From: Lachnospiraceae bacterium
Lineage (GTDB): Bacteria; Bacillota; Clostridia; Lachnospirales; Lachnospiraceae
Direction of reading: 5' to 3'
Length of the DNA: 64,000 nucleotides
NCBI GenBank assembly: GCA_028693165.1
Contig: JAQUVX010000020.1
Location: 1-64,000 of the forward strand
Below the pieces are notes generated by a model. That model was not told the origin of the DNA. It searched no databases and saw nothing but the letters and a program-made list of their open reading frames with translations. This document shows positions 1-64,000 of the stretch, piece after piece. Position 1 is the stretch's first letter. The number at the start of each line of letters is the position of its first letter. Both the position numbers and the translations under genes were made by a program.

Positions 1-118
1 AACAAAAAACTACATAAACAACGTCATGGCGAATCCACTTTCGCTCTTTTGTTATGCGATCTTTTATTTCAAGTCTATTATACACTATCTTTGCTGATTT
101 GCGGAGTTTCCTATAAAG

Positions 119-145
119 TAAAAAAAAAGTTCCCGAGGGAAATTT
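119..145 (-). terminator. Terminator after tRNA-His
   Basis: On the minus strand, just after the 3' end of tRNA-His, a short hairpin (arms TTCCC and GGGAA) is followed by an uninterrupted run of at least eight T. This fits an intrinsic terminator for the tRNA-Arg/tRNA-His transcript. The stem is short, so the call rests mainly on the T-run and position. Confidence 0.65.
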
Positions 146-151
146 TTTAAG

Positions 152-226
152 GGTGGATAGAGGGATTCGAACCCTCGGCCTCCAGAGCCACAATCTGGCG
201 CGCTAACCAACTGCGCTATACCCACC
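152..226 (-). tRNA. tRNA-His (GTG)
   Basis: The minus strand folds as a full cloverleaf. The anticodon arm has a 5-bp stem (CCAGA/TCTGG) around a loop with anticodon GTG. The extra G at the 5' end pairs with C73, as expected for histidine tRNA, and the T-loop TTCGAAT is present. CCA is not encoded. It lies 42 bases downstream of tRNA-Arg and probably shares its promoter. Confidence 0.95.
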
Positions 227-268
227 ATACTATAAAATTGAAATCTACATATCGCATACGATACGCAA

Positions 269-342
<74 letters not shown>

Positions 343-393
343 ACAGTAAAAAGCGCACTTTCTACCAGCGTCGTCTTATTGGCGACGCATTAA

Positions 394-422
394 ATTCTAT
401 CATATCCACTTTAAAAAAGCAA
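394..422 (-). promoter_or_regulatory. Promoter of tRNA-Arg/tRNA-His
   Basis: On the minus strand TTGCTT and TAGAAT are separated by exactly 17 bases, about 50 bases upstream of tRNA-Arg. Between promoter and tRNA an inverted repeat (GCGTCG/CGACGC, 369-389) could form a leader hairpin. Inferred from consensus only. Confidence 0.55.
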
Positions 423-502
423 GCATTTTTTTATCTTTTTGCAACTCTTTTTTCAACCCTGGAATCACGCTGGAATTCTTTCATAATTCTTTGATAATTC
501 TT

Positions 503-1318
503 CTATAATTCCACCTTGCAAAATCCGCCGCCTGGCACCAGGATGAGGCTGTGCGTAAAGCCGCATTCCACCGCCGTGCGCTGCGCCTGCTCAAAATCAA
601 ATGCAATATGTTCCGCGCTGTGGCTGTCTGAATTGATGATAATCTGACCTCCCATGTCATGCAGCTCCCGCAGCAGGATCTTCGACGGATACGGCTCAGT
701 GCGGTATCCCCGGGAGATTGCCCCCGTATTGATCTCAAATGGCACGCCATCCGCGTTCAATTTTTTCATCGCCGCAAGTGCCGGCTCCAAATAGGCATCA
801 CAAGACTCATCAAAGTGGCGGCAGTCCTGATTGAATTTCGTCAACAGATCAAAATGACCAATCCAGTCACAGGGCATCCGATCCGTGATCGTGGCCTCCA
901 GCTCGAAATAATCACGGGCAAACGCATACCAGTCGCCCTCCCAGAGACGCTTCACCGCACCTTCCAGGTCAGATTCCGCATCATCTACCGGCACATATTC
1001 TCCGTCCTTGCGGACACAATGCGTCGATCCGATCGTATACTCGGCCTCCTGCACCGGCCCCAGACAGTCCAGTTCGATCCCAATGTACAAATTAAGCTTC
1101 CCCTTGTACTCTTCACGCAGCAAAAGCAGCTCCCGGCGATACTGATCAAGAATTGCGTCCGACATACCAAACCCTGGCTCACAAAAGGAAAAATCCGCGT
1201 GTCCCGACACCCCATAATCCGTAAGTCCCCTTCGATATGCGCTTTCCACCATCTCCCTCGGTGTACTCTTTCCATCACAGTAGGTTGTATGCGTATGAAA
1301 ATCCGCTCTCAGCATCAT
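503..1318 (-). CDS. PHP-family histidinol-phosphatase-like protein
   Basis: A PHP-superfamily phosphoesterase of 271 residues, best matched to the HisJ type of histidinol-phosphatase, which removes phosphate from L-histidinol phosphate in histidine synthesis. The metal-binding HTH motif is at residues 8-10, a further metal ligand is probably His40 in SGHAD, and NSDSHS lies near the C-terminus. Length fits the family. The start is taken at the first of two adjacent ATG codons because GAGGG lies 5 bases upstream; the open frame runs 22 codons further upstream without a better site. No his genes are nearby, so it stands alone and the substrate is inferred from family resemblance. Confidence 0.8.
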   Translation of the reverse strand: MMLRADFHTHTTYCDGKSTPREMVESAYRRGLTDYGVSGHADFSFCEPGFGMSDAILDQYRRELLLLREEYKGKLNLYIGIELDCLGPVQEAEYTIGSTHCVRKDGEYVPVDDAESDLEGAVKRLWEGDWYAFARDYFELEATITDRMPCDWIGHFDLLTKFNQDCRHFDESCDAYLEPALAAMKKLNADGVPFEINTGAISRGYRTEPYPSKILLRELHDMGGQIIINSDSHSAEHIAFDFEQAQRTAVECGFTHSLILVPGGGFCKVEL

Positions 1319-1401
1319 GTCGCCCTCGCTTTTCATCATTATAATCTGTATTTTGATGGAAGAACCACAAAAAGTCAAGTACAATTCGAACTATGTCCCT
1401 C

Positions 1402-1430
1402 TTGTCAAAACGAAGTCTATCCCTTATAAT
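1402..1430 (+). promoter_or_regulatory. Promoter of tRNA-Val
   Basis: TTGTCA, 17 bases, TATAAT, ending 8 bases before tRNA-Val. This near-consensus sigma-A promoter places the transcript start almost at the mature 5' end of the tRNA. It may also feed the small gene at 1580 by read-through. Confidence 0.75.
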
Positions 1431-1438
1431 AGCTGTAT

Positions 1439-1511
1439 GGAGATATAGCTCAGCTGGGAGAGCGTCTGCTTGACGTGTAGAAGGTCGCAGGTTCGAGCCC
1501 TGTTGTCTCCA
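1439..1511 (+). tRNA. tRNA-Val (GAC)
   Basis: A plus-strand cloverleaf with acceptor arms GGAGATA and TGTCTCC, D-loop AGCTGGGA, anticodon stem TCTGC/GTAGA holding GAC, and T-loop TTCGAGC. The discriminator is A and CCA is not encoded. A run of T directly follows the 3' end. Confidence 0.95.
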
Positions 1512-1579
1512 TTTTTTATTGCCAAAATTTCATTATATTTTTCTCTGCGCCGACACATACTATCTCCGGAGGTGATACC

Positions 1580-1756
1580 ATGTGCCATAAAACCAACATT
1601 GCAAATTACCCATATGGAGACGGAGACGTTTCTGATCCTGATACCAGGAACAACAACTTTGAACCACACCCGCAGACCAGCGGCGATAACAATGCCGATC
1701 CGGAGCCATTGCCCGAATCCACCCGCGAACGTCGGGACGGCCCTGGCGGCGAATGA
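1580..1756 (+). CDS. Orphan small acidic protein, 58 aa
   Basis: A 58-codon frame starts with ATG 4 bases after GGAGGTGAT, the strongest kind of ribosome binding site, and ends at TGA. The product begins MCHKTN and is rich in Asp, Asn, Pro, Glu and Gly, with no hydrophobic stretch, so it should be soluble and perhaps disordered. I do not recognise the family. It lies between tRNA-Val and the tRNA-Gly terminator, apart from other protein genes. The perfect binding site and lack of an overlapping gene are the evidence that it is real. Function unknown. Confidence 0.6.
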   Translation: MCHKTNIANYPYGDGDVSDPDTRNNNFEPHPQTSGDNNADPEPLPESTRERRDGPGGE

Positions 1757-1821
1757 CGGCAATGCCTTAGCCAGATCTTCACCCGCCCCTGCTCTACCCC
1801 AATTCGGGCAGAGCATAAGGA

Positions 1822-1866
1822 CGCAAAAATAGCCGGAACCCCTTGTAAACAAAGGCTCCGGCTATT
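1822..1866 (-). terminator. Terminator after tRNA-Gly
   Basis: Eleven bases downstream of tRNA-Gly on the minus strand, a perfect 10-bp stem (AATAGCCGGA and its complement) with partly paired interior is followed by TTTTT. It is an intrinsic terminator for the tRNA-Pro/tRNA-Gly transcript. The stem could also stop plus-strand transcripts, but the T-run is only on the minus-strand side. Confidence 0.85.
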
Positions 1867-1876
1867 GCAATAAAAG

Positions 1877-1947
1877 AGCGGGTGATGGGAATCGAACCCA
1901 CGTATCTAGCTTGGAAGGCTAGTGTTCTACCATTGAACTACACCCGC
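1877..1947 (-). tRNA. tRNA-Gly (TCC)
   Basis: Minus-strand cloverleaf with acceptor arms GCGGGTG/CACCCGC, anticodon stem CTAGC/GCTAG holding TCC, T-loop TTCGATT and discriminator T. It follows tRNA-Pro by 39 bases in the same transcript. Confidence 0.95.
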
Positions 1948-1986
1948 ATAAACATATGAAATTGTACAAGCTGCGCTGCTTGTAAA

Positions 1987-2061
1987 TCGGGGTGACAGGA
2001 TTCGAACCTGCGACCTCCTGGTCCCAAACCAGGCGCTCTAGCCAAGCTGAGCCACACCCCG
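1987..2061 (-). tRNA. tRNA-Pro (TGG)
   Basis: Minus-strand cloverleaf with acceptor arms CGGGGTG/CACCCCG, anticodon stem CCTGG/CCAGG holding TGG, T-loop TTCGAAT and discriminator A. It is the first gene of the tRNA-Pro/tRNA-Gly transcript. Confidence 0.95.
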
Positions 2062-2124
2062 GATACCTGTGCATAGTACCTGATTCACAGTCGATGTTCG
2101 TAACTGTTTCACAACGCGAGTATC

Positions 2125-2153
2125 ATTATATAACGATGACAGGATTTTGTCAA
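2125..2153 (-). promoter_or_regulatory. Consensus promoter of tRNA-Pro/tRNA-Gly
   Basis: TTGACA, 17 bases, TATAAT on the minus strand: a perfect sigma-A promoter 64 bases upstream of tRNA-Pro, as expected for a highly expressed stable RNA. Confidence 0.85.
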
Positions 2154-2198
2154 CCGTTTTTCTAAAGTTTTTATTCTAAATTTTCTATTCTTTTTGTA

Positions 2199-2687
2199 CT
2201 ATTCCAAATAATAGGTACGATAACGCACAGTTCCGCTGTCTTCCAGATTCATAATCATGTAGGACGGGCGACGGCCCTCCTGGCGCGGATAGGACAGACT
2301 GCCCGGATTCAGGATCGTCACAGGGCCATCCTCCTCCAGATATGGGCGATGTGTGTGCCCATACATGGCAATGTCACAATGACGCGCGATCGCCTCCTGG
2401 CGCAGACCTTCCACGCCAAGCGATACATTATAATAATGTCCATGGGTCAGCAGCGCGCGGTGTCTGCCCAGATCCAGCTCAATCTCCTGCTCAAGGGAGG
2501 AAAAGAAGTCATTATTCCCCATGACCATCTCAAGCTGACAGCCCGCATTCACCCAGCTCTCGATCAGATATTCACTTCCCTCGGCATCCCCCAGATGAAT
2601 GAGCATATCCAGAGGGGCTTCTTTCTCGATGACGCGCTGCAGATTGTCATCCTTTCTATGGGTATCGCTTACAATTAAAATCTTCAT
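2199..2687 (-). CDS. YfcE/MJ0936-type metallophosphoesterase
   Basis: A 162-residue calcineurin-like phosphoesterase of the YfcE/MJ0936 group, small two-metal phosphodiesterases whose physiological substrates are mostly unknown. The metal motifs appear in order: SDTH (7-10), HLGDAEG, GNND, THGH and GHTH. Its ATG shares one base with the TGA of rdgB, and GGAGG lies inside the end of rdgB, so it is translationally coupled to that gene. A second protein of this type lies at 6086-6631. No terminator is evident before the tRNA-Pro promoter. Confidence 0.88.
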   Translation of the reverse strand: MKILIVSDTHRKDDNLQRVIEKEAPLDMLIHLGDAEGSEYLIESWVNAGCQLEMVMGNNDFFSSLEQEIELDLGRHRALLTHGHYYNVSLGVEGLRQEAIARHCDIAMYGHTHRPYLEEDGPVTILNPGSLSYPRQEGRRPSYMIMNLEDSGTVRYRTYYLE

Positions 2688-3295
2688 CAGGATTCCTCCT
2701 CCAAAACGTTCTTGAGTTCGGCTTTCATCGCCTCTAGTGCCTTGCCGCGATGACTGATCTGATTCTTCTGCCCGATCGTCAGCTCCGCAGAGGTTTTGCC
2801 AAATTCCGGAATATAAAGGATGGGATCATAGCCAAATCCACCGCACCCGGCCGGCTCCTGTGCGATCAGACCTTCCATCGATGCCTGCGTATGCAGCACC
2901 CGGCCATCCGGAAGAATCGCCGCAATATTGCACACAAAACGAGCCGCCCGTTCCTGCTCCTTCGCGCCTGCCAGCCGCTCGATGATGTTGCGGTTCTTGA
3001 TCTCATAGGAGGTGTCCTCTCCCATGTAGCGCGCAGAATAAATGCCCGGCTCACCGCCGATGTAGTCCACCACCAGGCCGGAATCATCCGCCAGCACAAT
3101 ATCTCCGGTACAGGCCCAGACCGCCCGCGCCTTGATCTCAGCATTCTCCGCAAAGCTTGCGCCATTCTCCACAATCTCCGGGTTGGCTCCCGCTTCTTTC
3201 ATGGAAACGACCTCACAGCCCAAATCGCCTAAGATCAGGCGGATCTCTTTCATCTTTCCGGCGTTGCCGGTTGCAAATACGATTCTATGTTTCAT
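2687..3295 (-). CDS. rdgB: XTP/dITP diphosphatase
   Basis: RdgB/HAM1-type pyrophosphatase, 202 residues, which hydrolyses dITP, XTP and ITP to monophosphates and keeps deaminated purines out of DNA. The signature TGNAGK is at residues 9-14, with LADDSGL in the middle and SHRGKA near the C-terminus. The start is the ATG behind GAGGGAG; the frame is open 22 codons further upstream but without a binding site. Lipoprotein protease stops 26 bases upstream, and the phosphoesterase downstream overlaps by one base, so the three form one run. Confidence 0.94.
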   Translation of the reverse strand: MKHRIVFATGNAGKMKEIRLILGDLGCEVVSMKEAGANPEIVENGASFAENAEIKARAVWACTGDIVLADDSGLVVDYIGGEPGIYSARYMGEDTSYEIKNRNIIERLAGAKEQERAARFVCNIAAILPDGRVLHTQASMEGLIAQEPAGCGGFGYDPILYIPEFGKTSAELTIGQKNQISHRGKALEAMKAELKNVLEEES

Positions 3296-3321
3296 AAACG
3301 CTCCCTCATCTGTATTCATTC

Positions 3322-4878
3322 TTACGGTGTTTCGTCCAGGTCGGTATATGCCTTCAGGCACAAATTACATTTCTGCACGTTTTCCGCCGATTCCCAGTTT
3401 TTTCCGTCCGGACTGATGTAGCCCTCTCCATCCGAAAGATCAATCCTGCATTTGCCGTCTCCCGTATCATATTCAATGGCGATGGGATGCACGGCATCCC
3501 GCGTGGTCAGCCTGACCATAATGCCAAAACGGCTGTCAGGCGAAAGCGCCTGCGCCTGGGGCAACCGAATGGTATAATACCCGGAATAATCCAGATGACC
3601 ACCTGCTGCCATCTTATATGCTTCAAGCTCATGGCTGCCTGACTGTGCCGGATGCTCCGACAGATCCGTCACCACATAAATCTCATAATCGGTGTCCCGT
3701 CCGGTCGCGTAAAATCCAACTGCCCGCAGCTGCTCTGCCTGACTGCCGGTCTCATAGACATTGGCCGCCCAGGCCGTCTCCGCGCCATATCCAAGCTGTC
3801 CGATCCAGCCGCACAGATCGCTCTGGTAAATCCGGTCATAATTGTCCGCAACTTCCACGGAAGTATAGCAGAGGTTTGTCTTTCCGAGATTTCCGTCATA
3901 GTAGGACACATAGAAAAACCCCTCTTCACCAAACTGCGGACCCCAACTGTTCTGACACAGGAACGCGCCGTCGCCTTCTACCTCTGTCAGGAAATTCTCC
4001 TTCGGAAAATGATCATCCCACCCGACAATTACCACATCGTGATTGGGAATTCGATCCCCTGGACAGCAGTATGCTCCCGTTTTGGAGTTGTAATACTCGG
4101 ACTGGGTCGTCGCATTCTTCAAATTCGTGTACAGCGAACTCTGTACGCCTCCGTAAGCAAGTACCGCCCGCTTGATCGTTTCCTGATCCCGCTCCGGGAG
4201 AATCTGGATTTCCTGCACATGCCTGGCCGGAAGCAGACCCTGTGGCGATACTCCGTCCCCATACGGGTCCTGCGTCTCAAGAACCGGGCCTCTCCAGGAC
4301 AGGAGGTACGCCATGGACATGGTATAATCTCCGCCAACCTCCTGACTTAAGGCAAAATTGGGATCGTTGGACATGTGATCCTCGGAAAAGTCATACGCCT
4401 GTTCCGGCAGCAAAGAGCTCTCCAGTGCCAGCAGCGATGCGAACGCCCAACAGGTTCCCAGATCTCCCTGGTCCTGAACCTGCGCGGTGCGTCCATGCTC
4501 CCGCGCATCGTAGCGCTCCGGCAGCGGTTCCTTCGATTTCCAGCGGGTATGCGAAGATACCGGCGCCTTCCCGGAGCTCCCTGCCGTTTCTGCATCTCCC
4601 GGCAGTTCACCGCTCTCTGACGCCCCTGCGGTTCCCGACTGGCCGCCGCTCTCCGATGCCCCTGCGACCCCCGGCAGCTCACCGCTTTCCGATGCCCCTG
4701 CGGCCCCCGGCAGCTCACCGCTTTCCGACTCTTCCACAGCTTCCGTACTCGTCACAGTCTCCTCACGCTTCAACGCCCCCGGCAGCTCTCTGCCGCAGCC
4801 GCTTACATTCAACGTCCCTGTCATCATAATCCCCGCCGCAAGCAGCGACAAAACGATCCTTCTATGCTTCAACACCAT
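3322..4878 (-). CDS. Papain-family cysteine protease lipoprotein with repeat linker
   Basis: A 518-residue surface protein. Residues 1-27 form a lipoprotein signal peptide ending in VSG-C28. Residues 45-100 are a low-complexity linker with four imperfect copies of SESGELPG-type units. A C1A peptidase domain follows: Gln137, Cys143 in GTCWAF, His280 in HDVVIVGWDD and Asn310 in NSWG. The last ~170 residues resemble the lectin-like domain of clostridial C1 peptidases. It is probably lipid-anchored with the protease held off the membrane by the linker; no propeptide is evident. The start overlaps the end of the upstream methyltransferase gene by 17 bases; a GTG one codon earlier is an alternative. 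Confidence 0.85.
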   Translation of the reverse strand: MVLKHRRIVLSLLAAGIMMTGTLNVSGCGRELPGALKREETVTSTEAVEESESGELPGAAGASESGELPGVAGASESGGQSGTAGASESGELPGDAETAGSSGKAPVSSHTRWKSKEPLPERYDAREHGRTAQVQDQGDLGTCWAFASLLALESSLLPEQAYDFSEDHMSNDPNFALSQEVGGDYTMSMAYLLSWRGPVLETQDPYGDGVSPQGLLPARHVQEIQILPERDQETIKRAVLAYGGVQSSLYTNLKNATTQSEYYNSKTGAYCCPGDRIPNHDVVIVGWDDHFPKENFLTEVEGDGAFLCQNSWGPQFGEEGFFYVSYYDGNLGKTNLCYTSVEVADNYDRIYQSDLCGWIGQLGYGAETAWAANVYETGSQAEQLRAVGFYATGRDTDYEIYVVTDLSEHPAQSGSHELEAYKMAAGGHLDYSGYYTIRLPQAQALSPDSRFGIMVRLTTRDAVHPIAIEYDTGDGKCRIDLSDGEGYISPDGKNWESAENVQKCNLCLKAYTDLDETP

Positions 4879-6034
4879 CACTCATTTTCCGTTTCGGCGG
4901 CCTCGGTCCCAGGAACTGGTAGAAGTAGGTCTTCATCATACCATTATAAATCTTCCGGTTCTTGTCCGCCTTGCGTCCCATATATTTTTCCACATCCTCA
5001 TACGCGGTGATAATAAACGCCGACCAGGCATCCAGCGCCTTAAAACGATCGCCGATCTGCGTATACAGCGCCGGCAGATTCGCCTTATCCTCAATACGTT
5101 CGCCGTAGGGCGGATTGGTGATCAAAAAGCCATACTTCTTCGGATGACTCAGCTCCCCTACCGGGCGCTGCTGGAAATGGATCATGTGTGCCACGCCCGC
5201 CAGCTCCGCATTGGCTCTGGCCGCTTTGATGATTTCCGGATCGAGATCGTAGCCTTGAATGTCCACCGAAACCGTGTCATCCACAAGCTCATTGGCCTCA
5301 TCCATGGCATCGTACCAGCATTTCCGCGGGATCAGATTCTTCCAGTCCTCCGATAAGAATGAACGGTTCATGCCCGGTGCCATATTGGCCGCGATCATGG
5401 CCGCCTCAATCGGAAAAGTACCGCTGCCGCAGAACGGATCGACCAGAATCCGGTCTTTGTTCCACGGAGTCAGCAGGATTAGTGCCGCCGCCAGCGTCTC
5501 CTCGATCGGTGCCTTACTGGTCAGCTTGCGGTATCCGCGCCGGTGCAGGGATTCGCCCGTGGTGTCGAGCGCAACCGTCACGACATCCTTGTAAAGCGAT
5601 ACGCGCACCGGATAACTGATCCCGGTCTCCGGAATCACCTCCGCGCGATACGCCTGCTTCATCCGCTCTACCATCGCCTTTTTCATGATCGACTGGATAT
5701 CGGACGGGCTGAACAGCTTACTCTTTAAGGAGTTGGCTTTCTTGACCCAAAACTTGCCATCCTGCGGGATGAATTCCTCCCACGCAAGATTCTTCGTTCC
5801 CTGAAACAGTTCCTCAAAGGTCGTCGCCGTGAAGCTTCCTACCTTCAGAAGAATGCGCTCCGTGGTGCGCAGGAAAATATTGGCACGGCAGATTGCCTCC
5901 GCATCTCCCAGAAACGTCACTTTGCCGTCCTCCACCTGGGAAATCTCGTATCCCAGATCGATAATTTCTTTTTTAAGCACTGCCTCCAGACCAAAATGAC
6001 AGGGTGCAATCAGTTCATATACTTTTGTCGCCAT
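4862..6034 (-). CDS. THUMP-domain 23S rRNA guanine-N2 methyltransferase (RlmL/YpsC type)
   Basis: A 390-residue class I SAM-dependent RNA methyltransferase. Residues about 40-160 form the THUMP RNA-binding domain. The methylase domain has DPFCGSGT at 199-206 for SAM binding and NPPYGER at 307-313 for catalysis on a guanine N2. It matches the single-domain RlmL/YpsC type that modifies 23S rRNA, lacking the extra methylase of E. coli RlmL. The start follows AAAGGA. It overlaps the protease gene downstream, an odd pairing of a housekeeping enzyme with a surface protein. The exact target base is not shown by the sequence. Confidence 0.88.
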   Translation of the reverse strand: MATKVYELIAPCHFGLEAVLKKEIIDLGYEISQVEDGKVTFLGDAEAICRANIFLRTTERILLKVGSFTATTFEELFQGTKNLAWEEFIPQDGKFWVKKANSLKSKLFSPSDIQSIMKKAMVERMKQAYRAEVIPETGISYPVRVSLYKDVVTVALDTTGESLHRRGYRKLTSKAPIEETLAAALILLTPWNKDRILVDPFCGSGTFPIEAAMIAANMAPGMNRSFLSEDWKNLIPRKCWYDAMDEANELVDDTVSVDIQGYDLDPEIIKAARANAELAGVAHMIHFQQRPVGELSHPKKYGFLITNPPYGERIEDKANLPALYTQIGDRFKALDAWSAFIITAYEDVEKYMGRKADKNRKIYNGMMKTYFYQFLGPRPPKRKMSDGVEA

Positions 6035-6085
6035 ACTTATCCTTTCTTGTGAACCGCGGTTTTCCTGCGGTTAAGTGCCTGCGCC

Positions 6086-6631
6086 TCAGCCCAGTGTGAT
6101 CTCCCGAATCACATTGCCGTCGAAATCCAGAATGCGGAATGTGGTATCCTCCAAAATCGCGTAGGTTGCCGGGTTGCCGCCCTTTGGAATGGATGTGGAA
6201 CCCGGATTCAAAATATAGTTGTCTCCAACCTTCTCCGCCTTCAGCAGATGGGTGTGCCCATGCACCAGAATGTCGCCCTTCCTGATCGGCGGCATGTTGT
6301 CCTGATTGAACACATGACCATGAGTGGCGAAAAAGGTCAGGCCATTCAGCACCAGCACCGCATAGTCTGCCATGACCGGGAACTCCAGAACCATCTGATC
6401 GACCTCGGCCTCACAGTTGCCCCGCACCGTGTAGATCTCATGCTTATATTCATTGAGCATGGCGATCACTTCTTTCGGCGCATACTCCTTGGGCAAATCA
6501 TTGCGCGGTCCATGGTACAGCAAATCTCCTAATAAAATCAAACGTTCCGCCCCCGACTGCCGATAAGCCTCCAAGAGCTTTCTGCAGTAAAAAGCTGAGC
6601 CGTGAATATCAGATGCAAACATGTATTTCAT
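6086..6631 (-). CDS. YfcE-family phosphodiesterase
   Basis: A 181-residue metallophosphoesterase closely matching YfcE, a Mn-dependent phosphodiesterase known mainly from activity on artificial substrates. Visible motifs are SDIHGS at 8-13, LLGDLLYHG, VRGNCE, THGHVF and HGHTH. It is slightly longer than the paralogue at 2199-2687 and differs strongly outside the motifs. The start follows AAAGGAG. It lies upstream of the methyltransferase gene with a 51-base gap that has no clear terminator. Confidence 0.9.
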   Translation of the reverse strand: MKYMFASDIHGSAFYCRKLLEAYRQSGAERLILLGDLLYHGPRNDLPKEYAPKEVIAMLNEYKHEIYTVRGNCEAEVDQMVLEFPVMADYAVLVLNGLTFFATHGHVFNQDNMPPIRKGDILVHGHTHLLKAEKVGDNYILNPGSTSIPKGGNPATYAILEDTTFRILDFDGNVIREITLG

Positions 6632-6686
6632 CGTTTTAATCTCCTTTGCTTAACAGTATCATTTTATAGCCTGAATGGTATGGTTG

Positions 6687-7016
6687 TCAACGAGATTGCA
6701 CGATATATTTTCCACGATAGGCCAAAATCCCTCCATATACATCCATTACCTGGTATCCCATCCGGGATAGCTGCCTGGCTGCAATCATACTGTTCGGTCC
6801 ACGATGGCAGTAAAGGACAAGCTGCTGCCCGCGCGGCAGCTCCCCCAGCCGTTCCATCAGCTCATCACAGGGAATATTGACTGCCCCCTGAATATGCCCC
6901 CGCGCATATGCCTCCCGATTCCGCAGATCCACCAGAAACATCGGCATTCCTTCCTCCAGATACTGTTCCAGCTCCATCGCACTGATCAGCTGCCACACAG
7001 TTCCACCGCCTGTCAC
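6687..7016 (-). CDS. Single-domain rhodanese-like protein
   Basis: A 109-residue single rhodanese domain, of the PspE/GlpE type, likely cytoplasmic. The active loop CHRGPNS has its Cys near residue 70, so it should carry a persulfide; DLRNREAYARGHIQGAVNIP is the usual domain signature. The start is a GTG 4 bases after AAGGA; no in-frame ATG gives a full domain. Physiological sulfur donor and acceptor are unknown. The phosphoesterase gene starts 55 bases downstream. Confidence 0.85.
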   Translation of the reverse strand: MTGGGTVWQLISAMELEQYLEEGMPMFLVDLRNREAYARGHIQGAVNIPCDELMERLGELPRGQQLVLYCHRGPNSMIAARQLSRMGYQVMDVYGGILAYRGKYIVQSR

Positions 7017-7077
7017 ATGTCCTTACTTTATTATATGTAAAAGACCGTCCCTTGTCCCGGGGCGGCCTTCTTTGGAA

Positions 7078-7299
7078 CTAGCGCTGCGTTGTGTTCTGAT
7101 TGTAGTTGCGGCTGCTGTTCTGTGTGCTGTTCTGATTGTTGTTCTGGTTATTATTCTGACTTGTGTTCTGGCTGCTGTTGCGGCTGCTGTTCTGGCTGCT
7201 GTTGCGGCTGGTATTCTGTCCGGAATTCTGGCTGTTGTTCTGGCTGGAATTCTGGCATTTCTGGTTGTTGTCCATATCATTGTAATTGTCTTTCATCAT
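7078..7299 (-). CDS. Asn/Gln/Ser tetrapeptide-repeat protein, 73 aa
   Basis: A 73-residue protein with AGGAGG 5 bases upstream of two adjacent ATG codons. Residues 1-15 are a short head with one Cys. Residues 16-71 are 14 uninterrupted copies of a tetrapeptide (Q or R)-N-(S/T/N/G/Y)-(S/T/N/G). Of 73 residues 24 are Asn, 15 Ser and 13 Gln. There is no signal peptide or membrane segment. The composition is prion-like or coat-like; I do not recognise a family. The opposite-strand frames across it are artefacts of the repeat. It has its own extended -10 promoter and precedes the rhodanese gene by 61 bases. Confidence 0.7.
   Translation of the reverse strand: MMKDNYNDMDNNQKCQNSSQNNSQNSGQNTSRNSSQNSSRNSSQNTSQNNNQNNNQNSTQNSSRNYNQNTTQR
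7087..7254 (-). repeat. 12-bp tandem repeat, 14 copies, inside the tetrapeptide gene
   Basis: The coding part of the 73-residue protein is a degenerate 12-base tandem array encoding one tetrapeptide per unit. Copies differ mostly at the third and fourth codon of each unit, so amino acid identity at the first two positions (Gln/Arg-Asn) is kept. The unit length preserves frame, so copy number can change without breaking the gene. Confidence 0.85.
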
Positions 7300-7362
7300 T
7301 CATACCTCCTGAATTTGATCACATGAATTCGTTACAGGATTAGTATGGCTCGGTTTTTTGAG

Positions 7363-7371
7363 ATTATACCA
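7363..7371 (-). promoter_or_regulatory. Extended -10 promoter of the tetrapeptide gene
   Basis: TGGTATAAT on the minus strand is an extended -10 element about 65 bases upstream of the start codon. No good -35 hexamer is seen at 17 bases, which is tolerated with an extended -10. Confidence 0.5.
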
Positions 7372-7413
7372 GCATTTTTTGTTTGCTTTTCCGTATGCAA
7401 TCCGTTATAATAT

Positions 7414-7456
7414 GGTTGAAGAATTTTGATTTCCCTTAAAATCAGATTCTTCAACC
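7414..7456. repeat. Long perfect inverted repeat, role unclear
   Basis: An 11-bp perfect outer stem (GGTTGAAGAAT and its complement) encloses further pairing (TGATTT/AAATCA). On the plus strand it is followed by a T/A-rich stretch, but no plus-strand gene ends here. It may be a weak bidirectional terminator or a protein-binding site between the tetrapeptide gene promoter and the nlpC terminator. Confidence 0.5.
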
Positions 7457-7480
7457 TTATTAATTATTTATACTCCCCTC

Positions 7481-7517
7481 AGAAAAAGCCAGACAGCTCC
7501 CCTGCCTGGCTTTTTCT
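7481..7517 (-). terminator. Terminator of the NlpC/P60 gene
   Basis: A strong stem (AGAAAAAGCCAG with its complement) 54 bases after the NlpC/P60 stop codon, ending in a T-run on the minus strand. The A-run on the other side makes it able to act on both strands. Confidence 0.85.
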
Positions 7518-7570
7518 CTATTCTTTTATATCATAAAAAATTATATCCTATATTGTCTGAACAAATCGCA

Positions 7571-8191
7571 TCATCCCAACATGCTGACGATCTTGACCGG
7601 TGTGCGGTAATTCCAGTTGGAAACCTTGATTCCAGTCTTGTAGGTCGACGCATGGACAATCTGACCGTTGCCGATATACATTGCTACGTGATTCACACCG
7701 GAACCGCTGCCATAAAAGATCAGGTCGCCCGGCTGCATCTGGCTGGAACTGATCGCGGTTCCCTGTCTCGCCTGTTCGCCGGAAGAACGGTTCATGGAAA
7801 CGCCGGCACCGTGCTGCATCACATATCTCACAAATCCGGAACAATCGGCTCCCGTATGCGGGTCATTGCCGCCTGCGCGGTATGGATTTCCCACAAACTG
7901 TAATGCATAGTTCACCAGATTCTGGCGGGCGTTCTGTGCGGATGCAGCAGCGGCCTCTGCTGCCTGAGCCGCCTGCGCAGCAGCCTCAGCCTCTTCCTTC
8001 GCCTTCTGTATTTCCAGATCCGGTCCTGACTCTGAGGTGTTCACTTCCTGCGGAACCAAAAGCACCGCGGATACCACCGGACTCTCCGCCACCAGATTCT
8101 CAGGCTCTGCGTGGGAAACCATTGGAGTTCCCCATGTCATCGTACCTGCTGCCATAATCACTGCTGCTATGTATAAGATAGATTTCTTCAT
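7571..8191 (-). CDS. Secreted NlpC/P60 peptidoglycan endopeptidase
   Basis: A 206-residue secreted protein. Residues 1-28 are a signal peptide, 30-60 a linker, 60-92 an alanine-rich helix, possibly coiled-coil (AEAAAQAAQAAEAAAA), and 93-206 an NlpC/P60 domain with Cys117 in ADCSGF, His168 in NHVAMY and His180. Such enzymes cut within peptidoglycan stem peptides. The start is the ATG after TTGGAG, 11 codons inside the longest frame. It stands alone with its own promoter and terminator; a WalR-like box lies in its leader, in keeping with control of wall hydrolases by cell-wall stress signals. Confidence 0.9.
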   Translation of the reverse strand: MKKSILYIAAVIMAAGTMTWGTPMVSHAEPENLVAESPVVSAVLLVPQEVNTSESGPDLEIQKAKEEAEAAAQAAQAAEAAAASAQNARQNLVNYALQFVGNPYRAGGNDPHTGADCSGFVRYVMQHGAGVSMNRSSGEQARQGTAISSSQMQPGDLIFYGSGSGVNHVAMYIGNGQIVHASTYKTGIKVSNWNYRTPVKIVSMLG

Positions 8192-8227
8192 CAATTCGCT
8201 CCAATCATTAACTTTATGTCTCAAAAT

Positions 8228-8244
8228 ATTACATAAGTGTTACA
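8228..8244 (-). promoter_or_regulatory. WalR (YycF)-like box in the nlpC leader
   Basis: On the minus strand TGTAAC, 5 bases, TGTAAT matches the published WalR consensus TGTWAH-N5-TGTWAH at every position. It lies just downstream of the predicted start point, where a bound regulator would be expected to repress rather than activate. Inferred from Bacillus/Staphylococcus knowledge. Confidence 0.55.
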
Positions 8245-8258
8245 TATGTTACGAGCCT

Positions 8259-8287
8259 ATTATACACAGTCCGCCTGGAAAGGTCAA
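8259..8287 (-). promoter_or_regulatory. Promoter of the NlpC/P60 gene
   Basis: TTGACC, 17 bases, TATAAT on the minus strand, 68 bases upstream of the start codon: a near-consensus sigma-A promoter. Confidence 0.8.
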
Positions 8288-8342
8288 GTAGTCTCGCTTA
8301 TTTTTTACATTTTGTTAATAATTGAAATATTTTATTCACATC

Positions 8343-8852
8343 TTATCGCCGTGGTCCCTGCACAAACCACATAATCAAAATCACAAGACCGATCACCGGC
8401 AGAAGCGGGATGACCAGACTTAAAAGACCTGTCACAATCGTGATGACAAGTATTACGATACCAACCACCAGCAAGATCCCGGCCAGCTTCCAGTACCATT
8501 TGTTTAAATCATAATAATGAATCCCGCCCTGATTCCCGGTGCGCTGCGGATCCTCCGCCTGTGTCTGGCTGCGCCCCTCCCGGGATGTCTCCGCGTAGCC
8601 GCCGTAATATCCGGTTCCGGAACGGTATTCATCGTAGCTTCCTTCCTCTGCTCCCGGCGTCGTATCCATAATCGTGCGCGCAATCAGACGCGGATCGCCC
8701 AGTTCTTCCATGATCTCGGCTTCCGTCCGTCCTTTTTGCTGCTCTGTGCCAATATAATCCTGATAATACTGAAGATTGTCCCGCACCACTGCCGGTGGGA
8801 CATTGCCGGAAAGCGCACTCTGCAAACCTTGCAGAAATTCTTCTCTACCCAT
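8343..8852 (-). CDS. HAAS/DUF1700-type membrane protein
   Basis: A 169-residue protein. Residues 1-60 match the helical HAAS/DUF1700 domain (REEFLQGLQSAL, then LQYYQDYI and EIMEELGDP). A Gly/Tyr-rich hydrophilic linker follows, and the last ~50 residues form two closely spaced membrane segments ending in WFVQGPRR. In other Firmicutes such proteins often pair with PadR-type regulators; none is here. The ATG after GAGGAGAG is chosen over a TTG that would overlap the fbp stop codon. It begins 15 bases after fbp and is probably co-transcribed. Function unknown. Confidence 0.75.
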   Translation of the reverse strand: MGREEFLQGLQSALSGNVPPAVVRDNLQYYQDYIGTEQQKGRTEAEIMEELGDPRLIARTIMDTTPGAEEGSYDEYRSGTGYYGGYAETSREGRSQTQAEDPQRTGNQGGIHYYDLNKWYWKLAGILLVVGIVILVITIVTGLLSLVIPLLPVIGLVILIMWFVQGPRR

Positions 8853-8866
8853 GTATCTCTCCTCAC

Positions 8867-10804
8867 TCAATCTGCCTGTTCCTTGACATCGCCGCGGCGG
8901 AATGCTGCCACCAGCTCGGTCAAGTCGTCAATCCGTTCCCGAAGCTCCACACCTTTATCTGTATGTGCCACCATGACACGATTCTTTACCTTTTCCACAA
9001 TGGACAGCTTCGGCGAATTCTCCTGCCCCGGATCAAATGGCTTATGCTCTGCGAGCGCCAGATGGCGGGAGTTGTAGATCAGGGTGTAGCCCGCGATACC
9101 CGTGTGCTTCTGATAGGCTTTGGACAGACCGCCGTCGATGACAAACAGTTTGCCGTTGGCCTTGATCGGAGTCTCGCCGTCCTTGATCTTGACCGGAACG
9201 TGACCGTTGATGATGTGGGATCCGGTCTTTGGAAGGCCAAACTCCTCCAGAATCCGGTCGCAGACTTCCTCCTTCTGGCTCAGCTGATAATAAGGATTCA
9301 TCAGTTCCTTGTGGGTCGCGCGATCCTCCACAAAATAATGCTCGAATGTGGTCATCCGATCCTTGCCGAATACCGGCGACTTGGCTCCGCACCACAGATA
9401 CCACATAAAGTCCCGCGCGTGCTCCTTCTCCGGATGCTCCTCGTCCAGAAAATACGCCTTGTGAATCTGTTCACCGATGTAATCCATCAGCTTCCGTCCG
9501 GCCAGTGCTTCTCCATCGCAGATCATGTCCTCAAAGCTGCCGTCCGCCCGCATTGGAATGCAGCCGTGATAGAGCAGATTGTTGTTGATCGTCTTGTACA
9601 AAGCCCCGTGTGAATAGAGAAAACGAATATGCTTGTGAAGCAGGTCGCTGTGCATGAAGGAAAGCACCAGCGTGTGGAGCAATTCCTCCTCCTCCTTCGT
9701 CATCTTCAGCGGATTGCGCGGATCGATGGTCGGGAAGCACATATCCAGCATCGTATATTCTTTCTCCTGAATCCTGACTGTGCCCTTCTTGTAATCAATC
9801 GCTTCCAGAAGCAGCCGGTCGTCCATCTTGTAGCCCGGATGCCGCTTGATGATCTGTCCCTCCACCTTAAGCTGGAGAATGGCGATCGCTTTGTGCATCT
9901 TCGCCGCCAGCCCCGGATCTACCGCATCATAGATATTCTGATCCAGAATCTTCGGTGTAAACCGCTCACACGGATCCTCCCGATATATCCTCGCCGCAAA
10001 CATGGACAGCGGGCGCAGGTTGATGCCGTAGCCGTCCTCCAATACATCGAAGCTGTTGTAGCTGATCGCAATGCGCAGCACGTTGCACACGCACGCCGCA
10101 TTGCCGGTGGCCGCCCCCATCCAGGAGATATCGTGGTTGCCCCACTGGATATCCACATCATGGAACTGCATCAGCTCATTCATAATGATATCCGCCCGCG
10201 GTCCGCGGTCAAAAATATCACCGATAATATGCAGGCTGTCCACGGTCAGATTCTGAATCAGCTCGCACAGTGCCACAATAAACTTGTCCGTCACCTGCGT
10301 GTCGATAATCGACCGGATAATCTCCCCGTAGTATACCCGTTTATTCTCATCATTATAATCCACATGCAGCAGTTCATCAATGACATAGGCAAATTCCTTC
10401 GGCATCTTTTTGCGGACCTTGGAACGGGTATATTTGGAGGACACCTCCTTGCAGATCTGTACCAGCCGGTTCATGGTGATCCGCTGCCAGTCCTCGGTAT
10501 TTCGTCCCTCCTGGGTAAGTCTTGCCATATTGCGGTCCGGATAATAGATCAGGTTCGCAAGCTCCACCTGCTCCTCCTCCGGAATAATATGTCCAAAGGT
10601 TTCTTTAATCTTATCTCGAATAATGCCGGACGCACTGCGAAGCAGATAGATAAATGCCTCGTACTCCCCGTGCAGGTCACTGAAGAAATATTCGGTTCCC
10701 TTCGGAAGTCCACAGATCGCTTTCAGATTGATAATCTCACTGGAAGCAGCTTTTACACTTGGATACTCCCGCGCCAACAGTTTCAAATAGGCCAGATCTC
10801 TCAT
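8867..10804 (-). CDS. fbp: Class III fructose-1,6-bisphosphatase
   Basis: A 645-residue class III fructose-1,6-bisphosphatase, the Mn-dependent gluconeogenic enzyme of Firmicutes that converts fructose 1,6-bisphosphate to fructose 6-phosphate. The metallophosphatase signature is intact: FSDLHGEYEAF near residue 41, GDIFDRGP near 196, and WGNHDISW near 222. The length is that of the family, which is unrelated in sequence to class I enzymes. The start follows GGAGG by 6 bases. It is transcribed divergently from the metallo-beta-lactamase-fold gene and leads into the HAAS membrane protein gene. Confidence 0.96.
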   Translation of the reverse strand: MRDLAYLKLLAREYPSVKAASSEIINLKAICGLPKGTEYFFSDLHGEYEAFIYLLRSASGIIRDKIKETFGHIIPEEEQVELANLIYYPDRNMARLTQEGRNTEDWQRITMNRLVQICKEVSSKYTRSKVRKKMPKEFAYVIDELLHVDYNDENKRVYYGEIIRSIIDTQVTDKFIVALCELIQNLTVDSLHIIGDIFDRGPRADIIMNELMQFHDVDIQWGNHDISWMGAATGNAACVCNVLRIAISYNSFDVLEDGYGINLRPLSMFAARIYREDPCERFTPKILDQNIYDAVDPGLAAKMHKAIAILQLKVEGQIIKRHPGYKMDDRLLLEAIDYKKGTVRIQEKEYTMLDMCFPTIDPRNPLKMTKEEEELLHTLVLSFMHSDLLHKHIRFLYSHGALYKTINNNLLYHGCIPMRADGSFEDMICDGEALAGRKLMDYIGEQIHKAYFLDEEHPEKEHARDFMWYLWCGAKSPVFGKDRMTTFEHYFVEDRATHKELMNPYYQLSQKEEVCDRILEEFGLPKTGSHIINGHVPVKIKDGETPIKANGKLFVIDGGLSKAYQKHTGIAGYTLIYNSRHLALAEHKPFDPGQENSPKLSIVEKVKNRVMVAHTDKGVELRERIDDLTELVAAFRRGDVKEQAD

Positions 10805-10898
10805 AATTTTACCTCCACAGTTGCAATTCTCTTCATTTTATAGTACCATATTCTCGAATAAATGGAAAGTTCTATTCCACGCACAAAGGAGTAAGTTT

Positions 10899-11702
10899 AT
10901 GGAACAGTTATATGTATTCGGCACCGGCAATGCCGCTGCGACGCATTATTACAATACCTGCTTTGCCATCCGTGACGGTGAGAAGATTTTCATGGTAGAT
11001 ACCGGCGGCGGCAATGGAATCCTGCGCATCCTGGAAGACATGAAGATCCGCTATGAGCAGATTCACGACATTTTCATTACCCATGAACACACGGATCACC
11101 TGCTCGGTGTGGTCTGGCTTGTCCGCTTCATCGCCACCCGGATGTTAAACGGCACCTATGACGGCGAGCTGAACATCTACTGCCATGACGGCCTGGTTTC
11201 CACCATCGACACCTTCTGCCGCCTGACCCTGCAGGGCAAATTCTACAAGATGATCGGCGACCGCATCCATCTGATCCCGGTTCGCGACGGTGAAACCCGC
11301 CACATCCTGGATTATGATGTGACCTTTTTCGACATTCATTCCACCAAGGCGAGACAATTCGGCTTTACCACCACGCTCAAGAACGGCAAGCGGCTTACCT
11401 GCGCCGGGGATGAGCCTTACAACACCGCCTGTGCCCCTTATGTGGAGGGCAGTGACTGGCTGCTGCACGAGGCATTCTGCCTGTACGGCGAGCGCGAGCG
11501 GTTCAAACCTTACGAGAAGCATCACAGCACGGTCAAGGATGCCTGCGAGCTGGCCGAACAGCTTCACATCGGCAGTCTCATCCTGTGGCACACCGAGGAC
11601 AAGTCCGCCGGCCGCCGCAAGGAGCTGTACCTGGCAGAAGGAACGCAGTATTATCACGGAAACTTATACGTTCCGGATGACCGTGAAATCATAGAATTAT
11701 AG
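10899..11702 (+). CDS. Metallo-beta-lactamase-fold hydrolase
   Basis: A 267-residue cytoplasmic protein of the metallo-beta-lactamase fold, closest in layout to the RNase Z-like branch. The zinc signature THEHTDH is near residues 63-69, a further metal Asp lies in CAGDEPYN, and a His near the C-terminus in ILWHTED. The start follows AAAGGAG; the upstream open frame has no binding site. Short length and absent exosite argue against a true tRNase Z, so the substrate is open. It is divergent from fbp, sharing a 94-base promoter region. Confidence 0.8.
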   Translation: MEQLYVFGTGNAAATHYYNTCFAIRDGEKIFMVDTGGGNGILRILEDMKIRYEQIHDIFITHEHTDHLLGVVWLVRFIATRMLNGTYDGELNIYCHDGLVSTIDTFCRLTLQGKFYKMIGDRIHLIPVRDGETRHILDYDVTFFDIHSTKARQFGFTTTLKNGKRLTCAGDEPYNTACAPYVEGSDWLLHEAFCLYGERERFKPYEKHHSTVKDACELAEQLHIGSLILWHTEDKSAGRRKELYLAEGTQYYHGNLYVPDDREIIEL

Positions 11703-11717
11703 GCTTTACCATGCATA

Positions 11718-11780
11718 ATCGCCCTGCATCTCCCATATGTTTTTCATATCAGGTTCTATTTGGGAGGTTTCAGGGCGATG
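11718..11780 (+). promoter_or_regulatory. Hairpin sequestering the start region of the M23 gene
   Basis: The transcript between the two plus-strand genes can form a 9-bp perfect outer stem (ATCGCCCTG with CAGGGCGAT) and a 5-bp inner stem (CTCCC with GGGAG). The inner right arm contains the ribosome binding site GGGAGG and the outer right arm contains A and T of the start codon. The loop holds a further small hairpin. It would block translation unless opened. Confidence 0.6.
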
Positions 11781-12836
11781 ATTTTCAGGAAAATAAATCA
11801 CATTTCACTTCTGATCGGCACAGAGCTTCTTACGCTTTCCTGCCTGCTGATTCTATTACTTTGCCCTCCGGCTTCTCCATCGCAATCCTCCAAGGCCAGC
11901 TCCTCCAACGCAAAGAAAACGATCCAATGGGTCGATTTTGACGTGACCTCCGAAGCACTGGGACAGGCGCTTCGCCTCGATGTGGACAGTTACAAGCAGA
12001 CACCGCATCTGAACTGGATTGAACTTCTGGCTTATCTGGGCGCACGCTACGGCGGTGATTTCTCCCGCTATCGCTCCAAAGATATGGACGATCTGGCAGA
12101 AAAGCTAACAGGCGGAGCATCCATGGAAACGCTGACGGACGGCATGTCCTACTATTCTTACTATCTGGAAGCCTACCAGGCGGTTCTCGGCGGCATGGTC
12201 GGACTCTACGAAATCCAGATTCCCAATGAGGCAGATCCAAATGCTGCTCCCGTCTGGGTCACAAAATACGGGCTGAAAGCCTTCTCCCCCATTGCCAGAC
12301 ATTTTCCCTACCATGATTTTGATGATTTCGGCGTGGCACGCAGCTATGGCTTCCGCAGACAGCACCTCGGACACGATTTGATGGGCCAGGTGGGAACCCC
12401 GGTGATCTGTGTCGAGTCCGGCTATGTGGAGGCGATCGGCTGGAACCAGTACGGCGGCTGGCGGCTCGGAATCCGCAGCTTCGACAAGAAACGCTATTAC
12501 TATTACGCACATCTGCGCAAAAATTATCCTTACCACAAATCGCTCCAGGAGGGCAGCGTGGTGCAGGCCGGAGATGTCATCGGATATCTGGGACGCACCG
12601 GCTACAGCCGGACTGAGAACACCAACAACATCGATGATCCGCACCTGCATTTCGGTATGCAGCTCATCTTCGACGAATCCCAAAAGGATGGAAATCACGA
12701 GATCTGGATCAACTGTTATGAAATCACCAAATTTCTGACCCTCAATCGCTCGGAAACACTCAAGAATCAGGAAACGAAAGAATACGACCGTATCTACCAA
12801 ATGAAAGACCCCGCCATTCCCGGCGGGGTCAAATAA
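11778..12836 (+). CDS. Membrane-anchored M23 peptidase (LytM-like)
   Basis: A 352-residue protein. Residues 10-30 are a membrane anchor or uncleaved signal; 50-160 are a helical region of unknown role; the M23 domain covers about 190-300 with His196 and Asp200 (HLGHD), His245 (YAH) and HLH at 289-291. Such zinc enzymes cut peptidoglycan cross-bridges, and in clostridia some act on the forespore or on mother-cell wall. All metal ligands are present, so it should be active. The ATG is chosen rather than a TTG 18 bases upstream that overlaps the binding site. A terminator stem overlaps the last codons. Confidence 0.85.
   Translation: MIFRKINHISLLIGTELLTLSCLLILLLCPPASPSQSSKASSSNAKKTIQWVDFDVTSEALGQALRLDVDSYKQTPHLNWIELLAYLGARYGGDFSRYRSKDMDDLAEKLTGGASMETLTDGMSYYSYYLEAYQAVLGGMVGLYEIQIPNEADPNAAPVWVTKYGLKAFSPIARHFPYHDFDDFGVARSYGFRRQHLGHDLMGQVGTPVICVESGYVEAIGWNQYGGWRLGIRSFDKKRYYYYAHLRKNYPYHKSLQEGSVVQAGDVIGYLGRTGYSRTENTNNIDDPHLHFGMQLIFDESQKDGNHEIWINCYEITKFLTLNRSETLKNQETKEYDRIYQMKDPAIPGGVK
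12807..12830. terminator. Bidirectional terminator between convergent genes
   Basis: A perfect 9-bp stem (GACCCCGCC/GGCGGGGTC) with a 6-base loop overlaps the last codons of the M23 gene and faces the convergent wall-binding gene. On the minus strand it is followed by TTTCATTT. Probably stops both transcripts. Confidence 0.75.
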
Positions 12837-12848
12837 ACGTGTATGTCG

Positions 12849-13832
12849 TCAGTCGTTCTTAAGGGAGCCGTCGGCAGCCAGAAGATATCCGTCCGGTGTG
12901 GTCGTACTGCGCAGCATCTCGCCGGACTCCGCACAATAATAGCGCGTGCCGTTCCAGTCGATCCAGCCCGTCTTCATATAACCATTCTCATCGAAGAAAT
13001 ACCACTGGCCCTTGATCTCCTCCCAGTTGTTCTTCGTATAGCTTTTGTCGCTGTGCTGATACCACCAGCCGCCGGCATCATCATGCTGCCAGGCACCGGT
13101 CAGCGGTATGTCTCCTGCCGTTCCGTTTCGGATCGCTTCTGCCTGCTCATTGGACAGTGAGATCACCGCCGACTCGACCCAGTCTCCCTTGTTCTCTTTG
13201 TTGAGGCCATTCACCGGGCGTACCTTTACAGAATAGCTGCCCACTCTGGTCATGGAATTTTTGAAATCATAATGCGTATCCTTCGTCTCCAATATGGAAG
13301 CGCCGACCCCCGCACCGTTGCGATACAGACGTACTTCATAGCTTCCCGCACCGCGAACCTCATCCCAGATCGCATAGCCGCTGTTCGACAAGATTACCTC
13401 TGTCAAATCCGCTACGCTCTCCGCAAGAGAAGGAAGCTTCACCGTGAGCTTCAGCGTCTCCGAAGAGTCCTGCTTCGTCGCCTTCACGTAGGTCGCGCCG
13501 CTCAGCTTCACCGATGATGCCGCCGACAGCGAGAAATAATAACCATCGTCCGCTTTCAGGTAGATGCTGATCTCCGGGATATCCTCCGGCATCCACTCAA
13601 AGCCCGCATTCTCAATCTCATAGTAATCAAAGGAATACTTCCCACCGCGTGTCTCCACCTCAATGTTTTCCTCTCCAAATCGAAGCTCCGGCTGAATATC
13701 CGATTCCACCCGTATATTCACCGAACCAATCTTCTTTCTGCTGGCAGCCATCGCCGGCATCGCCATGCTGACTGCAAGTGCCGCAGCCGCTAAAACAAAC
13801 CCTGTAGCTTTCCATCTGTTCTTCACAGCCAT
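12849..13832 (-). CDS. Secreted protein with C-terminal wall-binding repeats
   Basis: A 327-residue secreted protein. Residues 1-29 are a signal peptide ending AMA. Residues 35-220 are beta-rich, the second half resembling fibronectin type III. Residues 240-327 contain choline-binding-type repeats (GAWQHDDAGGWWYQ, NNWEEIKGQWYFFDENGYMKTGW), which hold proteins on teichoic acid in other Firmicutes. No catalytic domain is recognised, so it may be a binding or structural protein. GGGGGA directly abuts the ATG; a GTG two codons on has better spacing and may be the true start. It has its own promoter and shares a terminator with the M23 gene. Confidence 0.8.
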   Translation of the reverse strand: MAVKNRWKATGFVLAAAALAVSMAMPAMAASRKKIGSVNIRVESDIQPELRFGEENIEVETRGGKYSFDYYEIENAGFEWMPEDIPEISIYLKADDGYYFSLSAASSVKLSGATYVKATKQDSSETLKLTVKLPSLAESVADLTEVILSNSGYAIWDEVRGAGSYEVRLYRNGAGVGASILETKDTHYDFKNSMTRVGSYSVKVRPVNGLNKENKGDWVESAVISLSNEQAEAIRNGTAGDIPLTGAWQHDDAGGWWYQHSDKSYTKNNWEEIKGQWYFFDENGYMKTGWIDWNGTRYYCAESGEMLRSTTTPDGYLLAADGSLKND

Positions 13833-13868
13833 TCCCCCATCTTGTTTTTTCTGATACTGTCTGACGCC

Positions 13869-13885
13869 GCAATATTGAATATTGC
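13869..13885. promoter_or_regulatory. 17-bp palindrome in the leader of the wall-binding gene
   Basis: GCAATATT-G-AATATTGC is an 8+1+8 perfect palindrome between the predicted start point and the start codon. It may be an operator. No regulator family is assigned. Confidence 0.45.
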
Positions 13886-13903
13886 TTCCAATCCACTATA
13901 TTC

Positions 13904-13932
13904 ACTCTATTACATTCCCCTATTCCTGTCAA
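13904..13932 (-). promoter_or_regulatory. Promoter of the wall-binding gene
   Basis: TTGACA, 17 bases, TAGAGT on the minus strand, about 70 bases upstream of the start codon. The -35 is perfect, the -10 is weaker. Confidence 0.6.
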
Positions 13933-13988
13933 GACAGTTTCCTAATTTGTAATTTCTCTTTCTAAAATTGTAAGGGGTTCTCCGAACG

Positions 13989-14034
13989 GAAAAAGTGCTG
14001 TGCGACAGCCAGCTTCCGGCCATCACACAGCACT
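13989..14034 (-). terminator. Terminator of rny
   Basis: A perfect 9-bp stem (AGTGCTGTG/CACAGCACT) beginning 47 bases after the rny stop codon and followed on the minus strand by TTTTT. Typical intrinsic terminator. Confidence 0.9.
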
Positions 14035-14081
14035 CTATTCATTTTTCATTGACACTTCATCAAACACTCTGTTTCAAACAA

Positions 14082-15626
14082 TTACTTCGCATAATCGGTT
14101 GCACGGGATTCCCGGATTACATTAACCTTAATCTGTCCCGGATACTCCAGCTCATCTTCGATGCGCTTGGAAATATCACGTGCCATCAGTACCATATCGT
14201 CATCGGTTACTTGCTCCGGCACTACCATGATTCTGACTTCCCTGCCCGCCTGAATTGCAAAAGACTTATCCACACCCTTAAAGGAATTGGTAATATCTTC
14301 CAGCTGTTTCAGTCTGTTTGTATATGTCTCCAGAGTCTCACGTCTTGCGCCAGGTCTTGCCGCGGAAATAGTATCTGCAGCCTGTACCAGACAGGCAATC
14401 AAGCTCTGTGGCTCAACATCGCCATGATGAGATTCTACCGCATTGATTACAATCGGGGACTCTTTGTATTTTCTACAAAGGTCCGAACCGAGCTGTACAT
14501 GGGAGCCTTCCATCTCATGGTCAATGGATTTACCAATGTCATGTAATAAACCGGCACGCTTCGCCATACGGACATCGACTCCAACCTCAGCCGCAAGCAG
14601 TCCTGCTAACTGTGCAACCTCCATGGAGTGCTTCAATGCATTCTGTCCATAACTGGTTCTGAATTTCATCTTGCCAAGAAGCTTCACAAGCTCCGGGTGA
14701 ATACCGTGGATACCCACCTCAAGGGTAGCAGCCTCGCCATCTTCCCGCATGTTTGCTTCAACTTCTTTCTGTGCCTTCTCCACCATCTCTTCGATTCTGG
14801 CCGGATGAATCCGTCCATCGACAATCAGGCGTTCCAACGCAATTCTTGCAACTTCACGCCGAATCGGATCAAATCCGGATAATACCACCGCCTCCGGAGT
14901 ATCATCAATAATCAGTTCAACGCCGGTCATGGTCTCAAGAGTACGGATATTCCGTCCCTCACGTCCAATGATACGGCCCTTCATCTCATCATTCGGAAGC
15001 TGTACTACAGATACCGTAGTCTCAGCCACGTGATCCGCTGCACATCTCTGGATGGCAGTAACCACGTAATCTTTCGCCTTCTTATCTGCCTCTTCTTTTG
15101 CCTTGTTCTCCAGCTCTTTGACCATCTTGGCCGTGTCATGCTTGACTTCCGCCTCAACCGATCTGAGCAGATACTCTTTTGCCTGTTCGGAGGTCAAACC
15201 AGAAATACGCTCCAGTTCCTGTATCCCTTTCTCGTACAATGCCTCAACCTCTGCATTGCGCTTGTTCAGGGCTTCCTCCCGGGATGTAACTGCACTTTCC
15301 CGTCGTTCCATTGTTTCTGCTTTTTTGTCTAAATTCTCTTCCTTGCTTAATACTCGTCTTTCATAGCGCTGAAGCTCAGCTCTTCTTTCCTTTGTCTCTT
15401 TATCCAGCTCATTCTTAGTCTTGATCGACTCTTCTTTCGCCTCCAGGAGAGCTTCACGCTTCTTTGTCTCTGCCGTCTTTAACGCTTCATCTATTATCTC
15501 TCTGGCTTTTTCCTCAGCGGTTCCAATCTTCGCTTCATACGTCTTTTTCCGATTGGTAATCGCAAGACCCCAGGTAATAGGCGCCACAACACACAGTGTT
15601 ATTACTACTGCTATTATCGTTGACAC
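14082..15626 (-). CDS. rny: Ribonuclease Y
   Basis: A 514-residue ribonuclease Y, the membrane-anchored endonuclease that starts mRNA decay in many Firmicutes. Residues 1-22 are the membrane anchor, about 28-190 a long charged coiled coil, about 205-270 a KH RNA-binding domain ([15 protein letters not shown]), and about 330-430 an HD domain with HDIGK and later HH. Length is standard. The start is GTG behind AAGGAGG; the binding site itself lies in a small stem (AGGAG-GTG-CTCCT), which may tune translation. It has its own promoter and terminator. Confidence 0.97.
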
Positions 15627-15675
15627 AGGAGCACCTCCTTATTTAGTTTTCATTGTACATAAATACAACACTACA

Positions 15676-15704
15676 ATTTTAAACTGTTTTATGCATTATG
15701 TCAA
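15676..15704 (-). promoter_or_regulatory. Promoter of rny
   Basis: TTGACA, 17 bases, TAAAAT on the minus strand, 50 bases upstream of the GTG start. Confidence 0.8.
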
Positions 15705-15760
15705 GTATCTTAGACTCTCAATCGCATTCTTTTAGACACCTTTTCATCACGAACGGAATC

Positions 15761-16219
15761 TCAGAACGTTTCTTCACACATATGCTTCATTGCCTTTCGC
15801 ACCACCTCATAGGAAAATCCCTTTCGGCACAGTGCCGCCGTGACCTTGCGGTACGCGTCCGGCTCCATAAATTCCCCCGGGCGATACCCCTTTTTCTTCA
15901 GATAGGCCTGGATCTGCGCCGTCTCATCTACCGGCGTCTCTTCCAGCCACTGGTCAATCAGCTCTGCCGCAATCCCCTTCCGCTGCAAATCGGCACGGAT
16001 CTGCCGGACGCTCTTTCGCGCCGAATAGACGCGGATATACTTTCCAGCATATGCCGCGTCATCGATATAATGATATTCTTTTAAAAATGAGAGGGCCTCG
16101 TCAATCTCCTTCGGCTCATACTCCCGCTCCGCCAGCTTCTGACGAAGCTCTTTCTCCGTGCGGTCGGAATACTCCAGAAGGAAGAGTGCGCAGTCCCGTA
16201 CACTCTTAGGCTTTCTCAT
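15761..16219 (-). CDS. recX: Regulatory protein RecX
   Basis: A 152-residue RecX, a helical-repeat protein that binds RecA filaments and modulates recombination. Visible are [34 protein letters not shown] and the later KRKGIA-type helical repeat. The length is that of the short bacterial form. Its ATG lies 11 bases inside the end of recA, with AGGGAAG upstream inside recA, so it is translationally coupled and shares the LexA-controlled promoter. Confidence 0.93.
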
Positions 16220-17321
16220 CGCTTCCCTTTGCCTTTACTTTTGTATCTGTTTTTGTATCTGCCTTGGCATCGGTCTTCGCATCTGCACCGGCTGCCGCCG
16301 CTGCGCCGGCCGGAACGACCACATCGCCCTGAAGGCCATAGTGTTCCCGAACCTGACGCTCCACCTCTGCACAGATCTCCGGATGCTCGCGCAGATAGGT
16401 CTTGGCATTCTCACGGCCCTGTCCGATCTTGGCGCCCTGATATGCGTACCAGGCACCGCTCTTCTCAATCACATTGAGATCGGCGGCCAGATCGATGATG
16501 TCGCCCTCCTTGGAAATACCTTTGCCGAACATGATGTCAAACTCTGCTTCCTTAAACGGCGGTGCAATCTTGTTCTTCACAACCTTCACGCGCACATGGT
16601 TTCCAACCACCTCACCGCCCTGCTTCAGAGAGTCGGTACGGCGCACATCCATACGGACAGACGCATAGAACTTCAGTGCACGTCCGCCGGTGGTCGTCTC
16701 CGGGTTGCCGAACATAACGCCGATCTTCTCACGCAGCTGGTTGATAAAGATGACGGAGCAGTTGGACTTGCTGATGATGCTGGTCAGCTTGCGCAGTGCC
16801 TGTGACATCAGACGCGCCTGAAGACCCATATGGGAATCTCCCATCTCACCGTCGATCTCCGCCTTCGGCACAAGTGCCGCAACGGAGTCCACAATCACGA
16901 TATCCACAGCGCCGGAACGCACCATGGTCTCCGTGATCTCCAGCGCCTGCTCGCCGTTGTCCGGCTGAGAAATGTAGAGATTGTCGATGTCTACACCGAT
17001 ATTCTTTGCATAGACCGGATCCAGCGCATGCTCTGCATCGATGAAACCGGCAATGCCGCCGCGCTTCTGCACCTCTGCAACCATGTGCAGTGCCACGGTC
17101 GTCTTACCACTGGACTCCGGTCCGTAAACCTCAATCACACGTCCCTTCGGAATCCCACCAAGTCCCAGAGCAATATCCAGGCTGAGAGAGCCGGTCGGAG
17201 TCGTCTCGACGTTCATATGGGAACCGGAATCTCCCAGCTTCATAATAGAACCCTTGCCATAAGACTTCTCAATCTGGGTAATGGCGGCGTCCAATGCTTT
17301 TAATTTATCGTCTTTATTCAT
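16206..17321 (-). CDS. recA: Recombinase RecA
   Basis: A 371-residue RecA, the strand-exchange ATPase and co-protease for LexA cleavage. Walker A is GPESSGKTT near residues 66-74; the rest of the ATPase core ([33 protein letters not shown]) is intact. The C-terminal tail is longer than average and is a low-complexity Ala/Asp/Lys/Thr run with repeated DAK/DTK units. The start is the ATG behind TTGGAGGAT; the longer frame has no site. A consensus promoter with a perfect LexA box lies directly upstream. recX overlaps the 3' end. Confidence 0.98.
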
Positions 17322-17348
17322 ATTATCCTCCAAATATCGTCCAATCAC

Positions 17349-17360
17349 GAACAAATGTTC
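17349..17360 (-). promoter_or_regulatory. LexA (SOS) box of recA
   Basis: GAAC-AAAT-GTTC, preceded by C, is a perfect dyad matching the Gram-positive LexA operator CGAACRNRYGTTYC core. It lies just downstream of the predicted start point, so LexA would block recA-recX transcription until DNA damage. Confidence 0.9.
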
Positions 17361-17373
17361 TTATTCTGTTCTA

Positions 17374-17402
17374 ATCATAGTATAAACCGGGGTAAATGTC
17401 AA
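17374..17402 (-). promoter_or_regulatory. Promoter of recA-recX
   Basis: TTGACA, 17 bases, TATGAT on the minus strand, 52 bases upstream of the recA start codon and just before the LexA box. Confidence 0.85.
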
Positions 17403-17567
17403 CTTGTTTTTTCCCGCAAAGGCACCACTTCCCTTCTGCATCGTTCCTCTTCAATTTCATCTCCATCCGGGATTCTGGCGATATGCCGGACAACAGGCGG
17501 AACCGCCCGTGAATGATAGCTCGATTATAGCATGCCCTGCAAAATAATGTCAATTACCGATTTGCAG
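17403..17567. other. Gene-free stretch upstream of recA
   Basis: About 165 bases between the recA promoter and the next terminator. A 60-codon minus-strand frame lies here but has no binding site and a composition unlike a protein. I see nothing else that I can support. Confidence 0.5.
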
Positions 17568-17613
17568 AATGTCCCGCCGGCAGGCCATATAAGGCGCTGC
17601 AAGGCGGGACATT
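17568..17613. terminator. Terminator of the amino acid transporter operon
   Basis: A perfect 11-bp stem (AATGTCCCGCC/GGCGGGACATT) with a partly paired loop, starting 22 bases after the M20 amidohydrolase stop codon. The clean T-run is on the plus-strand side, but the only genes transcribed into it are on the minus strand, so it may act in both directions. Confidence 0.75.
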
Positions 17614-17635
17614 TTTAAACTATTGTTTTAAAAAC

Positions 17636-19078
17636 CTAATATCTCCCAATCGGCGGCTTCACCTCATCCGGGAGCGGACAGTGGTAGACTCCGCCGGTTT
17701 TTCTGACGAATTCCGCCTTTGCAGCCTCCCTGATTTCAGGAGACTCCATCGTGCGGATCACCGACAGCGCAAGCGCCTTCGCCGCAACCAGCAGACCCTT
17801 GTGTCCCAGCTCACTTCCCGCCTGGGCGGTCATCTGCCAGGTATGCCCCACATTGCCGATACAGGCCGTTGCCACATGCAGCTCCAGAGTCGGCACCGCA
17901 TAGCCCACATCCCCCACATCCGTTGAGCCAGATTCATATTCCTTATTGGCCGCATGGTACGGATGTACCGTGTCATCCAGCGGGCGAAGCAAAATCTTCT
18001 CTAACTCCGCCGGTGTATATACCTCGGCGAGCCCTTCCATAATTCCCCTGCGGGTCACCGGATCATAGGAGTCCAGATAAGCTTTCGCAAGCTGATAATC
18101 CGCCTCGCTCCACTCCGGCGCACCGACCTCCTTCAAACAGTCCGCTGCCACCTTTGCCAGTGTGTCATTTGGCATATAGTCGGAAAATGCCATCGTGATC
18201 TCATACTCCATCGTCGTCCCGGTCATCAGCGCCGCACCGCGCGCCACATCCACCACACGCTCAAACAGTTCTTTCATCTGGCTTACCTTCGGCGCGCGCA
18301 CCTCGTATTTCACCAGCGAATGATCCTGCACCACATTCGGTGCCGTGCCGCCCGCATCCACATAGGCATAATGGATCCGCGCCTTATCGATCATATGCTC
18401 TCTGAGATAATTCACGCCGACGCTCATCAGCTCTGCCGCATCCAGCGCACTGCGTCCCAGATGCGGGCATCCGCCTGCATGCGCGGTGATGCCATGAAAC
18501 TGGAAATTCGCGCCCATGATTGCAACGCTGCATTTTGCAGAAACTTCATTCTTCGTGTCCGGATGCCAGGTGTACACAAAATCCACGCCGTCAAATAACC
18601 CGGCGCGGGCCATAAACTGCTTCGCTCCCGCACCTTCCTCGGCCGCACAGCCGTAATAAATCACCGTTCCATCCTTCTGATTTGCCAGCAGATATTCTTT
18701 TACCGCCAGAGCCGCGCCCAGTGCGCCGGTTCCCAGACAGCAGTGTCCGCAGCCATGCCCCGGAGCGCCCTCTCTGACCGGATGTTTGACCGTACAGCCC
18801 GCTTCCTGGCTTAAGGTCGCCAATGCATCATACTCACCGAGAATACCGGCCACCGGCTTTCCCGTTCCGCTAGAAAATGTCGCCGTAAAGGAGGTTGGAA
18901 TCCCAGCCACCCCTTTGACCACTGTAAATCCTTCCTGTTCCAGAATCCCGCATAAAAGTGCAGCGGACTTTGACTCCTCGTATGCAAGTTCCGCATAACC
19001 CCAGATCGCATCATTGGCCTGGGTCAATTTGTCGGCATAGCGGTCCACCGCCTGCCGGATCAGTTCGATATCTGTCAT
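17636..19078 (-). CDS. M20-family amidohydrolase, AbgB-like
   Basis: A 480-residue M20 metallopeptidase/amidohydrolase resembling AbgB, the subunit that with AbgA hydrolyses p-aminobenzoyl-glutamate, and related N-acyl amino acid hydrolases. GEYDAL, GHGCGH (metal ligands), EEGAGAK and TWHPDT are seen in order, and the dimerisation domain lies in the middle. No AbgA partner or AbgT transporter is present; instead it is last in an operon after a polar amino acid ABC transporter, suggesting cleavage of an imported N-acyl or dipeptide-like amino acid. The start is the ATG after AGGTGAT; another start 27 bases upstream is possible. Confidence 0.82.
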   Translation of the reverse strand: MTDIELIRQAVDRYADKLTQANDAIWGYAELAYEESKSAALLCGILEQEGFTVVKGVAGIPTSFTATFSSGTGKPVAGILGEYDALATLSQEAGCTVKHPVREGAPGHGCGHCCLGTGALGAALAVKEYLLANQKDGTVIYYGCAAEEGAGAKQFMARAGLFDGVDFVYTWHPDTKNEVSAKCSVAIMGANFQFHGITAHAGGCPHLGRSALDAAELMSVGVNYLREHMIDKARIHYAYVDAGGTAPNVVQDHSLVKYEVRAPKVSQMKELFERVVDVARGAALMTGTTMEYEITMAFSDYMPNDTLAKVAADCLKEVGAPEWSEADYQLAKAYLDSYDPVTRRGIMEGLAEVYTPAELEKILLRPLDDTVHPYHAANKEYESGSTDVGDVGYAVPTLELHVATACIGNVGHTWQMTAQAGSELGHKGLLVAAKALALSVIRTMESPEIREAAKAEFVRKTGGVYHCPLPDEVKPPIGRY

Positions 19079-19133
19079 GATTTTATCACCTGTCCCTGTT
19101 TTCACATTCCATCCATATAATTATCGCTCGTCA

Positions 19134-19883
19134 TTACAGTACCTTACTCAAAAACTCTTTTGTCCGGGGATTCTGCGGATTTCCGAAAATCTGATCCGGG
19201 GTTCCTTCCTCCTGAATGTCACCGTCATCCATGAACAGGACACGGTCGCTGACCTCTCTGGCAAATCCCATTTCATGGGTCACAATCACGATGGTCATGC
19301 CGCTCTCGGCCAGGCCCTTGATGACATCAAGCACATCCTTTACCATCTCCGGGTCCAGCGCACTGGTCGGTTCATCAAACAGGATCACCTCCGGATCCAT
19401 CGCCAGTGCACGCACAATCGCCAGACGCTGCTTCTGTCCGCCGGACAGCTTGCGCGGATATTCGTCCCGCTTGTCCAGAAGCCCGACCCGCTCCAGAAGC
19501 TCCGATGCCTTCTGCTCCGCTTCCGCCTTCAGCGTCTTCCGTTCCAGAATCGGGGTGATTGTAATGTTCTGCATCACGGTCAGATTCGGGAACACATTAA
19601 AGTGCTGGAACACCATGCCCATCTTCTGCCGATGCTGATCGATGTTGATTTTCTTGTCCGTAATCTCCACATTGTCAAAGAAAATCCGTCCTGCATCCGG
19701 CTTCTCCAGCAGATTCAGGCAGCGCAGAAAGGTACTCTTTCCGCTTCCGCTCGGTCCGATAATGGAAACCACCTCACCCAGACGGATCTGCTGGTTGATA
19801 TTTTTCAATACGTTCAGCTCCCCAAAATTCTTGCAGAGTCCCTCCACGCGGATCAGAGCCTTGTCGCTTATCTGTTTAGTCAC
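19134..19883 (-). CDS. Polar amino acid ABC transporter ATPase
   Basis: A 249-residue ABC ATPase of the GlnQ/ArtP type. Walker A is [12 protein letters not shown] near residue 39, the Q-loop is QHFNVFP, the signature LSGGQKQR, and Walker [15 protein letters not shown]. The start is GTG, overlapping the end of the permease gene by 8 bases, with AAGGAG inside that gene. With the permease and binding lipoprotein it forms a complete importer for polar amino acids; the substrate cannot be read from sequence. Confidence 0.94.
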
Positions 19884-20538
19884 TGGCTTTCATTCTCCTT
19901 TCCATCAGCTTGATGCCCTTTGATAAGATAAATGTGACGATGAAGTAAATGACACCTACGATCGTCAGAGAAGGAATGGCAAGGAATGTGGTCGACTGCA
20001 CCGTCTTGTACGCCGTCATCAGCTCGCCCACGAAGAACACGGAAGCCAGAGATGTTTCCTTAACCATCACCACGAATTCATTGCCCAATGCAGGAAGGAT
20101 GTTTTTGACCGCCTGCGGCAGAATAATATGGCGCATCATATGCGCATCCGACATGCCAAGGCTCTTGGCCGCCTCGGTCTGACCGCGGTCAACCGCCTGA
20201 ATCCCGGCACGGATGACCTCCGCCACGTAGGAACTACTGTTGATGATCAATGCCATGATGATGCAGGCCGTGTCCGACACGTCAAATGGCAGCGCCTTCG
20301 GAAGCAGCAGCCAGAAGAAATACAGTTGGAGCAGAATCGGCGTGCCGCGGAGAACCTCAACATAAGCGGTGGTAATCGCACCGACCACTTTCGACTTTGA
20401 CAGTCTCATCAGTGCCACAACCGTCCCCAGGATCGTCCCGAAAAATACGGTGATAAAAGCCAGCCAGATCGTCCCCCACAGGCCGCTCAAAAACACAAAG
20501 TAATATTGATTCCAGATTTTGATAATATTTTCAATCAT
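19876..20538 (-). CDS. Polar amino acid ABC transporter permease
   Basis: A 220-residue HisM/GlnP-type permease with about five membrane helices. The N-terminal half carries the family signature ([17 protein letters not shown]) and [14 protein letters not shown], and the coupling motif is seen in [22 protein letters not shown]. It probably works as a homodimer since no second permease gene is present. It overlaps the ATPase gene and follows the binding-protein gene by 100 bases, a gap with a small GC-rich stem. Confidence 0.94.
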
Positions 20539-20638
20539 GTCTTCTGTGTATCCCTTTCCTGCTGATCTATCGCCAGCGCTCCGTATGAAGCGCAGCTTGA
20601 GGGCACCCGCGGCGCCCTCAGATATGCTCTCTTATGTA

Positions 20639-21532
20639 TTAGTTCACACCCAGAGTCTTGGCGTACTCGCCATACTCCTCATACCACTTGTCATACTTCC
20701 TGGACTCCACGAGCTCACCGATGATCTCATTGATTCTGTCGGTCAGCTCGGTCTCACCCTTCGGAATACCGATCCGGGTACCCTGCGTGCTCTCATCCAC
20801 GGTAAATCGGAAATTGTCCGCCACCACAACGCCTGGGTTCTGAGCTGCATACAGTTCTGCCGTGGTAATCTCGGTTGCCGCCACATCCGCCTTCCCCTCG
20901 GAAACCATCAAAAATCCGTCCGTGGTAGCCGACACGCGCTTTACCTCTTTGCATTCCGGAATCTGCTCTGTGACGAACAGCTCCTGCAGAGAACCGCTCT
21001 GGCAGACCACAACTGCATCCTTTAAGGACGCCGCGTCCGGATAATCTGCTTTCTTGTCTTCCTTTACCAGCAGACCATATAATTCCGCCTCGTCATCATA
21101 ACGATATCCATTGGAAAGATTCATGGCTTCTGCTCTGGCCGGGGTATAGGCCAGTGCACTGATCGCCAGATCATATTTTCCTTCTGTAATACTGCTGAGT
21201 ACCGCCGCAAATTCCAGCGGAACGATCTTCAGCTCCACGCCTAGCTTGTCCGCAATATATTTTGCCATCTCAATATCACTGCCCACATACTGCTCATCCC
21301 CCTTCTTGGAAGAATCGATGAATTCGTACGGTGCAAAATAAGGCTCAGTCGCCACCTCAAGGTAGCCTCTCTGAAGAATCTCCTCCAGTCGGTTCGCCGG
21401 CTTGGCCGCAGCTTCCGTTTTTCCATTATCCGCCTGTGCCGCATTCGCGCCTGCCGCGCCGGAACATCCTCCCATCATCAGGGAACTTGCAGCCAGTGCT
21501 GCCGCTAACGTGATGCTTATTGTCTTTTTCAT
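20639..21532 (-). CDS. Amino acid ABC transporter substrate-binding lipoprotein
   Basis: A 297-residue family 3 solute-binding lipoprotein. The signal peptide ends in MGG-C23, followed by an Ala/Asn-rich linker. The mature domain has the usual layout: EILQRGYLEVATEPYFAPYEF at the start, SDIEMAKYIADKLGVEL, then the second lobe with STQGTRIGIPKGE and the closing RKYDKWYEEYG. Such proteins deliver amino acids to the GlnP-type permease. It is first in a four-gene operon with the permease, ATPase and M20 hydrolase, and has its own promoter. Confidence 0.93.
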   Translation of the reverse strand: MKKTISITLAAALAASSLMMGGCSGAAGANAAQADNGKTEAAAKPANRLEEILQRGYLEVATEPYFAPYEFIDSSKKGDEQYVGSDIEMAKYIADKLGVELKIVPLEFAAVLSSITEGKYDLAISALAYTPARAEAMNLSNGYRYDDEAELYGLLVKEDKKADYPDAASLKDAVVVCQSGSLQELFVTEQIPECKEVKRVSATTDGFLMVSEGKADVAATEITTAELYAAQNPGVVVADNFRFTVDESTQGTRIGIPKGETELTDRINEIIGELVESRKYDKWYEEYGEYAKTLGVN

Positions 21533-21591
21533 AATTTCTCCTCTTTTCCCATGCTATCATGGTAGCGTGCTAAAGCATCGCAATAAGCTAT

Positions 21592-21620
21592 ATTATTCTA
21601 TAAAAGGGGAAATATGTCAA
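21592..21620 (-). promoter_or_regulatory. Promoter of the amino acid transporter operon
   Basis: TTGACA, 17 bases, AATAAT on the minus strand, 60 bases upstream of the binding-protein start. An inverted repeat (GCTAYC/GGTAGC type, about 21552-21567) lies in the leader and may be a hairpin or operator. Confidence 0.65.
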
Positions 21621-21715
21621 GTGGTTTGTTCTTAGAAACTGTAGAATTTTCGAATTTCATCCGCCAAGATCCACTAATTGTCTTGTACGTCTTTCGAAAA
21701 AAAGACAAGAAAAAG

Positions 21716-21748
21716 CCCTGTGCCGTGATGGGGACACAGGGTGATTTT
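21716..21748. terminator. Bidirectional orphan terminator
   Basis: Stem CCCTGTG/CACAGGG followed by a T-run on both strands. No gene ends on either side directly. On the minus strand it could catch read-through from the leuB-DUF1015 run, which has no terminator of its own, before the amino acid transporter promoter. Confidence 0.7.
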
Positions 21749-21918
21749 TTCTTTAGGAATTAGGATTTCAAAAAAGGATTAAGGATTTTTTTATCTTGCA
21801 TTTCTTATGACCTTAGTATAGCACAGCGTCCCCGAAAAAGTGTGTATATTGTTTAAATAGATTATGAAGAAATTCTTAATCTTGGGAAACAGTCAATCTG
21901 CCCTGTTTGGGAGAATAT

Positions 21919-21956
21919 CCTACTACTAACATCAAACGAAAGTAGCAGGTTTTTTT
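21919..21956 (+). promoter_or_regulatory. Terminator-like hairpin directly before the subtilisin start
   Basis: CCTACTACT and AGTAGCAGG pair with one mismatch and are followed by seven T, ending one base before the GTG start codon. The right arm carries AGCAGG, the only ribosome binding site candidate. It could act as an attenuator or as a lid over the binding site. Confidence 0.5.
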
Positions 21957-21957
21957 C

Positions 21958-22842
21958 GTGAATCAGGCAAGAATCTGGGTTCATGGAGAGGATACCGGCG
22001 GTCTTACCGGGCAGGGCATCGGCGTTGCCGTACTCGATACAGGCTGCTTCCTCCATGAAGATCTTGAGCATAGAATCAGCATCTTTTCGGACATGGTACA
22101 GCATCACACAGAAGCTTACGATGACAATGGTCACGGCACCCACGTATGCGGGATTATCGGCGGCAACGGCTCCTGCTGCGGCGGGCGTTACTGCGGCATC
22201 GCGCCCGGATGTCATCTGATCCCCGTCAAAGTTCTGGACCAGCGCGGCAATGGCTATGCGTCCGATGTGCTGGCAGGACTGCGTTGGGTCCGAAGTCAGC
22301 GGGCGCAGCACAATATTCGCATCATCAACATCTCGGTCGGATCTTTTTCACGGCGCAACATGGGAGAAAATTCCGCTTTGGTCCGCGGGGTCAATGAGGC
22401 CTGGGACGATGGGCTGATCGTGGTGGTGGCCGCCGGTAACATGGGGCCGCGCACCGGAACGATCACAACCCCCGGCATCAGCCGGAAGGTGATCACGGTG
22501 GGATGTTCGGATGATCACAAGGAGGTCAATGTCTCCGGGAACCGTATGGTGGACTACTCGGGGCGGGGTCCTACCGGCTCCTGCATCTGCAAGCCGGATC
22601 TGGTAGCGCCGGGCGCTTCGATTACCAGTTGTTCGAATGTTTCGGGAGAATACACCTCAAAGAGCGGAACCAGTATGGCAACACCGCTGGTTTCCGGGGC
22701 ACTGGCACTTCTTTTAGAGAAATACCCGGAGATGAACAACCGGGATGTAAAATTGTGGCTGCGAGAGCATTGTACGGATGTAGGCCTGCCGCGCAATCAG
22801 CAGGGGTGGGGGATGCTGGATGTGGGAAAAATGTTGAATTGA
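21958..22842 (+). CDS. Intracellular subtilisin-like serine protease (S8)
   Basis: A 294-residue subtilase with all active residues: Asp27 in VLDTGC, His59 in GHGTH, Asn161 in AAGNMGP and Ser239 in GTSMATP. There is no signal peptide and no propeptide, as in intracellular subtilisins. The in-frame stop at 21943 forces the GTG at 21958 or a later start, and the preceding terminator-like hairpin makes this start unusual. It converges on the DUF1015 gene with only one base between the two stop codons. Role unknown; intracellular protein turnover is a guess. Confidence 0.85.
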   Translation: MNQARIWVHGEDTGGLTGQGIGVAVLDTGCFLHEDLEHRISIFSDMVQHHTEAYDDNGHGTHVCGIIGGNGSCCGGRYCGIAPGCHLIPVKVLDQRGNGYASDVLAGLRWVRSQRAQHNIRIINISVGSFSRRNMGENSALVRGVNEAWDDGLIVVVAAGNMGPRTGTITTPGISRKVITVGCSDDHKEVNVSGNRMVDYSGRGPTGSCICKPDLVAPGASITSCSNVSGEYTSKSGTSMATPLVSGALALLLEKYPEMNNRDVKLWLREHCTDVGLPRNQQGWGMLDVGKMLN

Positions 22843-22843
22843 A

Positions 22844-24088
22844 TTAGCACTCACTCAATCTGTGGATGAACAGGCCGCTGCGCAGCTTCGGTTCAAACCA
22901 GGTCGACTTTGGCGGCATCAAAAGTCCCGCATCGGCAACGGCAAACAGTTCTCCGATCGAGGTCGGATACATGGAGAACGCCACCGCCGCCCCTTCTTCT
23001 ACCAGACGTTCCAGTTCTCCGAGTCCGCGGATTCCGCCGACGAACTGGATTCGTCTGTCTGTCCGCGGATCCTGGATTCCAAGAACCGGCCCCAGCAAAT
23101 GATCCTGAAGAATGGACACGTCCAGCCCTTTTACCGGATCTGCCGTCACATATTCCGGCTTCGCGATAAGCTGATACCAGCTTCCATCCAGGTACATCCC
23201 GAACTGATGGGGCTGTTTCGGCTGCCAGGCCCCGGCGCCCCGCTCTTCTATCTCAAAACATGACGCTGCCTGTTTTAAAAATGTTTCCTTATCACAGCCG
23301 TTTAAATCCTTGACCACACGGTTGTAGGGCATGATCATAAGCTGATCATCCGGGAACAGAACCGAGAGGAAATAGTTAAACGGTTCCTGTCCGGTATAGT
23401 CCGGATGTTCTTCCCTGCGCTTCAATCCCACCTTGACCGCAGAGGCTGCGCGGTGGTGTCCGTCCGCAATATAAACTTTTGGAATCTGCTGAAAACGTTT
23501 CTGGATCTGATTGATCGTCCCGGCATTCCCGATCCGCCACACACGATGGGAAATTCCATCCTCCGACACAAACGAATAGAGTGGCTCCGTTCCCTTCATG
23601 GTATCCACGATCTTGTTCAGCTCGACATCGGCGCGGTAAGCCAGAAAGATCGGACCTGTATGCGCATCTGTCACATCCACATGACGGATGCGGTCCTGTT
23701 CCTTGTCCTCCCGCGTATTTTCATGTCTGGCGATCACACCGCTCACATAATCATCGATCGACGCGCAGGCCACGATTCCGGTCTGGGCGCGTCCGTCCAT
23801 AGTCAGCTCATAAAGGTAATAGCATTCCAGCTTATCCTCCGTCAAAATCCCCTCTGCCTGCCACTGATCCAGCAGCTCCTTCGCCTTCTCATACACCTTC
23901 GGCGCATAGGCATCCGTTGCATCATCGAACTGTGTTTCCGCACGGTCGATGGCAAGAAATGACATCGGATTGGCCTCCACCTCCTGCTTTGCTTCTTTCC
24001 GGTCGTAAACGTCATAAGGAAGTGCCGCCACGCGGGACGCCACTTCCTTATTTGGACGAATACACCGGAATGGTCTTATCTCCGCCAT
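22844..24088 (-). CDS. DUF1015 family protein
   Basis: A 414-residue DUF1015 protein, conserved in bacteria and archaea and often encoded near serA and serC, as here. Recognisable are RPNKEVASRVAALPYDVYDRKEA at the N-terminus, YYLYEL, HENTREDKEQDR, and YIADGHHRAASA in the middle, the last being the most conserved part and suggesting a phosphate or metal site. A role in serine metabolism is inferred only from neighbourhood. It is last in the leuB-ilvD-ilvB-serC-serA run, 27 bases after serA, and has no terminator. Confidence 0.88.
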   Translation of the reverse strand: MAEIRPFRCIRPNKEVASRVAALPYDVYDRKEAKQEVEANPMSFLAIDRAETQFDDATDAYAPKVYEKAKELLDQWQAEGILTEDKLECYYLYELTMDGRAQTGIVACASIDDYVSGVIARHENTREDKEQDRIRHVDVTDAHTGPIFLAYRADVELNKIVDTMKGTEPLYSFVSEDGISHRVWRIGNAGTINQIQKRFQQIPKVYIADGHHRAASAVKVGLKRREEHPDYTGQEPFNYFLSVLFPDDQLMIMPYNRVVKDLNGCDKETFLKQAASCFEIEERGAGAWQPKQPHQFGMYLDGSWYQLIAKPEYVTADPVKGLDVSILQDHLLGPVLGIQDPRTDRRIQFVGGIRGLGELERLVEEGAAVAFSMYPTSIGELFAVADAGLLMPPKSTWFEPKLRSGLFIHRLSEC

Positions 24089-24115
24089 ATTCTTTCTCCT
24101 GTCCTGGTATTTAAA

Positions 24116-25276
24116 TTAAATTACTCTCACGCGCAGTACACCCTGGATCGCGTTCAGCTTCTGGAGCGCCATCTCATCCGGCTTATTCTCAAGATCCATC
24201 AGCGTGTAAGCATATTTATCACGGCTCTTGTTGGTCATATCGGAAATGTTAATTCCGCCTGCTGCAAGCGCACCGGTGATCTGACCGATCATGTTGGGAA
24301 TATTCATATGTAATACCGCCACGCGGCAGGCACTCTTGCAGATCCCCATATCGCAGGCCGGATAATTCACGGAATTGCGAATATTGCCGTTCTCCAGATA
24401 ATCCATGATCTCTTTCACCGCCATCTTGGCACAGTTGTCCTCGGATTCCTCCGTGGAAGCGCCCAGATGCGGTACAACGATCGCATTCTTCATATGGCTG
24501 GATTTCGGATTCGGGAAATCAGTCACATAATGCTTCACCTTTCCGGACTCCAGTGCGTCCGCCATAGCCGCTTCGTCTACCAGCAGGTCGCGGGAGAAGT
24601 TTAAGATCACAACGCCGTCCTTCATCTGTGCAAACGTGTCTTTGTTGATCATACCCTTCGTACTGTCCAGTGCCGGCACATGCAGGGTAATGTAATCACA
24701 CTCGCGGAAAATCGTGTCTAAATTGGTGGTATGCCGTACATCACGGGAAAGCATCCACGCCGCGTTGACCGAGATAAACGGGTCATAGCCGTAGACCTCC
24801 ATGCCAAGTCCGGCAGCCGCATTGGCTACCTCGGCACCGATCGCGCCCAGACCAATCACGCCCAGCTTCTTGCCTTTGATCTCGTGACCCACAAATGCCT
24901 TTTTGCCCTTCTCCACCGCCTTCGCGATGTCCGGGTCCTCGGCAATTGTCTTGCACCAGGCAATGCCGCCAAGGATATCACGGGAGGACATCACCAGCGC
25001 TGCCAGCACCAGCTCCTTCACACCGTTGGCATTGGCGCCCGGCGTATTGAATACGACGATGCCTTCCTCTGCACAGGCATCCAGCGGAATGTTGTTCACG
25101 CCTGCACCGGCGCGGGCAACTGCCAGCAGACCGGTGGGAAACTGCATCTCATGGAGTGATGCGCTTCGTACCAGAATGCCCTCTGCCTCATTGATATCAT
25201 CCGTCAGCGCATAATTATCATTTAACAGATCCGTGCCATATTTGGAAATGGCGTTCATGCAATGGATTTTTCTCAT
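24116..25276 (-). CDS. serA: D-3-phosphoglycerate dehydrogenase
   Basis: A 386-residue phosphoglycerate dehydrogenase, the NAD-dependent first enzyme of serine synthesis. The Rossmann motif GLGAIGAEVAN is near residue 142, catalytic His lies in VPHLGASTEESE, and an ACT domain covers about 317-386 (GQITGALAAGGINISDM), where serine could bind as an inhibitor. It is the short form lacking the intervening domain of long SerA. It overlaps serC by 4 bases (ATGA), so translation is coupled. Confidence 0.95.
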   Translation of the reverse strand: MRKIHCMNAISKYGTDLLNDNYALTDDINEAEGILVRSASLHEMQFPTGLLAVARAGAGVNNIPLDACAEEGIVVFNTPGANANGVKELVLAALVMSSRDILGGIAWCKTIAEDPDIAKAVEKGKKAFVGHEIKGKKLGVIGLGAIGAEVANAAAGLGMEVYGYDPFISVNAAWMLSRDVRHTTNLDTIFRECDYITLHVPALDSTKGMINKDTFAQMKDGVVILNFSRDLLVDEAAMADALESGKVKHYVTDFPNPKSSHMKNAIVVPHLGASTEESEDNCAKMAVKEIMDYLENGNIRNSVNYPACDMGICKSACRVAVLHMNIPNMIGQITGALAAGGINISDMTNKSRDKYAYTLMDLENKPDEMALQKLNAIQGVLRVRVI

Positions 25277-26358
25277 GCCTTATGTGCCTCCTCGAAGTTT
25301 TTCATAAATGCTACCAGCTTCTCCACGCCTTCCATCGGCATGGCATTGTAGATGCTCGCGCGCATACCGCCGACACTTCTGTGACCTTTCAGATTCACAA
25401 AGCCCGCTGCGGCTGCTTCTTTGATAAACTGCGCATCCAGATCTGCATCTCCAGTCACAAACGGAACATTCATCAGAGAACGGTCTTCTTTCACAACCGT
25501 TCCTGTAAACAGCTCGCTTGCATCCAGGAAATCATAAAGAATCTTAGCCTTTTTCTCGTTCTGCTCCTTCATGGCGCTCAGTCCGCCGCGCTGTTTCAGC
25601 CACTTGAATACCTTACCGCAGATGTAAATGCCATAAGCCGGCGGGGTATTGTAAAGGGAACCTGCATCTGCATGAATCTTGTACTGGCACATGGTCGGAG
25701 TTCCCGGCAGCACGTCCTCGGTGATCAGATCCTCGCGGATGATCACGATCACGACACCAGCCGGTCCGATATTCTTCTGAACGCCGCCATAGATGATGCC
25801 ATACTTGCTCACATCCACCGGTTCAGACAAAAAGCAGGAAGAAACATCGGCTACCAGAGTCTTGCCCTTGGTGTTCGGCAGGGTCTTGAACTTGGTTCCG
25901 TAGATGGTGTTGTTCTCACAAATGTATACATAATCCGCATCGTCGTCGATCGGCAGATCGGAACAGTCCGGAATGTAGCTGAAGGTCTTGTCTTCACTGG
26001 AAGCCACCGCCACGGCCTTGCCGTATTTCTGTGCCTCCTTGAATGCCTTCTTCGCCCACTGACCGGTGATGATATAGTCCGCCACGCCATGCTTCATCAG
26101 ATTCTGCGGAATCATGGAGAACTGCAAATGGGCTCCTCCCTGCAGGAACAAAACCTTGTAATTATCAGGAATGTTCATCAGCTCGCGAAGATCGCTCTCC
26201 GCTTCCTGGATAATCGTCTCAAACGCCTTAGATCGATGGCTCATCTCCATCACGGACATTCCCGTGCCCTTGTAATCCAGCATCTCTGCTGCTGCTTCTT
26301 TCAGGACATCCTCCGGTAATACCGCCGGTCCTGCTGAAAAGTTGTAGACTCTTCCCAT
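25273..26358 (-). CDS. serC: Phosphoserine aminotransferase
   Basis: A 361-residue class V aminotransferase of the SerC family, converting 3-phosphohydroxypyruvate and glutamate to phosphoserine. FSAGPAVLPEDVL at the N-terminus is the family hallmark, and the PLP lysine lies in YGGVQKNIGPAG near residue 195. GHRSVGGMRAS near the C-terminus also fits. The start follows GAGGAAG. It overlaps serA. No serB is in the window, so the last step must be encoded elsewhere. Confidence 0.97.
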   Translation of the reverse strand: MGRVYNFSAGPAVLPEDVLKEAAAEMLDYKGTGMSVMEMSHRSKAFETIIQEAESDLRELMNIPDNYKVLFLQGGAHLQFSMIPQNLMKHGVADYIITGQWAKKAFKEAQKYGKAVAVASSEDKTFSYIPDCSDLPIDDDADYVYICENNTIYGTKFKTLPNTKGKTLVADVSSCFLSEPVDVSKYGIIYGGVQKNIGPAGVVIVIIREDLITEDVLPGTPTMCQYKIHADAGSLYNTPPAYGIYICGKVFKWLKQRGGLSAMKEQNEKKAKILYDFLDASELFTGTVVKEDRSLMNVPFVTGDADLDAQFIKEAAAAGFVNLKGHRSVGGMRASIYNAMPMEGVEKLVAFMKNFEEAHKA

Positions 26359-26439
26359 TGTTTCTTCCTCCCTCTTAAGATTTCATATTTATTTCAATCC
26401 CTCCCGCTGCGAATCAGCAGCATGGGCGATCAAACCGTG

Positions 26440-28143
26440 TTACAGCTTTAAATCGGTATCATCAAATGCATCCTGGATCGGTGCTCCCGGAGATACCATC
26501 GGGTATACCTTATCGTCGCAGTTGATCTGGCAGTCGATGACAACCGGTGCCTTCAGCGCAATCGCTTCCTCCAGAACCGGTTTCAGTTCTTCTCTGCTGC
26601 TCACGCGATACGCCTTTACTCCCATGGACTCAGCCAGCTTCACAAAATCGACTGCATCATTCAATACTGTATGTGAATACCGCTTGCCATAGAACAGGGT
26701 CTGCCACTGACGCACCATACCCAGCACATGATTGTTCACAACCACCTGAACAACCGGAATTCCATAGCGGGACGCTGTGGCAATCTCATTCATGTTCATG
26801 CGGAAGCAGCCGTCTCCGGCGATATTGATGACCGGTGTATCCGGACAGCCCATGTCGCCGCAGCCCATCTTGGCGCCAAGTGCCGCGCCCAGACCGTACC
26901 CCATGGTACCCAGACCGCCTGATGTCAGGAAAGTCCGCGGCTTTTTGTATTTGTAATACTGTGCGGCCCACATCTGATGCTGACCAACCTCGGTCACGAT
27001 GAGGGCATCGCCCTTCGTCACTTCGTCAATCGTCTCGATGATGTACGGACCGGTGAGCTGTGTCTTGTCATAGCGCAGCGGGTACATGTCTTTCATGCGC
27101 TCGATGTGAGCTACCCACTCGTCGTGGTTGATCGGGTCCAGGCGGGCATTTAATTTCCGCAAAACGACCTTCAAATCCCCCACAACGCTCGCGTCTGTGC
27201 GGATATTCTTATTGATTTCCGCCGCATCTACGTCGATCTGCAGGATCTTGGCTTTCTGTGCAAATTTGGAAGCGTTGCCCGTCACACGGTCGCTGAACCG
27301 GGCGCCTGCCACAATCAGAAGATCGCATTCCGTGATGCCGAAATTGGAGGTCTTCGTTCCGTGCATGCCCACCATACCGGTGTACAGCTCATCCGCTCCG
27401 TCAAACGCACCTTTTCCCATCAGGGAATCTGCAACCGGTGCCTGAATCCGGTGTGCCAGGGTTCTCAGCTCCTCGGAAGCATCCGACAGCACAGCGCCGC
27501 CGCCCACGAAGATAAACGGCTTCTTCGCATTGCGGATCAGCTCAAGCGCCGTCTCAATGTCCTCCTCGCGAATGCTGTCGGTCTGGCGAACGATCGGTTC
27601 CGGCTCCTCCGGTGTATATTCATATTCTGCTGCCGTCACATCTTTGGTGATATCGACAAGCACCGGACCCGGACGGCCGCTCTGCGCAATCGAAAATGCA
27701 CGGCGGATCGTCCCTGCCAGCTTGGTAATATCCTTTACGATGAAGTTGTACTTGGTGATCGGCATCGTCACTCCGGCAATGTCAATCTCCTGAAAGCTGT
27801 CCCGCCCCAGAAGGCTCACACCCACGTTGCAGGTAATCGCCACGATCGGGATGGAATCCATGTATGCGGTTGCGATTCCGGTTACCAGATTCGTAGCTCC
27901 CGGTCCGGAGGTTGCCATACAAACACCCACTTTGCCGGTTGCTCTTGCATAACCATCTGCCGCATGGGATGCCCCCTGCTCATGAGAAGTCAAAATATGG
28001 GTAATCTCGTCCTGATGCTTGTAAAGTGCATCATAAATATTTAAAATGGTGCCGCCCGGATATCCGAAAACAGTCTTTACGCCCTGCTCCTTCAAACACT
28101 CAATTACGATTTCCGAGCCGTTCAAAACTCTGGTTTCGGCCAT
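26440..28143 (-). CDS. ilvB: Acetolactate synthase large subunit
   Basis: A 567-residue thiamine diphosphate enzyme forming acetolactate or acetohydroxybutyrate for valine, leucine and isoleucine synthesis. The catalytic Glu lies in TSHEQGASHAADGYAR near residue 54, and the ThDP/Mg motif is GDGCFRMN to NNHVLG near 440. The start follows AGAAGGAG. No small regulatory subunit (ilvN/ilvH) is adjacent, so either it lies elsewhere or this is a catabolic-like enzyme; the FAD-region motifs suggest the anabolic type. It sits between ilvD and serC. Confidence 0.95.
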   Translation of the reverse strand: MAETRVLNGSEIVIECLKEQGVKTVFGYPGGTILNIYDALYKHQDEITHILTSHEQGASHAADGYARATGKVGVCMATSGPGATNLVTGIATAYMDSIPIVAITCNVGVSLLGRDSFQEIDIAGVTMPITKYNFIVKDITKLAGTIRRAFSIAQSGRPGPVLVDITKDVTAAEYEYTPEEPEPIVRQTDSIREEDIETALELIRNAKKPFIFVGGGAVLSDASEELRTLAHRIQAPVADSLMGKGAFDGADELYTGMVGMHGTKTSNFGITECDLLIVAGARFSDRVTGNASKFAQKAKILQIDVDAAEINKNIRTDASVVGDLKVVLRKLNARLDPINHDEWVAHIERMKDMYPLRYDKTQLTGPYIIETIDEVTKGDALIVTEVGQHQMWAAQYYKYKKPRTFLTSGGLGTMGYGLGAALGAKMGCGDMGCPDTPVINIAGDGCFRMNMNEIATASRYGIPVVQVVVNNHVLGMVRQWQTLFYGKRYSHTVLNDAVDFVKLAESMGVKAYRVSSREELKPVLEEAIALKAPVVIDCQINCDDKVYPMVSPGAPIQDAFDDTDLKL

Positions 28144-28204
28144 GTTAAAACTCCTTCTCTATCCCTGTCATAACTGTTTTGAGCTTCACAGTCATACTTC
28201 GCTT

Positions 28205-29866
28205 TTAGTTCCCCTTCAGTACAGCTCCCTGATCTGCGCTGGTTACCAGCTGCGCGTAGCGCTTCAGATAGCCGGATACCTCTTTGATCTTTGGTGTCCA
28301 CGCAGCACGGCGTTTTGCCAGCTCCTCATCCGACACCTTCATGTTGATGGTGTTGGCATTGATGTCGATCGCGATCAGATCGCCCTCTTCTACCAGACCG
28401 ATCGGGCCGCCTGCTGCCGCCTCCGGACATACGTGTCCGATGGAAGCTCCGCGGGAAGCGCCGCTGAAACGTCCGTCTGTGATCAATGCCACCGAAGATC
28501 CAAGTCCCATCCCTGCGATTGCAGAAGTCGGGTTCAGCATCTCTCGCATACCCGGGCCGCCCTTCGGGCCCTCGTAGCGAATGACAACCACATCGCCTGC
28601 CACGATCCTGCCGCTCTTGATGGCATCGATCGCATCCTCTTCACTGTCGAAGACGCGCGCCGGGCCTTCATGTACCAGCATCTCCGGTACCACGGCGGAA
28701 CGCTTCACCACGCAGGAATCCGGTGCCAGGTTGCCGCGCAGCACCGCGATGCCGCCGGTTCTGGAATATGGATTGTCGAGCGGACGGATGACCTCCGGAT
28801 CTTTATTCACACAGTCTTTGATATTTTCGCCCACGGTCTTGCCCGTTACCGTCATGCAGTCCAGGTTCAGAAGACCAAGCTGGCTGACCTCGTTCATCAC
28901 CGCATAAATACCGCCTGCCTCGTTTAAATCTTCCATATAAGTCGGGCCTGCCGGTGCCAGATGGCACAGGTTCGGGGTCTTGGCGCTGATCTCGTTGGCG
29001 ATGTCCACGTTCAGCTCCACGCCTGCCTCATGTGCGATGGCCGGCAGATGCAGCATACTGTTGGTGCTGCAGCCCAGAGCCATATCCATGGTCAGTGCGT
29101 TGCGGAATGCCTTTTCAGTCATAATATCTCTCGGACAGATATTCTTCTTTAACAGCTCCATGACTGCCATGCCTGCGTGCTTTGCCAGCACCAGACGCTC
29201 AGAATAGACCGCCGGGATCGTGCCGTTGCCCTGAAGTCCCATACCAAGGACCTCGGTCAGGCAGTTCATACTGTTTGCGGTGTACATACCAGAGCAGGAA
29301 CCACAGGTCGGGCAGACCTTGCACTCAAATTCTTTGACATCGTCCTCGGTCATCGTGCCTGCCGCGTAGGAACCAACCGCCTCAAACATACTGGAAAGGC
29401 TGCGTTTCTGGCCTTTCACACGTCCGGCCAGCATCGGGCCGCCGCTCACAAATACAGTCGGAATGTTCAGACGGGCTGCTACCATCAGAAGTCCAGGCAC
29501 ATTCTTGTCACAGTTCGGAACCATAACCAGCGCGTCAAACTGATGAGCCAGCGCCATGCACTCCGTCGAATCTGCAATCAGGTCTCTGGTGACCAGAGAA
29601 TACTTCATGCCCTCATGTCCCATAGCAATCCCATCACAGACTGCAATAGCCGGGAATACAATCGGGGTTCCGCCTGCCATAGCGACGCCCTGTTTCACTG
29701 CTTCCACGATCTTATCCAGGTGCATATGACCCGGAACGATCTCATTGTAAGAACTCACGATGCCGATGAGCGGCTGTTTGATCTCTTCGTCGGTCAATCC
29801 CAGGGCCCGAAATAAGGAGCGGGCCGGTGCCTGCTGCATACCGGATTTTGCGTTGTCACTTCTCAT
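28205..29866 (-). CDS. ilvD: Dihydroxy-acid dehydratase
   Basis: A 553-residue IlvD/Edd family dehydratase making 2-keto acids in branched-chain amino acid synthesis. Iron-sulfur cluster cysteines appear in NCDKNVPG near residue 120 and [16 protein letters not shown] near 190; [14 protein letters not shown] is near 465. The set of three cysteines fits the IlvD enzyme. It follows leuB by 17 bases and has AGGAGG upstream. Confidence 0.97.
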
Positions 29867-29883
29867 CTTTTTTTCCTCCTGTT

Positions 29884-30969
29884 TTACTTAATATAGGTAA
29901 CAATCAGATCACCCATCTGGGTGGTTCCGACTTTTTTGCATCCCTCTGACATAATATCGACCGTGCGGTATCCGTCGGTCAGAACCTGCTGTACCGCCGC
30001 TTCCATAGCATCTGCCTCTTTGTCCAGATCAAAGGAATAACGAAGCATCATCGCTGCGGAAAGAATGGTTGCGATCGGGTTTGCAATGTCTTTGCCTGCA
30101 ATATCCGGTGCGGATCCGTGGCTTGGCTCGTACATACCGAACTTGCCTTCATTCAGGCTTGCAGAGGACAGCATTCCGATGGAACCGGTAATCATGCTCG
30201 CCTCGTCGGACAAGATGTCTCCAAACATATTCTCGGTCAGGATCACATCAAACTGTCCCGGATTCATGACCAGCTGCATCGCGCAGTTGTCGACCAGCAT
30301 ATGCTCTATCCTGACTTCCGGATAATCCTTCGCGACCTCCTCAACGACCTTTCTCCAAAGTCTGGAAGAATCAAGCACGTTGGCCTTATCCACACTGATC
30401 ACGTGCTTGCTGCGCTTCATGGCAATGTCGAATGCCTTGACCGCGATGCGGCGGATCTCGTTTTCATTGTAGGTGAGGGTGTCGGTCGCCTGCCGCACGC
30501 CGTTCACTTCCTCGGTGTGGCGCTCTCCGAAATACAGACCGCCGGTCAGCTCCCGCATGATAACCATGTCAAAACCGTCGCCGATGATCTCTTTCTTCAG
30601 CGGGCATGCGTCTGCCAGCTCCTTGTAAAGATAAGCCGGGCGAATGTTTGCAAATAAATTGAGACCCTTGCGAATCGCCAGCAGCCCCGCCTCAGGTCTC
30701 AGGTTTGGTGCCACGTCGTACCATCTTGAATTTCCCACGTTGCCGCCGACTGCTCCGAGCAGGACCGCATCGCTCTGTTTTGCTTTGTTTAATGCTTCCT
30801 CCGTCAGAGGAACGCCGTATGCATCGATGGAGCATCCGCCCATCAGCACTTCCGTATATGAGAATGTGTGTCCATACACCTTGCCAACCTGATCTAATAC
30901 CTTGCATGCTTCCCGAACGATCTCCGGTCCAATTCCGTCTCCCGGGATGGTTACAATCTTGCAATCCAT
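29884..30969 (-). CDS. leuB: 3-isopropylmalate dehydrogenase
   Basis: A 361-residue isopropylmalate dehydrogenase, the NAD-dependent step of leucine synthesis. [11 protein letters not shown] is at the N-terminus, the substrate loop at [24 protein letters not shown], and the Mg site at [22 protein letters not shown]. The start is the ATG after AGAGGAG; a longer frame starts 10 codons upstream. It heads the run and has a consensus promoter. leuA, leuC and leuD are not in the window. Confidence 0.96.
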
Positions 30970-31025
30970 GTTCTGTCTCCTCTTTTCATTCCCGTTCATT
31001 TCGATTCTTAAGGGTGTTTCTTCTC

Positions 31026-31054
31026 ATATTAACGCATTTCAAATCATTTTTCAA
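31026..31054 (-). promoter_or_regulatory. Promoter of the leuB-ilvD-ilvB-ser run
   Basis: TTGAAA, 17 bases, TAATAT on the minus strand, about 57 bases before the leuB start. The leader is too short for a T-box, and no T-box sequence was seen. Confidence 0.65.
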
Positions 31055-31178
31055 CTGAAAGACTTTAATTTGTTTTGAATATCCATACGAGATAGGAATT
31101 GATTGTATAACCTGTAGTTATCTTGATGGATTTTATTAGAACAATGGAGTGGTCATACTGACACGCGTCCGCCTGCAA

Positions 31179-31223
31179 TAGAAAAAAATGGGAGCAGGCC
31201 TGTTTGCCAGACCGCTCCCATTT
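31179..31223 (-). terminator. Terminator of the wall-repeat gene pair
   Basis: Perfect 10-bp stem (AAATGGGAGC/GCTCCCATTT) 82 bases after the stop codon, followed by seven T on the minus strand. Confidence 0.9.
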
Positions 31224-31305
31224 CGTGTTCATTTCCATTCTTATTCGTCTTATTTCACATGTGCTGTTTGGTATATGCTGTTTCGTATGCGCGATCTCGC
31301 GTATA

Positions 31306-31698
31306 CTATTTCGCTTTCGTCCATGCTCCGTCTTTTCCTACATAGTAGCTGTCAATCGTGGTATCTGTGACCATGACATGATTCTCGTCAAAATAGTACC
31401 ATTTGCCATCAATCTCCTGCCATCCAGTCGCGGCCGCCCCGCTTCCGTCAAGCCAATACCAGACTTCCCCGGCTTTATGCCACTTCTTGACCGCCATCGC
31501 TCCGTCTTCCTCGATCCAGAACAGGGAATCGCCATTCTTGACCCACTGGTTCTTCGCCATCTTGCCGCTGCTGCTGTAATAATTCCAGACACCATCATTG
31601 GCAACCCAGCCTGTCTCAGCAAATCCGACAAAGGCAGAAGACAGTGTCATGACCGCGGCCAAAGCCAGTACCGCAAGACCGTTCGTCTTCCTCCTCAT
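31306..31698 (-). CDS. Secreted protein made of wall-binding repeats, 130 aa
   Basis: A 130-residue secreted protein. A signal peptide of about 28 residues (ending GFAET) is followed only by five to six choline-binding-type repeats of 18-20 residues with Trp/Tyr/Gly pattern (NDGVWNYYSSSGKMAKNQW, GDSLFWIEEDGAMAVKKW, GKWYYFDENHVMV). There is no catalytic domain. It begins 15 bases after a related 178-residue gene, with GGAGG upstream. It may bind teichoic acid or glycans, or serve as a module for other proteins; the function is unknown. Confidence 0.85.
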   Translation of the reverse strand: MRRKTNGLAVLALAAVMTLSSAFVGFAETGWVANDGVWNYYSSSGKMAKNQWVKNGDSLFWIEEDGAMAVKKWHKAGEVWYWLDGSGAAATGWQEIDGKWYYFDENHVMVTDTTIDSYYVGKDGAWTKAK

Positions 31699-31713
31699 AC
31701 TGATTCCTCCATC

Positions 31714-32250
31714 CTATTTCATGCGTCTGCCCTGAGCATCTACGCGGCCGCCGCCCGGCACCAGCGCATCGACTGCCAGCGCGCCGCTCTTTAAGAAGTA
31801 AAATTCCTCACCATCCACGGTCTTCCAACCGTTCTTCAGGGCCTTACCGTTATCCTGGAAATAGTACCATTTGCCCTCCGGATCCTGAATCCAGGAGGAG
31901 ACTGCCATCTTGCCATCTTCTAACAGCCAGTAAGAATCCGATCCATTGTTCTGGATCAGCATCTGGTTGGTCAGAATGGTACCGCCGCCATCCACGTAAT
32001 ACCATGCATTTCCATCATTTACCCACTGTGTCGCCGCCATCGTTCCGTCACTGTTCACCCAGTAGGCCGTCGCTCCGGCAGTCTCGGTCGCCTCGGTTCT
32101 GATCCAGGTATTCTTTGCTACACTTCCATCATCCAGATAGTAAAACCACTTGCCTCCCGTTTTGCCCCACTCAGCTGCAAATGCCGCTGTACTGGACAAC
32201 ATGGACAGTGCCAGTGCTGCCGCCGTAATTGCCATAAATTTTCTCTTCAT
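31714..32250 (-). CDS. Secreted protein made of wall-binding repeats, 178 aa
   Basis: A 178-residue secreted protein with a signal peptide of about 26 residues (AAFAAEW) and seven or so choline-binding-type repeats (GGKWFYYLDDGSVAKNTW, DGNAWYYVDGGGTILTNQ, EGKWYYFQDNGKALKNGW). The last ~25 residues are a charged, repeat-free tail. No enzymatic domain. It is first in a two-gene operon with the 130-residue paralogue. AAGGAG lies 11 bases upstream of the ATG, a slightly long spacing. Confidence 0.85.
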   Translation of the reverse strand: MKRKFMAITAAALALSMLSSTAAFAAEWGKTGGKWFYYLDDGSVAKNTWIRTEATETAGATAYWVNSDGTMAATQWVNDGNAWYYVDGGGTILTNQMLIQNNGSDSYWLLEDGKMAVSSWIQDPEGKWYYFQDNGKALKNGWKTVDGEEFYFLKSGALAVDALVPGGGRVDAQGRRMK

Positions 32251-32317
32251 ATGTTTTCATTCTCCTTTTCTCGTACCAATACGGTCCATTTAAGCAAAAT
32301 TTTCCGTTTCTAAGCTA

Positions 32318-32346
32318 ATCATACGGTTTGCACTACTTTTTGTCAA
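32318..32346 (-). promoter_or_regulatory. Promoter of the wall-repeat gene pair
   Basis: TTGACA, 17 bases, TATGAT on the minus strand, 68 bases upstream of the first start codon. Confidence 0.8.
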
Positions 32347-32450
32347 CGCCTTTTTCCCTTGATAATCTGACGATTTCCTTTCATTTGGATTACTATTTCA
32401 CAAAGGCGGGCGGATATTGAGGCAAGTATTACCCCATCATTTGCGAACTA

Positions 32451-32459
32451 TGGTATAAT
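32451..32459 (+). promoter_or_regulatory. Extended -10 promoter of the deacetylase-like gene
   Basis: TGGTATAAT, a perfect extended -10, 34 bases before the start codon. No -35 hexamer of note at the standard spacing. Confidence 0.65.
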
Positions 32460-32492
32460 GGAAGTATTAAAATGGACAGGGGGAATCCAATC

Positions 32493-33413
32493 ATGAGATT
32501 TTTACACGGATCATCACACTACAGAACATGGCTCTCCATCTCTGCACTCACCATCGCGCTCAGCACTGCCGGCAGCTTCGCAATTCCGGCTGCGACAGTC
32601 ACGCCGCCGACCCACACAAAAACAGAATCCGGCCCTGGCGTGACCGCCGAGTCTGGCAGCAGTGCAGAATCTGCCGGCGCGGCATCCGAATCCACGCCGG
32701 GCACAACCGCCACGCAGCTCCAGCGCCGCCTGGTTCCGGATGCCACTTCCAACAACTATGCCGGCAAAAAGGCCGAACCAATCTTTCGGGTACGCACAGA
32801 AAAGCCGCAAGTCGCACTGTCGTTCGATGCCGGATCTACAAAGGGCCAGGCCGCTCTCATCATGGATATTCTGGAGAAATATAACTTGAAATCCACTTTT
32901 TTCCTGACCGCAGACTGGATGCGCCAGAACCCGGAGGATACCAAAACAATTGTTGCACGCGGCCATGAGATCGGCAATCACAGTGTCAGCCATCCTTCCT
33001 TCCCCAAGCTGTCCAAAGCGCATATGCTGACCCAGCTTCAGGAGACCCACCAGGTGGCAAAAGACTTAACCGACGTGGACATGTGCCTCTTCCGCTTCCC
33101 CTATGGCGACTACAGCAATGCGGCCGTGGACGCAGTCAAGGAATGCGGCTATTACGGAATCCAGTGGAGTGTCGATTCCATCGACTGGAGAAATGAAGGC
33201 CGCCAGATCATCATCGACCGGGTCTTAAACCACAAGAATCTTGGCAGCGGCTCCATCGTCCTGATGCACATGGCCGCCACCTATACACCGTCCGCGCTGG
33301 AAGAGATCATTCAGGGAATCCAGGCCAAAGGTTATGAGATCGTTCCGGTATCGGAACTGATCTATGAAAACAATTATCATATGGATGCCGCCGGAAATCA
33401 GATTCCCAACTAG
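32493..33413 (+). CDS. Polysaccharide deacetylase-like protein (NodB fold)
   Basis: A 306-residue exported NodB-fold protein. Residues 14-34 are a signal anchor, 35-80 a Ser/Thr/Ala/Pro linker, and 104-290 the NodB domain. His163 and His167 (HSVSH), RFPYG at 201-205, DSIDW at 228-232 and LMH at 257-259 are in place. Motif 1 reads SFDAG: Asp112 is kept, but the second, metal-binding Asp is replaced by Ala113, as in some sporulation-associated or inactive relatives. The target is probably peptidoglycan or another GlcNAc polymer. The start is the ATG after GGGGGA. It converges on the DUF1292 gene. Confidence 0.82.
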   Translation: MRFLHGSSHYRTWLSISALTIALSTAGSFAIPAATVTPPTHTKTESGPGVTAESGSSAESAGAASESTPGTTATQLQRRLVPDATSNNYAGKKAEPIFRVRTEKPQVALSFDAGSTKGQAALIMDILEKYNLKSTFFLTADWMRQNPEDTKTIVARGHEIGNHSVSHPSFPKLSKAHMLTQLQETHQVAKDLTDVDMCLFRFPYGDYSNAAVDAVKECGYYGIQWSVDSIDWRNEGRQIIIDRVLNHKNLGSGSIVLMHMAATYTPSALEEIIQGIQAKGYEIVPVSELIYENNYHMDAAGNQIPN

Positions 33414-33443
33414 AGAACATTGTGTTTTGAGACATGAAAAGAA

Positions 33444-33476
33444 GCCCAAACCGCAGCTGATTATCACGGTTTGGGC
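33444..33476. terminator. Bidirectional terminator between convergent genes
   Basis: Perfect 10-bp stem (GCCCAAACCG/CGGTTTGGGC) between the deacetylase-like gene and the DUF1292 gene, with T-rich sequence on both exits. Confidence 0.8.
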
Positions 33477-33499
33477 CTCTGTTTTCCTACGCTGTTTTC

Positions 33500-33829
33500 T
33501 TACTCTACTTCATCCTCGCCGACTTCCTCGTCGAACTCCTCGTCCTCCAGCAGTTCATCAAATGCAGCGGCAACAACCTCGTACTCATCGTCGTCTTCGA
33601 TGTTGTCCAGGTTCGGATTGCCCTCTTTGTCCTCAGAATAACGGTACAGATATACTTCGCCTTCGTCAGCCTCTTCTCCTTCGATCGGAAGCAGTGCAAT
33701 GTACTCGCGCTCTCCTGCATCAAAAATCGTCAGAACCACACACTCAAGTTCTTTTCCATCATCCAGGGTAAGGGTAACGGTCATCTCTTCATCCTGCTGC
33801 TCCAACTCTTCTTTTGGATCCTGTGCCAT
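33500..33829 (-). CDS. DUF1292 family protein
   Basis: A 109-residue, very acidic cytoplasmic protein matching DUF1292 (TLTLDDGKELECVVLTIF and EYIALLP at residues 18-46, YLYRY near 60). The C-terminal third is almost entirely Asp/Glu. In many Firmicutes this gene sits near the ruvX (yrrK) region, but here it stands alone. Function unknown. It has its own promoter and a hairpin at the 5' end of its message. Confidence 0.88.
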   Translation of the reverse strand: MAQDPKEELEQQDEEMTVTLTLDDGKELECVVLTIFDAGEREYIALLPIEGEEADEGEVYLYRYSEDKEGNPNLDNIEDDDEYEVVAAAFDELLEDEEFDEEVGEDEVE

Positions 33830-33876
33830 ATAGATACCTCTCTCTTTTCTCTGCGTATTCGTGTTGCAGTTGACTT

Positions 33877-33909
33877 GTAACGGCTCAAGATTCGTACCTT
33901 GAACGTTAC
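33877..33909 (-). promoter_or_regulatory. 5'-end hairpin in the DUF1292 message
   Basis: GTAACG/CGTTAC outer and TCAAG/CTTGA inner stems form a hairpin that begins at the predicted transcript start. It may stabilise the message or serve in regulation. Confidence 0.45.
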
Positions 33910-33913
33910 CTTA

Positions 33914-33942
33914 ACTTTATCAGAATCCCACTATAAAATCAA
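33914..33942 (-). promoter_or_regulatory. Promoter of the DUF1292 gene
   Basis: TTGATT, 17 bases, TAAAGT on the minus strand, about 85 bases before the start codon. Moderate match. Confidence 0.5.
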
Positions 33943-33997
33943 GGACTATTACACATGTACTGCAAAGTAATATTTCCGCCCCGCTGCCCGATCCGGC

Positions 33998-34522
33998 CTA
34001 ATACTCAATCCCCTCCCGTGCCGCGGCACCTTCCTGGAATGGATGCTTCACTGCCCGGATCTCCGAGACATAATCCGCCAGCGCCACCAGTGCATCGGAA
34101 GGATTTCTTCCGGTCATCACGACCTCCAGATTTTCCGGCCTGTTCTTCAGAAAATCCACCACCGCAGTCTCCGGCACCATGTCGTATTGGCACGAGGCCA
34201 TCAGCTCATCCAGAATCAGAAGATCATAGCCGCCTTCCACTGCCTCGCGGCAGGCCGTCTCGAACCGCTGCTTAAAATACACCGCCGCCTCAGCTTTCTC
34301 CGTCTCCGTCATCCGAAACACAAAGCCGAAGATCCGGTCACACGGTGTCACCGTGATCCCGGGAATCTGCCGCAGCATCGGCACCTCGCCGGAATCCTCC
34401 GTCTTTAAGAAGCGCACAATCAGCACACGTTTTCCACGCCCCGCCGCGCGAACCGCCAGCCCGACCGCCGCCGTCGTCTTGCCCTTGCCGTCGCCGCAGT
34501 AAATATGAATATAACCCTTCAT
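33998..34522 (-). CDS. cobO: Cob(I)alamin adenosyltransferase, CobO/BtuR type
   Basis: A 174-residue P-loop adenosyltransferase that makes adenosylcobalamin or adenosylcobinamide. The unusual P-loop GDGKGKTTAA is at residues 10-19, DLLILDELM and GRNPSDALVALADYVSE are further signatures. It belongs to the CobA/CobO/BtuR branch, not PduO. It is 21 bases downstream of a helicase gene with AGGAGG upstream. No other cobalamin gene is nearby, so it may serve salvage. Confidence 0.94.
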   Translation of the reverse strand: MKGYIHIYCGDGKGKTTAAVGLAVRAAGRGKRVLIVRFLKTEDSGEVPMLRQIPGITVTPCDRIFGFVFRMTETEKAEAAVYFKQRFETACREAVEGGYDLLILDELMASCQYDMVPETAVVDFLKNRPENLEVVMTGRNPSDALVALADYVSEIRAVKHPFQEGAAAREGIEY

Positions 34523-34543
34523 GTCAATGCCTCCTCATTCCAA

Positions 34544-36406
34544 CTATAGCGTCCTTCCTGTTCCCAGATATTCGTCGATAAACCGCGACCGATCCTGAAC
34601 CTTCCCATACCGCTCCTTCGTATAGCACACATGCAGCCGCTCCTTCGCCCGGGTCATCGCCACATAGAACATCCGCCGCTCTTCCTCTAAATCCGTGTCC
34701 AACACAGCTCTGTGATGCGGGGTCACCCGTTCGTTGGCATCCAGAATATAGACTACCGGGAACTCCAGTCCCTTCGCGCTGTGCATGGTCATCAGCGACA
34801 CGCAGTCCAGATCCCGTTCCTTTCGGTTCTGGGCCTGCTGCTTCAGCTGATCTCCGTATTCCTTCATATGTGTAAACCACGCATCCATCGTCTTGTACCC
34901 GGCCGCACTCTCCTGTAGCTGATCCGCCATCTCCAAAAGCTCCTCCGGCTTCATGCGCCGGTACTCCGCATACTCCCTCAGATAATCGTCATATCCCACC
35001 GCCTTACGAATATAATTCACCGCCGCCACCGGTGCCAGTTTCCCGATCATCGCCAGGTCATATTCCAACTGCTCAATCCGTTCCACCATCCATGCCTTAT
35101 CCTGATACCAGGACTTGACCGCATCCCAGGAAATGACCTGTCCTTCCAGCGCCTCCCGGTTGACATAACGTTTCGGCCGGTTGATGATGCGCAGCACCTC
35201 CGCACGTCTGGCCTGACGGTGCTTGGCAGACTCGTCCCCTGCAATGCGAATGTAGGCCAGAATGTCCTGGGTGATCCAGTGGTCATACAGATTGGGCAGC
35301 TCATCCCGCATTTGAAACGGTATATTATATTCCATCAGCCGTTCCATCAGAAGCCGCGGCTCCATATTCGTGCGGTACAATACGGCGATGTCCGACATAT
35401 GGTATCCCATCTTCGTGTAATCCAAAAGTTCCTCCACGATCCCGCGGGTCTCCGCCTGCGCATCCGGCCACACCGTAGTCGCAACCGGCCTTCCCTCGCC
35501 CTGCACCGCATGGATTTCTTTCGGATATCGGGTCTTGTTGTGGACGATCAATCGGCCTGCTGCATCCACAATCGTCGCCGTCGAGCGGTAATTAATCCCC
35601 AAAAGGGTCTGCTTCGCCTGGGGATAATCCTTTGTAAAGCCCAGCATAATCTCCGGCTTCGCCCCGCGAAACCGATAGATCGACTGGTCATCATCGCCCA
35701 CGATAAACAGATTGTCCTCCGGCTTTGCCAGCATCTTCACAATCTCATATTGTACCCGGTTAATATCCTGAAATTCGTCAATCAGGATAAAACGGTATTT
35801 CTGCTGCCAGGCCGCCAGAATATCCTTGCGCTGTACAAACAGTTCATAGCACATCACCAGCATATCGTCAAAATCCAGCAGTCCCTTATTTAACAGCGCA
35901 TCCTCGTAGCCCTGGTAGAGTTTTTTGAAAATTTCCTCCGAGCAGTTCTTCGAATAATAATGCTCCAGATTCATCATCTCACCCTTGACCATGCTGATCT
36001 CCGACAGGATCGAACGGGTAAACTCCGCTTCATCCTCCACATCCACATGATGCTGGTCAATCAGCTCCCGCACGATCCGCACCCGCTGCTCCTCCCGCAC
36101 AATGTTGCCGGCATCGTAGCGGTAGGCGTGCTTTAAAATGCTGAAAAACACCGCATGAAACGTACCGAAGCTGACCGGCAGCCTGCGTCCCTCCATCAGA
36201 CTCGTGAAACGCTGCTTCATCTCCGTCGCCGCCGCCTTCGTAAACGTGATAACCAGAATGCTTCCCGGCTCCACGCCCCGCTCCTGCACCAGATATTTGA
36301 CCCGGTTGGTGATCACCGTCGTTTTGCCCGATCCAGGCCCCGCCAGCACCATCATCGGTCCCTCAAAATGCTGAATTGCGCGTAATTGTGATTCGTGAAA
36401 TGCCAT
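34544..36406 (-). CDS. UvrD/PcrA-family ATP-dependent helicase
   Basis: A 620-residue superfamily 1A DNA helicase. Motif I is AGPGSGKTTVI at residues 22-32; QDINRVQYEIV and GDDDQSIYRFRGA (motifs II-III) follow, and TMHSAKGLEFPVVYI and RRMFYVAMTRAKERL (motifs V-VI) are near the C-terminus. It is shorter than typical PcrA, ending right after motif VI, and so lacks the C-terminal RNA polymerase-binding tail. A second, longer PcrA may exist elsewhere. It has its own promoter and leads into cobO. Confidence 0.92.
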   Translation of the reverse strand: MAFHESQLRAIQHFEGPMMVLAGPGSGKTTVITNRVKYLVQERGVEPGSILVITFTKAAATEMKQRFTSLMEGRRLPVSFGTFHAVFFSILKHAYRYDAGNIVREEQRVRIVRELIDQHHVDVEDEAEFTRSILSEISMVKGEMMNLEHYYSKNCSEEIFKKLYQGYEDALLNKGLLDFDDMLVMCYELFVQRKDILAAWQQKYRFILIDEFQDINRVQYEIVKMLAKPEDNLFIVGDDDQSIYRFRGAKPEIMLGFTKDYPQAKQTLLGINYRSTATIVDAAGRLIVHNKTRYPKEIHAVQGEGRPVATTVWPDAQAETRGIVEELLDYTKMGYHMSDIAVLYRTNMEPRLLMERLMEYNIPFQMRDELPNLYDHWITQDILAYIRIAGDESAKHRQARRAEVLRIINRPKRYVNREALEGQVISWDAVKSWYQDKAWMVERIEQLEYDLAMIGKLAPVAAVNYIRKAVGYDDYLREYAEYRRMKPEELLEMADQLQESAAGYKTMDAWFTHMKEYGDQLKQQAQNRKERDLDCVSLMTMHSAKGLEFPVVYILDANERVTPHHRAVLDTDLEEERRMFYVAMTRAKERLHVCYTKERYGKVQDRSRFIDEYLGTGRTL

Positions 36407-36467
36407 GCTGATCTGTCGTTCCTCTCTCTAGTTTGGAATCATTCTTCCATGAAATTCCGAGGATCTG

Positions 36468-36496
36468 ATTATATGATTATATCGCGAATATGTCAA
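36468..36496 (-). promoter_or_regulatory. Consensus promoter of the helicase gene
   Basis: TTGACA, 17 bases, TATAAT on the minus strand, about 62 bases before the helicase start codon: a perfect sigma-A promoter. Confidence 0.85.
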
Positions 36497-36526
36497 CGCA
36501 TTTGCTGTCTTTCACAGAACTGGCCG

Positions 36527-37477
36527 TCAATGCCCCTCCGGTGCATGCAGTATTTTGTACAGTGCCTCTCTGTCCGCTTCCGGATACTGCTTCTTCAACT
36601 CCACGATCTTCTGCACGCGCTCTGTCGCTTCCTCCAGATGCTCCGCAATCGTTTCCACATCCAGGTGCTTTTCTAATTTATGAAGGATCTGGCTGATCAC
36701 TTTCAGTTCCTCGCCTTCGATTTTCCCTTCGATTTTTCCCTTGCGCTCTCCTTTGCTCTCGCCTTCACTCAGCTCATCCTGAAACAATTCTCTCAATGCC
36801 TCGCACACGTTCTTTTCCTCCTTAAACTTCTCCTTGTTTGCCCGGATAATAACATTCATAACCGACTGGTATAAATTCTGGTCTTTGTATTTCCCATATT
36901 CGCTGGACAGCTTTTGAATCTGGCCGGCGTCCCGGATGTCATTGGACAGGCTTTTCAGCCACAAATTGTCCGCCGCCGACAACTCCGTCAGGATGATCAG
37001 CTGCATCGGAATCTGCTGCAAATCCGCCGCAGCCTCAATATAATAGATACCTGCCTCCACCTGCGAAATCTGATATCCGCGCTCGCGCAGATGCTTCAGT
37101 AATTCGCGTGGGCGATGGCTGCTGACATACGTGATCGTCAGATCCTCAATCGGAATCTCATTGATCGTCTTTGTGTCCGATTTATAAAAGCACGCATAAC
37201 CATATACTTTGTAAAAATCATCGATGCTCAAATAATCGGTCGGACTCTTATATTCCACAAGATTGTGCTTTCGAAAAATACGGCCGATGTTCTTCTCAAT
37301 CGGCTGATCCGCGTTCTTTTTTATAATGAGCACGTCAACCTCCTTCGGCTTCGTCCCGAGCTGATGTTCGTTCTCAAACGTCAGCCGGTCTGTCTCCTGT
37401 TCCAGTTCAATCTGAATCCCGGCATAAAATGCCGGATGCCACTGCAGTCCTTCCCTGTTCTCTGCGGGTACGCTCAT
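36527..37477 (-). CDS. Rpn/PD-(D/E)XK-type nuclease-like protein
   Basis: A 316-residue protein resembling the PD-(D/E)XK proteins annotated as Rpn or putative transposases in Lachnospiraceae, which occur in many copies. The nuclease core is visible as Glu28 in ELEQET, EVDVLII near residue 48 and EYKSP near 75. The C-terminal half has a Gly/Glu/Lys repeat (GESKGERKGKIEGKIEGEE) and a charged helix. The start follows GGGAGG. No inverted repeats are seen, so mobility is not supported. An upstream 60-codon frame overlaps by 4 bases but lacks a binding site. Confidence 0.7.
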   Translation of the reverse strand: MSVPAENREGLQWHPAFYAGIQIELEQETDRLTFENEHQLGTKPKEVDVLIIKKNADQPIEKNIGRIFRKHNLVEYKSPTDYLSIDDFYKVYGYACFYKSDTKTINEIPIEDLTITYVSSHRPRELLKHLRERGYQISQVEAGIYYIEAAADLQQIPMQLIILTELSAADNLWLKSLSNDIRDAGQIQKLSSEYGKYKDQNLYQSVMNVIIRANKEKFKEEKNVCEALRELFQDELSEGESKGERKGKIEGKIEGEELKVISQILHKLEKHLDVETIAEHLEEATERVQKIVELKKQYPEADREALYKILHAPEGH

Positions 37478-37751
37478 ACAAATCCTCCCTGTGCAATTGT
37501 CGTCGCAGGAAGTCTCCCATTCCCTCCGAAAACTCCTGCTTTGTTTGATGTGATCGTAAGCAAGAATTTTCCATTAGAAATAGATGAAATAACCTTCAGA
37601 TACTCCCAAAGCTCGATGAGCCGGGTGTAAGACAAATCAGAAAATCTGCTTTGCATTTATTTTAGCACAAGCAACTACAAATAGCAACCCTGGTTTTATA
37701 AATGAGCGTAGCATAAACGAACGGAGGATCGGAACCGTTTCCCTGTAAACA

Positions 37752-37801
37752 CAAAAAGCCGGAGATTTCCATGATTCGGATCACCATGGAAACTCCGGCT
37801 T
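37752..37801 (-). terminator. Terminator of gltX
   Basis: A long stem (AGCCGGAG then TTTCCATG, with complements; one unpaired base) closing right after gltX and followed by TTTTT on the minus strand. Confidence 0.92.
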
Positions 37802-37814
37802 CTATCTGCATTTC

Positions 37815-39266
37815 TTACTTGCTCAACAGCTCAATCCCTTTACGGATACGTGCCAGTGATTCGTCCTTACCCAGCACATCCATGATCTCCGTCGCGCCGG
37901 CGGGGGTCATCTGCTTGCCGGAAACTGCGGTGCGGATCGGCCACATGACAAAGCCGGTCTTACAGCCCTTCTCCTCCACATACTTCGCGAGTGCCGCATA
38001 CAATGCGTCATTGCTGTAATCCTCCTGCGCCTCAAGAATCGGAAGCACCTCGCCAAGCACTTCCAGGGAAGTCTCCGCGTTCGTCTTCATCTTCTTGTGC
38101 GTGTACATCGCCACATCATACTCCGGCAGCGCATCGAAGAAATCGATCTGCTCCGCGATGTCCGGGAAAATCTCGATTCGGGTCTTGATCATATTTGCAA
38201 TCTTTTTCAGATCCAGATCCTTCTTGATCGTCTGGCGGATATACGGCTCTGCCATCGCAAAGAAACGGTCAAAATCCATCGTCTTTAAATATTCGCCATT
38301 CATCCATTTCAGCTTCGTCACATCAAATACCGCCGGGGACTTGCTGATATTGTGGTAGTCAAATGCCTTTACCAGCTCTTCCAGAGAGAAAATCTCCTGG
38401 TTGTCAACCGGTGACCAGCCAAGCAGTGCCACATAGTTGACCACGGCCTCTGCCACAAAGCCCTGATCGATCAGATCCTCGAAGGAAGAATGACCGCTGC
38501 GCTTGGACAGCTTCTTGTGAAATTCATCCGTAATCAGCGGACAGTGCACATAGACCGGAACCTCCCAGCCAAATGCGTCGTACAGACGGTTATATTTGGG
38601 GGATGAGGACAGATATTCATTACCTCTCACCACGTGTGTAATGCTCATCAGATGATCGTCCACCACATTTGCGAAATTGTAGGTCGGATAACCATCTGAT
38701 TTGATCAGAACCATGTCGTCCAGCTCGGAATTGTCTACGGTGATATCTCCATAAATATCATCATGGAAGGTAGTCGTCCCCTCCGTCGGGTTGTTCTGGC
38801 GGATGACATAAGGCATACCTGCTGCCAAATTCGCCTCGACCTCCTCCTTCGACAGATGCAGACAATGCTTGTCATAGGTCATAATCTCTTCGCCGTTGAC
38901 CGTCTTCTTCAAGGAATCCAGACGCTCCTGCGTACAGAAACAATAATATGCCTCGCCCTTGTCGATCAGCTTCTTCGCATACTCCAGATAAATCCCGGAT
39001 GCCTGACGCTCGCTCTGCACGTAGGGACCGCAGCCGCCATCCTTATCCGGACCTTCATCATGAATCAAACCGGTCTCCTCCAGCGTGCGGTAAATGATCT
39101 CCGTCGCGCCTTCCACAAAGCGCTCCTGGTCGGTATCCTCGATACGAAGCAGGAAATCGCCGCCCTCATGCTTCGCAATCAGGTATGCGTACAATGCTGT
39201 TCTTAAATTTCCTACATGCATCCGCCCGGTCGGGCTCGGTGCATATCTTGTTCTGATCTTAGCCAT
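37815..39266 (-). CDS. gltX: Glutamyl-tRNA synthetase
   Basis: A 483-residue class I aminoacyl-tRNA synthetase that charges tRNA-Glu and, in organisms without glutaminyl-tRNA synthetase, tRNA-Gln. The HIGH-like motif is in [11 protein letters not shown] at residues 8-18, and the KMSKS-like motif KLSKRSG near 255. Length fits the bacterial type. The start is the ATG after AAGGAG; a TTG three codons upstream would be too close to that site. Confidence 0.97.
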
Positions 39267-39352
39267 ATTAAACAATCTCCTTGATGATTACTATTTGATT
39301 CTCGTTGTGAAATCCTATTATAACCCTGTCCGTCCGAAAATGGAAGTAGCAA

Positions 39353-40693
39353 TCACCACTTCAGCTGATAATTTCCATCTCCATCTCCGCACACGGCTGC
39401 CGAAAACAGCACTTTCGCCGCCTCGGTCAGATAAGCGGTATCCTTGCTGCCTGCAGTCTCATAGTTGGAATGCATGGCAATCTGCGGAAGACCGATATCC
39501 ACGGTATTCAAAGCGACCTGATTGCCGGAAATATTGCCAAGGGTCGAGCCTCCCAGCATATCGGAGCGATTGTGGAAGGTCTGGAACGGAACCTCTGCCT
39601 TTGCACACAGTGCCTTGAAAATCGCGCCGGAAACTGCATCAGTCGTATATTTCTGGTTGGCACTGTATTTGATCACGATTCCTTCATTCATATAGGGACG
39701 GTTGGTCGGATCGGCCTTGTCCGGCTGATTCGGATGGATTCCATGCGCATTGTCCGCAGACACCATGAAGCTGGATGCCAGAGCCGTCATATACTCCTCC
39801 TCGCTGCGCCCCATGGCCGCATTGATCCGGTGCAGCACATCCTTTAAGAACGTGGAAGCCGCGCCCTGCTTGGTTCCGCTTCCCACCTCTTCATTGTCCA
39901 TCACGCAGTGAACTGCCACACTGTCCTTCGGTTCCGCTGCCAGAAGTCCCTTCAGAGAAGCAAATGCACACTGCAGATCATCGAGGTGCGGGCTTGCGAT
40001 GAACTCGCCGTTCAGGCCCAGAATCGTGCCCTTCATGCGATTATATAAGAAGAGATCCGTGTCCAGAATATCCTCCGGCTTCACGTCCGCCTCCTTGGCG
40101 ATCAGGCGCAGGAAGCTTCCCTTTACGTTCTCGCCGCTCTCCGCGGAAAACAGCGGAAGCATATCCTTCTGCGCGTTAAATTCATAGCCTTCATTGACCT
40201 GACGGTTCATATGGATCGCCAGATTCGGGATGATCATCAGATCCCGGTCCACCTTGATCAGCTTCGTCTTCACTCCCTCCGGGGTACGCACCACGATGCG
40301 GCCTGCCACGGAAAGCGGACGGTCCAGCCATGGAGAACAGAGCATGCCGCCATATTTCTCCACGTTCAGCTTCACATATTTCTTCTCGACTTCGATCTCC
40401 GCGTTCGCCTTGATCTTAAATACCGGCGAATCACTGTGACTCGCCATGATCTGAAAGCCCGCAAAATCCTTCTTCGGAATCCGGAATGCGATGATCGCAG
40501 AATCATTGCGCGTCACATAATATCCCTGCCCCGCTTCCAGGCTCCACTTGCAGCCCTCCAGCAGACGCGTAAATCCTGCCGCCTCCAGCATCTCCTTCTG
40601 ATTGGCAACCGCATGAAAGCTGCTGGGACTCTCGTCCAGAAATTTCAAAAGCTCCTGATTAATTGTATCAAACGAAAAATTCTTTTCACTCAT
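39353..40693 (-). CDS. M18-family aminopeptidase
   Basis: A 446-residue M18 zinc aminopeptidase (aspartyl aminopeptidase/ApeB type). Metal ligands appear in MASHSDSP near residue 83, in the central SPHLDDLQ, in CVMDNEEVGSGTKQGA, and in the C-terminal VALNTVDIGLPQIAMHSNYE. It should cut N-terminal residues, often acidic, from peptides in the cytoplasm. A good AAAGGAGC site precedes the ATG. It follows the GltD-like gene by 61 bases with no clear terminator between them. Confidence 0.93.
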   Translation of the reverse strand: MSEKNFSFDTINQELLKFLDESPSSFHAVANQKEMLEAAGFTRLLEGCKWSLEAGQGYYVTRNDSAIIAFRIPKKDFAGFQIMASHSDSPVFKIKANAEIEVEKKYVKLNVEKYGGMLCSPWLDRPLSVAGRIVVRTPEGVKTKLIKVDRDLMIIPNLAIHMNRQVNEGYEFNAQKDMLPLFSAESGENVKGSFLRLIAKEADVKPEDILDTDLFLYNRMKGTILGLNGEFIASPHLDDLQCAFASLKGLLAAEPKDSVAVHCVMDNEEVGSGTKQGAASTFLKDVLHRINAAMGRSEEEYMTALASSFMVSADNAHGIHPNQPDKADPTNRPYMNEGIVIKYSANQKYTTDAVSGAIFKALCAKAEVPFQTFHNRSDMLGGSTLGNISGNQVALNTVDIGLPQIAMHSNYETAGSKDTAYLTEAAKVLFSAAVCGDGDGNYQLKW

Positions 40694-40754
40694 GATCCTT
40701 TTGCTCCTTTTGTATGATAACTTTCATTGTAGCATAGTTCGTCCAAAAAAGGAA

Positions 40755-41969
40755 TCATCCCTGCATATATTGGTCCATGGCATCGGCCACCAGTTTCGAG
40801 TAGGCTGTTGCCTCCACCACGGTCTTGGCACCCAGCACCACATCGCCCGCCGCGAAGATGCCCGGGTGAGTGGTCTCGCCGAAGCTGTTGGTCATCAGCA
40901 GACCATTTTCAGACGCTTTCAGCCCCTCGGTGGTGTTGACCAGCTTGCTCTTCGGTCCCTGGCTGACCGAGATGATCACGCTGTCCGCCTGAACCTGAAT
41001 CCGCTCATCCGACATTCCGGTTTTGCTGCCCTCTTCATCGAACAGCACCTTCTGAAACACAATGCCCTCATCGTTAATCTCCACCGGCTGCATGGCAAAT
41101 TCCATCTGTGCTCCGTCCAGCTTCGCATAGGTTGTCTCGTGCTGGCTCGCCTGACTGGTCAGGCCGCGGGCATACATCGTCACGTTACGGGAACCCTTGC
41201 GCAGCGCAGTCCGCGCCACGTCCATAGCCGAATTTCCCATGCCGATGATCGCAACCTGTCCGCCCAGCTCATAGGCATCCGGATTCGCCAGATAATCGAT
41301 CGCAAAATGTACATGTCCCAGGGATTCCCCCTTGATTCCCAGAGTCTTGGGCCTCCACACACCCGTTCCGATGAAAATGCTCTCGTATCCATCGCGAAAC
41401 AGATCCTTAATCTCCAGCGCGCCGCCGATGGCCGTATTCGGACGAATCTTGATGCCGATCTCACGCAGTTTCTTCTTGTAGCGCTCCAGGATCGTCTTCG
41501 GCAGACGGAAATCCGGAATTCCGTACTGCAAAACGCCGCCGATCTTGTCCTTCGCATCAAAGATCGTCACGCTGTAGCCCTTCTTGGTCAGCATAATGGC
41601 GATCGTGATGCCCGCCGGCCCGGCTCCGATGACGGCCACCTTCTTTCCGTTCTTCGGCTCGCACGGAATCTGCATTTTATCAAAATAAGTATCCGAGACA
41701 TAATGCTCAATACTGCTGATGTGCACCGGTTCGCCCTTGCGTCCCAGCACACAATGTCCCTCGCACTGATTTTCATGATTGCACACAAGCGCGCAGATCA
41801 TGGACATCGGATTGTTCGCAAACAGCATTTCGCCTGCTTCATTTAAATTCCCCGCTTTAAAGGCCTGGATCATCATCGGAATCGGGGTATGGATCGGACA
41901 ACCTTTCATACACATCGGATTCTTACAATTCAGACAACGGTTTGCTTCATCAATTACATGGACTGCCAT
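40755..41969 (-). CDS. GltD-like NAD(P)-dependent flavoprotein oxidoreductase
   Basis: A 404-residue protein of the glutamate synthase small-subunit type. The N-terminal Cys-rich domain (CLNCKNPMCMKGCP, then CALVCNHENQCEGHC) should hold two 4Fe-4S clusters; the FAD site is GAGPAGI near residue 122, and a second nucleotide site is GMGNSAMDVA near 255. GIFAAGDVV closes the FAD domain. No large GltA subunit is nearby, so it may act with another partner such as NfnB-like or a stand-alone electron carrier. The ATG after GGGAGGA is chosen; the frame runs 28 codons further upstream through the promoter. Confidence 0.85.
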   Translation of the reverse strand: MAVHVIDEANRCLNCKNPMCMKGCPIHTPIPMMIQAFKAGNLNEAGEMLFANNPMSMICALVCNHENQCEGHCVLGRKGEPVHISSIEHYVSDTYFDKMQIPCEPKNGKKVAVIGAGPAGITIAIMLTKKGYSVTIFDAKDKIGGVLQYGIPDFRLPKTILERYKKKLREIGIKIRPNTAIGGALEIKDLFRDGYESIFIGTGVWRPKTLGIKGESLGHVHFAIDYLANPDAYELGGQVAIIGMGNSAMDVARTALRKGSRNVTMYARGLTSQASQHETTYAKLDGAQMEFAMQPVEINDEGIVFQKVLFDEEGSKTGMSDERIQVQADSVIISVSQGPKSKLVNTTEGLKASENGLLMTNSFGETTHPGIFAAGDVVLGAKTVVEATAYSKLVADAMDQYMQG

Positions 41970-42024
41970 CGCTCTATTCCTCCCAGATTTTACGGATTGT
42001 GGTTTTATCAGTTTTCTCACTGCC

Positions 42025-42053
42025 ATCATACTATAGAAGTATTTTGTATACAA
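42025..42053 (-). promoter_or_regulatory. Promoter of the GltD-like gene
   Basis: TTGTAT, 17 bases, TATGAT on the minus strand, 56 bases before the start codon. Confidence 0.6.
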
Positions 42054-42093
42054 GGAAAGTTAAAAATGCAACGAGTATTCTTGAATTTAGTAC

Positions 42094-42111
42094 AAAAAGG
42101 AGCGTTGCTCC
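42094..42111 (-). terminator. Terminator of the MATE gene
   Basis: Short GGAGC/GCTCC stem followed by TTTTT on the minus strand, preceded by another hairpin (ATGACCG/CGGTCAT, 42112-42130) overlapping the end of the coding region. Together they form a tandem terminator. Confidence 0.7.
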
Positions 42112-42126
42112 ATGACCGAAAACCGG

Positions 42127-43494
42127 TCATTTCACAACACTCCCATTGCTTTTTTTCAAAATCCGCGTCAGCATCACCGCCGCCGCGATCGACAGCACGA
42201 ATTCTGCTGTAAACTGTGCATAAGCAAGTCCATACAGTGGAAACAGTGCATTCAGTAAGAAGAGTACCGGAATTTCCAGGATGATCTTCCGGAGAATGGC
42301 GAAGGCCAGCGCTGCACGTCCCATGCCGACCGCCTGGAATACGCCGACGGCCAGGAAATCCATACACATGAAGGGCAGACACAGGCAGAAGCCGCGCAGG
42401 AAGCGGGTTCCGTATCCGATAACCGCTTCATTTCTCATAAAGGAATAAATGATCGGATTCGCTCCGACAAAGAAGAGAATCAGCACCAGTGTCATCGCCG
42501 GAATGATAATCTTCAGCGTGAACATAATGGCTTCCTTCATTCGCTTGAAATTTCCACTGGCATAATTGTAGCTGACCAGAGGCATGATGCCCTGGGCAAA
42601 TCCGAGCGTAATCTGCATGGGCACCATATTGATCTTCTGGGCGATCCCCATGGCTGCCACCGGATCTGAGCCGTAAGAGGCCGTAAAATTGTTGAGAATC
42701 GTCATGCCGGTTACATTCAGCAGGTTCTGGATCGAAGCCGGAATCCCGACGCCGAAGATCCCCAGCATAATCGTTTTTTGAAAACCAAATTTTTTCGGGG
42801 AAATACACACCACCGTGCTCTTCCTGCGCACAAACAACAACATAAGGAAATATCCGCAGGCTACGCAGTTCGAGATAAAGGTCGCAAGACCGGCTCCGGC
42901 TGCTCCCATATTCAGTCCCCATGGCAGAATGAAGAACGGATCCAGAATCATATTCAGGATACAGCCGCTCATCGTTCCAATGCTGGCATGCAGCGCCGAG
43001 CCCTCCGCCCGCACCAAATAGGCCATGACTACATTCAGAATCGCCGGTGTGGCACCGCACATGACGGTCCATTTCAAATAGGAATATGTCGCCTGTGAAG
43101 TCTCAGCATCTGCGCCGAGCACCCCCAGCAGCGGCTGGCGGAAGGTGATGCAGAGTGCAGAGAACAGCAGTCCGCAGAACACGGCACCGTAGAAGCCAAA
43201 GGCCGAGCTGCGTTTCACCACCTCGTAATCCTTACTGCCCAATGCGCGGCTCATCATGCTGGAACTTCCCACGCCAAAGAGATTGTTGATCGCATTGAAA
43301 GCCAGAAGCACCGGTGCCGCCAGCGTAACCGCCGCATTCTGCACCGGGTTATTCAGCATTCCCACAAAATAGGTATCCGCCAAATTGTATAAAACCATAA
43401 CCAGAGAGCTCAGCACCGTAGGGATCGCAAGCTGCATGACCGCCTTCGGTACCGGCATCTTTTCAAATAAAATTGTCTTTTGATTGTCCGCCAA
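42127..43494 (-). CDS. MATE-family efflux transporter
   Basis: A 455-residue membrane protein with about 12 hydrophobic helices and the MATE repeats (NLADTYFVGML near the first, GMGRAALAFAILRK in the second half). Such pumps export drugs or metabolites with Na+ or H+. The best start is an unusual TTG 9 bases after AGGAGG; ATG codons in the frame are either too far upstream or inside the first helix. It resembles the second MATE gene at 47261-48619 only at family level. Substrate unknown. Confidence 0.87.
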   Translation of the reverse strand: MADNQKTILFEKMPVPKAVMQLAIPTVLSSLVMVLYNLADTYFVGMLNNPVQNAAVTLAAPVLLAFNAINNLFGVGSSSMMSRALGSKDYEVVKRSSAFGFYGAVFCGLLFSALCITFRQPLLGVLGADAETSQATYSYLKWTVMCGATPAILNVVMAYLVRAEGSALHASIGTMSGCILNMILDPFFILPWGLNMGAAGAGLATFISNCVACGYFLMLLFVRRKSTVVCISPKKFGFQKTIMLGIFGVGIPASIQNLLNVTGMTILNNFTASYGSDPVAAMGIAQKINMVPMQITLGFAQGIMPLVSYNYASGNFKRMKEAIMFTLKIIIPAMTLVLILFFVGANPIIYSFMRNEAVIGYGTRFLRGFCLCLPFMCMDFLAVGVFQAVGMGRAALAFAILRKIILEIPVLFLLNALFPLYGLAYAQFTAEFVLSIAAAVMLTRILKKSNGSVVK

Positions 43495-43600
43495 ATCTTT
43501 TCTCCTCCTGTAAAGCTGTCTTACTATTCTAACACAATTTAAGGAGGATAACAAGGCGCAACCAGATCAACAACTGTCACTTTGGGCGGATTACGCAGTC

Positions 43601-44836
43601 TTATTTATCAATCCGGAACCCATAATAAGCATTCATTCCATGCTCATGAATATCCAGACCATCCAGCTGTTCCTGATCGGTCACGCGAAGGCCAAGCGTC
43701 TTATCGATGATCTTAAACACGATGAACATGCACGCGCCGGTCCAGGCCAGCACCGATGCGACACCGATGAGCTGAACAAGAAGCTGACTTGCACCGCCGC
43801 CGTAGAACAGGCCGGCGATCTCATTGCCCGGTGCTGTCGGGGCTGCAAAGAGGCCGACTGCGATCGTGCCCCAGATCCCATTGCAGCAATGAACGGCAAC
43901 CGCACCAACCGGGTCATCCACATGGATCACATAATCACAGAACCATACACCGAAGACAACCAGCACACCCGCTACGATTCCGATGAAAAATGCGCCCAGA
44001 GCGTCCGTTACATCGCAGCCTGCGGTGATTGCCACCAGTCCGGCCAGGGAGGCATTCAGACACATGGAAACATCCGGTTTGCCATATTTGATCCAGGTGA
44101 AAATCATGCAGGTGACCGTTGCCACCGCCGGAGCGATCGTTGTGGTTGCGAAGATGGATGCCAGCTGCGGACCGGAGGTTGCGGCAGCGCCATTAAAGCC
44201 ATACCAGCCAAACCACAGGATGAACACGCCAAGTGCACCAATGACGACATTGTGTCCCGGAATCGCATTTGGGGTTCCGTCCGCATTGTATTTGCCAAGA
44301 CGCGGTCCGAGAAGCCATGCGCCGATCAGTGCGGAGAAGCCGCCTACCATATGGATGGCGCAGGAACCGGCGAAATCGTGAAATCCCATGGCGGACAGCC
44401 AGCCGCCACCCCAGATCCAGTGTGCCTCGATCGGGTAAACCACCGCAGAAATGACTGCGGAATATACACAGTAAGAAATAAATTTGGTTCGCTCTGCCAT
44501 GGCACCGGACACGATGGTCGCGGTGGTCGCACAGAACACCAGGTTGAATACGAAATTGGACCAGTCAAAATTTGCATAGTCTGTGACGATTCCCAGAGTC
44601 GGGATTCCGATGAATCCGCCCAGTGCGTCCTCGCCCAGCAGGATACCAAATCCAAGAAACATGAATACCACCGTGCCGATACAGAAATCCATCAGATTCT
44701 TCATAATAATGTTGCCGGCGTTCTTCGCTCTCGTGAATCCGGTCTCAACCATCGCAAAACCAGCCTGCATAAAGAATACCAGTGCAGCGCCAATCAAAAA
44801 CCATATACCAAATACCTCGCTTAAAATCGCTTCCAT
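43601..44836 (-). CDS. amtB: Ammonium transporter AmtB
   Basis: A 411-residue Amt family channel with about 11 helices. GFAMVETGFTRAKNAGNIIMKN, WSNFVFNLVFCATTATIVSGAMAER, and the twin-His pore positions in DFAGSCAIHMVGG and AVHCCNGIWGTIAVG are visible. The start is the ATG after GAGGAGG; the longer frame adds 17 hydrophilic codons. It lies downstream of glnB, the usual partner: GlnB-type protein blocks AmtB when nitrogen is plentiful. A 223-base spacer between them is rich in secondary structure. Confidence 0.96.
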   Translation of the reverse strand: MEAILSEVFGIWFLIGAALVFFMQAGFAMVETGFTRAKNAGNIIMKNLMDFCIGTVVFMFLGFGILLGEDALGGFIGIPTLGIVTDYANFDWSNFVFNLVFCATTATIVSGAMAERTKFISYCVYSAVISAVVYPIEAHWIWGGGWLSAMGFHDFAGSCAIHMVGGFSALIGAWLLGPRLGKYNADGTPNAIPGHNVVIGALGVFILWFGWYGFNGAAATSGPQLASIFATTTIAPAVATVTCMIFTWIKYGKPDVSMCLNASLAGLVAITAGCDVTDALGAFFIGIVAGVLVVFGVWFCDYVIHVDDPVGAVAVHCCNGIWGTIAVGLFAAPTAPGNEIAGLFYGGGASQLLVQLIGVASVLAWTGACMFIVFKIIDKTLGLRVTDQEQLDGLDIHEHGMNAYYGFRIDK

Positions 44837-44951
44837 AATCGTGACCTCCTCATATAGTGTAAAAGCCTTACTCATACAACCTCCCATTCCAGCCGATGTT
44901 GGCAGAATCAGCCGGGTGTCATCGGACGACGTGGGGGAAGTCCGAATCTGC

Positions 44952-45024
44952 GGTTATCAAATACCAGATACAAAGAAGGGGAGGTAACGATCCATTGAGC
45001 GGACCGTTATCTCCCTTGATAACC
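44952..45024 (-). ncRNA. Nested RNA structure in the glnB-amtB spacer
   Basis: On the minus strand a perfect 9-bp outer stem (GGTTATCAA/TTGATAACC) encloses an inner stem of about 15 bp (GGGAG-TAACG arms, one A-C mismatch, one G-U) at 44979-45015. After the inner stem the sequence is moderately T-rich. It could be an attenuator lowering amtB relative to glnB or a processing site. Drawn by hand from complementarity. Confidence 0.55.
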
Positions 45025-45059
45025 AGGTAATCTGTATGAAATTGGGGCAAAGCCAGAAT

Positions 45060-45398
45060 CTACAGTGCGGTCTCGCCGCGCTCGCCGGTACGGATACGAA
45101 CCGCATCCTGTACGTCGTAAATGAAAATCTTGCCGTCGCCGTAATTGCCGGTGGTGATTTCATTGACCACACGTGCTACGATGTCCTCGGCGGTAGCTTC
45201 GGCAACGACCGTCTCTACCTTAACCTTCGGAAGCAGGTTCACCATGTACTCGGTTCCGCGGTACATCTGCTTGTAGCCCTTCTGATTACCATAACCCATG
45301 ATGTTGCTGATCATGATACCATTCGCCTTGCAGCCTTCCAGAATCCCCTTCAGGTCCTCCAGCTTCTCCGGCTTGATGATGATTTCCAACTTTTTCAT
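45060..45398 (-). CDS. glnB: P-II nitrogen regulatory protein
   Basis: A 112-residue P-II signal protein, which senses 2-oxoglutarate, ATP/ADP and nitrogen status and docks on AmtB. The T-loop (GYKQMYRGTEYMV) keeps Tyr51, the uridylylation site in proteobacteria, though Firmicutes often lack the modifying enzyme. KIFIYDVQDAVRIRTGERGE is the C-terminal signature. Its pairing with amtB suggests the GlnK type. The message has a long, highly structured leader. Confidence 0.96.
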   Translation of the reverse strand: MKKLEIIIKPEKLEDLKGILEGCKANGIMISNIMGYGNQKGYKQMYRGTEYMVNLLPKVKVETVVAEATAEDIVARVVNEITTGNYGDGKIFIYDVQDAVRIRTGERGETAL

Positions 45399-45440
45399 AC
45401 AGCCTTCCTCCTCGTTCTATTTTCCTCTGAGTCATACCTC

Positions 45441-45556
45441 AAATGAAAGGACCACACCCCGCCGCCGCGTGGGGGAGCTGCTGCGGGGCGTGTTTTGAAG
45501 GAACAAAAGAAGGGCGTCTCTACTGTTGAAGTAGAACGCCCTTGTCCTTTGCATTT
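45441..45556 (-). ncRNA. Putative structured RNA (four-way junction) in the glnB leader
   Basis: On the minus strand the closing stem P0 pairs 45544-45556 with 45441-45452 (AAATG and AAAGGAC with complements; one bulged base). Inside lie three hairpins: P1 45510-45543 (AAGGGCGT and TCTAC stems), P2 45493-45508 (TTTTG/CAAAA), and P3 45453-45492 (CACGCCCC with GGGGTGTG). P1 and P3 abut P0 without linkers. P1 plus the following T-rich stretch could also act as a terminator. I do not recognise a known riboswitch class. Hand-drawn, no covariation tested. Confidence 0.55.
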
Positions 45557-45569
45557 AAGATATGTGTTT

Positions 45570-45597
45570 ATTATAAACATTATTTTTCAAAAGTCAA
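45570..45597 (-). promoter_or_regulatory. Promoter of glnB-amtB
   Basis: TTGACT, 16 bases, TATAAT on the minus strand. The predicted start lies just upstream of the structured leader. Its -35 is only 9 bases from the -35 of the divergent ispE promoter. Confidence 0.7.
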
Positions 45598-45606
45598 TAA
45601 TATTTC

Positions 45607-45635
45607 TTGCACATTTATAAAATGTCATCTATAAT
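45607..45635 (+). promoter_or_regulatory. Promoter of ispE-gntR
   Basis: TTGCAC, 17 bases, TATAAT on the plus strand, 47 bases before the ispE start codon. Confidence 0.8.
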
Positions 45636-45682
45636 ATACTGTATACAAAATAATTGAAAAAAACAATCTCAGGAGTACCATT

Positions 45683-46588
45683 ATGATTAAACACCTTGGA
45701 CTGAAAGCTTATGGCAAGATCAATCTGGGACTGGATGTGCTACGCAGACGCGAGGACGGCTATCACGAAGTCCGCATGATTATGCAGACGGTCGGTATTT
45801 TTGACCGTGTCGATCTGATCTGGAAGGCAGAGCCCGGCATCCAGGTAGAGACCAATCTCTACTACCTCCCTACCAATGAAAATAATCTGGTATACAAGGC
45901 GGCGAACCTTCTTATGAGTGAATTTCATGTCAAGGAGGGACTCACGATCCGTCTGAAGAAATTCATTCCGGTAGCCGCAGGCATGGCAGGCGGAAGCAGT
46001 GATGCGGCCGCGGTGCTGTTCGGAGTCAACAAGATGTTTCAGCTTGGACTTACCACAAAGCAGCTCATGGAACGCGGCGTCAAAATCGGCGCGGACGTTC
46101 CCTACTGCATCCTGCGCGGAACGGCTCTTTCCGAGGGGATCGGAGAGATCTTGACTCCGCTTCCGCCGATGCCGCAGTGCCAGGTTCTGATCGCCAAACC
46201 AGCTATCAGCGTTTCCACCAAATTCGTATACGAGAACCTGCACGCCAATGATCTGCGGCCCGATGAACATCCGGACATCGACGGAATCATCGCGGCGATC
46301 CACAGAAAAGACATCTACGGCGTGAGCGGCAAGCTGGGCAATGTGCTGGAGACCGTTACCGTCCGGGAATATCCCATTATTCAGGAGATCAAGGATAAGC
46401 TGCTGGAGCACGGTGCCATCGGTTCCCTGATGAGCGGCAGCGGCCCCACCGTCTTTGGACTTTTTACCAATCCGCACGCGGCGCAGACGGCATACGAGGC
46501 CATGCGTTTCGGCGAGGATTCCAAATTGGCAAAGCAGGTTTATTTGACAAATTTTTACAATCAGAAGGAGAATTTTCATGGAGCATGA
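45683..46588 (+). CDS. ispE: 4-diphosphocytidyl-2-C-methyl-D-erythritol kinase
   Basis: A 301-residue GHMP kinase of the non-mevalonate isoprenoid pathway, phosphorylating CDP-methylerythritol. AYGKINLGLDVLRRREDGYHEV is the N-terminal signature, the ATP loop is PVAAGMAGGSSDAAA near residue 95, and LMSGSGPTVFGLF lies near 250. Length is typical. A CAGGAG site precedes the ATG. Its 3' end overlaps a GntR regulator gene by 11 bases, so they are coupled. Confidence 0.96.
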   Translation: MIKHLGLKAYGKINLGLDVLRRREDGYHEVRMIMQTVGIFDRVDLIWKAEPGIQVETNLYYLPTNENNLVYKAANLLMSEFHVKEGLTIRLKKFIPVAAGMAGGSSDAAAVLFGVNKMFQLGLTTKQLMERGVKIGADVPYCILRGTALSEGIGEILTPLPPMPQCQVLIAKPAISVSTKFVYENLHANDLRPDEHPDIDGIIAAIHRKDIYGVSGKLGNVLETVTVREYPIIQEIKDKLLEHGAIGSLMSGSGPTVFGLFTNPHAAQTAYEAMRFGEDSKLAKQVYLTNFYNQKENFHGA

Positions 46589-47252
46589 ATTGAAGGTTAA
46601 TATGAATGAATATCTGCCGCTGCGCGATGTGGTGTTCAACACCCTGCGCCAGGCCATCTTAAAAGGAGAACTGGAACCAGGCGAGCGTCTGATGGAGATT
46701 CAGCTTGCCGACCGTCTCGGTGTCAGCCGTACCCCCATCCGCGAAGCGATCCGCAAGCTGGAGCTGGAAGGACTGGTTTTGATGATTCCGCGCAAAGGTG
46801 CCGAGGTGGCAAAGATTTCCGAAAAGAGTCTGCGGGATGTGCTGGAGGTTCGCCGTTCTTTAGAAGAACTGGCGATTGAGCTTGCCTGCCAGCGTATGAC
46901 CGAGGACGATATCAATGCGCTGGAAGCCGCACAGGCCGCCTTCAAGACTGCCGTAAACGCGGGCGATGCCATGAATATCGCCGAGACCGACGAACATTAT
47001 CACGACATCATCTACAATGGCACCGGCAACAACCGCCTGGTGCAGATCTTAAACAACCTGCGCGAGCAGATGTACCGCTACCGGCTGGAATACATCAAGG
47101 ATGCCGACAAACGGCAGATTCTGGTGGTGGAACACGAGCACATCTTAAAAGCGCTCCACCACCGCCACGTGGCCGAAGCCAAGACCGCGATCCGCGAGCA
47201 CATTGACAACCAGGAGATCACGGTTTCCAGGAATATCAAAGAACAGCGGTAA
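46578..47252 (+). CDS. GntR/FadR-family transcriptional regulator
   Basis: A 224-residue regulator. The winged helix is at residues 14-80 (GELEPGERLMEIQLADRLGVSRTPIREAIRKLELEGLV), followed by a helical FCD effector domain with possible metal ligands His (DEHYHDIIY, EHEHILKAL). FadR/FCD regulators bind organic acids. It overlaps ispE. The target is unknown; a pairing with ispE recurs in related genomes as far as I recall, so a link to isoprenoid genes is not implied. Confidence 0.88.
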   Translation: MEHELKVNMNEYLPLRDVVFNTLRQAILKGELEPGERLMEIQLADRLGVSRTPIREAIRKLELEGLVLMIPRKGAEVAKISEKSLRDVLEVRRSLEELAIELACQRMTEDDINALEAAQAAFKTAVNAGDAMNIAETDEHYHDIIYNGTGNNRLVQILNNLREQMYRYRLEYIKDADKRQILVVEHEHILKALHHRHVAEAKTAIREHIDNQEITVSRNIKEQR

Positions 47253-47260
47253 AAAAACCA

Positions 47261-48619
47261 CTAGATCTTCACGCGTTTTTCCCAATGGCTGAACATCACA
47301 TAACAGCCCATGATCACCGCGCAGGCCATCCATCCTACCGGATAGCCCAGACTGACCACATAAATGCTTTCCGACAGGCGGGTTCCCACAAACAGATAAA
47401 TCTGCCGCAGCACGACAAAGGAAGTCAGCATGATATACATTGGTGCCTTCGCATCTCCAAACCCGCGGAGGGACCCGGCCATCACCTGATTGAAACTGTT
47501 GAAGACCAGGAAAAAGGTATTCGTCCTCAAAAACAGCACCCCAAAGCGCAGCACCTCCGGGTCCTGGCTGAACAATCCGGTCACACGCTCCGCAAACGTC
47601 CACAGAATGACTCCCAGAAGAAACGTCAGACTCATGGAAAGTCCCACCGCAGTCCCTGCTCCCTGCTTCGCCCGCTTCATCTGCTTTGCGCCAACATTCT
47701 GACTGACAAAGGTGGTTGCCGCCTGTCCCATACTCTGAATCGGAAGGAACAAAAACTGATCCATCTTGCCGTAGCAGCTCCAGCCGGCCATACAGCTGGA
47801 ACCGAAACTGTTGATATAAGACTGAACAAAAACATTGGAAAATGCCGTAACCGTCGACTGCACCCCGGCAGGAAGTCCGATCTCCATAATCTGCGCCATG
47901 ATATCCCGGTCAATCATCAGCTCCTTCCAGACAAACCGGTAGACATCCCGGCTCTTCGTCAGCAGCACCAACACCAGAATCGCCGAGATCATCTGCGAGA
48001 TAATGGTCGCGTAAGCCACACCCTCAATCCCTGCGTGCAGTACAATCACAAACAGAAGATCCAGAAAAATATTCAGCACGCTGGACAGGCACAAAAACAT
48101 CAGCGGCCTGGTCGTATCCCCCACCGCCCTCAAAATTCCGCTTCCCATATTGTAGATCAGCAGTCCCGCAAGACCCGCAAAATAAATCCGCAGGTACGTC
48201 GTAGCCGACGCCATAACATCATCCGGCGTCCGCATAAACCGCAGCATCATCGGCACCGTCATCACACCAAACACGGACAGTGCCACACTGCTGATCAGGG
48301 TCACCGCCAACGTCGTCTCGATCGAGCGATGCAGCCGCACATCATCGTGCGCCCCATAATAATGGCTGATCACCACACCGGCACCAACCGAAAATCCATT
48401 AAAAAACAGCACCAGCATATTGATGATCGCCGTCGTCGAACCGACCGCGGCCAGTGCTTCCTTTCCAACAAAATTGCCGACAACCAGTACATCCACCGTA
48501 TTGTACAGCAGCTGAAAAAAGTTGCCCATGATCAGCGGGACTGCGAAACAGGCGATCAGCTTCACGATCGATCCCTTCGTCATATCCACCGCTGTTGTTT
48601 TTTTCTTTCGTTGTCCCAT
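47261..48619 (-). CDS. MATE-family efflux transporter
   Basis: A 452-residue MATE pump with about 12 helices. The first-repeat signature NTVDVLVVGNFVGKEALAAVGST and the corresponding AGVQSTVTAFSNVFVQSYINSFG in the second half are clear. It begins 3 bases after the YesL-like gene, so the two share a transcript. It converges on the ispE-gntR pair with 8 bases between stop codons. Substrate unknown. Confidence 0.93.
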   Translation of the reverse strand: MGQRKKKTTAVDMTKGSIVKLIACFAVPLIMGNFFQLLYNTVDVLVVGNFVGKEALAAVGSTTAIINMLVLFFNGFSVGAGVVISHYYGAHDDVRLHRSIETTLAVTLISSVALSVFGVMTVPMMLRFMRTPDDVMASATTYLRIYFAGLAGLLIYNMGSGILRAVGDTTRPLMFLCLSSVLNIFLDLLFVIVLHAGIEGVAYATIISQMISAILVLVLLTKSRDVYRFVWKELMIDRDIMAQIMEIGLPAGVQSTVTAFSNVFVQSYINSFGSSCMAGWSCYGKMDQFLFLPIQSMGQAATTFVSQNVGAKQMKRAKQGAGTAVGLSMSLTFLLGVILWTFAERVTGLFSQDPEVLRFGVLFLRTNTFFLVFNSFNQVMAGSLRGFGDAKAPMYIMLTSFVVLRQIYLFVGTRLSESIYVVSLGYPVGWMACAVIMGCYVMFSHWEKRVKI

Positions 48620-48622
48620 AGT

Positions 48623-49276
48623 CTATTCCTCTGTTTCGTCCCCTTCTTCCTTCGGCATATAACGGTCAAAAATCCCCACCAGCATATACGAATTCACAAA
48701 CGCAAACAGCGGGAAGCCGAACAAAAACAGCATGGACTGGAACACCGGGGCGATGAACAATGCCAGTGCCAGAAAGCCAAAATCGATGGCAAGCATCCCA
48801 ATACTCTGGAAGAAATGGCGGATCGACATAAAAAATGCATTGAACAACGTCCGCTTAACCGGATTATAAAATCTGGCCTGAAGCGGGAACGCGAAGAGAA
48901 CTATGCCGAGCCAGACCACACCGAACGCGATGAAAATCGCCAGCATAATCGTGCGGAACGTGGACTGCACATTCTGGACGCGCAGGAAAAAGTAAAGGTC
49001 AAAACCAATCACCGCACCCGCGGCCAGCAGAATCAGCCAGATCACGGTCGCCTGTTTGAAGTTGTCCTTAAAGGATTTGAAAAATGCCTTGACCGTGGAA
49101 CCCTCCTCGTCACGCACCAGTTTCAGCGTCACATAGTAGACCGCCGTGGTGGAAGCTCCCGCCGTCACGATGGGAATACTACAGATCACCCACAAAATAT
49201 TAAGAAGCATCACATCAAAAAACTTTCCAATAAACCGCCATACCGGATTGTCATAATTAAAAAAACCTGAAAACAT
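48623..49276 (-). CDS. YesL/DUF624 family membrane protein
   Basis: A 217-residue membrane protein of the YesL (DUF624) family with five or six helices. The N-terminus FNYDNPVWRFIGKFFDVMLLNILWVICSIPIVTAGASTTA is the family hallmark. YesL-type proteins are often encoded with carbohydrate ABC transporters or glycoside hydrolases; here the partner is a MATE pump. The acidic C-terminal tail is short. Role unknown. Confidence 0.9.
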   Translation of the reverse strand: MFSGFFNYDNPVWRFIGKFFDVMLLNILWVICSIPIVTAGASTTAVYYVTLKLVRDEEGSTVKAFFKSFKDNFKQATVIWLILLAAGAVIGFDLYFFLRVQNVQSTFRTIMLAIFIAFGVVWLGIVLFAFPLQARFYNPVKRTLFNAFFMSIRHFFQSIGMLAIDFGFLALALFIAPVFQSMLFLFGFPLFAFVNSYMLVGIFDRYMPKEEGDETEE

Positions 49277-49384
49277 TGTATTCTCCCTTCGGGTCGCGCG
49301 TATAATATCCGTTTCTATTATATCGAATTTCGAGATAATATGCTATACTTATTCTATCTTTCATGAAAGAAGGGTCTTGTTGCC

Positions 49385-50101
49385 ATGAGAATTACAGAAG
49401 AATCTATGAAACAGCAGAATTCTGCTGCACCAAATCCCGAATCACAGCCGCAGCGCACCGAGCGGGAGAAACTGCACGCTATGAACCGCAAAGATCAGAT
49501 CTGGTATATCTGGGCTTATTATAAATTCCATATTCTTGGCGCCCTGCTGGCCGTTGTGGTCCTGATCTGTACGGCGCAGACGCTGTACCGCAGCAGCTTT
49601 CAGACGGTGCTGCATGTGATTTACCTAAACAGCCGCTCGGAGGCACAGATTGATTTTACACCTCTGGAGCAGGATTTCGCCGCGTATCTGGAGCTTGGCC
49701 GCAAGGAGACCATCACCGCGGAGGAATCCTTTATCTCCTTCGGCAGCGAATCCACGGAATTCAGCTACGCCGCCATGGCAAAGATTTCTGCCATGACCGC
49801 AGCGCAGAGCCTCGATGTGCTGATCGGCGACACGGCCAGCACCGCTCATTATGCTTCGATGAACGGATTTCTGGATCTGGAAACTGCACTGTCCGGGCAG
49901 GAGCTTGCCCTGATCCGGGATCGCCTGTACTATGCCAAGGATGAGAATGGACAGGATTTTGCCTGTGCCATTGATTTGAGCGGAACGGCGTTTGCAGACG
50001 CTTCCCATCTGGCGCAGGATAAGCCTTTACTTGGCATCCTCGTCAATTCCAAACATACCGATACAGCCAGGGCTCTGATTTCGTATATTTTTGCCCGGTA
50101 G
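49385..50101 (+). CDS. Single-pass membrane protein of unknown function
   Basis: A 238-residue protein with a hydrophilic, Gln/Glu/Pro-rich N-terminus, one membrane helix at about 51-69 (LGALLAVVVLICTAQTLY), and an exported ~170-residue domain that resembles, in general pattern only, solute-binding folds (SLDVLIGDTASTAHYASMNGFLDLETAL). I do not recognise a family. A GAAGGG site lies somewhat far from the ATG; a second ATG 7 codons on is possible. It is divergent from YesL, and its last 59 bases overlap the end of the convergent GNAT gene. Confidence 0.72.
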   Translation: MRITEESMKQQNSAAPNPESQPQRTEREKLHAMNRKDQIWYIWAYYKFHILGALLAVVVLICTAQTLYRSSFQTVLHVIYLNSRSEAQIDFTPLEQDFAAYLELGRKETITAEESFISFGSESTEFSYAAMAKISAMTAAQSLDVLIGDTASTAHYASMNGFLDLETALSGQELALIRDRLYYAKDENGQDFACAIDLSGTAFADASHLAQDKPLLGILVNSKHTDTARALISYIFAR

Positions 50102-50852
50102 ATTCTGCCTGTACTGCCTGTACTGCCGTCTCCGGCCAGAGCCTGCGAAACCCGAGCTTCTGCAAAATATGGTTGGAAGCCTCATTCTCCGAATCTGCGG
50201 AGGCGTACACGGGACAGCCGTATTCCTGATTGACATAACGCAAAATCAACTGACATGCCTCCTGCGCATAACCGCAGCCGCGGTACGGCTGAATAATGTG
50301 ATACCCAAGCTCCAGGCGCATGTCGGGCGGCCCGGATGCCCCCGACTGATTCAGCGTCGCGCACGGCTCCGCCATCTCCATCGGCTCCGGCCACAGCACA
50401 TCCGTGACCCCGGCCTTTCCCACAATCACCCCATCGGATTTTCTGACGATTGCCCACACTCCATATTCAAAGAATCGATACTGGCTGCGAATGTACGCTG
50501 CCAGCTTCTCCTTCGTGTGAAACACCGCGTCCGCCTCCGTTTCCTCCGGCTCCGCCGGAATCTGCACCGCATCCTCCACCGTAAATTCCCGCACACACAA
50601 CCGCTCCGACGCTCCGATGATCCACGGAAGCCCCAGCTTTCGCATTACCACCCGTTCCAGATAACACGCATCCACCACATCCAGCGACTCCACCAGATAC
50701 TCCGCCCCCGGAAAATCATGGTCACCGCCTTCCGTAAGCAAACCAATAAAGACCCTCCCCGCCGCCAAAGCAGCAGGAAGAGCCTCCTGTTCATCTGAGA
50801 TCATGACCTGATATGCAGTTTCTTCCACGATTACCTTCCGTTCCCAGACCAT
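50043..50852 (-). CDS. GNAT-family N-acetyltransferase
   Basis: A 269-residue protein. The C-terminal half is a GNAT domain: VGKAGVTDVL, LELGYHIIQPYRGCGYAQEACQLILRYV (acetyl-CoA loop), and ASADSENEASNHILQKLGFRR. The N-terminal ~100 residues are not recognised; they may be a haloacid-dehalogenase-like remnant or a partner domain (AGRVFIGLLTEGG, DACYLERVVMRKLGLPWI). Acceptor unknown. It lies 21 bases after the cyclophilin gene. The end overlaps the convergent membrane protein gene by 59 bases. Confidence 0.82.
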   Translation of the reverse strand: MVWERKVIVEETAYQVMISDEQEALPAALAAGRVFIGLLTEGGDHDFPGAEYLVESLDVVDACYLERVVMRKLGLPWIIGASERLCVREFTVEDAVQIPAEPEETEADAVFHTKEKLAAYIRSQYRFFEYGVWAIVRKSDGVIVGKAGVTDVLWPEPMEMAEPCATLNQSGASGPPDMRLELGYHIIQPYRGCGYAQEACQLILRYVNQEYGCPVYASADSENEASNHILQKLGFRRLWPETAVQAVQAESTGQKYTKSEPWLYRYVWN

Positions 50853-50873
50853 ATCCTTATCATCACTTTCTGA

Positions 50874-51392
50874 TCAGCACTTCTCCGGCTCGTCATAAGT
50901 CTCACCAAAGGTATCGACCGTCATGCTCTTGATCTTCTGCTCTTTCAGCGGACGATCGCTGTAATCGGTGCGGACATCGGCGATCTTGTCCACCACATCC
51001 ATACCCTCAACCACCTTGCCGAATGCAGCATAAGCGCCGTCCAGATGCGGAGCATCCTTGTGCATGATAAAGAACTGAGAGCCAGCCGAGTTCGGCATCA
51101 TGGAACGTGCCATGGAGAGAACGCCTGCACTGTGCTTTAAGTCATTCTTGAAGCCGTTCTGAGCAAACTCGCCCTTGATGGAATATCCCGGGTCGCCGGT
51201 ACCGGTACCCTGCGGGCAGCCGCCCTGGATCATGAAGCCATTGATCACTCTGTGGAAAATCAGTCCGTCATAATATCCCTTCTTTGCGAGACTGATAAAA
51301 TTGTTAACGGTATTCGGTGCGATCTCCGGATATAATTCTGCGCGGATCACGCTGTTATCTTCCATGGTGATTGTGATTTCTGGATTTTTCAT
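50874..51392 (-). CDS. Peptidyl-prolyl cis-trans isomerase, cyclophilin type
   Basis: A 172-residue cytoplasmic cyclophilin. IIFHRVINGFMIQGGCPQGTGTGDPGY holds the active-site Arg and Gln region; SMARSMMPNSAGSQFFI and DGAYAAFGKVVEGMDVV follow. No signal peptide, so it acts in the cytoplasm. The ATG after AAGGGAG is preferred over one 63 bases upstream. It follows the xdh island in the same direction but has its own candidate promoter. Confidence 0.94.
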   Translation of the reverse strand: MKNPEITITMEDNSVIRAELYPEIAPNTVNNFISLAKKGYYDGLIFHRVINGFMIQGGCPQGTGTGDPGYSIKGEFAQNGFKNDLKHSAGVLSMARSMMPNSAGSQFFIMHKDAPHLDGAYAAFGKVVEGMDVVDKIADVRTDYSDRPLKEQKIKSMTVDTFGETYDEPEKC

Positions 51393-51426
51393 TGCTGTAA
51401 AATCTCCCTTCGGTTTTAATAATGCT

Positions 51427-51455
51427 ATAATACCATTATCATGAAAAAAAAACAA
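51427..51455 (-). promoter_or_regulatory. Candidate promoter of the cyclophilin gene
   Basis: TTGTTT, 17 bases, TATTAT on the minus strand, 35 bases before the start codon. Confidence 0.45.
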
Positions 51456-51470
51456 CCCGCCCTGACTGTT

Positions 51471-52445
51471 CTATCTGCGGCCAGCCCGCACCGCGATCAG
51501 CTGACCGGCGATGCTGACTGCGATCTCCGCCGGTGTCTCGGCGTGAATAGACAGCCCGATCGGCGTGGTGATTCTGGCGAGATCCTGGTCTGTGTACCCC
51601 ATCTCCTTCAGCCGCGCAGATACTCCCGCCTTTTTCTTTGCACTGCCAATGACACCAATGTACGACACCGGTGTATCCATCATCTGTGCCTGCATGAGCA
51701 TGTCATCCTTGTGCCCCCTGGTCATGATGCAGGCATAATCATGTTCCGTCACCTGCACATACTGACTGATCTTTAACGGGTCCACAAGGATCGTCCTCAC
51801 GGCTCCGGGAAATAATTCTGGCTTGCAGAATTCCTCCCGATCCTCCAGCACCACGCACCGGAAATCAACCGCAGACAATACCGGAACAAGCGCCTGGGCC
51901 ACATGTCCTCCGCCAAAGATATACACGGTCTCCGACTGTGTCAGCTTGTCACAGTAATACCGTTTTCCCTCGGACCGCATCTGCTCCTGTGCCGCTTCCC
52001 TGCTGTCCGCCCCCTCGCACAGAAGCATTTGTCCTCTTCCGCCTTCTGTGACATCGAGAAGCAGCCACGAATCGACTCCCCGCTGATAGCAGGCTTCGAT
52101 CTGATCGGTCAGGCGGATGACTTCCTCATCGCCCGCAGCCAGGTACGTGAAATATACGCTCACGTCCCCTCCGCAGATCATCCCCAGATCCTGAATATCA
52201 TTCTTGCGCAGGCAGAACGATTCCAGATGAGACTGCTTCGTCTCCAGAATATGTGCTGCGATCTGCTCTGCCCTGTGTTCCACGGCACCTCCGCCTATGG
52301 TTCCCCGGATCCGTCCCCTGCCGTTTACCAGCATGTGTGCACCGGTTCCGCGAGGTGTGGAGCCTGAGCTTGCCACAACTGTAACCATGACCGCCGGTGC
52401 TCCTCCTTCGATCGACTCCTTCAGCAGCCGAAATAATGTTCTCAT
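51471..52445 (-). CDS. XdhC/CoxI-family maturation factor
   Basis: A 324-residue XdhC/CoxI family protein, a chaperone that brings the sulfurated molybdenum cofactor to hydroxylases of the xanthine dehydrogenase family. The XdhC domain is N-terminal (VTVVASSGSTPRGTGAHMLVN, GTIGGGAVEH), and a Rossmann domain with GGGHVAQALVPVL starts near residue 178. It is last in the island. It is not the same as the 2Fe-2S subunit, also called XdhC in E. coli. Confidence 0.92.
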   Translation of the reverse strand: MRTLFRLLKESIEGGAPAVMVTVVASSGSTPRGTGAHMLVNGRGRIRGTIGGGAVEHRAEQIAAHILETKQSHLESFCLRKNDIQDLGMICGGDVSVYFTYLAAGDEEVIRLTDQIEACYQRGVDSWLLLDVTEGGRGQMLLCEGADSREAAQEQMRSEGKRYYCDKLTQSETVYIFGGGHVAQALVPVLSAVDFRCVVLEDREEFCKPELFPGAVRTILVDPLKISQYVQVTEHDYACIMTRGHKDDMLMQAQMMDTPVSYIGVIGSAKKKAGVSARLKEMGYTDQDLARITTPIGLSIHAETPAEIAVSIAGQLIAVRAGRR

Positions 52446-52481
52446 ATCAGTTTCCCTCTTTCCGTTTTACTTCTATCGCTT

Positions 52482-53426
52482 TTATAGATAAAAATCTCCA
52501 AAATACTTCTCAAAGATATGCTCCGCCGACCAGTCGAGTTCCTCTCTCATGCGTTGATAACGCCACACAAACTCGCTGCCGGCCTCTGTCAGTTCGCTTC
52601 TTCCTCCATCCTCGCCGCCGACCATTCGGTCGATCAGCCTCGTGGAGGTCCGTTTTTCTACGAACTTGATAATCTTCCACGCCTTCGTGTAGGACATATG
52701 CATCGCATTGCTTGCCTTCTGAAGCGACCCGGTCGCCCGCACCAGATCCATGAGCTGCAGGAACTGTTCATCACAGAGGATCTCATCTGTCGCAAACCGC
52801 AGCTCCATCTCCGGTCTGACCTTCTGGTGCCCTCTCGTGTCTCCTTCTGAGTAGGCAATCAGCTTTCGATAATCCTCCGGTGTGTCCGCATCCATGGTCA
52901 CCGCCGGGTCGTCCACCGGACAGTTCAGAATCGTTTCGCCCGACGATTCGATCGCTCCGCGAAGTCCGCGTTCTCCCTGATAAGCCAGGATCGCCGGAAA
53001 CAGCTGCTTCCCGATCAGCACCGGATGTCCGGATCTCCCGCCAAAGACAGGTCTCGCAAAGCCCGCGTCCAGCTCCTTCATCTTTTGATAGGTCGCATCC
53101 GATGCCGCAAACACGTCCACCGGAGTCAGCAGGATTTTGTCACACGTTCCCAACAGCTTCTCGATTCCGAGCTTTACCGAATCCAGCATCTGCGTCTCAT
53201 AGAAGCGTTCGTTACACACGCAAATAACGCCCGTATTTTTTATATGCTCCTGCAATTTCGCGGCCCGATATCCTGTGACGACAACAACGGGATCCACCCC
53301 GGCCTTCTGCATCGCTGCGATGGTCTTTTTGATAAAGGTCGTTTTTCCTACCGGAAGCATCGGCTTGAAGCGCCCCATACGTGAAGAAGCACCCGCAGCC
53401 AGAATCACTCCACCTGTCTTTCCCAT
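52482..53426 (-). CDS. MobA/MocA-like nucleotidyltransferase fused to a ModE-like DNA-binding domain
   Basis: A 314-residue two-domain protein. Residues 1-195 are a MobA/MocA-type nucleotidyltransferase (ILAAGASSRMGRFKPML at 8-24, LTPVDVF, GRSGHPVLIG), which would attach CMP or GMP to molybdopterin. Residues 205-314 match the ModE N-terminal winged helix (LMDLVRATGSLQKASNAMHMSYTKAWKIIK), normally a molybdate-responsive regulator. The fusion may couple cofactor tailoring to gene control. It lies between the second YjiH gene and the XdhC factor. Start after GAGGAG. Cytosine versus guanine dinucleotide specificity cannot be told by eye. Confidence 0.85.
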   Translation of the reverse strand: MGKTGGVILAAGASSRMGRFKPMLPVGKTTFIKKTIAAMQKAGVDPVVVVTGYRAAKLQEHIKNTGVICVCNERFYETQMLDSVKLGIEKLLGTCDKILLTPVDVFAASDATYQKMKELDAGFARPVFGGRSGHPVLIGKQLFPAILAYQGERGLRGAIESSGETILNCPVDDPAVTMDADTPEDYRKLIAYSEGDTRGHQKVRPEMELRFATDEILCDEQFLQLMDLVRATGSLQKASNAMHMSYTKAWKIIKFVEKRTSTRLIDRMVGGEDGGRSELTEAGSEFVWRYQRMREELDWSAEHIFEKYFGDFYL

Positions 53427-53531
53427 CTTGTTCTCCTCATCCTGTCATTCGGATAAGCCCGGCTTTACAGTTTACAGAGCAGGCTTACCCGAACGGATAC
53501 ATTCTCTTATCTGACAGCAGACCGCATCGCA

Positions 53532-54848
53532 TCAAAACAGCAGATGTGAAATGAGTGCAATGATCGGTACTGCAATAACGGTTCTCACCACAAAGTGAAG
53601 AAGCAGATCCGTGAATTTGAGCGGGATTTTCGCTCCCAGCATTGCATTGCCGGCTTCCGTCATGAAGATGATCTGCATGATGGACAGCTCCACAACAAAG
53701 AATACACTCTGAAGTGCCACACCGCTGCTGACCGAGATAACCGGAAGACTGACCTCAATAAATCCAAGCAGTACCGCCGGTGCAATCTTTCCGGCATCTG
53801 GAAGTCCGAGCAGTCCAAGGATCGGAGCAATCGGCTTGCCAAGCCAGGTAAACAGTGGGGTCAGATGCACAATCGTCAGGGTCACAATCACGATCGGGAT
53901 CATGTAGGCAATGATGCGCTGTGAAAATTTCAGAGCGCTGAACAGGCTGTCAAGAAATGCTTTTGCCGTGAACTGTCTGGATTTGATTGCCGCGGCATTC
54001 AGTGCGTTCTGGAATCTGGAACCGCCATCGTCTGTCTTCTCGCTCTGATCGGCCGGGCTGCTTCCATCGATATAGACATTTGGAACTCTGCTGATCGGCG
54101 GGATGCGCACCAGAATCACGGTCATCACAAACACCAGACCAAACGTCAAAGCCAGAAGTGTTCCGTACATATTTTCGATGCCGCCGATCGAACACAATAC
54201 ACCGATGTAGCCTACGGAAATCGTCGAGAAACAGGTCGCAGCAGCCACCGCTTCTCTCTGTGTATAGGTCTTATTCTCATAATACTGATCCGTCATGTAA
54301 ACGCCTACTGCCGCACTGACCACATAGGAGGACAGGCAGTTCACCGCAGCCGCACCCGGCAGCTTTAACAGCGGACGCATCAGGCATTCCAGAATTCCGC
54401 CCACGAACTCCACAATACCGGATTTCAGGATAAAGACGATAAACCAGCCGCAGACCGACACGGTCAGCATAACCGTTCCCGCCAGCCCCAGAATCTGACC
54501 ACCGATCTGTTCATTGGAAAAGATCGCTGCCGGAGGAAGCTGAAACCACACCGCTAATACCACAAAAAATGCCAGGGCGTAATGAATCAGCTTTGTATTC
54601 GTGTCCCCTTCATGAAGTCTGATACAAGTTGGATTCTTCAGAAACTTCGCCCCAATGATGGTTCCCATCAGGATTACCAGCGCGAGCAGTACCAGATATT
54701 TCAAATGGTCTCCAAGCGCCCCTTTGATCCATGAAACCATAATTACCACCGGTACTCTCGATCCATCTACCGGAATGAAATACAAAAACACACCGATGAT
54801 ACTCAGTACCGCAAATTTTATCATGTCCTTTGTTGTTGCCTTTTCCAT
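53532..54848 (-). CDS. YjiH/Gate-domain membrane protein, copy 2
   Basis: A 438-residue membrane protein with about ten helices and the YjiH nucleoside-recognition (Gate) pattern (FVGGILECLMRPLLKLPGAAAVNCLSSYV, DQYYENKTYTQREAVAAATCFSTISVGY). It is clearly paralogous to the next gene upstream, with the same length and motif order. YjiH-type proteins are presumed transporters. Position inside the xdh island suggests uptake of the hydroxylase substrate, perhaps a purine. Inference only. Confidence 0.82.
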   Translation of the reverse strand: MEKATTKDMIKFAVLSIIGVFLYFIPVDGSRVPVVIMVSWIKGALGDHLKYLVLLALVILMGTIIGAKFLKNPTCIRLHEGDTNTKLIHYALAFFVVLAVWFQLPPAAIFSNEQIGGQILGLAGTVMLTVSVCGWFIVFILKSGIVEFVGGILECLMRPLLKLPGAAAVNCLSSYVVSAAVGVYMTDQYYENKTYTQREAVAAATCFSTISVGYIGVLCSIGGIENMYGTLLALTFGLVFVMTVILVRIPPISRVPNVYIDGSSPADQSEKTDDGGSRFQNALNAAAIKSRQFTAKAFLDSLFSALKFSQRIIAYMIPIVIVTLTIVHLTPLFTWLGKPIAPILGLLGLPDAGKIAPAVLLGFIEVSLPVISVSSGVALQSVFFVVELSIMQIIFMTEAGNAMLGAKIPLKFTDLLLHFVVRTVIAVPIIALISHLLF

Positions 54849-54904
54849 ACGTTTAACCTTCCTGGCTCACCCAAATTCGCCCTATGTATTTGCTTTTTTA
54901 TCTT

Positions 54905-56221
54905 TTACCGATAAAGAAAATGCGTCAGCGCTGCCACAAGCGGCATCGCAATCACGGTTCTCACAAGAAAGATCTCGATTAATTTCCCCGCCTTCAGCGG
55001 AATCCGGCTGCTCAAAATCGCATTGCCCGCCTCTGAGAAAAAGATGATCTGCACAATGGAAAGCTGAACAATGAAGAACACCGTCTCCGCCGCCACCTTT
55101 CCTCCCGATACCAGAATGGTCGGCAGACTGATCTCCACGATTCCCACCAGAACAGACGGAGCTGCTGCCGCCGCATCCGGAATCCGCAAAAGCTGCAGCA
55201 GCGGAACGAGCGGATACCCCAGCCATTTAAACAGCGGAGTTTCATATACAAGCGTCAGCACCAGAATGACCAGCGGAATCATGACACCGATCGCCTTCTG
55301 CGCAAACATGACTGCCTGCAGAAAATTCTTGCGGAATGCATCCCAGGTAAAATCTTCCGACCGCTTCATTCCCGCCTGCGCCGCAAGGCGAACCCGCTCG
55401 GCAAAGGGAATCTTCTGATACACATGCTCCGGTCTTGTCCGGTCGATGCAGGTATCCTCGATCAGGCAGAGGGGAGGAATCCGGATCATGATCGCCGCCA
55501 TGATCAGCACCAGCGTAAAACTGCTGATCAGCAGCACACCATACATATCCTCAATCCCGCCGATCGATGCCAGAACACCGATATAGCCCACACTGATCAC
55601 GCTGAAATTCGTCACGACCGCACAGGCCTGTCTGGTCGTGTAGGTTTTGTTCTCATAATACTGCTCTGTAAAATAAACACCAACCGATGCCGATGACACA
55701 AAGGATGAGATCATATTGACCGCCGCTTCCCCCGGAAGCTTAAACAGCGGAAGCATCACCGGTTCCAGCAGCACGGACACGAACTCCACAATCCCCGACT
55801 TGATAATGAAGATCACCAAAGTTCCCGCCAAAGCGATGGTGATAAAGATCGTGGAAGCCATCCGGATGACCGATCCGCCGATCGCCGGATTCCTCACAAA
55901 AGACAGATTAACATCAAAACAGATCATAATGGTAAGCACAATGCCTGCCGCAAAAAAGATCTGTTTGACCAGTGGATCGCGTCTGTGATAGTCCACCATC
56001 GTATTCATTTGAAAAATCTTTGCTCCTGCCAGAGAACATGCCAGGAGCATTTCAGAAATGACTGCTACATAAGTTACCCGTTCTGCTGCCAGCCGCTTCA
56101 AAAAGTCAATTCCGTAAACCACCGGAATCTTCCCTCCTGTGATCGGAATAAAGAACAGAAGCACACCGATCAGGCTCAGCAGCAGAAACTTAACCATATT
56201 TTTTTCTTCTGTCACATTCAC
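54905..56221 (-). CDS. YjiH/Gate-domain membrane protein, copy 1
   Basis: A 438-residue paralogue of the neighbouring gene: FVSVLLEPVMLPLFKLPGEAAVNMISSFV, EQYYENKTYTTRQACAVVTNFSVISVGYIGVLASIGG. The tandem pair may form a heterodimer or differ in substrate. Its start is GTG overlapping the TGA of the FAD-subunit gene (GTGA), so it is translationally tied to the dehydrogenase. There is no signal peptide beyond the first helix. Confidence 0.82.
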   Translation of the reverse strand: MNVTEEKNMVKFLLLSLIGVLLFFIPITGGKIPVVYGIDFLKRLAAERVTYVAVISEMLLACSLAGAKIFQMNTMVDYHRRDPLVKQIFFAAGIVLTIMICFDVNLSFVRNPAIGGSVIRMASTIFITIALAGTLVIFIIKSGIVEFVSVLLEPVMLPLFKLPGEAAVNMISSFVSSASVGVYFTEQYYENKTYTTRQACAVVTNFSVISVGYIGVLASIGGIEDMYGVLLISSFTLVLIMAAIMIRIPPLCLIEDTCIDRTRPEHVYQKIPFAERVRLAAQAGMKRSEDFTWDAFRKNFLQAVMFAQKAIGVMIPLVILVLTLVYETPLFKWLGYPLVPLLQLLRIPDAAAAAPSVLVGIVEISLPTILVSGGKVAAETVFFIVQLSIVQIIFFSEAGNAILSSRIPLKAGKLIEIFLVRTVIAMPLVAALTHFLYR

Positions 56222-57063
56222 TGTTTCTCCCGATCCAATTTGAGGAAGGTATCCATCACGACACCTCTTGAAGCATACACCTTGTAATCGCGGTCGAATT
56301 CCTTCGGGGTATTCGCCATGATATAGTCAGACAAAATCTCCGCCACCTTCATAATGTTATATTCATTCAGCGGTTTTCCAATCAGGAATTCCTCTGCCTC
56401 ACGCAGCTTTACCGGACGGACAGAGATCGCGCCGATCAAGATCCGTACCGACTTCACCTTGTCCTGCTCCATGGAGATTCCCAATGCCATATCGATTCGC
56501 GCGATGGTTACTTTCTTTCTTGTTCCCAGCTTCACAAAAGAACTCTTGAATTTCGGGAACGGCATGTGAATCCGGTAGATTGCTTCGTTGTAATCCAGGA
56601 CCGTCTTGCCCGGGCGCTCGATCAGTTCTGTGATCGGGATCATGCGGGTTCCGTCTGGGCCAAGCGCCTCAATCACTGCATCATAGAGATACAGAACCGG
56701 GATCAGATCTCCTGCCGGAGATGCATTGCCCAGGTTGCCGCCGATCGTACCGTGATTGCGGATCTGAAGTGATCCGACATCCGAGGCAGCGTCCATCAAA
56801 GCCGGAAATTGTTCACGGATCACTTCATTGTGTTCCATCTCTGTCATCGTTGCGTATCCGCCGATCACAATTCCTGATCGGTTGGTCTCAATCCGTCTGA
56901 ACTCATCCACAGCACCCAGATAGCAAAGCGCACCCGGCTTTGCCATACCAGAGTGGAGACGGATGATAAAATCTGTGCCGCCGCCCAGGAACTTGCTGTC
57001 CGGAGTCATTTTGCTCAGGCACTCTTTCACTTCTGAATATGATTTCGGTACATATGCTTCCAT
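56218..57063 (-). CDS. xdhB: Xanthine dehydrogenase-type FAD subunit
   Basis: A 281-residue FAD-binding subunit of a molybdenum hydroxylase. FAD motifs are FLGGGTDFIIRLHSG near residue 28 and TIGGNLGNASPAGDL near 106; the C-terminal CO_deh_flav_C domain follows. It takes electrons from the 2Fe-2S subunit and passes them to NAD or another acceptor. It is 3 bases downstream of the 2Fe-2S subunit gene and overlaps the first YjiH gene. Confidence 0.94.
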   Translation of the reverse strand: MEAYVPKSYSEVKECLSKMTPDSKFLGGGTDFIIRLHSGMAKPGALCYLGAVDEFRRIETNRSGIVIGGYATMTEMEHNEVIREQFPALMDAASDVGSLQIRNHGTIGGNLGNASPAGDLIPVLYLYDAVIEALGPDGTRMIPITELIERPGKTVLDYNEAIYRIHMPFPKFKSSFVKLGTRKKVTIARIDMALGISMEQDKVKSVRILIGAISVRPVKLREAEEFLIGKPLNEYNIMKVAEILSDYIMANTPKEFDRDYKVYASRGVVMDTFLKLDREKQ

Positions 57064-57066
57064 CTC

Positions 57067-57525
57067 TTATGCCTCCTCCGCTGAGCGTTTTACCGCCTTG
57101 ATGATCTGTGTGTATCCGGAACACCGGCAGATATTTCCAGCCAGTGCATTTCGAATTTCCTGCTCAGTCGGGTGCGGGTTATGCATGAGAAGCGCCTTGG
57201 TCGACATGATCATGCCCGTCGTACAGTAACCGCACTGGATTGCCGTTTCCTCCACAAACATTCTCTGAATCCTGCACATCTCTCCGTTCTCTTCCAGTCC
57301 CTCGATGGTGATAACCTCTCTCCCCTCAAGCTGGCAGACGAGCGTCAGGCAGGAATGAACCGCCTCCCCATCGATGATCACGGTACAGGCTCCGCACTCT
57401 CCTTCTCCACATCCCTCTTTGGTTCCGGTCATGTGAAGGTCTTCTCTCAGAAGATCCAAAAGGCGCTTCTGAGGTTCCGCCTCAATCACTCTTTTCTTTC
57501 CATTTAATTTAAATGTCAGCTTCAT
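57067..57525 (-). CDS. xdhC: Xanthine dehydrogenase-type 2Fe-2S subunit
   Basis: A 152-residue iron-sulfur subunit with two clusters. The ferredoxin-like CGEGECGACTV (about 38-48) and C in HSCLTL bind one cluster; CGYCTTGM and CRCSGY (about 98-137) bind the other. It is the electron link between the Mo and FAD subunits. The ATG overlaps the TGA of the Mo-subunit gene (ATGA). Confidence 0.95.
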   Translation of the reverse strand: MKLTFKLNGKKRVIEAEPQKRLLDLLREDLHMTGTKEGCGEGECGACTVIIDGEAVHSCLTLVCQLEGREVITIEGLEENGEMCRIQRMFVEETAIQCGYCTTGMIMSTKALLMHNPHPTEQEIRNALAGNICRCSGYTQIIKAVKRSAEEA

Positions 57526-59786
57526 CTCTTCGCCTCCTCACTTTTCTGATGCAAATATTCCATGATCACATCCGGCGTAATCGGAATGGTATCAATCTCA
57601 CTGTCAAGGGCATCATTGACCGCCCCCATAACAGCTGCCGCAACCGGTGTATGGCAGACCTCTCCTATGGATTTTGCACCGTAAGGTCCCGGATCTCCGC
57701 CCTCTTCGATGAATTCCACCTTGACATTCGGTGCTTCCCAGGAATTGATCAGATGGTAATCCTTTAAGCTGCCGCTTGGCTTTCCGTTGCTGCGGGTCAG
57801 CACATGCTCGGTCAGCGCAGCACCACTTCCCATAATGACAGCGCCCTGGGTCTGTGCCCGACAGATCTCCGGGTTGATCGCTTTTCCGATATCATGGACA
57901 GCCAGGTAATCCACAATCCTGGTCATGCCTGTGTAAGTGTCGACCTCCACCTCTGCAAAATGAACGCCGCAGACGCCCGGATTGGACTCCGGTATGTAAT
58001 CCTCACTCACGAACACTTCCTGTTTCAGACTCTGCATGGAGAAATCAAATACATCGCTCCACGTATAGTGCAGATCCGGATTGGTGCGGCTGTATACCAC
58101 ACGATCTTCGATGTAGAGATCTTCCTCTTTCTCACCCGAATAACGAGCCGTGCACTCGATGATGCTTGCAAGCATGGCCTCTGCACAGCGAATCGTCGTA
58201 TTGCCGAGCACATAGGTGGTACGGCTTGAGAAGCATCCAAGATCCAGCGGTGTCACATCCGTATCGCCTTCCCCGATCTTTACCTGCTCCGGCATAACGC
58301 CAAGTGCCTCCGCCGCGATCATCTTCATCGCCATAACGGTACCACAGCCGTGATCATGAAGGGTCATGTTGCACAGGATCGTGCCGCTCTCGTTTAAGCT
58401 CATTGTCACACGTGCAAAATCGGTCTTGCCCGGGTAGAAGTTGTTGACATGTCCGCCTGCCGACACGCCCAGTCCCCTCAGATACCGTTTATTCGTTTCA
58501 TTAAATTTGCGAACTTCTTCTTTTCTTCTGTTCCATTCAAAATGATCCCGGCCCTGCTCCAAAGCCTGTCTTATCTTGTAGTTGCCAAGTGAGACACCGC
58601 ACATCAGGTCAATGTCATTCTCATGCATGACATTCTTCAGACGAAGCTCTACCGGGTCCATGTTCAGCCGTCTTGCCGCCACGTTCATGCTGTGTTCGAA
58701 CATCACCGTCGCTTCCGGGCTCGTCCATCCGCGGAACGCACCGCTTACGATGGTATTGGTGATCACAGCTTTGCTGTGATAATGACAATATGGATACTTA
58801 TAAGTACGGAACATTTTGTGTGCAACGGTTCTCGCATAGTTGATGGAATTGCCCAGGTATGCGCCTGCATCCAGGGTCAGATCGCAGTCTACATTCTGAA
58901 GCTGTCCGTCCTTTGTGAAATCCATCTCCGTCTCAAAATGCATCGGTGCACGGCTGTATGCGGAAATGATTGTCTCGCTTCGATTGTAAACCAGGCGTAC
59001 CGGACGGTTCACGCGCATAGCCGCAGCCGCCGTCACCGGCTCAAGCACCCACTCCTGCTTACCGCCGAAGGAGCCGCCCATCGTCGTCTTGATGACACGG
59101 ATCTTATTCGCATCCATATCGAATATGCCGCCTAACAGCGTCCGAATCCCGAATACTGCCTGATTCGGAGAGTATATGGTAAGCTGTCCGTCTTCTTTTC
59201 TATAATCTGCAACGCAGACATGGGTCTCCATGCAGATGTGGTTGATCCTGGAAAGATTCGCATTGGTCCTGACCTTGATCAGATCCTTCGTGTCCTGCTT
59301 CTCGCCCACGTCATGCGTGTAGTCGCCAAATACGGCTCCTTCCGGGAACACGTTGTCGATCTTGCCGGTCAAAGCTTCCTCTGTCGTCAGCGCATAGGGA
59401 TACTCTTCGTATTCGACTTCAATCAGCTTCACGGCCTCACGCGCAGCTTCCTCCGTCTCCGCGATCACACCTGCAATCCGATCGCCGACAAAACGGACGT
59501 GGGTATTGAAAATGCATTCGTTATAGATCAGATCCTGTCTGAACTGAGTCAGATAACGGTTGTATTTCTTCGTGGTTGTGTTAAAGCAGTGCATGACATC
59601 CACTACGCCCGGATACTCCAGAGCTTTTGAACAATCCAGCTTCTTCACGATGCCGTGAGGGATTGTCGAAAACAACAAAGCCATATGGAGCATCCCCTGC
59701 AGTTCCATATCCCCTGCATATCTCAATCTTCCTGTTGCCTTTCCTACTGCGTCATGAATAGGATGGCTCTTTCCAACACATCTCAT
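57522..59786 (-). CDS. xdhA: Xanthine dehydrogenase-type molybdopterin subunit
   Basis: A 754-residue molybdenum subunit of the same length as E. coli XdhA. The N-terminal a/b hammerhead domain (GKATGRLRYAGDM) is followed by the Mo-binding region with GGSFGGKQEW near residue 236, AFRGWTSPEA near 346, and the catalytic Glu709 in KSIGE. The signature is that of purine hydroxylases and relatives; substrate may be hypoxanthine/xanthine, nicotinate or another heterocycle and cannot be fixed. Start 6 bases after AGGAGG. First in a seven-gene run under a promoter with GntR-type operators. Confidence 0.93.
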   Translation of the reverse strand: MRCVGKSHPIHDAVGKATGRLRYAGDMELQGMLHMALLFSTIPHGIVKKLDCSKALEYPGVVDVMHCFNTTTKKYNRYLTQFRQDLIYNECIFNTHVRFVGDRIAGVIAETEEAAREAVKLIEVEYEEYPYALTTEEALTGKIDNVFPEGAVFGDYTHDVGEKQDTKDLIKVRTNANLSRINHICMETHVCVADYRKEDGQLTIYSPNQAVFGIRTLLGGIFDMDANKIRVIKTTMGGSFGGKQEWVLEPVTAAAAMRVNRPVRLVYNRSETIISAYSRAPMHFETEMDFTKDGQLQNVDCDLTLDAGAYLGNSINYARTVAHKMFRTYKYPYCHYHSKAVITNTIVSGAFRGWTSPEATVMFEHSMNVAARRLNMDPVELRLKNVMHENDIDLMCGVSLGNYKIRQALEQGRDHFEWNRRKEEVRKFNETNKRYLRGLGVSAGGHVNNFYPGKTDFARVTMSLNESGTILCNMTLHDHGCGTVMAMKMIAAEALGVMPEQVKIGEGDTDVTPLDLGCFSSRTTYVLGNTTIRCAEAMLASIIECTARYSGEKEEDLYIEDRVVYSRTNPDLHYTWSDVFDFSMQSLKQEVFVSEDYIPESNPGVCGVHFAEVEVDTYTGMTRIVDYLAVHDIGKAINPEICRAQTQGAVIMGSGAALTEHVLTRSNGKPSGSLKDYHLINSWEAPNVKVEFIEEGGDPGPYGAKSIGEVCHTPVAAAVMGAVNDALDSEIDTIPITPDVIMEYLHQKSEEAKR

Positions 59787-59806
59787 CTCAAACCTCCTGT
59801 TTTACT

Positions 59807-59834
59807 TATACCAGTTTGTTTTTCTCATATACCA
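59807..59834 (-). promoter_or_regulatory. Two operator half sites in the xdhA leader
   Basis: TGGTATA occurs at 59807-59813 and 59828-59834 on the minus strand, 21 bases apart, i.e. two helical turns, between the promoter and the ribosome binding site. Candidate binding sites for the neighbouring GntR/HutC regulator. A further copy lies at 59928-59934 in the opposite direction. Confidence 0.55.
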
Positions 59835-59845
59835 ATTTCGTTTTT

Positions 59846-59874
59846 AATATACACTTACAAGTGGTATATGTCAA
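59846..59874 (-). promoter_or_regulatory. xdhA promoter with palindromic operator in the spacer
   Basis: TTGACA, 17 bases, TATATT on the minus strand, 60 bases before the xdhA start. The spacer is filled by an imperfect palindrome with arms ATATACCACTT and AAGTGTATAT, containing the TGGTATA half site (59862-59868). A regulator bound there would exclude RNA polymerase. Confidence 0.8.
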
Positions 59875-59939
59875 TATTTTTTGTCGTGAATAACGCTCCC
59901 ATGTAAATCGTCCTTTTTCCGTTCATTTGGTATATATAA

Positions 59940-59972
59940 AAAGAGCAGGAGCCTTTTCAGCTCCCGCCCTGC
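59940..59972 (-). terminator. Terminator of the gntR gene
   Basis: Stem GCAG and GAGC with complements (one 5-base bulge) starting 22 bases after the regulator's stop codon, followed by CTTTTTATATA on the minus strand. It separates the regulator from the xdhA promoter. Confidence 0.75.
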
Positions 59973-59993
59973 ATTCTTTTCATTATTCAGGTT

Positions 59994-60680
59994 TTATAAT
60001 ATTTTCTGATTACTTAGATATTTGTACTGATCTCCCGGATGATAGCTGCGGCAGTGCATGATGATGCGCTCATCATGTACAAAATAACTCTTGATCTGAA
60101 GAATCGGCGATCCCACCTCAACCTTTAAGTAAAGGGATGTATTATGCAGACAATTCAGTGCCTCTACCTCGTCATACGTCATGACACCGTGATCCGGCAT
60201 ATACTTCTGGATCAGCTGGTGCAGTCCCAGCTCATAGTCTTCGCTGGAAAGCCGCTCAAAAAATTCCGGATGAAAATAAATATCCTCATACGCATAGGGA
60301 ATTCCCTGCTCCATGCGAATCCGGCGCATGCGCCAGTAAGGTCGCCCTTCCTCAATCTGCAATGCCCGATAACCATAGTTGCACTCGTCACCCGGTTTGC
60401 AGCTGATCAGCTTCACGTTGAGGTTCGATTTCCTGTCCGGCGAAGGATCCCAGATGCTGCGGCTCTTTTTGGTATCCGTGAGAAATGTTCCGCTCCCCAT
60501 TCTCCGAATCAGGAGTCCCTCATACATCAGATCCTCCAGCGCTTTTCTTACCGTCATGCGGTTCACTTCATAATAAGCGGCCAGATCCCGTTCCGAAGGA
60601 ATGGCCTTGTCCTTCTGAAATTCCCCCGAACGGATTCTGCCTAAAAGCGATTCCTTAATCATTGTATATTTTTTCTTCAT
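59994..60680 (-). CDS. GntR/HutC-family transcriptional regulator
   Basis: A 228-residue regulator. Residues 1-70 form the GntR winged helix (PSERDLAAYYEVNRMTVRKALEDLMYEGLLIRRMGSGTFL), and 85-228 the UTRA effector domain (PYWRMRRIRMEQGIPYAYEDIYFHPEFF). HutC-type regulators usually repress neighbouring catabolic genes until a small molecule binds. Half sites TGGTATA near its own start and around the xdhA promoter suggest self-control and control of the xdh island. The ATG after TTGGAG is chosen; a start 24 bases upstream overlaps the putative operator. Confidence 0.9.
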   Translation of the reverse strand: MKKKYTMIKESLLGRIRSGEFQKDKAIPSERDLAAYYEVNRMTVRKALEDLMYEGLLIRRMGSGTFLTDTKKSRSIWDPSPDRKSNLNVKLISCKPGDECNYGYRALQIEEGRPYWRMRRIRMEQGIPYAYEDIYFHPEFFERLSSEDYELGLHQLIQKYMPDHGVMTYDEVEALNCLHNTSLYLKVEVGSPILQIKSYFVHDERIIMHCRSYHPGDQYKYLSNQKIL

Positions 60681-60694
60681 TCCACCACTCCAAT

Positions 60695-60725
60695 TGGTAT
60701 ACATTATTATTTTTATAGCATACCA
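60695..60725 (-). promoter_or_regulatory. Operator half sites upstream of gntR
   Basis: TGGTATA at 60695-60701 and an inverted near-copy CATACCA at 60719-60725 (plus-strand reading) flank an A/T-rich core upstream of the regulator's start codon. They match the half sites at xdhA and suggest autoregulation. Confidence 0.5.
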
Positions 60726-60801
60726 TTTTCAGCTGGTTTCGTCCAGTCTTATGCTTGAGGAATTCTTCTATGGTGATTGTATCATGAAAAAACACCACCT
60801 C

Positions 60802-61857
60802 TTATTTCAAAAACAGGGCCGATACATCCACTGCCTGATCAATCATCCCGACATCCAGCATAAAGTCCGCCGTCTTCTGAAGTCCTGCGATATCGCTGTC
60901 CTTCGTCTCGGTGCTGAAATCATAATACTCGTACATATCGCGCACCGCCTGCTCATCCAGATCCAGCGCCGCTGCCGCTTCCTTGATCGCCTCATCATTC
61001 TGCTCGTCCATGAACTTTGCGATATCTGCCTCCGCACTCTGGAAGGTTGCAATCACGTCCGGATTCTCCTGATAGAATTTGTCGGTCACGGCCACTGCAA
61101 TGATGGCCTCGATCAGCCCCTCGCCGTCGGCGATCAGCTTGTAGCCTTCCTGATCTGCCTGGTATGCCGCTGCGCCTGCCAGCAGAGCCACATCCGCATT
61201 CTTGCTTGCCAGTGCGGTCTTGGAATCCGGGATGGTCATGTTCATGAAATTCACATCGTCTATGGTCATGCCTGCGGTTGCAAGATAGGCGGCCAGCAGC
61301 TCATGCAGATTGGTTCCGGCCGGTCCGACGATGGTTTTGCCCTTCAGGGATTCCGGTGTGGTCAGCGTCTCATCCGAGGTATACATGCGAAATGCCTTCG
61401 GGGAACGGCTGTACATATTCAGAATTTTGATATCCGCATCATTGGCCGCTGACAGGACGATGGAGCTTCCTCCTACCGCATAGAGAAACTGCACATCGCC
61501 GGATGCCAGTGCCTGCGTCTGGTCTGCGCCGGAGGTGATCTCCGCGTACGCTACCGAAATGCCGTCCTCGGCAAATGCCGTCTCAAAAAATTTGTTGTCC
61601 TGATCCACGATGGAAGGAATGTTGAGCGGAGAAGTCACATAGGTCATGGTGATCTTGTCCAGTCCCGAACCGCTCTTGCCTGCCCCGGCCTGTGTCTCTG
61701 CCCCGGTCTGTGTCTCCGCCTCGGTCTGTGTCTCTGCCTGTGCGCCCGCCTCGGCCGATGTCTCCGCCGCTGTCGCTGCCGCCGTATTGCTTCCACAGCC
61801 CGCCAGTAACATTGCACTCATGGTCATCGATGCCATGACTGTTAATAATTTTCTCAT
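60802..61857 (-). CDS. SsuA/TauA-type ABC substrate-binding lipoprotein
   Basis: A 351-residue lipoprotein of the NMT1/THI5-like family. The signal peptide ends in LAG-C21, followed by an Ala/Thr/Glu/Gln repeat linker (AETQTEAETQTGAETQAG). The domain starts at about 65 (ITMTYVTSPLNIPSIVDQDNKFFETAF) and has the usual GADQTQALASGDVQF and VGPAGTNLHELLAAYL. Such proteins carry sulfonates, nitrate, pyrimidine precursors or other aromatics. It is third in an operon after the permease and ATPase. Substrate unknown. Confidence 0.9.
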   Translation of the reverse strand: MRKLLTVMASMTMSAMLLAGCGSNTAAATAAETSAEAGAQAETQTEAETQTGAETQAGAGKSGSGLDKITMTYVTSPLNIPSIVDQDNKFFETAFAEDGISVAYAEITSGADQTQALASGDVQFLYAVGGSSIVLSAANDADIKILNMYSRSPKAFRMYTSDETLTTPESLKGKTIVGPAGTNLHELLAAYLATAGMTIDDVNFMNMTIPDSKTALASKNADVALLAGAAAYQADQEGYKLIADGEGLIEAIIAVAVTDKFYQENPDVIATFQSAEADIAKFMDEQNDEAIKEAAAALDLDEQAVRDMYEYYDFSTETKDSDIAGLQKTADFMLDVGMIDQAVDVSALFLK

Positions 61858-61880
61858 AGTCTTTTTTCTCCTCTTTCTTT

Positions 61881-62615
61881 TTACACTTGTTCTTCTATAT
61901 CTTTCAGAATGTCCTGCTTCATTTTCAGAAGCCGTTCATCCATAAGATCCCGTTTCCCGTCTTCCTGTGCGATTCGATACTCCGAATGCACCCTTCCGTC
62001 CTTCATCACTACAATCTTATGTCCCAGAATCAATGCCTCATCGATGCTGTGGGTGACAAACAGAATGCTGCTTCCCTCTTCCCTCTGCACGCGGATCACC
62101 TCCCGCTGCATCTGTTCTCTGGTAAAATAATCCAGCGCGGCGAATGGCTCGTCCATCAGAATGAACGACGGCTCATACGCCAGCGCCCGGGCAATCGCAG
62201 TTCTCTGCTGCATGCCGCCCGACAGCTGCGCAGGATAAGCATGTTCAAAATCGGCCAGCCCAACCAGGCGGATCACGGACTCAAGCTTCGCCTCCATCCG
62301 CTCTCTGTCCGCTTCTCCCTGCCCGCTCTTCAAGCCAAATGCGACGTTTTCCTTCACATCCAGCCACGGCATCAGCCGCGGTTCCTGAAATACGAAGGCG
62401 GTTTTGTGCTGGCTGTGATACACCACCTCGCCGCTGTCGCAGCGTTCCAGCCCGCCCACCAGACGCAGAAGTGTCGTCTTGCCGCAGCCGCTTCGGCCGA
62501 GCAAAATGGTGATCTCCCCTGGCTCCAGGCATAAGTCAATGCCATTTAAAACCTCCAGCCGGCGCCGGTCTACTTCATAGCTTTTTTTCAGATTCCGCAC
62601 TTCAATTCCATCCAT
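61881..62615 (-). CDS. SsuB/TauB-type ABC ATPase
   Basis: A 244-residue ATPase. Walker A is GRSGCGKTTLLR near residue 38, Q-loop VFQEPRLMPW, signature LSGGMQQRTAIARAL and Walker B FILMDEPFAALD. The EPRLMPW motif is typical of the nitrate/sulfonate/taurine family. Its ATG overlaps the end of the permease gene by 14 bases. Confidence 0.94.
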   Translation of the reverse strand: MDGIEVRNLKKSYEVDRRRLEVLNGIDLCLEPGEITILLGRSGCGKTTLLRLVGGLERCDSGEVVYHSQHKTAFVFQEPRLMPWLDVKENVAFGLKSGQGEADRERMEAKLESVIRLVGLADFEHAYPAQLSGGMQQRTAIARALAYEPSFILMDEPFAALDYFTREQMQREVIRVQREEGSSILFVTHSIDEALILGHKIVVMKDGRVHSEYRIAQEDGKRDLMDERLLKMKQDILKDIEEQV

Positions 62616-63411
62616 TTTCCCCGGCTCCTTTCAGAAATTTTCGGATCGCAAGGGCAAAGATTTTGTCCGTCGCATACCCCACCACGCCGATGATCAGGAT
62701 TCCGGCAATGACCTTATCCGTGCGGGACATCTGCTGCGCAAACAGGATCAGATGCCCGATTCCGCTGGAGGCCGCAACCATCTCCGCACCGATGATGGCG
62801 CGCCAGCTATAGCCCAGTCCGGTCCGCATGCCCACCAGAATATCCGGAATCGCGTGCGGAAGAATAACCTTTTGAAAGCACTTCCATCGACTGTAATCGA
62901 AGGAAACCGCCACCTCGATCAGCTTCTCGTCACAGCTCAAAAATCCCTTGACGATATTTAAATACATCGGGAAAAAAGACGCCAGAATGATGATGACAAT
63001 CTTTGTCGTCTCACCGATTCCGCACCACAAAATCAGCAGCGGAATCATACTCAGCGGCGGAACATTGCGCAAAAACTGCACCAGCCATTCGTAATATTCC
63101 CGCACCCCCGGCAGCAGACTGCTGACCGCACCCAGAGCAAAGGCAAGCACGAACGCGATGAAAAAACCCTTCAAAACACGCTGTAAACTGATCCAGATAT
63201 CCCGGAAAAGCTCTCCATTCAGAAACATTTTCCACAGGGTTTTCAACACTTTCTGCGGAGATGGAAGCACATATGCGTTGAAAATTCCGGTCTCACAGAC
63301 CACAAACCAGAGCAGAATCAGGATCACAAGTCCGACCCCGATCTTGAAGTGTCTGCCCGCTTTTATACGTTTTCCGAACTGTTTGTCATTTCTTTTTTCA
63401 CCTTTGTTCAT
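62602..63411 (-). CDS. SsuC/TauC-type ABC permease
   Basis: A 269-residue permease with about six helices and the BPD_transp_1 coupling motif (KVILPHAIPDILVGMRTGLGYSWRAIIGAEMV). The best start is the ATG after TGGAG, 4 bases past the stop of the upstream partial gene; the frame is open 49 codons further but runs inside that gene. Forms an importer with the ATPase and lipoprotein. Confidence 0.92.
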   Translation of the reverse strand: MNKGEKRNDKQFGKRIKAGRHFKIGVGLVILILLWFVVCETGIFNAYVLPSPQKVLKTLWKMFLNGELFRDIWISLQRVLKGFFIAFVLAFALGAVSSLLPGVREYYEWLVQFLRNVPPLSMIPLLILWCGIGETTKIVIIILASFFPMYLNIVKGFLSCDEKLIEVAVSFDYSRWKCFQKVILPHAIPDILVGMRTGLGYSWRAIIGAEMVAASSGIGHLILFAQQMSRTDKVIAGILIIGVVGYATDKIFALAIRKFLKGAGENGWN

Positions 63412-63415
63412 CCTG

Positions 63416-64000
63416 TCAAACTCCATCCCCATTGTGGCAGCCGTCCTTGCAGAACAGCATCTCCACCAGACTTGCTCCCCGATCATCTCCCCGACGGAAA
63501 TAGTTCCAGATCCTATGCTCCTCAGAAATACTGTCGATCCGTCCCGGCAGCCCGGCAAAATATCCCGGCGGAATCGGACTCGCCTCTATCGCTTCAACCG
63601 GAAGCTGCAATCCCAGCGCTTCCCGAAACTGGTTCCACGGAATAAATCGCGTGTCCTGTAATCGCAGGGCATTTCCCTCGTCTGCCAGAGACGCACAGGG
63701 CGTTGTAATGATTTTTTCTGCCCCGGCATAACGCGGCGTTTCACTAAGTTCGATCGCAATATGAATCAGGATCGGGTGAATATCTCCAAACACCAGCTCC
63801 GGGCCTTCAAACGCATGCTTTACCATCTGATAAGCCTTCGGACATCTGGCATCCACCACCGTGGCCGGTGTCACCCCCCACCCTGTGCCGGATGCCGCAG
63901 CTTCCCCTGTTTCCTGCACAAGCTTCCGATACTTCTCCCGCACGATCCCGCCCCAGTCGGCCTCCGCATCGATGCATTCATACTCCTTTTGTTTTAGTGC
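63416..64000 (-). CDS. Unrecognised gene, 5' end beyond the window
   Basis: A minus-strand frame stays open from 64000 to its stop at 63416 (194 codons plus stop visible), so the gene begins outside the window; a GTG at 63943 is likely internal. The visible part contains ARCPKAYQMVKHAF, GDIHPILIHIAIEL, IITTPCASLADEGNAL and RFIPWNQFREALGL. Cys residues are few and no membrane segment is seen, so it appears cytoplasmic. I do not recognise the family. It ends 4 bases before the SsuC-like permease gene and is probably the leading or a middle gene of that operon, perhaps an enzyme acting on the imported compound. Confidence 0.7.
   Translation of the reverse strand, partial: ALKQKEYECIDAEADWGGIVREKYRKLVQETGEAAASGTGWGVTPATVVDARCPKAYQMVKHAFEGPELVFGDIHPILIHIAIELSETPRYAGAEKIITTPCASLADEGNALRLQDTRFIPWNQFREALGLQLPVEAIEASPIPPGYFAGLPGRIDSISEEHRIWNYFRRGDDRGASLVEMLFCKDGCHNGDGV

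Follow-up and report, generated by a model that had tools for sequence, protein, structure and literature searches.

The leader of the glnB gene in a Lachnospiraceae bacterium is probably a promoter-proximal attenuator of the ANTAR antitermination type, with a single hexaloop, which would control glnB and amtB as part of a nitrogen regulon. The computed results on which this reading is built are conserved alternative hairpins in the leader, the spacing between the element and its promoter, the kinds of gene that the element precedes, and an ANTAR gene situated behind glnA. The window, i.e., the whole stretch of DNA analysed, comprises positions 1–64,000 of the forward strand of contig JAQUVX010000020.1 (assembly GCA_028693165.1; length 64,000 nucleotides).

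In the mechanism that we propose, RNA polymerase would leave a strong promoter and the nascent RNA would first fold into a small hairpin, P2, GGAC[AAGGGC]GUUC (loop in brackets). About 20 nt later, a far more stable terminator hairpin (hairpin 1) would take the same bases, and transcription would stop before glnB-amtB. Under nitrogen limitation, which is the predicted signal, the ANTAR protein linked to glnA (NitR-like) would bind and hold the P2 hexaloop and block the terminator, such that glnB-amtB would be transcribed. Further targets of the same switch in the same genome would be the glnA-ANTAR genes, the glutamine synthetase III gene and a gene for an Lrp/AsnC-type regulator.

The glnB gene (45060..45398, minus strand) encodes a PII protein of 112 amino acids (Pfam PF00543, 8.1e-26); downstream on the same strand lies amtB, encoding an ammonium transporter (43601..44887; PF00909, 3.9e-124). 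All features of the leader are likewise on the minus strand. A promoter ahead of glnB had been predicted from the letters alone, and one is indeed present: TTGACT-16-TATAAT at 45570..45597, of the sigma-70 type, with 11 of 12 consensus positions. The 5′ end of the glnB RNA is predicted at about 45563. P2 (AGGAC[AAGGGC]GUUCU, 45533..45548), with its hexaloop at 45543–45538 and A1, A2 and G4 in that loop, is what the first 35 nt fold into at minimum energy. It is mutually exclusive with the terminator-like hairpin 1 (45510..45543), which was delineated by folding, leader alignment and covariation; the U-rich tract of the terminator, UUCUUUUGUU, occupies 45502..45511 (from sequence and folds), and the ribosome-binding site of glnB, AGGAGGAAGG, was located by eye at 45403..45412. 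The gap between glnB and amtB has an inverted repeat of its own (44978–45016, GGAGGTAACG...CGTTATCTCC), which was seen by eye in one relative (L091) too and may be a second terminator or a processing site.

Hairpin 1 (45543–45510) is followed by CUUUUGUU and resembles an intrinsic terminator that lies near the transcription start; a simple terminator scan did not have it among its listed terminators. The 5′ strand of hairpin 1 also forms the smaller P2, and the two structures cannot coexist. When the window leader was folded as nascent RNA, P2 had the lowest energy at 35 nt; at 55 nt the terminator (-19 kcal/mol) had taken its place. Hairpin 1 is the sole arm of the three proposed in the sequence-only reading that was found in relatives: covariance model R2, at E up to 1, placed the element upstream of glnB on the same strand in 60 of the 80 named relatives, many of whose leaders belong to the training set of R2. 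This count supersedes that of a stricter pattern, by which 32 of 92 leaders were without a site. Among the 20 relatives without the element, the gene directly upstream of glnB on the same strand was amtB in 12 and glutamine synthetase III in two, so that the promoter in these may sit further up.

Conservation is concentrated in the strand that P2 and the terminator share. An alignment of 46 distinct glnB leaders (from 48 references; L057 and L059 were left out) has six invariant columns, five of which (C, A, G, G, T) fall in the P2/terminator 5′ strand, with the approximate consensus GAACRARGGCGUUYY; the loop, the upper stem and the 3′ strand vary more. In the terminator stem of these leaders, 92.6% of cells are paired, and 66 cells have two-sided changes compared with a shuffled mean of 23.7; for the count of pairs changed on both sides, 44 of 500 shuffles did as well, and for the count of pair types 55 of 500. 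The terminator pairing was also present in 54 of 55 longer folds of glnB leaders. Of the stems whose conservation among glnB leaders was to be checked, hairpin 1 is conserved, and arms 2 and 3 were not seen by eye in the relatives inspected.

For P2, the covariation evidence is mixed. In the 46 glnB leaders the stem is 86.1% paired, with 19 two-sided cells versus 2.8 in shuffles; in a second set (77 rows, mostly not glnB, from 76 loci picked as clear targets and hence not an unbiased sample), it is 88.3% paired, with 25 two-sided cells versus 7.5. The stems of the second set include GAAC/GTTC, AAAC/GTTT, AGAC/GTCT, AGGC/GTCT and AAGC/GCTT; two opposite-strand rows were kept in the pairing counts and removed from the counts of loops and stem types (75 rows). 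The other measures are not exceptional: pairs with two-sided changes numbered 2 versus 0.6 in the 46 leaders (46 of 500 shuffles did as well) and pair types were matched by 187 of 500; in the second set, the corresponding figures were 191 and 68 of 500. Sliding P2 by one column gave as many two-sided cells (22), but with 56% paired rather than 86%. The outermost pair of P2 was unpaired in 31 of the 46 leaders.

A terminator near the promoter could also be unregulated, or could end a short RNA, and would then fix a constant fraction of readthrough. The hairpin alone would account for its own pairing and for the U tract; it leaves unexplained the greater conservation of the 5′ strand than of the 3′ strand, the alternative P2 stem, and the concentration of the element on nitrogen genes that is described below, and we regard this explanation as very unlikely.

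The genes preceded by the element were surveyed with two models, one of which (R1) was built solely from glnB leaders and so avoids circularity in a test of the regulon. Across 299 genomes of the family, R1 at E<=0.01 found 39 places, of which about 3 would be expected by chance (the E-values are rough). Twenty of these lay before glnB, with one further opposite-strand copy; the remainder preceded genes for glutamine synthetase III (5), glutamine synthetase I (4), amtB (1), an asnB-like protein (1), gltB (1), an ATP-grasp protein (1) and others (5). R2 at E<=0.02 had a hit in 98 of the 299 genomes. At E<=0.01 it gave 90 hits, 89 of which were classified (one opposite-strand duplicate was omitted, and 37 hits of E 0.01–0.02 lay outside the classification), and 68 of the 89 stood before nitrogen genes: glutamine synthetase III (30, including L197), glnB (21), glutamine synthetase I (9), asnB-like (4; the call at L278 rests on 29% identity), gltB (3) and amtB (1). 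Circularly permuted ATP-grasp genes accounted for 7 more, and 14 hits preceded other genes or had no clear nitrogen gene. After removal of the 29 training places and of L277, which has the same sequence as a training row, 38 of 59 hits were before nitrogen genes and 7 before ATP-grasp genes. A scan of the order with R2 found hits in 25 of 295 genomes; 27 of the 28 hits were inspected, and 14 preceded genes for glutamine synthetase, amtB or asnB-like proteins, two preceded an amidotransferase-like gene and an ATP-grasp gene, respectively, and 11 preceded nothing clear.

In the genome of the window itself, the top three R2 hits were before glnB (E 0.03), glutamine synthetase III (0.17) and the Lrp/AsnC gene (0.32); the first of these leaders was in the R2 training set and the other two were not. 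The copy in the window thus has a modest score, below the cut-offs applied when the family and the order were scanned with R2. The glnA leader of this genome, read by eye, has the same hexaloop (stem of 3 bp), and its terminator contains a nested hairpin.

The attenuator in the leader of the Lrp/AsnC-type regulator gene (locus L148, 1683–1748, on G000:C7 of the same genome) belongs to a gene that lies two genes behind the ANTAR gene. The circularly permuted ATP-grasp gene carries the element at L136 (where the Pfam families are PF14403/PF04174), L242, L255–L257, L267 and L273, i.e., in 7 of the 89 family hits, and once in another family (L227); this distribution suggests that it is an unrecognised nitrogen gene. 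At L159 (3342–3489, genome G109), the attenuator is followed directly by a glycine riboswitch (RF00504, 60.6 bits), and a protein-type switch and a metabolite-type switch thus stand in tandem; in an Rfam search of eight further loci, this riboswitch was the only match.

The sequence-only reading had recognised no ANTAR-target features in the leader. This was mistaken: an ANTAR-type hexaloop is present in the alternative fold of the 5′ strand of hairpin 1. The P2 loop of the window, AAGGGC, is an open hexaloop in the fold of the first 35 nt, with A1 and G4 in place, and that fold has no second hexaloop hairpin. For the comparisons of promoter spacing, hit classification and nascent folds among leaders, P2 was located by a loop pattern. 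G4 was found in 63 of 63 leaders and in 75 of 75 rows of the second set, and A2 in 63 of 63. A1 was found in 35 of the 63 leaders (G1 in the other 28) and in 61 of the 75 rows, the remainder having G. Loops with G1 can close a G1–C6 pair, which gives a smaller loop. The P2 stem, with or without this pair, forms in 53 of 55 glnB leaders (folds read by eye); only in 20 of the 55 does the nascent fold of lowest energy leave the hexaloop open.

The element lies very near its promoter. A promoter with at least 9 of 12 consensus positions was found just upstream in 62 of 70 leaders, and in these 62 the distance from the -10 box to the P2 stem had a median of 11 nt and a range of 5–22 nt, the window having the longest gap (22 nt). 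With the textbook start about 7 nt behind the -10 box and the median gap of 11 nt, only a few nucleotides of RNA would precede P2. A second hexaloop upstream (P1) is rejected, as there is no room for it between the -10 box and P2. In the glnB leader of L019, an inverted repeat (GCTTATCGGAG...CTCCGATAAGC, seen by eye) lies between the TATAAT box and the attenuator, which distances the attenuator from the promoter. Another repeat noticed by eye, TGTAACTGTGAAGGTACTGAACAGTTAC, is found upstream of glnB in L029 (before the promoter) and in L058 (between the attenuator and glnB), and is perhaps a small interspersed element.

The same spacing and loop data bear on the possibility that the reader is not an ANTAR protein, and is instead another RNA-binding antiterminator, or a DNA-binding repressor that acts on the GAAC-N6-GTTC inverted repeat downstream of the promoter. 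The median of 11 nt puts the repeat at an operator-like distance from the -10 box, and G is frequent at loop position 1, both of which favour such a reader. It is opposed by the invariance of A2, G4 and the closing C-G pair in the 63 leaders, by stem changes that include G-U pairs as well as two-sided changes, and by the retention of the terminator and its U tract. Further evidence on either side comes from the distribution and sequence of the ANTAR protein itself.

In the genome of the window, a single protein passes the family cut-off for ANTAR (PF03861, 7.2e-18), and its gene is directly behind glnA, with a gap of about 40 nt. The arrangement recurs in relatives: among the best-scoring 30 ANTAR loci, a glnA-like gene is on the same strand no more than 370 nt upstream of the ANTAR gene in 28 and about 430 nt upstream in one, and the proteins of 29 (all but L170) align with that of the window's genome. 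ANTAR was found in 265 of the 299 family genomes and in 96 of the 98 that bear the motif (p 1e-4; lists compared by eye), a co-occurrence that is weak evidence because ANTAR is nearly universal in the family. Two motif-bearing genomes had no ANTAR hit: G160, which is 81% complete, and G219, which is 99% complete. In each, the motif stands ahead of glutamine synthetase III, and a search with the ANTAR protein of the window's genome yielded nothing convincing. In nine genomes (G041, G059, G156, G164, G167, G185, G230, G254 and G296) the motif and the ANTAR gene share a strand, the motif lying 1.7–2.0 kb further upstream, and glnA was behind the motif in all six of these that were inspected (G041, G156, G167, G230, G254 and G296).

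The N-terminal half of the ANTAR protein in the window's genome is receiver-like, and Pfam recognises only its ANTAR domain; the position of the phospho-acceptor Asp is, by eye, the G in 'IIVCGYRM'. Of the 11 RNA contacts of EutV that are named in PMC8934654 and were mapped by eye, three are identical (Lys149, Glu160 and Met172), Tyr164 is His, and Arg142, Lys143, Lys147, Arg168, Asn173, Arg175 and Arg177 differ. That the EutV contacts are mostly changed, and that the 99% complete genome G219 has the motif without ANTAR, are consistent with a reader other than an ANTAR protein; the motif before glnA in six genomes, at the spacing of the ANTAR gene, argues against it, and on all these grounds we consider such a reader unlikely, leaving the ANTAR-type attenuator as the preferred reading.

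The fold to which attention was originally drawn, a four-way junction, does form in the leader of the window as it had been described. The minus-strand sequence 45556–45441 folds with -58.3 kcal/mol (shuffled mean -30.9, sd 3.3, z -8.4; none of 200 shuffles as stable) into a closing stem of 5+7 bp with one bulge, which encloses three hairpins, the first and third of which abut the closing stem. Hairpin 2 is at 45493..45508 and the GC-rich hairpin 3 at 45453..45492. The closing stem can be extended to 20 bp, pairing a 5′ arm at 45544..45564, which starts at about the 5′ end of the RNA and contains the 5′ arm of P2, with a 3′ arm at 45433..45452; scored as a duplex, this gives -25.6 versus -9.0 +/- 1.9 for 1000 shuffles, none of which was as stable.

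This degree of stability, far above that of shuffles, would suit a metabolite riboswitch having the four-way junction as its aptamer, with glutamine, 2-oxoglutarate or ammonium as the ligand, as would the strong pairing of the RNA 5′ end with downstream sequence, in different letters, in the relatives L009, L027 and L018. The comparison with relatives speaks against it. Hairpins 2 and 3 were not seen by eye in the leaders of relatives that were inspected, including the closest, L027, whose GlnB is 94% identical. Only 9 of 54 relatives had a pairing of the RNA 5′ end with the sequence behind the terminator that exceeded shuffles at p<0.05; the 54 were drawn from 60 glnB leaders, L052, L053 and L054 being omitted as identical copies and L019, L028 and L036 as having no clear promoter, and the leader of the window was scored apart. 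A DNA search with the leader in the 23 other genomes of the genus found a match in one, of only 23 nt around the start codon. Furthermore, the junction can form only once the polymerase is past the terminator, and Rfam offers no riboswitch match: release 15, in which riboswitches and T-box are included, gave no gathering-level match in the leader region, and the only matches at E<=10 (PrrF and mir-280) were at chance level and far below their gathering scores. A riboswitch is therefore extremely improbable.

As a conserved fold, the four-way junction is rejected on the grounds of the unseen arms, the rarity of the outer pairing and the genus search. It looks like a species-specific decoration, peculiar to one genome, and does not seem to be the carrier of function. 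A repeat or mobile element as the nature of the leader is ruled out as well, the leader being present in a single copy in its own genome. The on/off switch for nitrogen genes that had been envisaged stands with respect to a leader with a terminating hairpin, by virtue of conservation and the genes preceded, and lacks such support with respect to the four-way junction as the functional fold.

Beyond the attenuator itself, we lean, by a little, towards a broader scheme for the order. The ANTAR attenuators of Lachnospirales would have lost the recruitment hairpin P1, with a single hexaloop at the 5′ end sufficing; the reader would be the glnA-linked ANTAR protein, which has a degenerate receiver and probably senses nitrogen free of phosphorylation, e.g., via glutamine synthetase; and, once readthrough has occurred, the pairing of the 5′ end that is predicted in the window and in a few relatives may set the protein free and protect the end of the RNA.

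How does this element compare with known systems? The cyanobacterial glnA and Downstream-peptide glutamine riboswitches are leader RNAs of nitrogen genes. The glnB leader is like them in that respect and differs in that the window has no Rfam match.

The closer comparison is with the ANTAR-target RNAs, i.e., the eut, nas and ami leaders, which are recognised by EutV, NasR and AmiR. According to passages of PMC3369931 and PMC8164766, published ANTAR targets have two hexaloops; in the former, A1, G4 and the closing pairs of the hexaloop are said to matter, the P2 arm overlaps the terminator, and a search is described in the text which found ANTAR targets of PII and the ammonium transporter. Antitermination by EutV requires both hexaloops, as stated in parts of PMC3369931 and PMC8934654. 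The latter, in its passages on the 2022 structure of EutV with RNA, gives a new definition of the minimal binding motif, a single hexaloop, with contact to both still required to prevent termination, and asks why there are two hexaloops if one protein dimer grips one loop. The element described here is like these RNAs in having a hexaloop with G4 and often A1, a short stem with A-U and C-G beside the loop, a 3′ arm that overlaps the 5′ side of an intrinsic terminator (making the folds mutually exclusive), and a position upstream of nitrogen genes in a genome with an ANTAR protein. It differs in having one hexaloop, without room for P1, at the 5′ end of the RNA, and in the frequent G1 and the A that is always at position 2 in the rows counted. 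It would be ANTAR-like in its working and, having one hexaloop only, lies outside the dual-hairpin definition. The protein, in contrast to those of the EutV type, has neither the phospho-acceptor Asp nor a receiver domain that Pfam recognises.

A search of open-licence PMC papers, apart from supplements such as Table S2 of PMC3369931, turned up no account of a single-hexaloop ANTAR target from Lachnospiraceae; in the survey of premature terminators in PMC2965389, the terms glutamine, nitrogen, ANTAR, P-II, ammonium and Lachnospir* did not occur in a search confined to the main text. As far as passages of PMC6316151 (citing Stutz et al. 2007) portray it, the nearest experimental precedent is NitR of Clostridium saccharobutylicum, an ANTAR protein which induces glutamine synthetase/glutamate synthase (GS/GOGAT) genes under nitrogen limitation. 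The two systems share an ANTAR protein and antitermination control, here predicted, of these genes; compared with what those passages give for NitR, the element here is carried also by glnB-amtB, GSIII, asnB-like and ATP-grasp genes, within the family as well as in further families of its order. If the present reading is true, nitrogen control in common gut bacteria would gain a mechanism and also a candidate regulon (glnB-amtB, glnA-ANTAR, glnN, gltB, asnB-like and a circularly permuted ATP-grasp gene), and widely conserved natural attenuators with a single hexaloop would make the question of why there are two hexaloops directly testable. Most likely, then, the element is a one-hairpin variant of the known kind of ANTAR target.
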